Positions 1 through 33,939 of a stretch of DNA of 33,939 bases are shown here, piece after piece. The notes below the pieces were generated by a model, which searched no databases, had not been told where the DNA came from, and was given only the letters and a program-made list of their open reading frames with translations. This DNA comes from a bacterium (GTDB lineage: Bacteria > Sysuimicrobiota > Sysuimicrobiia > Sysuimicrobiales > Segetimicrobiaceae): positions 1 through 33,939 of the forward strand of contig DASSXJ010000159.1 in assembly GCA_035703895.1 (NCBI GenBank), read 5' to 3'. The position numbers and the translations under genes are program-made. The first letter of the stretch is position 1. Each line of letters starts with the position of its first letter.

Positions 1-132
1 CGGGAGACCGCGAGGCACCGTGATGCCGAACACGAGGATCGTGATCGCGACGGCGAACACCCCATCGCTGAACGCCTCGAGGCGGTTGGTTTCCTTTTCC
101 TCCTGGCGCACGTCTCCGTCATGCCCCGCCAT
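1..132 (-). CDS. TMEM175/DUF1211-family ion channel, N-terminal fragment (cut by window edge)
   Basis: Only the first 44 codons are in the window; the gene continues past position 1. The leader ends in RLEAFSDGVFAVAITILV, which carries the RxxxFSDGxxA signature of the first membrane helix of the TMEM175 (DUF1211) family. Known bacterial members are small K+-permeable channels of about 200 residues. The ATG at 132 is preceded by a GGGGAG ribosome site about ten bases upstream; an in-frame GTG two codons earlier is an alternative. The gene lies downstream of the DUF4260 gene on the same strand, about 138 bases away. Family assignment rests on this one strong motif; the rest of the protein cannot be seen. 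Confidence 0.8.
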   Translation of the reverse strand, partial: MAGHDGDVRQEEKETNRLEAFSDGVFAVAITILVFGITVPRGLP

Positions 133-270
133 CGCCACGAACTCCCCGCCGGAACATCGGTTCCCCGCCGCCAGCCAGGAGCAGGGTGGTGATGGCTTCG
201 CCGCCGGTGTGTTGCGATCCGCCCGCGAAATCGAGCGCGGCCGGGGCCACCCTCCGAGGCCGAGGTCCAG

Positions 271-636
271 TCACAGCCGTTGCAGGTGGGTGTCCTTGAA
301 ACCGCTTGGATACTTCAGCCCGAACCCGAGCAGCCGGTCGATCCCAATGTGCGCGAATAGGATCAGTGCCAGAGACAGGATGAGGGCCCGTTGTGTGAAC
401 ACGCCGATGGCGCCGAGGAGGATCGGCGCGAGGTACGTGTGGACGATGTTGTAAATTGCTGCTCCGGCGCGGGGTCCCGCAAGGTAGCCAAGCATCGAGA
501 GATCGGGCACGAAGAACAGCAGCAAGAACACAAGCCAGGCCCCGCTGATTCGCGAGTACACGACCGCGGCCAGCACGGCTACGGCCAATCCTTCCACGCG
601 GATGAGGTTCAGCGGGCTGAGCAAGAACGTGAACAT
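271..636 (-). CDS. DUF4260 family small membrane protein
   Basis: A 121-residue hydrophobic protein with about four membrane segments. It carries the conserved features of DUF4260: a PDLSMLGY stretch near residue 40, an NIVHTY motif after it, and the C-terminal HIGIDRLLGFGLKY...FKDTHL block. The function of the family is not known. The ATG at 636 is chosen because a GAGGGAG ribosome site sits just upstream and because homologues begin close to the first membrane helix; the open frame extends 40 codons further but that part is polar and unlike the family. It is divergent from the DinB gene, with about 120 bases between the two starts, so the promoters probably share that gap. Confidence 0.85.
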   Translation of the reverse strand: MFTFLLSPLNLIRVEGLAVAVLAAVVYSRISGAWLVFLLLFFVPDLSMLGYLAGPRAGAAIYNIVHTYLAPILLGAIGVFTQRALILSLALILFAHIGIDRLLGFGLKYPSGFKDTHLQRL

Positions 637-758
637 GGCAGCTCCCTCGCGGTCCTGAGATGCAGGCTCCTTCGGTGGAGAGGCGGCCGTCTCCCAGCAG
701 GCTCTAGACAGCGCGCTTGCCGAACTCTGCTGCACATCCTTCACGAAGGGAGTCAATC

Positions 759-1238
759 ATGCCGACCGACAGAGCGCTGCGGGACGAGGTGGTCTGGCTC
801 CTGCGCGGCGGGCACGCGCACGTCGGGTTCAAGAAGGCGGTCGCAGGAATGCCCGCGACGCTGCAGGGCAGAAAGCCCCGAGGGGCGCCCTACACGCCGT
901 GGCAGCAACTCGAGCATCTGCGCATCTGCCAGTGGGATATCCTCGAGTACATCCGTAACCCCAAGCATGTCTCCCCCGCCTGGCCGGCGGAGTACTGGCC
1001 GGCGCCGGAGCCACCGGCCCGAGAGGCGTGGGCGAAGAGCGCCCGAGCCTTCGAGGCCGGCCTCAAGGCGCTCATGAAGATGGCCGAAGATCCATCAAAA
1101 GATCTCCTTGCGCGAGTCCCTGCCGATCCGGCCGGCCCGACCATCCTTCACGAGCTGCTCCTGGTGGCCGACCACAACGCGTACCACCTGGGGCAGCTGA
1201 TCGTGCTCCGCCGGATGTTGGGCGCCTGGGAGGACTAG
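759..1238 (+). CDS. DinB-family four-helix metal-binding protein
   Basis: The 159-residue product has the DinB/YfiT layout: a four-helix bundle with one histidine in the second helix (H53, in QLEHLRICQWD) and an HxxxH pair near the end (H139 and H143, in DHNAYHLGQL). In this superfamily the three histidines bind a divalent metal, and many members are thiol transferases using bacillithiol, mycothiol or glutathione; the substrate here cannot be told. The ATG at 759 follows GAAGGGAG. It is convergent with the ketopantoate-reductase-like gene, so it looks like a single-gene unit. Its DNA-damage name is historical and implies no repair role. Confidence 0.85.
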   Translation: MPTDRALRDEVVWLLRGGHAHVGFKKAVAGMPATLQGRKPRGAPYTPWQQLEHLRICQWDILEYIRNPKHVSPAWPAEYWPAPEPPAREAWAKSARAFEAGLKALMKMAEDPSKDLLARVPADPAGPTILHELLLVADHNAYHLGQLIVLRRMLGAWED

Positions 1239-1305
1239 CCGCTGCGCCGTTCTATCCGCAATAGGCGATGGGGGCCCCTCAGCGCGGCGCCGCCTTTTCG
1301 GCCGG

Positions 1306-2241
1306 CTACGATTTGGGGGTGGCCGGCGAACCGTTCACAAACGGTTTAAGCGCCCCGTAGATTGCGAAGTTGAACGGCGTCGGAACGGTCTTCGCCTGCC
1401 CCAGCCGGACTACCGTTCCGTTGAGGCTCTCCAGCTCCAGGCGCCGCCCCGATGCGAGGTCATGCGCCATGGATCCTTTCGCCCACGGCTCGAGCCCCGA
1501 CGACATCTTGAGCCCCTGGTCCGGGATCCCAACTGCCAGCGCGACGCCCTGTGACTTGGCCACTGCCTCGACCTCGGCCATCGTTCCCCGGAACAAGGCC
1601 TTGGTCTCCGGACAGGCCAGGATCGGACCGATCGTCAGCCGCGTGAGCGCCGTCACGCCGCTGAACCCGCAGATGAACATGAATTTGCTCCATAGGACGG
1701 CCTTGATGTCGGGCTGCAGTTCGGCCGCGATCCCCGCGTCCTTGAAGTGCATGTACAGCTGCTCGTTACGCTTGCCAAGGTTTCCCGCGTTGGCCCCAAA
1801 GATCAAGCGCCCGGCGCCCGCGGTCTGCCCGATCACCCCCGGCCCCTCGACGTGTGCGTTCACCTGGGCCGCCGCGCAGATCGTCGTGCCCCCAGCGACG
1901 ACCCGGGCGATCCGCTCGTCGTTGTCGATCCCGTTCTGCACGGACACGATCACCGTGCCCGGCCCCACGACCGGTCGGATCAGGGCGGCCGCCGGTTCCG
2001 TGTCGTAGGTCTTCACACAGAAGAGGACGAGGTCGGCCCGGCCGATCTCCTGCGGATCGGCGGTGGCCTTGGCGGGGATCGTGAACTCGCCTGCCAGCCG
2101 GGACTTCACGGTTAGCCCCCGCGTGCGGATCGCCGCGAGGTGCGCTCCCCTTGCGATAAAGGTGACGTCGTCCCCCGCCCGCGCGAGCAGGCCGCCGTAG
2201 AAGCCCCCCGTCCCCCCCGTGCCCATCACCGCCACGCGCAT
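1306..2241 (-). CDS. 2-dehydropantoate 2-reductase (ketopantoate reductase) family protein
   Basis: The 311-residue protein starts with a Rossmann nucleotide-binding loop (VMGTGGTGGFYGGLLARAG), has the VLFCVKTYD and SVQNGID blocks of the PanE/ApbA family, and a helical C-terminal domain with a lysine in the FMFICG/KFM segment. PanE reduces ketopantoate with NADPH for coenzyme A synthesis in the cytoplasm. Many genomes hold several paralogues of unknown substrate, and no other pantothenate gene is nearby, so the gene symbol is withheld. ATG at 2241 is preceded by GAGGAGG; a near-perfect TATAAT lies about 50 bases upstream. It is convergent with the DinB gene. Confidence 0.85.
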   Translation of the reverse strand: MRVAVMGTGGTGGFYGGLLARAGDDVTFIARGAHLAAIRTRGLTVKSRLAGEFTIPAKATADPQEIGRADLVLFCVKTYDTEPAAALIRPVVGPGTVIVSVQNGIDNDERIARVVAGGTTICAAAQVNAHVEGPGVIGQTAGAGRLIFGANAGNLGKRNEQLYMHFKDAGIAAELQPDIKAVLWSKFMFICGFSGVTALTRLTIGPILACPETKALFRGTMAEVEAVAKSQGVALAVGIPDQGLKMSSGLEPWAKGSMAHDLASGRRLELESLNGTVVRLGQAKTVPTPFNFAIYGALKPFVNGSPATPKS

Positions 2242-2291
2242 CAAGCGCCTCCTCGTTGTCCCGACGCAATGGACAGTTGCCCCAGTTCTCC

Positions 2292-2297
2292 ATTATA
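2292..2297 (-). promoter_or_regulatory. -10 box upstream of the ketopantoate-reductase-like gene
   Basis: A perfect TATAAT is read on the minus strand about 50 bases before the ATG at 2241. No good -35 hexamer is seen at 16-18 bases, so this is a partial match. The plus-strand reading of the same spot contains TATAGT, so the site may serve both directions. Confidence 0.45.
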
Positions 2298-2331
2298 GTA
2301 TCCGGTCATGCATGGGTCCGAGACGAAGACC

Positions 2332-2357
2332 GAGTTCCCCCAAAGCGTCGGGAACTC
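2332..2357. repeat. Inverted repeat GAGTTCCC / GGGAACTC
   Basis: Two perfectly complementary 8-base arms at 2332-2339 and 2350-2357 are separated by ten bases. The right arm also overlaps a second possible stem (AACT..CCCGGG..AGTT), so two alternative foldings are possible. It could be an operator or an RNA hairpin. Confidence 0.5.
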
Positions 2358-2373
2358 TCCCGGGAAGTTGCGG

Positions 2374-2398
2374 GAGATCTCAGACACAATCTGATCTC
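2374..2398. repeat. Bulged hairpin GAGATC(TC)AGA / TCTGATCTC
   Basis: Nine base pairs with a two-base bulge around a CACAA loop. It lies 17 bases downstream of the previous inverted repeat. There is no T-tract, so a terminator is unlikely. Confidence 0.4.
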
Positions 2399-2572
2399 AC
2401 ACCTGTTCGGACGGCAGGATTCCAACGATCCATGCATAAGTGTATCGGGGTCGGGCTCGTCTCATTTGTTGCTTCTGACGTACCTCGCACTGATTCCGTT
2501 CATACGGTCCCGTGAATCGTGCACGCCGGCATGTATGCGACTACCACTCCTCCGGCCTTAAGGGGGTGAGGC

Positions 2573-3346
2573 ATGATGTCTAGTCTCGGCGAGGTCCTCG
2601 GCCACATGACCCGGGTGCCGGGTATCGTCGCCGCGATCCTCATGAAGGTCGATGGATCGATCACCGAGCTGTCGGTGTCGGAAGGAGTGGATCCGGAGCC
2701 GGTGCGGGCCCTGGGGCGCGACCTGCTGTCGCGATGGGAGTGGGTCGGCTCGGAGGCGGGGATCGGGAGACCGCACGCGTTGTTGAGCGCGACCGCGCAC
2801 GGCCTGCTGCACCTGATGCCGGTGGGCCGCGATGCCGTCCTCCTGGTTCTGGGAGATGCTTCCTGCAGGGTCGGCCGGATCCGCTACGAGCTGCGCCGTG
2901 CCGGCGAAGCCATCCGCGCGGCACAACGCGCCGTCCCGGCCACCACCCCGAATCTCCGGCGGATGATTTCGGATATGACCTCGACGAATGGGAATGGGGC
3001 CGGCGAAATCGTCCGAACGATCGAACGGGCCTCGGATCAGCGGCCGGCCGCTGCCACGGCCGGGGAGATTATCGTGACCGGCGTCAACTCCTTTCACCTG
3101 GCCATGAGGCTGGTGACCGCCCTCTCGCATGTGAAAGGCGTCCGATCGGCGAGCCTGAAGACATACGCGCCCGGCATCGTCACCCTCGGTGTCGATTTCG
3201 AGGGCGGAGGGGCACTCGTATCGATTACCGGTAGGTCCTTCGGTGAATGTACCCTGGACGTCATTGAGCGGACGGATGTCCGCCTGATCCTGCGCATCTC
3301 CAACCCGGTTGCCCATCTTGCCGCCATGATCGGACGCGTCCCTTAG
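2573..3346 (+). CDS. Hypothetical protein with roadblock/LC7-like N-terminal half
   Basis: The 257-residue soluble protein is not one I recognise with confidence. Residues 1-105 have the pattern of a roadblock/LC7 (longin-like) domain: a helix, then a strand with a 'VAAILMKVDGSI' type start, a central helix, paired strands and a final helix. Residues about 155-245 form a second alpha/beta unit starting VTGVNSFHLAMRLV and ending in DVRLILRIS, which looks like a ferredoxin-like sensory or oligomerisation fold. Roadblock domains in bacteria act with small GTPases or in polarity and motility, but no GTPase gene is nearby. Start: AAGGGGGTGAGG lies just before tandem ATGs at 2573 and 2576. No membrane segment or signal peptide. 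Confidence 0.6.
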   Translation: MMSSLGEVLGHMTRVPGIVAAILMKVDGSITELSVSEGVDPEPVRALGRDLLSRWEWVGSEAGIGRPHALLSATAHGLLHLMPVGRDAVLLVLGDASCRVGRIRYELRRAGEAIRAAQRAVPATTPNLRRMISDMTSTNGNGAGEIVRTIERASDQRPAAATAGEIIVTGVNSFHLAMRLVTALSHVKGVRSASLKTYAPGIVTLGVDFEGGGALVSITGRSFGECTLDVIERTDVRLILRISNPVAHLAAMIGRVP

Positions 3347-3367
3347 GGGTGCGCCGGCGCGCTGGCG

Positions 3368-3396
3368 TTGCGCCCCACCGGAGAGTAATCTATAGG
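3368..3396 (+). promoter_or_regulatory. Sigma70-like promoter of the aldehyde dehydrogenase gene
   Basis: TTGCGC at 3368-3373, a 17-base spacer and TATAGG at 3391-3396. Transcription would begin about 40 bases before the ATG at 3445, and nothing else intervenes. Confidence 0.45.
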
Positions 3397-3444
3397 AAGG
3401 CGGGCGAGTCGCCCGAGCGAGACCCGAGCCGGAGGTGGGGAGCC

Positions 3445-4860
3445 ATGAAGATGTACGTCGGGACCGAGTGGGTAGACAAGCCCAAGACCATCCCTGTAAT
3501 CAACCCCTATGATGGTTCTCAGATCGACACCGTGCCGAAGGCCGACGCCGACGACATCGAGCGCGCGCTGGCCACCGCCGTGCGCGGCGCACGGGCAATG
3601 CGGAAGCTCACCGGGTACCAGCGCTATCAGATCCTCCACAAGGCCGCCGACCTGATGGCCCGGGACGCCGACGATCTCGCCCGGACGATTACGCTCGAGG
3701 AAGGGAAGATCATCGGGGAAGCCCGGTTCGAGGTGATGCGGGCCACCGAGATTATCAACCTCTCGGCGGAGGAGGCCAAGCGCCTCTACGCCGAAGTGAT
3801 CCCGCTCGACGGCGCCCCGGGCACGGTCAACAAGTTCGGGTTCACGGTGCGGGTCCCGTGCGGGGTGGTCGTCGGGATCAGTCCGTTCAACTTCCCCCTC
3901 CATCTGGTCTGCCACAAGGTCGGCCCGGCGCTCGCGGCCGGCAACAGCGTCATTCTGAAGCCGGCCACCGACACCCCACTCAGCGGGCTGAAACTCGTCA
4001 AGATCTTGCTCGAGGCCGGCACGCCGCCCGAGGCCATCCAGTGCCTCACGGGAGCAGGCAGCGAGGTCGGGGAGGGGCTCTGCCGCGATCCCCGGGTGCG
4101 GAAGATCACCTTCACCGGGAGCCGGGACGTCGGCGAGCGCATCTGCCAGGTCGCCGGCCTGAAAAAAGTGACGATGGAGCTCGGGAGCAACTCGCCGCTC
4201 ATCGTGATGCCCGACGCAGATTTGGACAAAGTCGCATCCGCCGTGGCGGCGACCGGCTACAGCAACGCGGGGCAGGTGTGCATCAGTTTGCAGCGCGTGC
4301 TCCCGCTCAAGGGAATTTACAACGACTTTCTCAATGCCCTCAAGCCGAAGGTGGCGGCGCTCGCGACAGGCAACCCACTTGAGGAGCAGACGAAGGTCGG
4401 CCCGATGGTGCGCGAGCGCGATGCCGAGCGCGTCGAGGAGTGGGTCAAGGAGGCCGTGAAGGCCGGGGCCAAGCTCGTGACCGGCGGGGAGCGGCGGGGC
4501 GCGATCTACGCGCCGACCGTGCTGGCAGATGTCAAGCCCGATATGCAGGTGTCCAAGAGCGAGCTGTTCGGCCCGGCCGTTGCGGTCACGCCGGTCGGTA
4601 CCATCGACGAAGCCATCGCGATGGCCAACGACACCAACTACGGCCTCTCCGCCGGGATCTTCACGCAGAACATCGACTGGGCGATGAAGTTCGTGCACGA
4701 GGTCGAGTCGGGCAACCTCCACATCAATTGGGGGCCGCAGTGGCGGGCAGATCTCATGCCCTACGGCGGCTTAAAGGAGAGCGGCTTCGGCAAGGAAGGG
4801 CCGAAGTACGCCGTCCAAGAGATGACCGAAACCAAGATGGTGGTGATCCACCTCTCCTAG
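3445..4860 (+). CDS. NAD(P)-dependent aldehyde dehydrogenase
   Basis: A full-length (471-residue) ALDH-superfamily enzyme that oxidises an aldehyde to the acid. The oxyanion-hole asparagine (N149 in SPFNFPLHL), the general base E245 (MELGSNSP) and the catalytic C279 (GQVCISLQ) are present with the usual spacing, as is the ILKPA cofactor block and the C-terminal PYGGLKESGFGKEG motif. The MELGSNSP wording resembles the lactaldehyde, phosphonoacetaldehyde and sulfoacetaldehyde dehydrogenase branch more than the betaine-aldehyde branch; the substrate is not established. ATG at 3445 follows GGAGGTGGGG. The gene has a promoter of its own and a terminator behind it, so it is probably monocistronic. 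Confidence 0.9.
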   Translation: MKMYVGTEWVDKPKTIPVINPYDGSQIDTVPKADADDIERALATAVRGARAMRKLTGYQRYQILHKAADLMARDADDLARTITLEEGKIIGEARFEVMRATEIINLSAEEAKRLYAEVIPLDGAPGTVNKFGFTVRVPCGVVVGISPFNFPLHLVCHKVGPALAAGNSVILKPATDTPLSGLKLVKILLEAGTPPEAIQCLTGAGSEVGEGLCRDPRVRKITFTGSRDVGERICQVAGLKKVTMELGSNSPLIVMPDADLDKVASAVAATGYSNAGQVCISLQRVLPLKGIYNDFLNALKPKVAALATGNPLEEQTKVGPMVRERDAERVEEWVKEAVKAGAKLVTGGERRGAIYAPTVLADVKPDMQVSKSELFGPAVAVTPVGTIDEAIAMANDTNYGLSAGIFTQNIDWAMKFVHEVESGNLHINWGPQWRADLMPYGGLKESGFGKEGPKYAVQEMTETKMVVIHLS

Positions 4861-4888
4861 CAATCACGGCCTCGAGCGTGCATACACT

Positions 4889-4928
4889 GCTCCCGGCCCG
4901 GATCGACCGGACCGGGAGCGGTCGCTTT
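4889..4928 (+). terminator. Rho-independent terminator after the aldehyde dehydrogenase gene
   Basis: GCTCCCGG (4889-4896) pairs perfectly with CCGGGAGC (4912-4919), with additional inner CGG/CCG pairing, and TTTT follows at 4925-4928. It stands 29 bases after the stop and before the kinase gene. Confidence 0.7.
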
Positions 4929-5011
4929 TCGAAGGCGGGTGCCGGCAGGACATGCCGGCCGGGTACCAAAAACGTCCCCTTCGTATCCGGCGTACCTCTG
5001 AAGGTGACGTA

Positions 5012-6160
5012 ATGGAAGCCGCTGCGGAAATCCGCATGCGCAGGCAGCGGGCGGTGCTGATCCTGACCTGGGCGCTCCTGGCCTGTCTGGGTCTGTGGAG
5101 GGTGCTGCTCGGACCGTGGCCTCCGGCCATCAACCGGCTGGTGGCCGGTACGCTGGTTTACTTGTTTCTGCGCACCGGGGTGGTGATGCGGAGGGACGTT
5201 CCGGCGTGGACGGAATACGCTTTCTTGTTTCTCGATGCGGCGCTTGTCAGCGCGGCGGTGCGGTTGCTCGGGGGGATTAAGACGGACTTCTACCTCGTTT
5301 ACTTCCTGATCCTGGCCGAAGGCGTCCTGACCCTAGACCTGTGGGCGGTCGTGCCGCTCGCCGCATGGGTTTCGCTCGGGTACGTTGCGGCCACGTGGCC
5401 GGCCGCGCGGGACGCCGGGTGGCCGGTCGTCACGGCGCGTCTCTTTTTTGTGCTCCTCGTCAGCATCGGGGCGGCATGGATCGCCTTCCGGGAAGTCGCG
5501 CGCGGCCGAGTGGTTGCCTCCCTGCACGAACGTCTGGCGTTGGAAGGGGAACGGAAGCGGCTGGCCCGCGAGATTCACGACGGCATCGGTCATATCCTGG
5601 CCGCGGGCACGCAGTCCCTCGAGCTAGCGGAACGCCTGCTGCCGGCTGAACCCGAACGTGCGCGCGAGCTCCTGCCGGATGTCAAAGCGCTCCTCCGTCA
5701 GGGGCTGGACGAGATCCGGGTGCTGGTCATGGGGCTCCGCCCGGCCGGGCCGTCAGTGGGAGACGCGGTCGCGGCGGCCCGGGAGCATCTCGAGGCGCTC
5801 TCTGCACGCACCCAGATTAGAATGGAGCTCCAGAGCCGCGCTCGAGAGATTCCCCTGGCTCCGTCCTGCGAGTTCGCGTTTCGGCGGATCATTCAGGAGG
5901 CGCTCACGAATATCGTGCGTCACGCCGGCGCGAGCCTTGTGACGATCACGCTCAATCGAGACGGCGCGTTTGTCACGTGCAGCATCGCCGACGACGGGGC
6001 CGGCCTGGCCCCAGCACCTGAAGGGCGGCGGCTCGGCGCCGGGCTGCAGCACATGCGCGAGCGCGCGGCGGAACTCGGCGGCACGTTCGACATTGCGACG
6101 GCTCCTGGAGGGGGGACCACGGTGACGTTCACGGTACCGTGTCTGGCGGACGCCTCGTGA
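5012..6160 (+). CDS. Sensor histidine kinase, NarL/DesK type with multi-pass membrane sensor
   Basis: 382 residues. Residues 12 to about 163 form five or six membrane helices with almost no extracytoplasmic loop; then a short coiled coil leads to a HisKA_3 domain with the phospho-acceptor H189 (REIHDGIGH), and a C-terminal HATPase_c domain with N300 (EALTNIVRH) and the D327/G329-G331 box (DDGAGL). The layout is that of DesK-like kinases, which sense membrane state from within the bilayer, rather than of ligand-binding periplasmic sensors. ATG at 5012 follows AAGGTGAC. It overlaps the response-regulator gene by four bases. The nearness of acyltransferase and acyl-CoA ligase genes makes a lipid signal plausible, but this is inference. 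Confidence 0.9.
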   Translation: MEAAAEIRMRRQRAVLILTWALLACLGLWRVLLGPWPPAINRLVAGTLVYLFLRTGVVMRRDVPAWTEYAFLFLDAALVSAAVRLLGGIKTDFYLVYFLILAEGVLTLDLWAVVPLAAWVSLGYVAATWPAARDAGWPVVTARLFFVLLVSIGAAWIAFREVARGRVVASLHERLALEGERKRLAREIHDGIGHILAAGTQSLELAERLLPAEPERARELLPDVKALLRQGLDEIRVLVMGLRPAGPSVGDAVAAAREHLEALSARTQIRMELQSRAREIPLAPSCEFAFRRIIQEALTNIVRHAGASLVTITLNRDGAFVTCSIADDGAGLAPAPEGRRLGAGLQHMRERAAELGGTFDIATAPGGGTTVTFTVPCLADAS

Positions 6161-6831
6161 CGCCGGATCCCGCTCCGAGCAAGATCCGCCTGTTGGTGGC
6201 CGACGACGAGAGCGTTCTGCGGAGAGCGCTCACGCGGCTCCTGGCGATGGCCGAGGACATCGAGGTGGTCGGTGAGGCGGCCGACGGTCACGAGACCCTG
6301 GAACTCGCGGTCTCCAGGAAGGCCGACGTGGTCTTGATGGACATCGGGATGCCGCGCCTCGACGGCATCGAGGCGACGCGCCGGCTCGCCGAGCGCTGCC
6401 CCAATGTCAAGGTTGTCATCTTAACCATCTACTCTGATGACGACCGCGTGTTTCGGGCGCTGCAGGCGGGCGCGCGAGGGTATCTCCTCAAGGACGCCAC
6501 GCCCGAAGACATCCTGCGCGCGGTCCGCGCGGTTCACGCGGGCGACGGGATCCTCCATGCCGGGCTCGTCGGCCGCGTGATGCAGGAGTTTGCCAAGGTG
6601 TCCCGGTCTGGGGGCGCAGACCCGAGCGTGTTTGAAGCGCTGACGCCACGGGAGCGAGAGGTCCTCGAACTGCTCGCCGCCGGGCTGCGCAACCAGGACA
6701 TCGCCGGCCGCCTCTCCATTACGGAAAAGACGGTCAAACACCACGTGAGCAGCATCCTGTCCAAGCTACAGGTCAATCATCGAACCGAGGCGGCGCTGCT
6801 GGCGTCGAAGGCCGGGCTGACAGGCCGCTAG
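6157..6831 (+). CDS. NarL/FixJ-family response regulator
   Basis: 224 residues: an N-terminal receiver (acidic pocket VADDES, phospho-acceptor D62 in [12 protein letters not shown], conserved T and K in ILTIY and LLKDA) and a C-terminal LuxR-type helix-turn-helix ([15 protein letters not shown] ... [13 protein letters not shown]). It is the partner of the kinase upstream, with which it shares a GTGA overlap; GTG at 6157 is chosen for that overlap and a GGCGGA site. A GTG at 6139 is an alternative adding six residues. Its stop codon shares CTAG with the stop of the convergent acyltransferase gene. Targets are unknown; the flanking lipid genes are candidates. Confidence 0.9.
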
Positions 6832-7454
6832 ATGGCTCTGGCAAGGCTCGGGTGAGGAGGTTCATCCGCGAGGTCCGCGATCGCCTGCATGACCCGGGCG
6901 GTCAAAGCCGTCTGTGCAGATCGTGACAGGTCACCTTGAGGTATCACGGCTTCTCCGATCCTCACCTCGATCCTCCCGCGGTGGGGGAAACGCGTGCCGA
7001 GCGGCCAGACATCGTAGGTTCCCCTGATGCCGATCGGGATGACGGGAACACCGCTGCGCACCGCGAGGAAGGCCAGACCGTCACGGGCGGGCTGCAACCG
7101 GCCGTCCCGGCTGATTCCCCCCTCGGGGAAGACGAGCAGGGCGTCTCCTCGACTCAGCCGGTTGAGACATTCCTTGATGGCGCGGAGGTCGAACTGGCCT
7201 CGCTGTATCGGTATGGGATGGAACGGCCGGATGAGGGCTCCGAGCACGGGCATCGTCAGAAGTTCCGCCGCCGCAAGGAACGAGACGCGGCGCTGGAGGG
7301 CCGCCCCGAGCGCCACCGGGTCCATCTGGCTGGGGTGATTTGCCGCCAGAATCACGGGTCCTGTCCGCGGAAGGTGTGCCTCCCCGATGACGCTGAGCCG
7401 AAAACCCGCCCTGAGAAGCCGCTTCAGGACCCACCGGATCAGGGCGTATCTCAT
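6828..7454 (-). CDS. 1-acyl-sn-glycerol-3-phosphate acyltransferase (PlsC family), short form
   Basis: 208 residues, typical of short bacterial PlsC. The catalytic NHxxxxD motif is N39-H40...D45 (ANHPSQMD), the glycerophosphate-binding FPEGG is at 109-113, and a hydrophobic N-terminal stretch (ALIRWVLKRLL) would anchor it to the inner membrane. It acylates lysophosphatidic acid or a related acceptor with acyl-ACP or acyl-CoA. ATG at 7454 is chosen because AAAGGGG lies eight bases upstream; an ATG at 7472 has no ribosome site. It is divergent from the acyl-CoA ligase gene across about 264 bases and converges with the response regulator. Confidence 0.88.
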   Translation of the reverse strand: MRYALIRWVLKRLLRAGFRLSVIGEAHLPRTGPVILAANHPSQMDPVALGAALQRRVSFLAAAELLTMPVLGALIRPFHPIPIQRGQFDLRAIKECLNRLSRGDALLVFPEGGISRDGRLQPARDGLAFLAVRSGVPVIPIGIRGTYDVWPLGTRFPHRGRIEVRIGEAVIPQGDLSRSAQTALTARVMQAIADLADEPPHPSLARAI

Positions 7455-7718
7455 CGTCCCGGCCCCTTTCATCGCGTGGACCATGACAGGCCCCGCCAGG
7501 TCAGACAGTAGCGCAAGCCCCGGACCTCCGCATCGGGCCAAGGGCCCATGGCACCGGCGGGGCATGGGACTTCGGTCCGATGCCTAGATCCACCGGCCGC
7601 GCTAGCATTGGCGCAGAAAGGGGCCGCACTGGGCATCACTAGAGGAGGGCACGCCCGACCACCGAATGCCCGTTCAGGTTTACCGGGGTGCCGCGTCCCG
7701 AGGGAAGGGGGAATCTCG

Positions 7719-9410
7719 ATGGAGCGGATCTGGCTCAAGAGTTACGAGGCGGGCGTGCCGGCGACGTTATCCTATCCAAAGGTCTCCGTTTACCATTTTC
7801 TCGAGGAGAATGCCCGGCGGTTCCCCAATCACGCGGCCGTCCTCGTGGCCACGTCGAAATTCTCCTCGGTCCTTACCTACCGCCAGATTGACCAGCTGGC
7901 GAACCGGTTCGCGAACGCGCTGATCTGGTTGGGCATCAAACCCGGCGACCGGGTGGCGATCCATCTGTCGAACTTCCCCCAGTTCGTCTTCGCGTTCTAC
8001 GGAGCGCTCAAGGCGGGCGCGACCGTCGTGGCGGCCAACCCCCTCTACAAGGGACACGACCTCGAGACCGTACTGGCGAACTCCGGCGCGAAGTGCATCC
8101 TCACCTTCTCACGGCTCATGCCGAATCTGAGCCCGGTCGTGGCGAGGACCAGCATCGAGTCGATCATCGTGACCGAGCCGTACGATTATTTCCCGTTCCC
8201 CTGGAAGCAGCTGGCCTGGTACAAGCTGCGGAAGGAGACGCAGTCGAGCGGCGTGCTGCGGCTCTCCGCCTTGCTCCGAAGCGCATCGGCAAATCCCCCG
8301 GGGGTGTCCGTGGGGCCTGACGACGTGGCGATTCTCCAGTACACAGGGGGCACGACCGGGGTCCCCAAGGGCGCCATGCTGACCCACCGGAACCTCGTCG
8401 CCAACTTCACCCAGATGCGGAACTGGCTGACCGACCTCAAGGAAGGGCACGAAGTCTTTCTCAGCGTCGCGCCGTTCTTCCACGTCTACGGACTCACCGT
8501 CGCGCTCAACACCGCGATCAGTGTCGCCGCGACCGTGGTGTTGGTGCCGATGCCGCTGATGGATGCCAAGCTGATCGCCGAGATGATTGCCCGCCACCAC
8601 CCGACGATCTTCCCGGGCGCCCCCGTCATCTATCTCGCGATCAACCAGCTCAAGAACGTCCAGCAGTACGATCTCAAGTCGATCAAGGTCTGCGTCAGCG
8701 GCTCGGCGCCGCTCCCGGTCGAGGTGCAGGCCGAGTTCGAGCGATTGACCGGTGCCAAGGTTGTCGAAGGGTACGGCCTCACCGAGGCATCTCCCGGGAC
8801 CCACGTCAACCCGGTCTACGGCACGCATAAGGCCGGAAGCATCGGCCTCCCGCTGCCGGACACCGACGTCCGGATTGTCGACGCGGAGACCGGCGAGCGG
8901 GAGATGCCTCAGGGTGAAGCCGGCGAGCTCGTGATCCGCGGCCCGCAGGTCATGAAGGGGTACTGGAACGCCCCCGAGGAAACCGCGTCGACCCTCCGGG
9001 ACGGCTGGTTGTACACCGGCGATATCGCCCGGATGGACGAGGATGGGTATTTCTTCATCGTCGACCGCAAGAAGGATATCGTCATCGTGGGCGGGCTCAA
9101 GGTCTACCCTCGCGAGATCGAGGAGATCCTCCACGAGCACCCCAAGGTCAAGGAAGCCGCGGTCACAGGCGTGACGCACAAGGTGCGGGGCGAGTTGCTG
9201 ATCGCGCAGGTCGTCCTCAAGGACGGCATCGCGGACGATCCCAAGCAGGTGCGGCGCGAACTACTAGACTACCTCAGACAGCGCCTGGTGCCGTACAAAG
9301 TGCCGCGCCGGATCGAGGTCGTGTCTGCGCTGCCCAAGACGTGGATCGGGAAAGTGCTCCGGCGCGAGATTCGCGAGACGGTGGCCGCCCGGGCGGACGA
9401 CGACGCGTAG
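7719..9410 (+). CDS. Long-chain fatty-acid-CoA ligase (acyl-CoA/acyl-adenylate synthetase)
   Basis: 563 residues, usual for FadD-type ANL enzymes. The AMP-binding P-loop begins at Y208 (YTGGTTGVPKGAMLTH), the GYGLTEASP motif is at 351-359, the YTGDIA and DRKKDIVIVGGLKVYPREIE hinge blocks follow, and the C-terminal catalytic lysine is K545 (WIGKVLRRE). It activates a fatty acid with ATP and CoA in the cytoplasm. The ATG at 7719 follows AGGGAAGGGGG. It opens the rightward eight-gene lipid operon: the next gene's ATG directly abuts its TAG. In this setting it may feed acyl groups to the PlsC-type acyltransferase encoded three genes downstream rather than serve beta-oxidation; no beta-oxidation genes are nearby. 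Confidence 0.92.
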   Translation: MERIWLKSYEAGVPATLSYPKVSVYHFLEENARRFPNHAAVLVATSKFSSVLTYRQIDQLANRFANALIWLGIKPGDRVAIHLSNFPQFVFAFYGALKAGATVVAANPLYKGHDLETVLANSGAKCILTFSRLMPNLSPVVARTSIESIIVTEPYDYFPFPWKQLAWYKLRKETQSSGVLRLSALLRSASANPPGVSVGPDDVAILQYTGGTTGVPKGAMLTHRNLVANFTQMRNWLTDLKEGHEVFLSVAPFFHVYGLTVALNTAISVAATVVLVPMPLMDAKLIAEMIARHHPTIFPGAPVIYLAINQLKNVQQYDLKSIKVCVSGSAPLPVEVQAEFERLTGAKVVEGYGLTEASPGTHVNPVYGTHKAGSIGLPLPDTDVRIVDAETGEREMPQGEAGELVIRGPQVMKGYWNAPEETASTLRDGWLYTGDIARMDEDGYFFIVDRKKDIVIVGGLKVYPREIEEILHEHPKVKEAAVTGVTHKVRGELLIAQVVLKDGIADDPKQVRRELLDYLRQRLVPYKVPRRIEVVSALPKTWIGKVLRREIRETVAARADDDA

Positions 9411-10703
9411 ATGAGCGACATCCCGAGGACCGGCGTGTTCGCGGCCGGCTCCGCCCCGGCCGACGCCTCCACGCGCCGCGTGCCCTTCACGGAGCTCGTC
9501 TGGCTCGGCCTGTTCTGGTTTGCGATGAGCTTCCACTGGGGCGCGCTCCTTACCGTGGTCATCCCGGCTGAGGTCCTCCGGTTCGTGCCCGAGGCGCAGA
9601 AGGGCGCGTACCTGGGACTGCTGCTCGCGTCCGGCGCGGTCATGGCGATGGTGGTCTCGCCGATCTCTGGGGCCCTGAGCGACCGCTCCACGCTCGCCAT
9701 GGGACGGCGCAGGCCGTTTGTCATCGCGGGCGTCCTCGTCAACTGCGTAGGAATCGTGGCCATGCGATACGCGCCCACGTACGCGGCATACGTCGCGGCG
9801 CTCCTGGTTGTCCAGACTGCCACGAACTTTGCCGGGGGCGCGTTCAACGGCCTCATCCCGGACAAGATTCCCCCCTCGCAGCGCGGGCTGACCTCGGGGG
9901 TGATGGGCTTCATGATGATGGTCGGCACGATCTCCGCAGCGCTCCTCGCGGGGAATTTCGTCGGCCACGGGCAGACCGGGATCGTCTATTTCATTGACGC
10001 CGGGCTGTTCCTCGCGTGCACCGCGATCATGGTCTCGCAGATTCGGGAGGTGCCGCTCAAGTCGCGGCCGCCGCTCACGCTCCCAGCGTTCGCTCGCTCG
10101 TTCTGGATCGACCCGCGCCGGTACCCAGACTTCGGCTGGATGTTTCTGACGCGGGGCCTCGTGATGCTCGGCTTTTACACGATGATCACGTTCCTGCAGT
10201 TCTTCGTGAAGGACACGCTGCACCTGACGGTCAAGGAGGCGGCGCGCACGACCGGCATCCTGAGCGCGATCACGATTGCCTCCGGCACGATCGTCGCGCT
10301 TGCGGCCGGGTGGATCTCCGACCGGATCGGGCGGAAGGGGATCGTCTCCGTCTCGGGGATCTTCCTCGCGCTCACGAGCCTCGGGCTCCTCCTGCAGCCG
10401 CCGTTCTCCACGCTCGTCTGGATCGCCATCCTGTTCGGGATCGGGTATGGGGCGTTCACGAGCGTCGACTGGGCGCTTGCGATCGACGTGCTGCCGAATC
10501 GCGACTCCGCGGCGAAGGACCTCGGTATCTGGGCGATCGCCAACACGCTGCCGCAGGTGCTCGCCCCGATCGTCGCGGGGCCGATCCTCGACGCGTTCAA
10601 CCGCCGCGCGCCGAACCTCGGCTACACGGTCGTCTTCGCCGGCGCGATCGTGTACGTCATGCTCGGCTCGATCTTCGTTTGGAGGATCAAGGGAGCGCGG
10701 TAG
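9411..10703 (+). CDS. MFS transporter, SLC45/sugar-cation-symporter-like
   Basis: 430 residues with about twelve membrane helices. The loop between helices 2 and 3 carries the MFS signature in the form SGALSDR...GRRRPF, and a second copy SDRIGRKG follows in the other half. The later stretch AFTSVDWALAIDVLP is typical of the SLC45/sucrose-symporter-like branch. The cargo is unknown. The ATG immediately follows the ligase stop codon with no strong ribosome site, which suggests translational coupling; the next gene starts in its stop codon. In an operon of lipid genes the cargo could be a lysolipid or a head-group precursor, as with LplT beside Aas, but the sequence alone does not show it. Confidence 0.88.
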   Translation: MSDIPRTGVFAAGSAPADASTRRVPFTELVWLGLFWFAMSFHWGALLTVVIPAEVLRFVPEAQKGAYLGLLLASGAVMAMVVSPISGALSDRSTLAMGRRRPFVIAGVLVNCVGIVAMRYAPTYAAYVAALLVVQTATNFAGGAFNGLIPDKIPPSQRGLTSGVMGFMMMVGTISAALLAGNFVGHGQTGIVYFIDAGLFLACTAIMVSQIREVPLKSRPPLTLPAFARSFWIDPRRYPDFGWMFLTRGLVMLGFYTMITFLQFFVKDTLHLTVKEAARTTGILSAITIASGTIVALAAGWISDRIGRKGIVSVSGIFLALTSLGLLLQPPFSTLVWIAILFGIGYGAFTSVDWALAIDVLPNRDSAAKDLGIWAIANTLPQVLAPIVAGPILDAFNRRAPNLGYTVVFAGAIVYVMLGSIFVWRIKGAR

Positions 10704-11626
10704 TGGCCGCCGGCAGGCGCACGTGGCCCCGGGTGGGCTTGTGGGTGGGCGCGGGTCTCGCGGCGGCGGGGGCCGCGATCGCCCTCTCCTCGTTCGCCAC
10801 CGCGTATCTCACCGTCCATCCGCTCCCGTGGTCGCGCTACCGGCGGTCCTGGTGGACGCCGTCCGAACGCGACCGCGATGCCCGGCCCGTCCGATTTTCG
10901 AGCGCCGACGGCATCGTGCTCGCGGGGCGGTATCTCGACCGGCATGCGGACGCGACGATCGTGGTGTGCCACGGCTGGCCGGGCAACAAGGACGATATGC
11001 GCGACCTCGCGGACGTCCTGGCGGATGCGGGGTTCAACGTCCTCGCCTTCGACTTCCGGAGCTGGGGCGAGAGCGATCGGGGGCCGGTCACCCTCGGCTA
11101 CCGCGAGGCCCAGGACGTGCTCGGGGCGGTCGCGTTCGCACAGGCACGGCGTGCGGAACGCGGGCACCGGATTGGCGTCCTCGGGCTGTCCATGGGCGGG
11201 GCCGCGTCGCTCCTCGCGGCGGCGTCGTGCCCGAAGATCGAGGCCGTCGTCGCGGACAGCAGCTACACGCGCCTGGACCGCGCGGTCAGCGGCGTGTTCC
11301 GCAGCCTCTGGGGTCCCGCCGCGCCGCTCTTCGACGTCCCGACCCGATGGGCGGGGGAGCGCTTGATCGGCACCGCGATGCCGGACGTCTCACCCGTCCG
11401 GGCGATCGAGCGGCTGAGCCCCCGGCCTGTGCTGATCATCCACGGCACGCACGACCGGCTCATCGATGTGCGCGAGGCTCAGGCCCTCTACCGGACGTCG
11501 CACGACCCGAAGGCGCTCTGGCTCGTCGAGGGTGCGGACCATGGCGAGACCCGCAGGATAGCGCCACAGGAGTACGATCGCCGCGTCGTGGGCTTTTTCC
11601 AAGAGCATCTTGGGGGACCTCCGTGA
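10703..11626 (+). CDS. Membrane-anchored alpha/beta hydrolase
   Basis: 307 residues. An N-terminal hydrophobic helix (about 11-38) is followed by an alpha/beta-hydrolase core: oxyanion region CHGWPGN near residue 90, nucleophile S163 in GLSMGG, acid in HGTHDRLID, and histidine in GADHGE near the end. These place it with the Hydrolase_4/lysophospholipase-like group of serine hydrolases. GTG at 10703 overlaps the transporter stop (TAGTG) and has AAGGGAG upstream. Its stop overlaps the next start as GTGA. In E. coli ynbC a hydrolase of this type is fused to a methyltransferase; here the two parts are separate genes of one operon. Substrate unknown, probably a lipid ester. Confidence 0.85.
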   Translation: MAAGRRTWPRVGLWVGAGLAAAGAAIALSSFATAYLTVHPLPWSRYRRSWWTPSERDRDARPVRFSSADGIVLAGRYLDRHADATIVVCHGWPGNKDDMRDLADVLADAGFNVLAFDFRSWGESDRGPVTLGYREAQDVLGAVAFAQARRAERGHRIGVLGLSMGGAASLLAAASCPKIEAVVADSSYTRLDRAVSGVFRSLWGPAAPLFDVPTRWAGERLIGTAMPDVSPVRAIERLSPRPVLIIHGTHDRLIDVREAQALYRTSHDPKALWLVEGADHGETRRIAPQEYDRRVVGFFQEHLGGPP

Positions 11627-12891
11627 CGCTGCCGTACGCGCGCACGGCGCCCGCGGTCACAGATTTCAAGCCGCCGAAGCCCAACCGAGCGTTCATCCGC
11701 GGCATGCGCCTCGTCAACCTGTTCTACGGGCTTTGGCGGGCGAAGTTGGTGTGCGACGCGCGGGATCTCGAAAAGCTGAGACGGCTGCCCCCGGGGGTCA
11801 TCATCACCCCCAACCACTCCGACTACGCCGACGCGATGGTCGTGACCGAACTGGGCCGGAGGGCCGACCGCTACTTCAACTTCATGGCCACGCGGGAGAG
11901 CTTCGACGCCGGGCACGGGCTCCACGGGCTGGCGATGCAGTGGCTCGGCGGGTTCTCGGTGAACCGCGGCGGGGAGAACGGGCGGTGCCAGCAGGTCGCC
12001 AAGGACGTCGTCAAAGCCGGCCGGTACGACCTCCTCATCTTCCCGGAGGGGGAGATCTACCTCCTGAACGATCTGGTGATGCCGTTCAAGCCCGGCGTCG
12101 CGATGCTCGCGCTCGACGTCGCGAACGAGAACGCTAAAGAGGGCCGTTCCGACAAGCCGGTCACGATCGTCCCGGTCGCGATCAAGTACCGGTACCTGGT
12201 CGACATCCTGCCCGCGGTGAGGGAGACCGTGGAGCGGCTCGAGGCGACGATCTTCGGCGGGCCGCGCCCCGGCGCTCTGTACGACCGGATCTCCGCGCTT
12301 GGGGTCGAGTTGCTCAACCGCAAGGAGCAGGAGTACGGCCTCCGTCCGGATCCAGCCGGCGACCTCTACGCCCGGGTCGAGGCGGTGCGGAAGCACCTGC
12401 TCGAGACCCTCGAGCGCCGCTACCTCGGCAAGGTGCGCGACGAGTTCGCGTTCGACCGCGCGCGCCGCCTGATCATCCACATCCTCGAGGAATTGGCGCA
12501 TCTCGAGGGCCGCGCCGATCTCCCCGAGCATGAGAAGGCGGCGGCCGCCGCCGACCTGCGGCGCGATCTCGGGTGGGCGCAGACCGCGGCCCGGTCCGTC
12601 TCCTTCGCCGAGGACTACCTGATCGCGCAGCCCACCCCGGAGCGCCTCGCGGAGACGCTGGCCAAGCTCGAGCGCGAGGTGTACGGCCGTGAGGCGTTCC
12701 CGCCTAAGGCGAAGCGGCGCGCCACAGTCAAGATCGGCGACCCGATCGATGTCCGCGGCTACTTGGCCGAGTACGCTGAGCGCAGGTTGCGCAAAGAGGC
12801 CATCCTCCGTCTCGTCCGCGATCTCCAGCAGAGCATTCAGTCGATGCTCGACGCGCTCAACGTGGAGACCGACGGGGAGCCACCCCGGTGA
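11623..12891 (+). CDS. PlsC-domain acyltransferase with long C-terminal helical extension
   Basis: 422 residues, about twice a usual PlsC. The N-terminal part holds the acyltransferase motifs: N64-H65...D70 (TPNHSDYAD), an arginine in NRGG near 114, and FPEGE at 140-144. Residues from about 200 onward contain no motif that I recognise; they are charged, mainly helical and probably cytoplasmic, with a final segment GDPIDVRGYLAEYAERR that resembles the closing part of other acyltransferase domains. GTG start in a GTGA overlap. It likely transfers an acyl chain to a glycerophosphate-type acceptor. It differs clearly from the short PlsC encoded at 6828-7454. Confidence 0.85.
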   Translation: MTLPYARTAPAVTDFKPPKPNRAFIRGMRLVNLFYGLWRAKLVCDARDLEKLRRLPPGVIITPNHSDYADAMVVTELGRRADRYFNFMATRESFDAGHGLHGLAMQWLGGFSVNRGGENGRCQQVAKDVVKAGRYDLLIFPEGEIYLLNDLVMPFKPGVAMLALDVANENAKEGRSDKPVTIVPVAIKYRYLVDILPAVRETVERLEATIFGGPRPGALYDRISALGVELLNRKEQEYGLRPDPAGDLYARVEAVRKHLLETLERRYLGKVRDEFAFDRARRLIIHILEELAHLEGRADLPEHEKAAAAADLRRDLGWAQTAARSVSFAEDYLIAQPTPERLAETLAKLEREVYGREAFPPKAKRRATVKIGDPIDVRGYLAEYAERRLRKEAILRLVRDLQQSIQSMLDALNVETDGEPPR

Positions 12892-13499
12892 CGTCTGCTG
12901 GAGATCCATCCAGCCGGGCGCTGTACCATTATCTCAAGGCGGGCACCCAGCGGGCGCTCGATCCCGTGGTCGCGCGCGTGTTGATCGGCATCCATCCCAA
13001 CGTCCTTACCGGTCTCGGCGTCCTCTCGGCCGCCGCTGCGGGGGGGTGTCTCTGGCGGGGCTGGTACCTCGCCGCGGTTCCGTGCATCCTGCTCCGCATG
13101 TTGCTAAACGTCGCGGACGGTCAGGTCGCCCGCAGGACCGGGAAGACCTCGCGGGCGGGCGCGGTTTGGAATGAGTTCTCGGACCGCCTCGCCGATATCG
13201 GCCTCTTCGGCGGAGCCGCGCTCGCCGCCCCGGCCGGGCTGGCGCTGGGCCTCGCCACGCTCGCGGCCGTTGAGCTGGTGTCCTACCTGGGAATTCTGCC
13301 CCAGACCCTTGGGCTCGCGCGCCAGTACGGAGGCGTCTCCGCCAAGATCCCGCGCCAGATCGCCCTCATGATCGCCGCGGCGGGCCAGGGCATCTGGGGC
13401 GGTTCGTGGTTGCGGGTCGGGCTCATTGTCATCGCGCTCGGCGCGCTGCTCACGGTCGGGCAGCGCCTCCGCAGCGCGTTCCGTGAGGCGCGGGCGTGA
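12888..13499 (+). CDS. CDP-alcohol phosphatidyltransferase, YnbA-like
   Basis: 203 residues with about five or six membrane helices. The CDP-alcohol phosphotransferase motif is present as N74-x2-D77-G78-x2-A81-R82 ... G91-x3-N95-x3-D99. In the canonical motif all four marked acids are aspartate; here the first and third are asparagine. As I recall, E. coli YnbA has the same two changes (ALNALDG and ILNETGD), so this is a subfamily trait rather than decay. The reaction would be displacement of CMP from a CDP-activated lipid by an alcohol. GTG start in a GTGA overlap, GGGGAG upstream. It is followed directly by a CdsA-like gene that could make its CDP-lipid substrate. Confidence 0.88.
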   Translation: MTSAGDPSSRALYHYLKAGTQRALDPVVARVLIGIHPNVLTGLGVLSAAAAGGCLWRGWYLAAVPCILLRMLLNVADGQVARRTGKTSRAGAVWNEFSDRLADIGLFGGAALAAPAGLALGLATLAAVELVSYLGILPQTLGLARQYGGVSAKIPRQIALMIAAAGQGIWGGSWLRVGLIVIALGALLTVGQRLRSAFREARA

Positions 13500-14404
13500 C
13501 CGCGATCTTGTTCCGCAGCCTCGCGATCTATGGGGGCGTCTTCCTCGGCGTCGGGGTCGCGATCGCCGTGATGCGGCTCCGTGGTGCCGCGCGCGGCCGG
13601 GCCGGCCTCACGGAGTTCGAGGCCCGAACGCTCTCATGGATGGTCCTCGCCCCGCTCATCATCGTCCCGGCGTACCTCGGCGGTTGGTGGCTCGCCGGCG
13701 TCGTCGCGCTCATCGCCCTGCAGGGGATGCGCGAACTGTTCAGTGTGACCGGCGTCAACGGATACGGCACATGGGCGTCCATCTGGGTGCTTGTCACCGT
13801 GCTCCTGGCGCAGATCTATCCGGAGGGGTTCTACGTCATCCCGGGCTTCGTGATCATCCTGACCTCCGCGCTCCCGGTCCTCCGGAAGCGGACGACCGGC
13901 GCAGTCTATGAAGTCGGGGTGGTCGTCTTCGGCCTGATGTACCTCGCCTGGCTGTTCGCGCGCCTCATCTTCCTGAGGGCGGAGCCGGGCGGGTTCGGCC
14001 ACGTCGTCTTCATGGGGACGTGCGTCGCGATCAACGACAACGCGTCGTATTGGGCCGGCAAGCTCTTCGGCCGTTACAGTCGACCGCTCATTCCGGAAGT
14101 CTCTCCGGGGAAAACCGTGGTGGGATTCTTGGGCGGTGCCGCGGCGACGATCGCGGCCGGGCTGCTGTTCCACTTCGCGATCCCTGCGGTGAGCCGGGCG
14201 CAGGTGCTCGTGCTCGCGACCTTGATCGCGCTCACGGGCCCGATGGGCGATCTCGTGATCTCGGTGATCAAGCGGGACCGGGGCGTGAAGGACATGGGGA
14301 CGATCTTACCCGGACACGGCGGCGTCCTCGACCGCTTCGACTCGATCCTGTACACGACCCCGATCTACTACTTCGCGCTCGCGGTCTTGGGCCTGAGGCG
14401 GTGA
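13496..14404 (+). CDS. Phosphatidate cytidylyltransferase, YnbB/CdsA-like
   Basis: 302 residues, polytopic. The CDP-diacylglycerol synthase signature is complete near the C-terminus: SVIKRDRGVKDMGTILPGHG followed by GVLDRFDS, with the metal- and substrate-binding D, H and D residues. CdsA enzymes make CDP-diacylglycerol from phosphatidic acid and CTP in the inner membrane. GTG start in a GTGA overlap with the YnbA-like gene. This gene is unlikely to be the general housekeeping cdsA, because that gene normally sits beside uppS, dxr or rseP, while here it forms part of a dedicated lipid operon. Confidence 0.9.
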   Translation: MTAILFRSLAIYGGVFLGVGVAIAVMRLRGAARGRAGLTEFEARTLSWMVLAPLIIVPAYLGGWWLAGVVALIALQGMRELFSVTGVNGYGTWASIWVLVTVLLAQIYPEGFYVIPGFVIILTSALPVLRKRTTGAVYEVGVVVFGLMYLAWLFARLIFLRAEPGGFGHVVFMGTCVAINDNASYWAGKLFGRYSRPLIPEVSPGKTVVGFLGGAAATIAAGLLFHFAIPAVSRAQVLVLATLIALTGPMGDLVISVIKRDRGVKDMGTILPGHGGVLDRFDSILYTTPIYYFALAVLGLRR

Positions 14405-14417
14405 GGGAGGTGCGCGT

Positions 14418-15317
14418 GTGAAACGGCTTCCCACCTACGAGGACCTGCGGCGCCCGCTTCCCCCGTGGCACCCCAAGGCCTGGTACTTCGGAGCGCAGTC
14501 GCTGATGCTCCGCACCGTCGGCCGGACCGCCGGCGGCATCGACCTCGGGTACCGGCACGGGTTCAACTCGGGGGTGATGCTCGACTACGTGTACGAGAAC
14601 CGCGCCCGGGGGCGGTGGGGAATCGGCGCGCTCATCGACCGGGGGTTCTTGAATGCGGTCGGCTGGCGCGGGATCCGCTTACGGAAGGAGCACCTGAAGC
14701 AAGTCCTGCGGGGGGTGATCGAGGAGCGGCGGGCGCGCGGACAGGCGACGCATATCGTCGACCTGGCGGCCGGGGGTGGCCGGTACCTGCTCGAGGTGTT
14801 GAGCGAGGTGGGACCGGGCGGCGTCACGGCGCTGCTCCGCGACCTGCGGCGCGAGGGACTCGATGAGGGCCGCCGGCGCGCGGAGGCGCTCGACCTGCGC
14901 AACGTCCACTTCGAGCCCGGCAACGCGTTCGATCCCCAGGAGCTTGCGGCCCTCTCACCGCGGCCCGATATCGTGGTCACGTCCGGCCTCTACGAGATCA
15001 TCCCCGACGACGCGCTGATCCGGCCGCACTTTGGCCGCGTCCGGCGGATCCTCGCGCCAGACGGGACATTCATCTTTACCGCGCAGCCGTATCACCCGCA
15101 GTTGGAGATGATCGCGCGCGTGCTCCCGGGGCTGGACGGAGGGCCGTGGGTCATGCGGCTTCGGTCGCTCGAACTGCTCGAGCGGTGGGCGCGCGAGGGC
15201 GGCTTCACCCGCTGGGACGCGGTCGGGGATCCCTGGGGGATCTTCTACGTGGTGACCGTCTGCGGGGGGGCGGCCGCGCCCGTTGCGCCGGATCTTCGCC
15301 CGGGGCCGGTGCGGTGA
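14418..15317 (+). CDS. Class I SAM methyltransferase, YnbC C-terminal (Methyltransf_20) type
   Basis: 299 residues. The N-terminal part has a characteristic block (GFNSGVMLDYVYENRARGRWGI, then DRGFLNAVGWRGIRLRK) that I associate with the Methyltransf_20 family, named for proteins in which it is often fused behind an alpha/beta hydrolase. The SAM-binding motif I is VDLAAGGGRYLLEV with D115 and G119-G121, and an aspartate in TALLRDLRREG follows. GTG start with GGGAGG seven bases upstream. The product or head group that it methylates is not known. Its stop overlaps the next start as GTGA. Confidence 0.82.
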   Translation: MKRLPTYEDLRRPLPPWHPKAWYFGAQSLMLRTVGRTAGGIDLGYRHGFNSGVMLDYVYENRARGRWGIGALIDRGFLNAVGWRGIRLRKEHLKQVLRGVIEERRARGQATHIVDLAAGGGRYLLEVLSEVGPGGVTALLRDLRREGLDEGRRRAEALDLRNVHFEPGNAFDPQELAALSPRPDIVVTSGLYEIIPDDALIRPHFGRVRRILAPDGTFIFTAQPYHPQLEMIARVLPGLDGGPWVMRLRSLELLERWAREGGFTRWDAVGDPWGIFYVVTVCGGAAAPVAPDLRPGPVR

Positions 15318-16153
15318 AGCTCGCGGAGCTCCGGCCGATCAGGGCGGCGATCCAGTTCAACGACCGCCTGAATGCGCACCAGGTCGGCGAGCAGGCGACC
15401 GTGATCGCGTTCAACATCGTGTATGCGATGTTTCCGCTGGTCCTCGCGTTGACGGCGGTCGGGGGATTTATCGTACGCGGCGCCATCGCGAGGGGGCAGC
15501 TCCTCGCGGCGATCCGCGTCGCGTTCCCCGCGCAGCTGGCGAAAGAGATGTCCGACGTGATCAACACCGCGGGCAACTATCCCGGGATTATCGGGCTCGT
15601 GGCGTTCATCACGCTTGTCGTCGCTGGGTCGAACCTCTTCGCCGCGATCGAGGTCGCGTTCTGCCGGATCTTCGGTGTGCCGCCGCGCGGGATCGTGCAC
15701 CAGCGCGCCGTCGCCGTCCTGATGATCCTGGTGTTCTCCGCGCTGCTGGTCGTCGCGGTCGCCGCCTCGGACGTCGCCGTGTTCCTGCGGGGGAGCCGCA
15801 TCGGCCCGGACGGCGCGCACCCCACCTTGCCGGGCGGCCGGTACCTCGGTCTCGCCGGCGGCTGGGCGTTTGTGGTGCTGATGCTGCTGGTGCTCTACCT
15901 GGTGATCCCGAACGCCCGGATCTCGCTTGGGGTCGTCTGGCCGGGCGCGGTGCTGGCCGGGACGGCGCTGCAGGTCACGACCCTGGTGTTCCCGCTCTAC
16001 ATCCGCTACTTCGCGGGCTTCAACCGCTTCGGCGACGCGTTCAGCCTGGTCTTCCTCATCATGACGTGGGCCTATTTCCTCGGGTTCATCTTGCTCGCCG
16101 GGGCGGAAGTCAACGCAATGCGGTACGCAAAGGCTGCGGGGCGTGCTACGTGA
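15314..16153 (+). CDS. YihY/BrkB (UPF0761) family inner-membrane protein
   Basis: 279 residues with about six membrane helices. The family marks are the first helix region GEQATVIAFNIVYAMFPLVL, a middle LLVLYLVIPNARIS block and the C-terminal FGDAFSLVFLIMTWAYFLGFILLAGAEVNA motif. YihY proteins are widespread; their function is unsettled (the old ribonuclease BN name is wrong). Starts at GTG in a GTGA overlap with the methyltransferase gene, so it is the last gene of the lipid operon; its end overlaps the convergent lyase gene by eight bases. A role in moving or assembling the lipid made by this operon is only a guess. Confidence 0.88.
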   Translation: MKLAELRPIRAAIQFNDRLNAHQVGEQATVIAFNIVYAMFPLVLALTAVGGFIVRGAIARGQLLAAIRVAFPAQLAKEMSDVINTAGNYPGIIGLVAFITLVVAGSNLFAAIEVAFCRIFGVPPRGIVHQRAVAVLMILVFSALLVVAVAASDVAVFLRGSRIGPDGAHPTLPGGRYLGLAGGWAFVVLMLLVLYLVIPNARISLGVVWPGAVLAGTALQVTTLVFPLYIRYFAGFNRFGDAFSLVFLIMTWAYFLGFILLAGAEVNAMRYAKAAGRAT

Positions 16154-17066
16154 TCGTGACCGCCGGACTCTCCTTCCCCGCAAGGCCGACCGCGTCCAGG
16201 GTCGCAGCGAGCTCGGCCAGCGTCTCCGGATCGAGGGGCTGAGCCGGCGGCCGGAGTACAGACGTGCGGATTGCGCCGCGCCGGCGGAGAATCTCCTTCC
16301 GCAGCGCGAGCCCGATCCCCGGCTGCGCCTCGTAGCGGATCAAGGGAAGGTAGCGCTCGAAAATCGCGCGGGCCTGCGGGGCGTGGCCCGCCGCGGACTG
16401 CCGGTAGATCGCGACCAGGATCTCGCTGAACGCAAACCCCGTCATCGTGCCGTCCGCGCCGCGCGTCAACTCCTCGAGGAAGAACGCGCCGCCCAGGCCG
16501 CCGAAGATCTGCGCGCGGCCGCCCAGGAGCTTCCGGATGTGCGTCAGCTTGACCGGCGTCGGCGGGTCCTCGAGCTTGATCACCGAGGCCGTCGGCACGG
16601 CCTCGACGATGCGCGCGAGCGTTCCCGGCGGCATCACGACCCCGCTGCTCACCGGCTCGTCGTAGACGACGATCGGGAGGGCGGTGGCCTCGCCTACCCG
16701 GGAATAATGATCCACGATCACGTCCTGGCCCCGTGCGCCGGCCGGAGGCGCCACCATGAGGCCGGCCGCCCCGGCGGCTTCGGCCCGCCGCGCGTGGGAG
16801 ATCGTCGCGTGGGCACCGCTGAAGCCCATGCCCACGATGACGGGGACCTGTCCCCTCACACGGGTCATCGTGAGCTCGACGACCTGCTGCCGCTCGGCAT
16901 CGGTCAGATACCGAACTTCACCAAGGTTTCCAAGGATGGTGAGGCCGGTGACACCCCGCGCCAGCTGGAACTCGACGAGGTTCCCGAGGCTGGCCGGATC
17001 CAGCTCGCCAGACTCGTCGAACGGTGTGGCCATAATGTTGTAGACGCCGGGCTCGATCTTCGCCAC
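16146..17066 (-). CDS. Dihydrodipicolinate synthase/N-acetylneuraminate lyase family protein
   Basis: 306 residues forming a (beta/alpha)8 barrel. The family motif GNLGE is at 46-50 (usually GTTGE), the catalytic tyrosine Y135 is in VVYDEPVSSG, and the Schiff-base lysine K164 is in SVIKLEDPP. The changes around these sites argue against true DapA; members with such motifs act on keto-acids or sugar acids. The start is GTG at 17066 with GGAGGGTGA upstream; no ATG is near. The EamA exporter gene lies 70 bases upstream on the same strand and may be co-transcribed. Confidence 0.88.
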   Translation of the reverse strand: MAKIEPGVYNIMATPFDESGELDPASLGNLVEFQLARGVTGLTILGNLGEVRYLTDAERQQVVELTMTRVRGQVPVIVGMGFSGAHATISHARRAEAAGAAGLMVAPPAGARGQDVIVDHYSRVGEATALPIVVYDEPVSSGVVMPPGTLARIVEAVPTASVIKLEDPPTPVKLTHIRKLLGGRAQIFGGLGGAFFLEELTRGADGTMTGFAFSEILVAIYRQSAAGHAPQARAIFERYLPLIRYEAQPGIGLALRKEILRRRGAIRTSVLRPPAQPLDPETLAELAATLDAVGLAGKESPAVTIT

Positions 17067-17136
17067 AGTCGCTCACCCTCCACGTGGGTCGCAGGCGGTT
17101 CCCCGACGCGACTTCGAGGACGGCGTGACGGGTCCT

Positions 17137-18036
17137 TCAGCGTCGGGTCTGCCCCGTCGACGCGAGCCACACGCCGGCAAAGGTCAGGAGCGCACCCAAT
17201 GCCTGCTCGGGCCTGAGCGCTTCTCCCAGCAGCGCCGCGGCGATCAGAACGGCCGACACTGGTTCCAGGTAGACGTAGACCATCGTCTGGCGGGGGCCGA
17301 GCGCGTGCATCGACCGCCCCCAAAGGGTCATCGCCACGACCATCCCGGCCGTCGCGCCGTACACCAGGCCGGACCATGCGGCCGGCGAGATCGTGCTCCA
17401 GGCGAGCCGCGCGGTTCCGGCGAGCGCAAATGGGGTCAGGATCACGCCCGCGATCCCCATCGCCCACCCCGTCGCCCGAATCCCTCCCAGCGCTCCGGCG
17501 AGCGGCTCGATCGCCAGGCTGTACAGTGCCCACGCGCCCGCGGCAGCAAGGGCGAGGAGGTCTCCGGCCAGGTATGGGCGATCGAACCCCGCGCTTCCGC
17601 CCCCGACGACGAGCGCGACGCCGCCGAGTCCCACAGCCAGCGCGGCCCAGTGGCGGCCCGGAACACGGTCGCGCGCGGTGAGCCCCAACCACCCGGCGGT
17701 CATGAGCGGGGACGCGGCAAGCAGGATCGCGCTTGTGCCGGCCGTCGTCCGCGCGAGTCCGGCGATCAGCAGGAGTTGGAACGCGGCCTGGGCGATGCCG
17801 GCGCCGAGCAGCGCGACCCGGAGGCCGCGCGAGGCAGGCACCGGTCTCGAGGCCCGCGCGGCGGCGGCGAGGACTCCTGCGGCGAGAACGACGCGCAGAT
17901 ACGTGAAGGCGAGCGGCGGGATCTCCGCGAGCCCCACCTTGGCGGCGGGATAGATTCCGCCCCAGAGGATGACCGCGGCCAGCGGTTCTGGCCGGATCCA
18001 CGCCGCGAGCTTTCGAAGGGGCGCGGCGGAGGCCAT
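17137..18036 (-). CDS. EamA-family drug/metabolite exporter (DMT)
   Basis: 299 residues with ten predicted membrane helices in two EamA repeats; the first begins AAVILWGGIYPAAKVGL and the second at AGDLLALAAAGAWALYSL. Members export amino acids, nucleosides or other small molecules. ATG at 18036 is the first in-frame start; no ribosome site is seen, and a TACAAT about eleven bases upstream would give a leaderless or nearly leaderless message. The start region is a long GC-rich gap. The substrate may be related to the lyase gene that follows on the same strand. Confidence 0.88.
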   Translation of the reverse strand: MASAAPLRKLAAWIRPEPLAAVILWGGIYPAAKVGLAEIPPLAFTYLRVVLAAGVLAAAARASRPVPASRGLRVALLGAGIAQAAFQLLLIAGLARTTAGTSAILLAASPLMTAGWLGLTARDRVPGRHWAALAVGLGGVALVVGGGSAGFDRPYLAGDLLALAAAGAWALYSLAIEPLAGALGGIRATGWAMGIAGVILTPFALAGTARLAWSTISPAAWSGLVYGATAGMVVAMTLWGRSMHALGPRQTMVYVYLEPVSAVLIAAALLGEALRPEQALGALLTFAGVWLASTGQTRR

Positions 18037-18348
18037 AATGGTTTCATTGTACTCTACCCGTACGTGTGCCTGGAGCGCGCGCGGCGACGCGCGGGTGTTT
18101 GAGAAAAAGAAAAGGCGGCAGGGGATGGGGTTTAAACCCGCAGGCGATGGCGATCTTGGACGACTCAAGTCGTCCTGTGCAGCCTATCCTGGCACCCGAT
18201 GGATCGTATAATAGGATGCCCAAAGTAGGGTGCGGTTGAGATCAGCCGGCCTCCCACGTGCCGCCACAGTGTGTATACCCACGACGCCCCCGATAGAGAC
18301 ATCCCTGCGGAGACATCCTGCCTCGGAGCGCGAGGGCGCGCCCGCGGC
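18037..18348. other. 312-base intergenic region with palindromes
   Basis: No gene is supported. It lies between the EamA start and the end of the GYD gene, both on the minus strand. It holds a purine-rich run (near 18098-18120), the palindrome GGGTTTAAACCC (18128-18139), an 18-base operator-like inverted repeat (18158-18175), and an isolated TATAAT on the plus strand (18207-18212) with no -35 box and no gene behind it. Confidence 0.4.
18158..18175. repeat. Operator-like palindrome GGACGACT-CA-AGTCGTCC
   Basis: Two perfect 8-base arms around a 2-base centre. Spacing of the half-sites by about ten bases suits a dimeric regulator. It lies about 120 bases upstream of the EamA start codon, within its possible control region. 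As RNA it would form a six-base stem with a six-base loop. Confidence 0.45.
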
Positions 18349-18642
18349 TTACGGCAGCGACGCCACAATCTTCTTGAACTCGTCTTCGGTGAACGCCCGA
18401 AATGTTTCCGTGTGCACCGTGCCGCGCATGGCGGCCGCGAGCGCGCTCCGCGCCATGGTTTCATCGTTTGGGGATTCGACGATGGAGACCGCATCGTACT
18501 GGCCCATCGTGAGGTAGAATGCCTTCAAGTCTCCTCCCGCTTGGCGCGCCGCCTTGCGCACCACCTCGACGCGGTCCGGGCTGTGCTTGATGTCTTCGAG
18601 CCCCTTTTGCGTGTACTTGATCAAGCTGATGTACGTCGGCAT
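18349..18642 (-). CDS. GYD domain protein
   Basis: 97 residues, a single GYD domain. The start MPTYISLIKYTQKGLEDIK, the central FYLTMGQYDAVSIVE and the end FRAFTEDEFKKIVASLP match the family closely. GYD proteins are small ferredoxin-like-fold proteins of unknown function; they often appear as single genes. ATG at 18642 is preceded by GGGGGTGAAGG. It is divergent from the creatininase-family gene over 184 bases. Confidence 0.9.
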   Translation of the reverse strand: MPTYISLIKYTQKGLEDIKHSPDRVEVVRKAARQAGGDLKAFYLTMGQYDAVSIVESPNDETMARSALAAAMRGTVHTETFRAFTEDEFKKIVASLP

Positions 18643-18826
18643 GTCCTTCACCCCCGCACTCCGGATTTTTGTCACCCATTCGAGTAAGGATTACTAACCG
18701 GGACATTGACGCCCCTGCCTGTGGGAGACGACGCGATGTCGCGCAGGAATTTCGGATGACCCTGGGCAACCGACGATCGGGCACATACTTCGGGAAGCCG
18801 ACGCCATCCTTTCGAGGAGGTGCACT

Positions 18827-19639
18827 TTGAAGAAGTATCGGTTGATTGAGATGTCTTGGATGGAAGCGGAGGAGGCGTTCAAGAGGTCCGACACGGTGAT
18901 CATGCCCGTCGGCACGCTGCACGGACACGGGCCCACCCCGATCGGCATTGATGCGACTTCGGTCGACGCGTTGGCTGATCGAGTGGGCAAGCAGACCGGT
19001 TTGATGGTCCTCCCGTCCCTCCCGTACGGCGAGAACGACAAGATGAGGGAATATCCCGGATCGATTGCCATCAGCCAGCACGTGTTGGAAGGGTTTTACA
19101 CCGACATCTGCCGGAGCCTCCACCGAAACGGGATTCGAAAGATCATCTTTCTGAATGGCCACGGCGGGAACCGCGAGCCCTTGATCAGAACTGGCCGCAA
19201 CATCCGCGGGCTGGGCATGGTGGCCGCGGTCGTAGAGTGGTGGACGGTCGGCAAAAAACTCATGCCGGCCGCCTTTCCCGAGGGGAGTCATATCTGGGAA
19301 CTGGCCATCGCGATGGCGATTGACGGAACCGAGATCGCCGACCTCCGGGGCGGCGGGTACAAGGGAGAGTGGGGCACCGACCCGGCGCTGCGGCGCCTGT
19401 TCGGCGAGAAGATCAAGCCGCTCGGCTTCAACAGCTTCGAATATCAAGGCGCCCAGGTGATCATCCCCGTCGACGCGTGGGACATCGACGTCGCGAGCCC
19501 CCCGGAGATCGACGAAGGCGCGCTGGAGGCGCTGCGTCGGAAAGGCGAGGAGTCGATCGAGCGCCTAGTCGAGTATTGCTCAGCATTCGCGCGGGAATTC
19601 GAGAAGATCGACGTGTCTCGGGCCTTGGCCAAATCCTGA
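18827..19639 (+). CDS. Creatininase-family metal-dependent hydrolase
   Basis: 270 residues, usual for the family. The conserved NGHGGN is present (FLNGHGGNRE, near 105), as is the N-terminal metal block in the form PVGTLHGHGPTPIGID. In most members this block reads GSxExHGxHLPxxTD; here the glutamate position is histidine, so one metal ligand is changed. A later SHIWELAIAM corresponds to the segment that supplies further ligands. Family members cleave cyclic or linear amides (creatinine, mycofactocin peptide, amino-sugar precursors). Translation starts at TTG 18827: GAGGAGG lies eight bases before it and no ATG is well placed. Confidence 0.85.
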   Translation: MKKYRLIEMSWMEAEEAFKRSDTVIMPVGTLHGHGPTPIGIDATSVDALADRVGKQTGLMVLPSLPYGENDKMREYPGSIAISQHVLEGFYTDICRSLHRNGIRKIIFLNGHGGNREPLIRTGRNIRGLGMVAAVVEWWTVGKKLMPAAFPEGSHIWELAIAMAIDGTEIADLRGGGYKGEWGTDPALRRLFGEKIKPLGFNSFEYQGAQVIIPVDAWDIDVASPPEIDEGALEALRRKGEESIERLVEYCSAFAREFEKIDVSRALAKS

Positions 19640-19663
19640 CCCTCGGCCTGGCGATCGGACAGG

Positions 19664-20878
19664 CTAACGCAGCGTAAATACCTCGGCCGCGCGCGCGGCG
19701 ATGTAGCGGCCGATACTGAGCGAGGCCGTGGCTGCGGGCGACGGGGCATTGAGCACGTGAATGGCGCGCGGGGCCTCCACGATGCGAAAATCGTCCACGA
19801 GTCTCCCATCTTGCGTCACCGCCTGGGCCCGGACCCCGGCGGACCCGCGGACCACGTCTTCCACGCGGAGCTCGGGAACGAGACGCCGCAGGGAGCGCAC
19901 GAACGCAATGACGCTGAGCGAGCGCCGGAACTCGTAGATGCCGGTTCGCCAGTAGCGCCTCCCCATGCTCCAGAACCCCCGATAGCGCAGGATTTCCCAA
20001 AGCTCACGGACGTCAATCCGCCCCATGGTGTAGCCTTCCCGTGCGAACGCGAGCACCGCATTCGGGCCGGCCTCCACTTCTCCGTGCACGGTCCGCGTGA
20101 AATGCACGCCCAGGAACGGAAACTGCGGATCGGGCACCGGGTAGATGAGTCCGCGGACCAGTGATTGCCGGTCGCGCCGCAGAAGATAATACTCGCCTCG
20201 AAACGGGATGATGCGCACGTCCGGAACAATTCCTGATTTCCGCGCGACGTCGTCGGAGTGTAGACCGGCACAGTTGATGAGATACGTCGCGCGCCAGTCT
20301 CCCCGATTCGTCTCGATCCGCAGTTCATCCCCCGCCTCGATGACCCGGGTGACCTCGGTGCTCAGGGCGAGTTCCACGTTGTGCTCACGAATGATCGCGG
20401 CTGCCGTCCTGGCGACCTCGCCGAAGTCAACAATGGATGTCCCCGGAGAATACACCGCCCCCAGGCCGGCGGCATGTGGTTCGAGCTCACGAAGACGTTC
20501 GGGTCCGATTTTCTCGACTCCCGGCACGTCGTTGGCGACGCCCCTGGAATACAGATCGTCCAGCCGGCGCAGCTCGTCCGCACTCGTGGCCACGATGACC
20601 TTCCCGCAGCGCTCCACGCGGATACCGTGGTCCTGACAGAAGCGCCCCATGCGCTTGGATCCATCGACGCACAGTCGCGCCTTGAACGATCCGGGCCGGT
20701 AATAGATCCCCGAATGGATGACACCGCTGTTGTGCCCGGTTTGGTGGGCGCCGACCCGGCCTTCCTTTTCGAGCACGGCGAGACGAATCTGCGGGCGGTC
20801 TTCTATGAGCGCTAATGCCGTCGCCAGCCCGACGATTCCGCCGCCGACGATCACGACATCGTAGATGGGGCTATTCAT
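19664..20878 (-). CDS. lhgO: L-2-hydroxyglutarate oxidase/dehydrogenase
   Basis: 404 residues of the FAD-dependent DAO superfamily. The N-terminal dinucleotide motif is VVIVGGGIVGLATALAL; TGHNSGVIHSGIYYRPGSFK and the RGEYYLL, PDPQFPFLGVHFTR and GSAGVRAQ blocks are hallmarks of LhgO/LhgD. It oxidises L-2-hydroxyglutarate to 2-oxoglutarate, passing electrons to oxygen or quinone at the inner membrane, and so repairs a by-product of central metabolism. ATG at 20878; the upstream ribosome site is weak. It lies 82 bases behind the aldo/keto reductase gene on the same strand. Confidence 0.92.
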   Translation of the reverse strand: MNSPIYDVVIVGGGIVGLATALALIEDRPQIRLAVLEKEGRVGAHQTGHNSGVIHSGIYYRPGSFKARLCVDGSKRMGRFCQDHGIRVERCGKVIVATSADELRRLDDLYSRGVANDVPGVEKIGPERLRELEPHAAGLGAVYSPGTSIVDFGEVARTAAAIIREHNVELALSTEVTRVIEAGDELRIETNRGDWRATYLINCAGLHSDDVARKSGIVPDVRIIPFRGEYYLLRRDRQSLVRGLIYPVPDPQFPFLGVHFTRTVHGEVEAGPNAVLAFAREGYTMGRIDVRELWEILRYRGFWSMGRRYWRTGIYEFRRSLSVIAFVRSLRRLVPELRVEDVVRGSAGVRAQAVTQDGRLVDDFRIVEAPRAIHVLNAPSPAATASLSIGRYIAARAAEVFTLR

Positions 20879-20960
20879 AGGAATGACCGAAAGGGAGTGA
20901 CGATGGGCCGCCGATCAATATTCCCTCACAGGCTCACGCCGGCCAGTTGATCGCCGCCGC

Positions 20961-21740
20961 CTACTCCGCACACCGATCGAGTTGATCCATGTCTTCCGCG
21001 GCAATCGCAAAATCAAACACCTGGGCATTTTCTTTCATGCGTTCTTTATGCTGAGACTTCGGCAAGACGACGGCCCCTTTTTGCAGCGCCCAACGGATGA
21101 GGATCTGTGCCGGCGATTTCCGATACCGTAGAGCGATGGCCCCAAGCCGTTCGTCCCGCAGCCTCTGTCCTTTCGTGAGCGGACTATAGGCTTGCACGAC
21201 GATGCCATGCCGGGTGCAGAAATCGAGGAGGTCCTGATCGAAGCCGAACGGAGAAAATTTCACCTGGTTCGCCGCAGGAGGGATTTTTGCAATGCGGAGG
21301 ATCGAGGAGAGCTGCTTGATCGAGTGGTTGCTCACTCCGATCGCTTTGCATGTTTCTCCTTCGTAGAGGTCTTCCATAGCTTTCCATGTCCGCGTCACAA
21401 GGCCTGGGGTGGGCCAGTGCACAAGATACAGATCGATGTACCCGACGTTGAGTTTGGCGAGGCTGGTTGCAAACGCTTTTCGAGCGTTCAATTGATCCGC
21501 GGGCCATAATTTCGTCGTCACCCAGATTTCTTCGCGAGGAATGGTCCCGTTGCGGATCCCTTCGCCAACCCCCTCTTCATTGCCGTAGATTTTCGCCGTA
21601 TCGAAGTGCCGGTAGCCGGCTTCGAGTCCCCATGCCACCGCGTCCGCGGCCGGTTTCCCATTCGGGATCTGCCACATTCCCAGCCCGAGCAGCGGCATTT
21701 CCGTATTATTGTTGAGCTTCGCTCTGGATTGCAGGGTCAT
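20961..21740 (-). CDS. Aldo/keto reductase
   Basis: 259 residues, at the short end for the AKR superfamily (the 2,5-diketo-gluconate-reductase-like type). The catalytic tetrad is complete: D47 and Y52 (FDTAKIYGNE), K77 (TTKLWP) and H108 (YLVHWP). The GVSNHS motif and the C-terminal PKSQHKERMKEN NADPH-binding block are present. It reduces aldehydes or ketones with NADPH in the cytoplasm. ATG at 21740 with GGGAGAG eight bases upstream. The secreted-protein gene upstream ends 27 bases before it, so the two are likely co-transcribed. Confidence 0.92.
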   Translation of the reverse strand: MTLQSRAKLNNNTEMPLLGLGMWQIPNGKPAADAVAWGLEAGYRHFDTAKIYGNEEGVGEGIRNGTIPREEIWVTTKLWPADQLNARKAFATSLAKLNVGYIDLYLVHWPTPGLVTRTWKAMEDLYEGETCKAIGVSNHSIKQLSSILRIAKIPPAANQVKFSPFGFDQDLLDFCTRHGIVVQAYSPLTKGQRLRDERLGAIALRYRKSPAQILIRWALQKGAVVLPKSQHKERMKENAQVFDFAIAAEDMDQLDRCAE

Positions 21741-21767
21741 CGAGCGCTCTCCCGGGCGTGGTGACCT

Positions 21768-22370
21768 TCACTTGCACGGAGGGGTGATGGCAATCCTCGC
21801 CCCGTAATCATAAAAGTCGAATGTGAAGTTTTCTTCGACCACGGCCCGGCGGGGGAGGCCGGTCTGCACCGCGATGTAGAGCTTCTGATTCCCGGTGACG
21901 GTCTGCCCCTTGATGGTACCGGTGAACGTGTAGGTGTAGCCACGTGTCGGCATGCCGCCGATCACGACGGCCGGGAGTCGTTTCGCGATCACCGTGCCCT
22001 GTTGGTCCCAGACTGGTGCCCCGACGGGCAGGCCGTTCGCAGCCGAGGAACAGTCCCACTTGTCACCGATCCTCCGGGCCCAGTATTTGTTCCCCACGGA
22101 AAACGATTCCAAGAGTCCCGGGACGATGGTATGTTTGGTGTCGGGCGGGACGAACTCGGTGATCCCCGGCGTGTTGTCTGTGGGGCCGGTTGTAGTCTTC
22201 GCTCGATATGAGATGGTACGTTGCTTTTTCAAGGCCGTGACAATCTCGGTCCACGCCGCGGCGTCTCCTTTCACGGTCGGCGCTCCAGCCACGGGCTGCA
22301 CTATGATAATCGAGAGGTTCACTGCTGCCGCGGCCAGACAAAGCCGGCCGATCCAGCCCAACGTCGCCAT
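21768..22370 (-). CDS. Secreted LolA-like hypothetical protein (paralogue A)
   Basis: 200 residues with a signal peptide (hydrophobic 5-27, ending VAGA). No family name can be given. The rest alternates short strands, as in LolA-like periplasmic lipid-binding folds: SYRAKTTT, TEFVPPDTKHT, ESFSVGNKYW, WDCS, TGLPRRAVVEE and a final DFYDYGARIAITPPC. These blocks recur in the same order in the divergent gene at 22555-23154, so the two are paralogues. One cysteine after the middle (WDC) and one near the end are shared and may form a disulfide. ATG at 22370 has a strong AGGAGGAG. Confidence 0.7.
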   Translation of the reverse strand: MATLGWIGRLCLAAAAVNLSIIIVQPVAGAPTVKGDAAAWTEIVTALKKQRTISYRAKTTTGPTDNTPGITEFVPPDTKHTIVPGLLESFSVGNKYWARRIGDKWDCSSAANGLPVGAPVWDQQGTVIAKRLPAVVIGGMPTRGYTYTFTGTIKGQTVTGNQKLYIAVQTGLPRRAVVEENFTFDFYDYGARIAITPPCK

Positions 22371-22554
22371 CGCGCTCCTCCTGTAGATGTCCCCGGAATG
22401 AGTGCGTTCGCCCTCGTCCTTGTCCCCCCTTCCGAGGGCACTTGCCGAAGCGATGCGTTAGCGCCGGGGCCTCGATCTCCAACGGGGAGGGAATCTGCGT
22501 CCATAGGGGAAACTCGAGTTCGCAGTAGATCGCCTTCGTCCGGAGGCGCTCCCA

Positions 22555-23154
22555 GTGCGACGGTCGTGGATCGTGCGGATCATCCTGTCTTTCGTCCTCG
22601 GGACAGGCATGGCCATGACCGCGCTCACTCCGGGAGGCGCGGCCCAAGGCGATGCCTCCGCAAAGGCCCAAGCCGTGGCGGCGTTTGAGAGGCTGAACTC
22701 GGTGCCAAGCTATCGGATGAAAAGCACGACCTCCGAGGCGACGGTCGTGATCGAGATCGTTCGCCCCGACAAAAGACATTTCACCGCGCAGTCGCTGAAG
22801 GGTACCGTCGAGTCCATTGCGGTCGGAAGGGAGATCCGCACCCGGTCGAGCATGCCGGGTGCGCCGGCCGGCTGGCGGTGCACGACGGCCAGCCGATTGC
22901 CCGAGACTTTTTTCGACATGAACAAGATGAAAAAAGATCTCACTGAGGTGATCCGGGGGCCCGACACGATCATCGAGGGGACCCCGGTCCATGCCTATAC
23001 TGACGTGGCAAGGCGCGGGACCCTGTATGTTGCTGCGGCGACCGGCCTGCCCCGACGCCTGGTGGTCGTGAACATCCAATCCGGCAAGACCGCCACGATC
23101 GATTTCTCTGACTACGGAGCACCGATTACGATCGTGCTACCCTCGTGCGGATGA
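22555..23154 (+). CDS. Secreted LolA-like hypothetical protein (paralogue B)
   Basis: 199 residues with an N-terminal signal peptide (IVRIILSFVLGTGMAMTAL). It repeats the order of blocks of paralogue A: SYRMKSTT, EIVRPDKRHF, ESIAVGREI, WRCT, TGLPRRLVVV and DFSDYGAPITIVLPSC. Sequence identity outside the blocks is low, so the duplication is old. The shared Cys pair is kept. The start is GTG at 22555 with GGAGG nine bases upstream; no suitable ATG is near. The pair is divergent from a 184-base gap. The fold and the phrase 'TGLPRR' recall outer-membrane lipoprotein carrier or sigma-E-sensor proteins, but ligand and role are unknown. Confidence 0.65.
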   Translation: MRRSWIVRIILSFVLGTGMAMTALTPGGAAQGDASAKAQAVAAFERLNSVPSYRMKSTTSEATVVIEIVRPDKRHFTAQSLKGTVESIAVGREIRTRSSMPGAPAGWRCTTASRLPETFFDMNKMKKDLTEVIRGPDTIIEGTPVHAYTDVARRGTLYVAAATGLPRRLVVVNIQSGKTATIDFSDYGAPITIVLPSCG

Positions 23155-23167
23155 GCCAGGCATGCAT

Positions 23168-23587
23168 CTACTGGGTTTCCTCTACCCCGCGTTCAAGCTG
23201 ACGTTTGTAGGCGACACTATCGAAGTGGCCCTGCGACTCGGCAATGAGTCCATCATCTCCAAGCTTCCACACTTCGAAGCCGCTGATGCGAACTCGCTTC
23301 CCGGTCCCGCCCGGCCCGGTGTTGGTGCCGATGAGTGTCCAGTGGTACACAGAACGGTCGCCCTGAACGAGGACATTATCCATAAGGACCCGCAAATCCG
23401 GAAACGCGGTCATGAATGCCTGGGCAACCTCCGTGATAGCACTCCGCCCGGTAGCTGGAGCGCCCTCATTGATGCTGAGCGAGCCGTCCGTTGAGTAAAA
23501 GGCAGCCACGCTCGCAGGGTCCTGGCTACACCACGCTGCGGTATAGCGGAGGGCGAAATCTCGCAACTTAGCAGGGTCAGGTATCAT
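23168..23587 (-). CDS. SnoaL-like/NTF2-fold protein
   Basis: 139 residues with the plan of the NTF2/SnoaL superfamily: N-terminal helix FALRYTAAWCSQDP, SVAAFYSTDGSL, a helix around residues 45-65 (TGRSAITEVAQAFMTAFPDL), and the strands VYHWTLIGTNTGP and VRISGFEVWKL. Members are enzymes such as ester cyclases and polyketide cyclases or binding proteins. The specific function cannot be told. ATG at 23587 has GGAGAGGAG upstream. It converges with paralogue B (13 bases apart) and is divergent from the prepilin gene. Confidence 0.82.
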   Translation of the reverse strand: MIPDPAKLRDFALRYTAAWCSQDPASVAAFYSTDGSLSINEGAPATGRSAITEVAQAFMTAFPDLRVLMDNVLVQGDRSVYHWTLIGTNTGPGGTGKRVRISGFEVWKLGDDGLIAESQGHFDSVAYKRQLERGVEETQ

Positions 23588-23760
23588 CGGCTCCTCTCCT
23601 GATTGCGGCCCGGCAAGTACGGATTGTCCCAGCGATTGTGCTCATGGCCCTTTGATGGGGCTTGGCGAAATTCCCCCTCCAATCCGGACCGGGGGGCACG
23701 GGCCAGAGTGGCTTAGGGGCTGCAGGCATCCACGTATTGCGCGGTCTAGAATCAAGACTT

Positions 23761-23801
23761 CCCGGGCATTAACCAACTATTGGCGATTCATAATGCCGGG
23801 G
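23761..23801 (+). promoter_or_regulatory. Inverted repeat overlapping the ribosome site of the prepilin gene
   Basis: CCCGGGCATTA (23761-23771) and TAATGCCGGGG (23791-23801) are complementary at ten of eleven positions around a 19-base spacer. The right arm contains the start of the GGGGAG ribosome site of the gene at 23809, so an RNA hairpin would hide it. It could also be an operator. Confidence 0.5.
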
Positions 23802-23808
23802 AGTCAAA

Positions 23809-24216
23809 ATGCTAACGGTCCTTGGCCGGATACTTAAGCGGCAGGAACATGGTTTTACGCTCATCGAGTTGGTTTTGGTGCTGGCAATTCTGAGTATCCT
23901 GGTTGCCCTTGCGTTCCCGCGCTATTTGGGCGCCCGCAAGAAGGCATTCAAGGCCGAGGCCCAGGAACTTCTCCAGGAAGCGAAGACCATGGAGTGGGCC
24001 TACTACCAGCAGTTCAACCAGTTCGATACTTCGGGGAACTCGATCGGTCTCATCCTTCCAGGTGGCATGCACTGGAGCATGCCGACATTTGGTGGGACCG
24101 GAAATCAGTCGGTTTCGGTCCAACTCGTGGGAAAACTCACCCCGATCTCGCCAACAGATAGTACGTGGGTCCTCCTCTATAGCGACGGGTCGTCTAGCGG
24201 CGGCTCATCGTTCTAG
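23809..24216 (+). CDS. Type IV prepilin-like protein
   Basis: 135 residues. A class III signal is clear: basic leader ending R-Q-E-H-G15, cleavage before F16, then FTLIELVLVLAILSILVALAFPRYL with the glutamate at mature position +5 (E20). The mature part is short: the pilin spine helix to about residue 65, then a Gly/Ser-rich strand domain ending in a Ser/Gly tail. Such proteins form type IV pili or type II secretion pseudopili after cutting by PilD. ATG at 23809; GGGGAG lies upstream. No pilus assembly genes are nearby, so it is an orphan. The B12-uptake promoter begins 30 bases after its stop. Confidence 0.88.
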   Translation: MLTVLGRILKRQEHGFTLIELVLVLAILSILVALAFPRYLGARKKAFKAEAQELLQEAKTMEWAYYQQFNQFDTSGNSIGLILPGGMHWSMPTFGGTGNQSVSVQLVGKLTPISPTDSTWVLLYSDGSSSGGSSF

Positions 24217-24245
24217 CCTGCTCCAAAGCCCCTATCGGTATTGCC

Positions 24246-24274
24246 TTGACGATCTCGCGGTCCGCCCCTATACT
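24246..24274 (+). promoter_or_regulatory. Sigma70-like promoter of the B12-uptake operon
   Basis: TTGACG (24246-24251), a 17-base spacer and TATACT (24269-24274). This is the best promoter match in the window. The start of transcription would be near 24281, about 20 bases before the riboswitch. Confidence 0.75.
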
Positions 24275-24298
24275 GAGTTCAAACTTCATACCGTATCG

Positions 24299-24495
24299 GA
24301 TGGGTGCTCCCAGAGCGTCACGGGAGTAAAAGGGAAGTCCGGTGCGCGGCGCCGCCACTGGCGGCGCGGCAAAGCCGGCGCGGTCCCGCCACTGTAACGG
24401 GGAGCTGCTCCACACAATCGCCACTGGGCAACCGGGAAGGCGTGGAGCGGCGAAGATCCGGAGCCAGGAAACCTGCCCACCCGAGCGCGTACGGT
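24299..24495 (+). ncRNA. Cobalamin riboswitch
   Basis: The element contains, in order, GGTGCTCC at the 5' end, GGGAAGTCCGGTG, a GC-rich stem, CCGCCACTGTAACGG, a long stem region, and the B12 box GCCAGGAAACCTGCC (24463-24477). These are the conserved pieces of the adenosylcobalamin/methylcobalamin riboswitch. It binds cobalamin and turns off the downstream gene. It lies about 130 bases before btuB, with an intrinsic terminator between. Confidence 0.93.
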
Positions 24496-24540
24496 GACCT
24501 TCGGCTGAAGGGAAAGTACGCATGCGGCCCTGTGCCGTGC

Positions 24541-24572
24541 CGGTCCCCGTGCTTCTAATGGGGGCCGTTTTT
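24541..24572 (+). terminator. Intrinsic terminator in the riboswitch expression platform
   Basis: CGGTCCCC (24541-24548) pairs with GGGGGCCG (24560-24567; one G-U pair) around an 11-base loop, and TTTTT follows. It stands 45-100 bases after the riboswitch and before the btuB ATG. This points to control by transcription termination, with the terminator favoured when cobalamin is bound. Confidence 0.7.
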
Positions 24573-24606
24573 CTTGGGCCTGGCGCCGCAGACGGGGGGA
24601 TGCGCG

Positions 24607-26442
24607 ATGCCCGCATTGCTCGTTCGTCGGCACCTGGTTTGTCCCGCCTGGGTTTTTCTGATCGTGCTGGCGCTCGCGCTCCCCGCGCGCGCGCAGACCG
24701 CTCCGCCGCCCACCTTCGAGCTTCCGGAAGTGGAGGTGCCGGGGAAGCGGCCCCAGCTGCCGTCCACGACGCCGGCGTCGATCAGCGTGATCACTTCGGA
24801 TGAGCTCGCGCGGCTCGGGGCGTTGACCGTTGCCGACGCCCTCCGTGTGCTGCCGGAACTGCGGATCAAGCAGAGCGGTGGGCCGGGTTCGCTCACGACG
24901 GTGAGCATCCGCGGTTCGTCCTCCGCGCAGGTGCTGATCCTCCTCGACGGCGTGCCCCTCAACCGTCCCGACCAGGCCAGCGTGGACCTGAGCACGCTGC
25001 CCATCCAGAATGTTGAGCGCATCGAGGTGCTGCGCGGGCCATTCTCGGCGATTTATGGAAGCGCGGCGCTGGGCGGCGTCATCAACATCGTCACGCGGGC
25101 GGCGCCGCTGACACTCGTGTCCACGCGGTACGGGTCATATGGTCTCGCCGGCAACCTCCTCTCGGTCGGCGGCCGGGTGGAGAACCTGACGTACCTTGTC
25201 CAGGGCATCCTGAACTCGAGCGGCGGGTTCGCCCCGGACACGGACTTCTCGAACACGACGACGATGGCGAAGCTCCGGTGGCAGACCGCGGACGATGCCG
25301 CCGCGACCCTGACGGTCAATCGGCTCTGGCATGCCACCGGCGCCCCGGGACCGCTCCCGGTCCAGGACCAGGACCCGCTCGCACGCCTCCGAGAAGACCG
25401 GACGCTCGTGGATCTTTCATGGCGGAGCGGAAAGGCCGACAGTCCGGGCATCCTGGCGCGCCTCTACTATCTCGAAGATGATGTCAACTTCAACCTCCCA
25501 AAGTTCGCCTTCCAGTCCGAAGACACGGCGCACCTGTGGGGCGTGCAGGCCCAGGTTGTCTTGGTGCCGTGGTCGGGCCACCTCCTGACGCTCGGCGGGG
25601 AGTACCAGGGACAGACGATCGCCCACAGCGATAATGCCCCCTCGCCGTTTTCGAACCAGGGATACGACCTCGCGTTCTACCTCCAGGACGATTGGCAGAT
25701 TGCGAGCGGCATACTTCTGTCGCTCGGGGTCCGAGAAGACAACTTCCAGATGTACGGGAGCCAGGTCGACCCGCGCATCGGCGTAGTTGTTGTGCTCACC
25801 GACCGGCTCATCCTGCGCGCCGGCGCGGGCAGGACATTCCGGGAGCCCACGTTCGACGAGCTGGCCCCGGCACTGTTTGGCAACCCATCGCTTCAACCCG
25901 AGACCGCGTGGTCCTACGATCTGGGCGTCGAGTATGCGCTGGCGCCCGGTTTGGCACTGCACCTCACCGGGTACTATACGGACGCGACCAACCTGATCAC
26001 GTCGGCCCCGCCGCTATTCGTTCCGCTGAACGTCGGCCATGCGATCGTGAACGGCGCCTCGATCGAGATCGTGGGCCAGGTCGCCGAGCAATGGTTCGTG
26101 CGGGCTAATTTCACCAATCAGCTGGCGCGCGACGCGAACACCGGCCTCGACGTGATCTATATCCCCCGCCAGCTGGCGAACGTTGAGGTGAGCTACCGAT
26201 GGGCGCCCGGGAGCACCGCGACCGCGATCGTAAGCTACGTCGGCGACCGTTTCAATGATCCTGCGAACAAGGAACGGGTGCCGGGGTACTGGCTCGTCGG
26301 TCTCAACGTCGCGTGGGGGTTTGCGGCGGGATACACGCTGCAGGCCGGCGTCAATAACCTCTTCGACGTGAGCTACCAAGAGTCGCTCCACTTTCCCGAG
26401 CCAGGGAGGACGGTCTACATGGGTCTCTCGAAGACGTTCTAA
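24607..26442 (+). CDS. btuB: TonB-dependent outer-membrane cobalamin receptor
   Basis: 611 residues, typical for BtuB. A signal peptide ends ALPARA|Q (after residue 29), a TonB-box-like ELPEVEVPG (38-46) follows, then the plug (SVITSDELARLG, VSIRGSSSAQVLILLDGVPL, EVLRGPFSAIYGSAALGGVI), and a beta-barrel ending in VYMGLSKTF with a terminal aromatic. The riboswitch upstream gives the substrate: cobalamin or a related corrinoid. ATG at 24607 with GGGGGG upstream. The TonB gene starts four bases after its stop, so both respond to the riboswitch. Confidence 0.93.
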   Translation: MPALLVRRHLVCPAWVFLIVLALALPARAQTAPPPTFELPEVEVPGKRPQLPSTTPASISVITSDELARLGALTVADALRVLPELRIKQSGGPGSLTTVSIRGSSSAQVLILLDGVPLNRPDQASVDLSTLPIQNVERIEVLRGPFSAIYGSAALGGVINIVTRAAPLTLVSTRYGSYGLAGNLLSVGGRVENLTYLVQGILNSSGGFAPDTDFSNTTTMAKLRWQTADDAAATLTVNRLWHATGAPGPLPVQDQDPLARLREDRTLVDLSWRSGKADSPGILARLYYLEDDVNFNLPKFAFQSEDTAHLWGVQAQVVLVPWSGHLLTLGGEYQGQTIAHSDNAPSPFSNQGYDLAFYLQDDWQIASGILLSLGVREDNFQMYGSQVDPRIGVVVVLTDRLILRAGAGRTFREPTFDELAPALFGNPSLQPETAWSYDLGVEYALAPGLALHLTGYYTDATNLITSAPPLFVPLNVGHAIVNGASIEIVGQVAEQWFVRANFTNQLARDANTGLDVIYIPRQLANVEVSYRWAPGSTATAIVSYVGDRFNDPANKERVPGYWLVGLNVAWGFAAGYTLQAGVNNLFDVSYQESLHFPEPGRTVYMGLSKTF

Positions 26443-26445
26443 CTG

Positions 26446-27408
26446 ATGATCAGGAGCACATCGAGATCCCGCTTTCTCATCGGTGCCTGCTGCGTGCTTC
26501 TTGCCGCAGCCGCGGGCCGGGCCGCATGGAGAGGTGCGCCTCCGCCGCCTCTGACCACCGGTCCGGCCGCGGCCGGTGGTCTCGCTCCTCAGCGCGGGGA
26601 CACTAGGGGTCCAACCGCAGACCAGGAGGGAGCCGCTGCGCCCGGTACCTCGCTGTCGCAGCCGGCACCGCCGGAACGCCGGGTCCAGAAAGAAATTGTT
26701 CATCCCGCGGACACACCGAAGCGGACCGCGCGCCCCGCGACTTCGTCAGGCGCCGGGCAACCGTCGCCCCGTTCATCCGCATCGTCGCATGGCACCGCCG
26801 CGTCGCAGTTCACGCCCGCACAGCACCCCCAGCCACCTTCCCATTCGCCGCAGGGTTCAAGGCGCGACCCTCAGCCTGCACGCGATCCCGGCGGCTCGGA
26901 ATCCGCTCCCCGACAATCTCAGACGCCCGCGGCCGGCCAGGGCCCGGCGCGTTCAGAAGACGGCGGTAGAGCGGGAGCCGGGTCCTCCGGAGCGACGACC
27001 ACAACCGGAAGCGGCGAGGCCGGAAGTGGAGGTGTGGCGGGTGATGCCTCCCCTGCAGTGAGCACCCCCGGCGGTTCCACTGGAATCACTCCTCATGTCG
27101 TGCCGCCGCGGGTTATCAAGTCGGACGGAACAGAGTATCCGGTCGACGGCTTTCGACTGACGGTGCATCGGCAGGATCTTGGATCTGCGCTCTCGGTCGA
27201 AGGCGCGGAGGGCGCCGTGGGGGTGCGGGCCTTAGTCCAGGCCGATGGGACGGCGGCGAAGGTCGAGATTATCGCGCCCTCTGGTTCTCCGATACTGGAC
27301 GGGGCGGCCGCGGCGGCGGTGCGCCGGTGGCTGTTTGCTCCGGCGACTCGAGACGGCGTGCCGATCGAAGCGTACGTGACGTTCAAGATTCGCTACGTCG
27401 TCCGGTGA
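26446..27408 (+). CDS. TonB-family energy transducer, dedicated to the cobalamin receptor
   Basis: 320 residues. One N-terminal membrane helix (about 9-27), a long Pro/Gly/Ser/Arg-rich periplasmic linker (28-225) and a C-terminal TonB domain (about 260-320; the final block AAVRRWLFAPATRDGVPIEAYV is diagnostic). TonB passes inner-membrane energy to the outer receptor. The linker is unusually poor in the usual PxP/KP repeats and rich in Arg, Ser and Gln. No ExbB or ExbD gene is in the window. ATG at 26446 directly behind btuB with no clear ribosome site, so translational coupling is likely. The gene converges with and overlaps the next one by 16 bases. Confidence 0.85.
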   Translation: MIRSTSRSRFLIGACCVLLAAAAGRAAWRGAPPPPLTTGPAAAGGLAPQRGDTRGPTADQEGAAAPGTSLSQPAPPERRVQKEIVHPADTPKRTARPATSSGAGQPSPRSSASSHGTAASQFTPAQHPQPPSHSPQGSRRDPQPARDPGGSESAPRQSQTPAAGQGPARSEDGGRAGAGSSGATTTTGSGEAGSGGVAGDASPAVSTPGGSTGITPHVVPPRVIKSDGTEYPVDGFRLTVHRQDLGSALSVEGAEGAVGVRALVQADGTAAKVEIIAPSGSPILDGAAAAAVRRWLFAPATRDGVPIEAYVTFKIRYVVR

Positions 27409-27941
27409 AGGGTGGTGTGGCTGGTGGATCGCAGCCCAGCCAGCCGCGCCGCGCTCTCGTAAATCCCGAAGAACGCGAGCGAGTAGACGAGATCGCTCAG
27501 CGCGGTGTTGCGGAAGAACGGGATCGCGGCGGTGAAGGCGGCCCGCAGGCCCACCAGTGTGTGCGGGTAGAGAGGCCCCAGCCACTCGCCGAAGTTCGTC
27601 ACGACGAAAAAGAGGACCGATGAGCTCAGCGCCGCCACGGCGACCCTGAGCATGGTCCGGCGCGCGCGCAGCGCCCGGCCGATAAGGACGATCAGGACGA
27701 AGCTCCCGTACACCGAGATCCATCCTGGGTAGAAGCCCAGAATCACATCGGAGAAGAACAGCGCCGCGATCGGCACGGCGAATGCCCACGCGCCCGGCAT
27801 GACGGCCCCACCGAATAGCGCCATCGCGCCGATCGGCGCAAAGTTGGCGGGATGGGGCACAACGCGGAGCAGCGCGCCCGCGGCGATGAGGCCGTAGGGT
27901 AGTGCGGCAATCAACGTTCCCAGACGTTCGCGAACTCTCAT
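27393..27941 (-). CDS. DUF6580-like integral membrane protein, possible vitamin/cobalt transporter component
   Basis: 182 residues with about five membrane helices. The conserved phrases LRVVPHPANFAPIGAMALFGGA, FSDVILGFYPGWISVYGSF, TNFGEWLGPLYPHT and AAIPFFRNTALSDLVY match a family that I know as DUF6580, distantly like ECF-type substrate-binding subunits. Function is not proven. The position next to riboswitch-btuB-tonB suggests cobalamin or cobalt uptake, though it is on the opposite strand and so not under that riboswitch. ATG at 27941 is chosen: GGTGA stands seven bases upstream, while the earlier ATG (27962) lies inside the -10 box. Confidence 0.75.
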   Translation of the reverse strand: MRVRERLGTLIAALPYGLIAAGALLRVVPHPANFAPIGAMALFGGAVMPGAWAFAVPIAALFFSDVILGFYPGWISVYGSFVLIVLIGRALRARRTMLRVAVAALSSSVLFFVVTNFGEWLGPLYPHTLVGLRAAFTAAIPFFRNTALSDLVYSLAFFGIYESAARLAGLRSTSHTTLHRTT

Positions 27942-27960
27942 CAGGCAATCACCGCGTACC

Positions 27961-27966
27961 ATTATA
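27961..27966 (-). promoter_or_regulatory. -10 box for the DUF6580-like gene
   Basis: TATAAT read on the minus strand, 20 bases before the ATG at 27941. No matching -35 box is seen. It overlaps an upstream in-frame ATG, which argues against that start. Confidence 0.4.
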
Positions 27967-28048
27967 CCTTCTGGCCCTGCCCTTATCCTCTCCCGGCGCC
28001 GTTCTGCGAGAAAGGAGGGTGCCCGTCCGGGAGCAAAGTCCGTCCGTC

Positions 28049-29065
28049 GTGGTCTTCACCGCGGTCATCACCGATCACGACTTCCCGAGCCTCGAGCCGG
28101 AGGAGCGCGTCCTCCGCCCTCTTGGGGTCCAGCTCGAGGTGCTCAAATCCCCTGACCGCCACGCGCTCAAGTCCGCCCTCGGCCGCGCCGACGCGGTGAT
28201 CAATCAAACGATCCCGCTTGACGCCGAGCTGATCGCCGCGATGTCCCGGTGCCTCTTGATCGTGCGATATGGCGTGGGCTATGACGGCGTCGACCTTGCT
28301 GCGGCAACACAGGCAGGGATCTGCGTCGCGAACGTCCCGGACTACGGGACCCAGGAGGTGGCGCTCCACGCCATCGCCCTCCTGCTCGCCGTCCACCGCC
28401 GCCTTTTGTTCTACGATGCCACGCTCCGCCAGGGGACGTGGCTCAAAGGCCCGCAGGCGACTCCGCCGATCCCTCGATTGAAAGGGCTCACGCTCGGCAT
28501 CGTGGGACTCGGGCGCATTGGCCGGGCCGTCGCCGCGCACGCCGAGTCGCTTGGCATGCACCGGATGACCTACGACCCGTTTGTCAGCCGGTCCTCGGCG
28601 ATGGAGGTGGGCGCGATCCTCGTCGATTTCGGGACGCTCCTCAGGCAATCCGATTTCGTGACGTTTCACACGCCGCTCCTGCCCGAGACGCGGCACCTTC
28701 TCGGCGAACGCGAGATCCAGCAGATGAAGCCGGGGGCGGTGGTGATCAACACTTCGCGCGGGGCCGTCGTGGACACTGCCGCGCTGGCCAAGGCGCTCCA
28801 GGCGGGACGGCTGGCCGGTGCGGGCATCGACGTCTTCGAGCAAGAGCCGCTCAAGCCGAACCATCCACTGTGGACGGCGCCCAACACCGTTCTGACACCG
28901 CACGTCGCCTGGTACAGTGTTGAGGCCATCCAAACGCTCAAGCGCCGGGTTGCCGAGGAGGTCGCGCGAGCCGCACAAGGGGAGTGGCCCCGTTCGCTCG
29001 TGAACCTCGAGGTCCGGGCCACGGCCAGACTGCGGTCCCACGCGGGTCCGGCGGGGGCCCCCTAG
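28049..29065 (+). CDS. D-2-hydroxyacid dehydrogenase (CtBP/phosphoglycerate-dehydrogenase-like)
   Basis: 338 residues. The NAD-binding motif is LGIVGLGRIGRAVAAHA; the catalytic residues are the arginine in NTSRGAVVDTAAL, the glutamate in GIDVFEQEPL and the histidine in LTPHVAWYS. It reduces a 2-keto acid or oxidises the D-hydroxy acid. The start VITDHDFPSLEPEERVL and the form of the final helix are closest to C-terminal-binding-protein-like members. The start is uncertain: GTG at 28049 is used, with GGGAG 15 bases upstream; a GTG at 28019 directly abuts AAAGGAGG, which is too close to serve. It is divergent from the DUF6580-like gene. Confidence 0.9.
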   Translation: MVFTAVITDHDFPSLEPEERVLRPLGVQLEVLKSPDRHALKSALGRADAVINQTIPLDAELIAAMSRCLLIVRYGVGYDGVDLAAATQAGICVANVPDYGTQEVALHAIALLLAVHRRLLFYDATLRQGTWLKGPQATPPIPRLKGLTLGIVGLGRIGRAVAAHAESLGMHRMTYDPFVSRSSAMEVGAILVDFGTLLRQSDFVTFHTPLLPETRHLLGEREIQQMKPGAVVINTSRGAVVDTAALAKALQAGRLAGAGIDVFEQEPLKPNHPLWTAPNTVLTPHVAWYSVEAIQTLKRRVAEEVARAAQGEWPRSLVNLEVRATARLRSHAGPAGAP

Positions 29066-29114
29066 GGAGGAACCCGATGCCCGCTCCGAGCGTTACTCGT
29101 TAGGAGGACGCGGG

Positions 29115-29120
29115 TATAAT
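29115..29120 (+). promoter_or_regulatory. -10 box for the Pro/Gln-rich exported protein
   Basis: Perfect TATAAT 48 bases before the ATG at 29168. The best -35 candidate is TTACTC 16 bases upstream, a poor match. Regularly placed relative to the gene. Confidence 0.45.
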
Positions 29121-29167
29121 ATAGTGGAAGAAGCAAGAGAACGGTCGTTCGTTTGGGAGTGAGAGCG

Positions 29168-29674
29168 ATGGTGCGATCACTTGTCGTTGGATTCGGTCTA
29201 GTAACGGCGCTGGCTGTGGCGGGCATCGTGACGCCGAAGGGCCAAGCCATGCTCGGCCTGAGCCATCCTGCCGCCGAACAAGCCACGCCAGTCACGGTCA
29301 TCCAGGATAGGCCTGCGTCGATTCCGGCGCCCGTCCAATCGGTCGCGCCGGCGGGTCCAGTCCAGGGCGCGGGGGCCGCTCAACAGGCACCTGTGACAAC
29401 GGTGCACCCTCAGGCACGCCCCGTTGGGCCGGTCGGTCAGCGTCCCCCGGCCGGACAGCCTCTCCCGCAGCAGGCCGGATCTGGTGGGCTCGCGGGCATC
29501 GCCAACATCTTGCTGAACTTGCCGCAGGTGCTGAACCAGGCGCACGGTGATCCCTCTCGCGGCTCCGATTCGTGGTCTGAGCAGGGGCCGTCGGACTCGA
29601 GACCGGTGCGGTTCCACAAGAAGCACAGCGAGGGAGACGATCATGTCAAAGATGCGGGTGACAGCAACAACTAG
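29168..29674 (+). CDS. Hypothetical membrane-anchored or secreted Pro/Gln-rich protein
   Basis: 168 residues, not recognised. One hydrophobic N-terminal segment (VRSLVVGFGLVTALAVAGIV), then a low-complexity stretch rich in Pro, Val, Gln and Ala (about 35-105), a short hydrophobic helix (LAGIANILLNLPQVL, about 108-122) and a charged Ser/Asp/His tail. It is likely exported and stays attached or is a wall-associated protein. ATG at 29168 has GGGAGTGAG upstream; a TTG at 29153 is possible. It is a single-gene unit: own -10 box, and a strong terminator behind it. Confidence 0.6.
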   Translation: MVRSLVVGFGLVTALAVAGIVTPKGQAMLGLSHPAAEQATPVTVIQDRPASIPAPVQSVAPAGPVQGAGAAQQAPVTTVHPQARPVGPVGQRPPAGQPLPQQAGSGGLAGIANILLNLPQVLNQAHGDPSRGSDSWSEQGPSDSRPVRFHKKHSEGDDHVKDAGDSNN

Positions 29675-29717
29675 GCGGTTCGGGAAATAGCTCCAAGCGT
29701 CGTTCCGCCGCGAAGCA

Positions 29718-29753
29718 CGAGAGCCGCCACGCTCAGTGGCGGCTCTCGAATTT
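29718..29753 (+). terminator. Terminator after the Pro/Gln-rich protein gene
   Basis: A perfect 13-base stem CGAGAGCCGCCAC / GTGGCGGCTCTCG (29718-29748) with a GCTCA loop, followed by AATTT. The T-tract is short, but the stem is strong, and no other T-run follows on the minus strand, so it acts rightward. Confidence 0.65.
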
Positions 29754-29814
29754 GGTGCGCGCGTCCCGCCTGTGGTCGATCAAGCGGGCCCTCGAGCGGC
29801 CTCTCTTGACTCGA

Positions 29815-30279
29815 TCAAATGTGTCTTGGAACCCCCTGCCCGGGAAGATTCGGATCCGGCGTGCCCGGCGTCATCGGCCCCGGGTTTGGGAAGCCGGGGA
29901 TCTGCGGTCCCTGGTAGGGCTGCATATAGTAAAACTCCGGGTTTCCACCGCCTTTAGGCATCGGCCCCGGCCGCAGCTGATAGAGCTTCCCCTGGAAGAA
30001 GTAAAGGATCTTGTCACAGTCTTGCCCCCCAGCACCAGGTGAGGGCACGCCCGGCCCCTGGTCCTGGCCCTGCTGAGGGTTCGGCACGGGGATAAACTCC
30101 TTCGGGTTAAACGGCAGGCCCTGCGTGGGGGTCGCCGGGACCAGGATCACGTCGTGTCCGTGCGCGGCTGCACCGGCACGCCATCCCTGGGCGGCCGCGA
30201 CGCCGCCAATCAAGAATATCGCACCGAGTCCTCCGATGACGATCCCCAGGACAAGCATCCGAACGCCGCGGTCGGCCAT
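29815..30279 (-). CDS. Hypothetical single-pass protein with Pro/Gly/Gln-rich tail
   Basis: 154 residues, not recognised. Residues 8-29 form one membrane helix (LVLGIVIGGLGAIFLIGGVAAA); the rest is rich in Pro, Gly, Gln and Asn, with one structured-looking insert around 85-105 (DCDKILYFFQGKLYQLRPGP) that holds the only cysteine. The tail repeats PGxPxP-like units. It probably faces outward. ATG at 30279 with GGGAGCGAGGG close by. The neighbour on the plus strand is divergent. It resembles the protein at 29168-29674 in plan (membrane helix plus proline-rich tail), but not in sequence. Confidence 0.55.
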   Translation of the reverse strand: MADRGVRMLVLGIVIGGLGAIFLIGGVAAAQGWRAGAAAHGHDVILVPATPTQGLPFNPKEFIPVPNPQQGQDQGPGVPSPGAGGQDCDKILYFFQGKLYQLRPGPMPKGGGNPEFYYMQPYQGPQIPGFPNPGPMTPGTPDPNLPGQGVPRHI

Positions 30280-30405
30280 TGCCCTCGCTCCCTTCGTTGA
30301 CCTGCCGGTCTTTCTTGTTATGGTAGCATACCCTTCCGCTGTTTCCCAGGCACCTGCGACGCCTTGCGACGCCGTGATCTGTCTGGGCGTCAATCTGCCG
30401 GCCCG

Positions 30406-30414
30406 TGCTACAAT
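30406..30414 (+). promoter_or_regulatory. Extended -10 promoter of the zinc-ribbon gene
   Basis: TGCTACAAT: the extended -10 form TGnTAnnnT with TACAAT. It stands 21 bases before the GTG at 30435. No -35 box is needed for this class. Confidence 0.5.
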
Positions 30415-30434
30415 AAAGGGTGAGGTGATCCGGT

Positions 30435-30860
30435 GTGGCGTTGGTGATGACATTCCCCTGCGGACGCTGTGGCAAGAAGTACAGCGTCTATTATCCGAAG
30501 ACGTTTATCGCCTCGGTATACGGCACGATGACCCCGGCCCAGGCCGAGCGCGAGGATGCTGAAGAAGTCGCTTCAGGCGCGATCGAGGCGACGCAGCGCC
30601 GCGCCGAGCGTGAAGGGAAGATCTGGATTGACGTGAGCCAGCAAGCCAAAGTGACGTGCACCTGCGGCAAGAACCTCAACTTGAACCTGGCCGATCACCC
30701 ACGCGTTCCGCAGCGGAAAGCCGCCACCGCAGCTCGCCAGACCGGCATGATCGCATTTCCTGAGACACCGAAGAAGTCGCATGCCAAGGGACCCGGCGGA
30801 TCGGGCGGTTCTACCCCGGTCGTTCCATCGGAGGGCGGCTCAGCACCACAAGGCGGCTGA
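30435..30860 (+). CDS. Small zinc-ribbon protein
   Basis: 141 residues, not assigned to a named family. Two cysteine pairs frame the core: C9xxC12 (FPCGRCGKK) and C75xC77 (VTCTCGKNLN), a pattern for one zinc. Between them is a helix rich in charged residues (about 33-62, TPAQAEREDAEEVASGAIEA). The C-terminal 40 residues are Lys/Gly/Ser-rich and look disordered. It is cytoplasmic. GTG at 30435 has GAGGTGATC upstream; an ATG at 30447 is possible. Its end overlaps the convergent cold-shock gene by 50 bases. Confidence 0.65.
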   Translation: MALVMTFPCGRCGKKYSVYYPKTFIASVYGTMTPAQAEREDAEEVASGAIEATQRRAEREGKIWIDVSQQAKVTCTCGKNLNLNLADHPRVPQRKAATAARQTGMIAFPETPKKSHAKGPGGSGGSTPVVPSEGGSAPQGG

Positions 30861-31038
30861 TCTTGATCCCCCTGGGCGTGTTCTCCGCCTCGTACTCGAC
30901 GAGTTCTCCCGGTTCCAGCTTCCGCCGTCCAGCCCGACGCAGGACGCGGCGGTGCAGGAAGACGTCGTGACCCGCGGCGTCGATCACGAAGCCGTACCCC
31001 ATCCGGCTATCGAACCACTTCACGACACCGCGCTCCAC
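30811..31038 (-). CDS. Cold-shock-domain protein
   Basis: 75 residues, the size of CspA-type proteins. It begins ERGVVKWFDSRMGYGFV with RNP-1 (GYGFV) and continues to RNP-2 in the form DVFLH, then a basic HRRVLRRAGRRKLEPGELVEYE. The domain binds single-stranded RNA or DNA. The basic loop between RNP-2 and the last strand (RRVLRRAGRRK) is more positive than in CspA. The start is GTG at 31038 with no clear ribosome site. It lies 54 bases downstream of the ATPase gene on the same strand and may be the last gene of that operon. Confidence 0.85.
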   Translation of the reverse strand: MERGVVKWFDSRMGYGFVIDAAGHDVFLHRRVLRRAGRRKLEPGELVEYEAENTPRGIKISRLVVLSRPPMERPG

Positions 31039-31092
31039 ACCGTGACTGTTTTTGGCGGCGCAGAGGGGGATCCTCTTACGTCCCTCTACTGC

Positions 31093-32088
31093 TCAGGCTG
31101 TTTGACGGACATGCGTCTTCGGGGGAAGCCCTCGGAGTAGGTTATCGACCGACTCGGCGACATCCGGATGGACGCGGAAGACGCCGCGGCCGGCGATCTC
31201 TATTGCACAGTCGAACACAGGTGGCCCGGTGCGTTCCAGGATCGTATGCCGATCTACCCCTCGCAGTTCGATCTCCTCCAACGACAACACGATGGTGTGC
31301 ATATCGCCGGCCAGACAGGCGAGTTCTGCGTTGAAGACGATATCTCTCAGTGAAGCTCCGTGCGCCGTCGCGATGAGCTGGATGCCCCGGCGGGCAATCG
31401 TTCGGGCAACCTGAGCGTCGGCGGCGAACCCCAGCTCATCCACGATGATCGTTTCCGCCCGGTGATTGATGACAGCCTGGAGGATGACCGCCGCTTGCTG
31501 GGTGCCGGCGTCCGCCGCTCGGCTGACCTCGGGCAGAGGGATCTGGATCCGCCTGGCGCCCCCGATCGCGGGATGCGGAATCTGCCCATCCCCACCAATC
31601 TCGTTGCTCGTGTCGACGATGATGACACGTCGGTGAAGTTGATCGGACAGGATGGAGGCCATTCCGCGAAGCACGGTTGTCTTCCCGGCCCCCGGCCGCC
31701 CCACGATCAAGATGTTTTGGCGGGTTTCGAGGAGATCGCGGAGCGGCTGGGCAGCGCCCGCGACGGCGCGCCCTACGCGGAAGGTGAAGCCGACGATTTC
31801 ATAATACCGGTCACGGATACACGCGATCCGGTGAAGAGTTCGATCGATACCAGTTCGATTATCCTCTCGGAACCGCGTGACCCGGCCAAGCACGTACTGC
31901 AAGTCCTCCCGGCTCACCTCTCCCGGGAGCACCACAGGCTCATCATGATCCTGAAAATGGAGACGTGGTGGTCGACCCAAATCCAACTCGATCTCTTCGA
32001 GTGTTTCAACGCTCCGCCCATCGATCGAGGCTACCACCCATCGTGGGACAATGGCTAGGAGCGCGGTGACTTCGCCGGGGGCCCTCAC
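31093..32088 (-). CDS. SpoIIIAA/Ycf45-like P-loop ATPase
   Basis: 331 residues. The N-terminal part (1-115) is an alpha/beta region preceding the ATPase; the core has Walker A G130-RPGAGKTT (K136), a Walker-B-like TIIVDELG (D217, E218) and the ATAHG sensor. The AGTQQAAVILQAVINHRAE stretch before Walker B and the 'VDTSNEIGG' phrase are hallmarks of the SpoIIIAA/Ycf45 group. SpoIIIAA in Firmicutes is the ATPase of the SpoIIIA-Q channel, akin to secretion ATPases; Ycf45 in cyanobacteria has no settled role. No R3H domain is visible. GTG start without a clear ribosome site, 14 bases after the preceding gene. Confidence 0.85.
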   Translation of the reverse strand: MRAPGEVTALLAIVPRWVVASIDGRSVETLEEIELDLGRPPRLHFQDHDEPVVLPGEVSREDLQYVLGRVTRFREDNRTGIDRTLHRIACIRDRYYEIVGFTFRVGRAVAGAAQPLRDLLETRQNILIVGRPGAGKTTVLRGMASILSDQLHRRVIIVDTSNEIGGDGQIPHPAIGGARRIQIPLPEVSRAADAGTQQAAVILQAVINHRAETIIVDELGFAADAQVARTIARRGIQLIATAHGASLRDIVFNAELACLAGDMHTIVLSLEEIELRGVDRHTILERTGPPVFDCAIEIAGRGVFRVHPDVAESVDNLLRGLPPKTHVRQTA

Positions 32089-32102
32089 AATCGGCTTGGC
32101 GG

Positions 32103-33056
32103 TTACCGATCGCGGGACACTGCGAGACGTGCCAGGCCGGCAAAGAGGAATTGGAAGGTCATTGGCCCGGCCCGATTCGGCGCCTGCCGGTCTTCGTCCG
32201 TCGGGAAGAGCGCGAAGATGACTTCGACCTGACGAGGTCCCCTCACGGGTGCATTGATGACGCCGGTTTCAGCGGCCCCCGAGGGAAGGAGCGCCGGCCT
32301 CGTCTTGTCCGCGTTGTTTCGAGACATTCCGAACGGGACCGACCGGCCGTTCACCTTGAGCACGACGCCGTTTGGCCGAATTGAGAAGTCGGTAGTGCCC
32401 TGGTTGTTGATCCGATAACGGATCGTGATGCTCGTTGGGTTCAGAAACAACTGGAAGACGCCCATCGTGTCCCCGAGGGCTTGCTGGACCTCGAGCTGCG
32501 ATTCTGCCTCTCTTGCGGAGGGGGCTTGAGCCGGTTCCCCGCCCGTCTTGGAGCCAGCGGCCGCGGTCGTTGGTGAGCTGACAGCAATCGGTGCGGCCTC
32601 TGTGCCTCTGGCCGGAGACGGAACCGGCAGCGGGGGTGATGCCTTCGATTGCAAGGCGGGTGGAGGCGTCGTGACCACATAGACAAGGTCCGCCGTCCGC
32701 AGTCCGGGACCGATGGTGAGGTCCCAGATGGACGTGAGATCGCCAAACCACACGATCATGTTGGTAGCACCGGTTGCCGTCTGCGGTTGAAGTACGAGAT
32801 CATAGACCTCCTGTCCATGCTTTACCGTCGTCGCACTGACCAGCCGGGGATCGCCGATCGCGACGGTGTCCACCCGGTGGTCGGCTCGGAGGACCGTTGC
32901 AAAACCCGGCTGGAGGCGCAGCGACGTCTTGGTGGAGCCGCCGAGGACGTGTACGGTGAATGTGATGGGACCGTTGGCTCCGCAGGCGACGGCTCCACTT
33001 CCAAATGGGAGAATCAGAAGGACAACCCAGACCAAGCGCCGTGCGAGGGATCTCAC
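32103..33056 (-). CDS. Exported protein with secretin-associated (pilus N-terminal-like) domain
   Basis: 317 residues. A signal peptide spans about 5-24 (LVWVVLLILPFGSGAVACG; the Cys might be a lipobox, but A-C-G is not followed by a clear pattern). Residues 30-125 resemble the N-domain seen before secretins and in CpaC-type pilus proteins: SLRLQPGFATVLRADHRVDT, VAIGDPRLVSATTV, ATGATNMIVWFGD. A Pro/Ala/Ser-rich linker (130-180) leads to a C-terminal beta domain (about 195-300) beginning TMGVFQLFLNPTSITIRYRI. No secretin barrel is present. GTG at 33056 in a GTGA overlap with the upstream gene, GGGAG before it; an ATG at 33098 would add 14 residues inside the neighbour. Periplasmic partner of the ATPase is inferred. 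Confidence 0.7.
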   Translation of the reverse strand: MRSLARRLVWVVLLILPFGSGAVACGANGPITFTVHVLGGSTKTSLRLQPGFATVLRADHRVDTVAIGDPRLVSATTVKHGQEVYDLVLQPQTATGATNMIVWFGDLTSIWDLTIGPGLRTADLVYVVTTPPPALQSKASPPLPVPSPARGTEAAPIAVSSPTTAAAGSKTGGEPAQAPSAREAESQLEVQQALGDTMGVFQLFLNPTSITIRYRINNQGTTDFSIRPNGVVLKVNGRSVPFGMSRNNADKTRPALLPSGAAETGVINAPVRGPRQVEVIFALFPTDEDRQAPNRAGPMTFQFLFAGLARLAVSRDR

Positions 33057-33427
33057 GTCCGCTCCCTCAGGAACTGTTCCATCCGCTCCGTCCCCCATTG
33101 GGAGATGTTGCGTCCTTCCATAAGTAATTTGCTCTTGAGGCGCCGGATCTTGTCGAGATCGATCGGAACCGCAAGCGCGGCGAGCGTGTTCCGGTCCACA
33201 CCCTTAAAAAAGCGCAGCCCGCCCTGTGCAGGCGGCCGATTTCTGTGTGAAGAGACTTCCTCATCCACCCACTCTCGAATCACCTCTTGCATCAAGCGTC
33301 CCTCGAGGATCAGCCGTGCACGGAACCGCCTGTGAAGATCCTTGGGCACGTGAATCCCCATCTTCGCAATCTTGGAGCGCGATCCCGCCGCGCGGCCCTT
33401 GCCGCGCGAAGCGCGTGCGATCCACAT
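33053..33427 (-). CDS. Tandem ribbon-helix-helix-like regulator
   Basis: 124 residues. A basic N-terminus (residues 1-22) is followed by a ribbon-helix-helix-like unit HVPKDLHRRFRARLILEGR... (about 26-58) and, after a linker, a second unit of similar wording: AVPIDLDKIRRLKSKLLMEG... (about 86-120). V-P-x-D-L and L-x-E-G-R recur in both. Such units dimerise and bind DNA; the tandem form would bind as a pseudo-dimer. ATG at 33427 with GAGGAGGAG upstream. It is the first gene of a three- or four-gene operon and probably controls its own promoter. Confidence 0.65.
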   Translation of the reverse strand: MWIARASRGKGRAAGSRSKIAKMGIHVPKDLHRRFRARLILEGRLMQEVIREWVDEEVSSHRNRPPAQGGLRFFKGVDRNTLAALAVPIDLDKIRRLKSKLLMEGRNISQWGTERMEQFLRERT

Positions 33428-33487
33428 GTGCTCCTCCTCAGGGGTGCGTTACTGCCAACTGTCTATCTCTCTATCTACGCATCTTAC

Positions 33488-33516
33488 ATCATACATACGT
33501 CGCCATAAGCGAGCAA
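33488..33516 (-). promoter_or_regulatory. Sigma70-like promoter of the ribbon-helix-helix operon
   Basis: On the minus strand: TTGCTC (33516-33511), a 17-base spacer and TATGAT (33493-33488). The leader to the ATG at 33427 is about 55 bases and contains the tandem repeat GATAGAGAGATAGA (near 33462-33475), a possible regulator site. Confidence 0.55.
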
Positions 33517-33550
33517 CCGGGCTTGCTCGCATCAAGGGAACGGCCGGGAA

Positions 33551-33805
33551 TCAATGCCGCCCCTGGACGGGACGTTGGCGGAGCGCGGCAGCCACTTCTT
33601 GAAGGCGCCGGAGCATGTGGTGGTGCAATCGGATGACTTGAGCGATGACAACGTCGGGGTCCTCCCCATTTTCCACGAGACACTCCATCATGGAACAGAA
33701 CAACGCCTGCGGGAGCCGCGTTGCACAATCTAACGCCTCTTCGACCGTCAACCTCCCGGAGCGTTCGGCGCCTTTGATCTGGGCCCAGACCTTGTCAAAC
33801 AGCAC
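33551..33805 (-). CDS. Small helical hypothetical protein
   Basis: 84 residues, all-helical in appearance, no known family. It starts MLFDKVWAQIKGAERSGRLT and has a helix LTVEEALDCATRLPQALFCSMMECLVENG, then a histidine-rich segment VIRLHHHMLRRLQEVAAAL. It has three cysteines. The start is GTG at 33805 with GGGGGTG upstream. It stands about 120 bases before the ribbon-helix-helix start on the same strand and its stop is next to that operon's promoter. Function unknown. Confidence 0.55.
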   Translation of the reverse strand: MLFDKVWAQIKGAERSGRLTVEEALDCATRLPQALFCSMMECLVENGEDPDVVIAQVIRLHHHMLRRLQEVAAALRQRPVQGRH

Positions 33806-33939
33806 TCTGGCACCCCCATGCTCTTAGGTCGGCGAGGTTTCGATTCCAGTCAAAAAGTGTACGTGGATTGTCGCAAATGCGCGACCAACCACGCGAACCT
33901 GCGGAATCAACTCCGCGAATCACCAAACGCCAGTTTCAC

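Follow-up and report, generated by a model that had tools for sequence, protein, structure and literature searches.

What does a bacterial operon do when it joins homologues of the orphan E. coli ynb genes to genes for an acyl-CoA ligase, acyltransferases and a transporter? The window, by which we mean the whole stretch of 33,939 nucleotides that was analysed, carries such an operon at 7719-16153. An earlier note had described it as an operon devoted to lipids, centred on YnbA and YnbB and with homology to E. coli ynbABC, and had proposed that it makes and exports a methylated or otherwise modified lipid. The first part of that description stands. With regard to function, we lean, somewhat beyond an even chance, towards a regulated phospholipid repair or remodelling operon of two modules with an added head-group branch.

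Gene content and layout

The lipid operon is real: all eight ORFs lie on the + strand, as reported previously, and Pfam upheld all eight family assignments (AMP-binding 340 bits, MFS_1 107, Hydrolase_4 68, Acyltransferase 58, CDP-OH_P_transf 38, CTP_transf_1 186, Methyltransf_20 276 and BrkB/YihY 124). YihY also passed the TIGR00765 cut-off (80.4 vs 73.15 bits), and catalytic motifs are intact in FadD, the hydrolase, both PlsC proteins, YnbB and the methyltransferase. Packing by 4-base GTGA overlaps, claimed for the whole set, holds at four of the seven junctions (hydrolase/PlsC, PlsC/YnbA, YnbA/YnbB and methyltransferase/YihY); elsewhere the FadD and MFS genes abut (gap 0), the MFS and hydrolase genes have one base in common (TAGTG, hydrolase start at 10703) and 13 bases separate YnbB from the methyltransferase gene. 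The features are listed here together with those of the upstream flank (L and G numbers denote loci and genomes used for comparison).

4952..6160, + strand: histidine kinase (HisKA_3 and HATPase, Pfam) with four hydrophobic segments; homologues adjoin the operon in L119-L121 and in Chloroflexota L035/L037
6139..6831, + strand: response regulator, partner of the kinase, with receiver and LuxR/GerE domains (Pfam); homologues in L119-L121 (326-336 bits) and L035/L037 (138-140 bits)
6828..7565, - strand: second, short PlsC-type acyltransferase, divergent from the operon (Pfam; HX4D and FPEG motifs); likely start near 7454
7719..9410, + strand: FadD-like acyl-CoA (or acyl-ACP) ligase (PF00501; YTGGTTGVPKG motif); 64-66% identity to the L119/L120 gene
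9411..10703, + strand: MFS transporter (PF07690); 67-69% identity in L119-L121
10703..11626, + strand: alpha/beta hydrolase with an N-terminal hydrophobic anchor (PF12146; GLSMG); 53-58% identity in L119-L121
11623..12891, + strand: long (422 aa) PlsC-type acyltransferase (PF01553; NHSDYAD and FPEG motifs); 64-65% identity in G006/G009
12888..13499, + strand: YnbA/Arc1A-family CDP-alcohol phosphatidyltransferase (CAPT) homologue with an N74-D77-N95-D99 metal site (PF01066)
13496..14404, + strand: YnbB, CdsA-type phosphatidate cytidylyltransferase (PF01148; full CdsA signature); 38% identity to E. coli YnbB
14418..15317, + strand: Methyltransf_20 (YnbC C-terminal type) SAM methyltransferase, no hydrolase fusion (PF12147); 42% identity to the E. 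coli YnbC C-terminus
15314..16153, + strand: YihY/BrkB membrane protein (PF03631, TIGR00765); 63-64% identity in L119/L120, where it directly follows PlsC

The short PlsC and the kinase/LuxR pair had been missed in the earlier note; both are linked to the operon in relatives. In L119-L121 a PlsC that is 58-68% identical to the short one lies upstream of the operon, and in relatives the counterpart of the short PlsC heads the homologous operon. A role in anti-phage defence was also considered and rejected, as defence models gave only a weak, generic methyltransferase match.

A probable repair gene set and a separable cassette

The operon is made of two parts, a putative phospholipid-repair gene set and a Ynb cassette that lies between PlsC and YihY. 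FadD, MFS, hydrolase, long PlsC and YihY are clustered without YnbA, YnbB and the methyltransferase in three genomes of the same family (53-69% amino acid identity), with the full set in G006 and G009 and a reduced one in G011; in G006/G009 PlsC overlaps YihY directly. Given that the surrounding set stands without the Ynb trio, the trio is a separable cassette. By the same reasoning the hydrolase, which is present in L119-L121 where the methyltransferase is not, is no split-off half of YnbC, because its module exists without the trio. Chance grouping is ruled out by the five genes occurring together in same-family genomes and by the recurrence of the trio in at least 11 phyla. Contamination of the contig is unlikely, since homologues of the operon neighbours, at 53-69% identity, follow one another in the same order in genomes of the family. 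A Methyltransf_20 search across the window's phylum returned the window's own genome only, and the full eight-gene set occurs in just one genome of the phylum, a point that we count against the repair reading. In a methyltransferase tree the window sits on a long branch, and the tree names no donor.

The Ynb cassette in other bacteria

YnbA was found in ten of 386 genomes, with YnbB adjacent in every case. PlsC is present in nine of the ten loci found from YnbA alone and in 42 of 53 well-covered Ynb loci; the commonest core is YnbA-YnbB-PlsC, and it is E. coli that is exceptional. The earlier view of PlsC as an addition is therefore not sustained; a ligase, which the earlier note also named as an addition, likewise occurs at other loci, fused to PlsC beside YnbA/YnbB. 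AMP-ligase+ACP+PlsC fusions occupy this position in other phyla (L029, L035, L049 (Pfam) and L158), a ligase-PlsC fusion is also seen in L037/L040 (by FadD and PlsC matches), L067 has an MFS+PlsC+ligase fusion and L034 an MFS+PlsC fusion. In Chloroflexota L035/L037 a single stretch holds kinase, regulator, YihY, ligase-PlsC, hydrolase, methyltransferase, YnbA and YnbB. The window cluster falls within the Ynb/arc1 grouping (YnbA, YnbB, PlsC and Methyltransf_20), its PlsC being of a different subfamily. A PAP2-DSP (YnbD) phosphatase accompanies 37-38 of the 53 well-covered loci and is absent from the window cluster, which again counts against the repair reading. A YnbA-seeded scan of the contig collection gave no matches; the methyltransferase alignment succeeded as query where that scan had not.

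These distributions bear on the proposal of the earlier note, namely that the operon makes and exports a special lipid, either a methylated phospholipid or a lipid-linked natural product, and has no part in repair or defence. The ligase, PlsC, CdsA, CAPT, methyltransferase and transporter can indeed be written as a linear pathway, and the predicted structure of the methyltransferase, a generic class I SAM fold that names no substrate, is nearest to natural-product O- and C-methyltransferases. A methylated, exported lipid is possible; however, the methyltransferase belongs to the cluster in only three of the ten YnbA-seeded genomes and, since it is optional, the core product should not be called 'methylated'. 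Furthermore, the first module occurs alone in relatives without CAPT, CdsA and methyltransferase, the spread of the cassette over so many phyla suggests a general membrane function, and there is a resistance phenotype for arc1 (PMC12663445). We consider this alternative unlikely.

The metal and acceptor sites of YnbA

YnbA passed the PF01066 gathering score (38.1 bits vs 22) and its predicted structure (pLDDT 94) has the CAPT fold, matching PIP synthases in Foldseek with probability 1.00. The four-Asp signature D1xxD2GxxAR...GxxxD3xxxD4 is nevertheless not satisfied: Asn stands at D1 and D3 in 71 of 72 complete YnbA sequences and in all 53 of a second set, whereas canonical CAPTs scored alongside were D-D-D-D in 20 of 20. 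By its profile matches YnbA resembles PIP synthase (E-value 4e-20) rather than PgsA (0.037) or Pss, although it fell below the cut-off of the NCBIfam PIPS model NF045883 (66 vs 170 bits). The counterparts of MtPIPS R155 and R195, residues that bind the acceptor phosphate (PMC4634129), are R156 and R193, and neither varies in any of the 53 sequences; the inositol-contacting Lys (MtPIPS K135) is missing, with Gly in 50 of 53. This retained MtPIPS-like phosphate site supports the repair reading, in which the acceptor would bear a phosphate.

Could YnbA simply be the ordinary PG or PI synthase of the genome, and the operon housekeeping phospholipid synthesis? No other CAPT was found in the window's genome (a candidate on contig C275 was rejected as an ABC-transporter permease), and arc1 genes have been described as homologues of PG-synthesis enzymes (eLife 2022). 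Our reasoning for regarding this as very improbable is that: (i) the N-D-N-D motif and the profile scores given above do not fit such an enzyme; (ii) G006 and G009, of the same family and without YnbA, equally show no CAPT, which excludes YnbA as the housekeeping enzyme of the lineage; (iii) a second CdsA is encoded elsewhere in the window's genome (C284); (iv) several YnbA-positive genomes also hold standard CAPTs and (v) core phospholipid enzymes are encoded outside arc1 (PMC8926400). The refuting findings named in the earlier note have turned up in part: close relatives have the operon without the trio, but the YnbA motif and its likeness to PIP synthase do not point to the making of ordinary PG or PE.

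A catalytically dead CAPT is also improbable. YnbA would then act as a CDP-lipid- or lysolipid-binding regulator or sensor and leave the chemistry to PlsC, YnbB, the hydrolase and the methyltransferase. The loss of two of four metal ligands is consistent with this, as is the finding that a D-to-N change at D4 abolishes MtPIPS activity (PMC4634129), though D4 is kept in YnbA. Invariance extends to D2, D4, both glycines and the pair of acceptor-phosphate arginines, which is more than would be expected of a pseudoenzyme, and in every case YnbA has a CdsA-type partner of its own. We tentatively entertain, at less than even confidence, the broader idea that YnbA/Arc1A forms a class of its own among CDP-lipid transferases, marked by a metal site of two Asp and two Asn, and that, together with the acyltransferase and the CTP-activating enzyme of its cassette, it produces a phospholipid not yet described, in at least 11 phyla, that aids phospholipase resistance; the window would then be a case of a lysolipid-repair operon that has taken up this cassette.

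A working model

On the preferred repair or remodelling reading, the first module comprises FadD, MFS, hydrolase, long PlsC and YihY with the divergent short PlsC and the two-component pair. The ligase-ACP-PlsC and MFS-PlsC-ligase fusions in other Ynb clusters lead us to see in FadD, MFS and PlsC a lysophospholipid-repair set of the Aas/LplT kind, split into separate genes. The MFS protein, a proposed lysophospholipid flippase by its position, would carry lysophospholipid, or a lipid akin to it, to the inner leaflet, FadD would activate fatty acid for re-acylation by PlsC, the anchored hydrolase may trim damaged lipids and YihY may move or organise lipids in the membrane (a literature search on YihY as a lipid transporter found no paper). 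In the second module, YnbB would activate the phosphatidate-type product with CTP, YnbA, with its atypical metal centre, would pass the phosphatidyl group on to an acceptor that carries a phosphate and the methyltransferase could modify the product. The outcome might be a membrane lipid that aids resistance to lipase-type damage, by analogy with P. aeruginosa arc1 and aas. The histidine kinase is likely the regulator of the operon; with its linked partner it would control the operon in answer to some trigger. Weighing against the model, no LplT model was among the NCBIfam matches of the window MFS, which also failed to match the L067 MFS.

The analysis joins three formerly unlinked facts, namely the ynb genes that are orphans in E. 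coli, the arc1 cluster that serves lipase resistance in P. aeruginosa and lysolipid repair of the Aas type. A shared N-D-N-D enzyme with a kept acceptor-phosphate site makes the question of the arc1/ynb product one that a defined enzyme assay, and the search for a lipid in E. coli K-12, can address.

Comparison with known systems

Mycobacterial PIP synthase (PgsA1) has the fold of YnbA (TM about 0.77) and its acceptor-phosphate arginines, and differs at D1, D3 and K135 and in family score. LplT/Aas likewise combines MFS, acyl ligase and PlsC domains in one unit; in the window these are separate genes, the ligase is unfused, and the hydrolase and YihY are extra. E. coli K-12 ynbABCD shares YnbA (30% identity, N-D-N-D), YnbB and the methyltransferase half of YnbC, but there YnbC is fused, YnbD (PAP2-DSP) is present and PlsC, ligase and transporter are lacking. 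The statement that ynbABC has no proven product holds, and literature searches on ynbA/ynbB biochemistry found nothing on lipids; a function is nonetheless on record if arc1 is the same cassette (PMC8926400, PMC12663445).

There is strong reason to infer that it is. The Pseudomonas loci have six genes (YnbA, hydrolase-methyltransferase, PAP2-DSP, a small membrane ORF, PlsC and YnbB) and so match arc1A-F (PA2541-PA2536), of which five are described as phospholipid genes (PMC8926400), the match being one of gene number, order and description rather than of direct sequence. arc1 helps against T6SS lipase effectors (PMC8926400, PMC12663445), and arc1A and aas mutants of P. aeruginosa are more sensitive to T6SS lipases (PMC12663445). 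Counted against the repair reading, this role is auxiliary to arc3, and in the first arc1 study no single effector explained it. Neither PAP2-DSP nor the small sixth gene is present in the window, where the methyltransferase is unfused, the long PlsC and the hydrolase are non-orthologous, ligase, MFS and YihY are added, and a linked HisKA_3/LuxR pair stands in place of the Gac/Rsm control of arc1. Common to both, judging from the Pseudomonas loci, are the YnbA-type CAPT, YnbB, PlsC and methyltransferase/hydrolase parts, together with a lipid function and, for arc1, regulation under a two-component system (Gac).

Results

The earlier note had claimed eight lipid genes in one operon, and all eight lie at the claimed place and on the claimed strand, with each family assignment upheld by Pfam.

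7719-9410, +, FadD-type acyl-CoA ligase
9411-10703, +, MFS transporter
10703-11626, +, hydrolase
11623-12891, +, long PlsC
12888-13499, +, YnbA, a CDP-alcohol phosphatidyltransferase (CAPT)
13496-14404, +, YnbB (CdsA-type)
14418-15317, +, methyltransferase (Methyltransf_20)
15314-16153, +, YihY

Motifs are intact in FadD, the hydrolase, PlsC, YnbB and the methyltransferase. The packing by 4-base GTGA overlaps that had also been claimed is found at four of the seven junctions; FadD and MFS abut, MFS and hydrolase have one base in common, and 13 bases separate YnbB from the methyltransferase.

The long PlsC query matched three other genomes from the window's family. Two of these (G006 and G009) share the gene order PlsC2-FadD-MFS-hydrolase-PlsC-YihY, where PlsC2 is a second, short PlsC-type acyltransferase; protein identity to the window is 53-69% and PlsC directly overlaps YihY. 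The third, G011, has a reduced version (locus L121, contig C82, 3325-8162) with two PlsC2, MFS, hydrolase and a shortened long PlsC, and neither FadD nor YihY was found beside it. YnbA, YnbB and the methyltransferase are absent from the operon in all three, and elsewhere in these genomes there was no Methyltransf_20 or YnbA match. Given these counterparts, the trio is a removable unit, seamlessly set between PlsC and YihY. In all three relatives, as in the window, a histidine kinase and a LuxR-type regulator adjoin the operon.

The window's genome (G000; 4.38 Mb, 97% complete) belongs to a small phylum with 43 genomes available for search, and Methyltransf_20 was found in none of the others. 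Queries with PF01066, pgsA and G011-type sequences, which obtained a match in 14/14 control genomes, found no CAPT besides YnbA in G000 or in most genomes of the order; the enzyme may be divergent, the search may have missed it, or these bacteria may use an unusual route to phospholipids. At 24574-27408 the window encodes a TonB-dependent receptor and then a TonB C-terminal protein, which suggests that an outer membrane is present in this lineage.

A methyltransferase alignment search gave at least 568 relatives, the best 80 of which were retrieved and represent 11 named phyla or phylum-level groups. Among 53 methyltransferase-seeded loci, taken with 6 kb on both sides, we counted YnbA in 47, YnbB in 45, hydrolase in 48, PlsC in 42, PAP2 in 38 and DSP in 37. 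A YnbA profile search of 386 genomes, meant to avoid the seeding bias, gave ten genomes at 121 bits or more, the next best being at most 83. All ten have Asn at the first and third (D1, D3) of the four CAPT motif aspartates (N-D-N-D) and an adjoining YnbB; PlsC is nearby in nine (the exception is L125/L155) and the methyltransferase in three. The core of the cassette is therefore YnbA-YnbB-PlsC. The twenty CAPTs that rank next each have D-D-D-D and no YnbB within 1.5 kb on either side. The YnbA-YnbB-PlsC core, as exactly these three genes, occurs at a different place in a genome of the window's genus (G002). Streptomyces Methyltransf_20 proteins (L053, L054) have no YnbA, YnbB or PlsC nearby, and another use of the methyltransferase is possible there.

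In CAPTs, the four aspartates hold two metals, Mg-1 by D1, D2 and D3 and Mg-2 involving D3, with D4 the presumed base (PMC6506517, PMC4634129). In YnbA, D2 and D4 are retained and Asn replaces both D1 and D3, in 53/53; in the full set, Asn occupies D1 in each of the 73 sequences having that column and D3 in 72 of 73, the one D3 departure (N-D-S-D) being the second of two Lysobacter copies (L095, 8431-9096 and 14073-14876). The confident AlphaFold model of YnbA (pLDDT 94) matches PIP synthases, as does its profile (4e-20, versus 0.037 for PG-phosphate synthase). R155 and R195 of the mycobacterial PIP synthase, which bind the phosphate of inositol-phosphate (PMC4634129), correspond to invariant R156 and R193 of YnbA, whereas K135 is replaced by Gly. 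Retention of the arginines and loss of the lysine predict that the acceptor is phosphorylated but is not inositol phosphate.

Discussion

The operon is most plausibly a regulated system for lysolipid repair with an attached arc1/ynb head-group branch; its product, transport direction and trigger we infer. The new findings are the two-module anatomy, with counterparts that naturally lack the trio; the core of YnbA, YnbB and PlsC; the fusions tying arc1/ynb to Aas; and the N-D-N-D site across the whole YnbA family. Of this site we found no description in the literature searched (the search was not exhaustive).

Fusions and shared stretches at other loci are independent evidence of a functional link between the Ynb trio and the ligase, the transporter, PlsC, YihY and the regulator pair. 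At L029, L035, L049 and L158, PlsC forms the C-terminal portion of a ligase-ACP-PlsC fusion; L067 has an MFS-PlsC-ligase fusion and L034 an MFS-PlsC fusion, and proteins at L037 and L040, sized like ligase-ACP-PlsC fusions, match both FadD and PlsC. In Chloroflexota (L035, L037), YihY, hydrolase, kinase and regulator lie in the same stretch as the Ynb cluster. VTT-domain (DedA-type) and flotillin-like proteins also lie inside these Chloroflexota clusters (L035 3247-3849; L037 14215-15606).

Ligase, MFS and PlsC of the Ynb-linked loci have the same domain set as LplT/Aas, the system for lysophospholipid flipping and re-acylation (PMC11416262). The window's MFS has no LplT family match, and we therefore claim that the set works like LplT/Aas, not that it is a member.

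Pseudomonas loci have six genes (YnbA, hydrolase-methyltransferase, PAP2-DSP, a small membrane ORF, PlsC and YnbB) and fit arc1A-F of P. aeruginosa antagonism resistance cluster 1 on the basis of gene number, order and description. PA2541, PA2537 and PA2536 are presumably annotated as CDP-alcohol phosphatidyltransferase, acyltransferase and phosphatidate cytidylyltransferase. The first arc1 study, in which arc1A-F are PA2541-36 and five of the six genes are phospholipid-related, could assign no single effector to arc1 (PMC8926400). The role of arc1 against T6SS lipases is auxiliary, beside arc3, and arc1A mutants and aas mutants show greater sensitivity to these lipases (PMC12663445).
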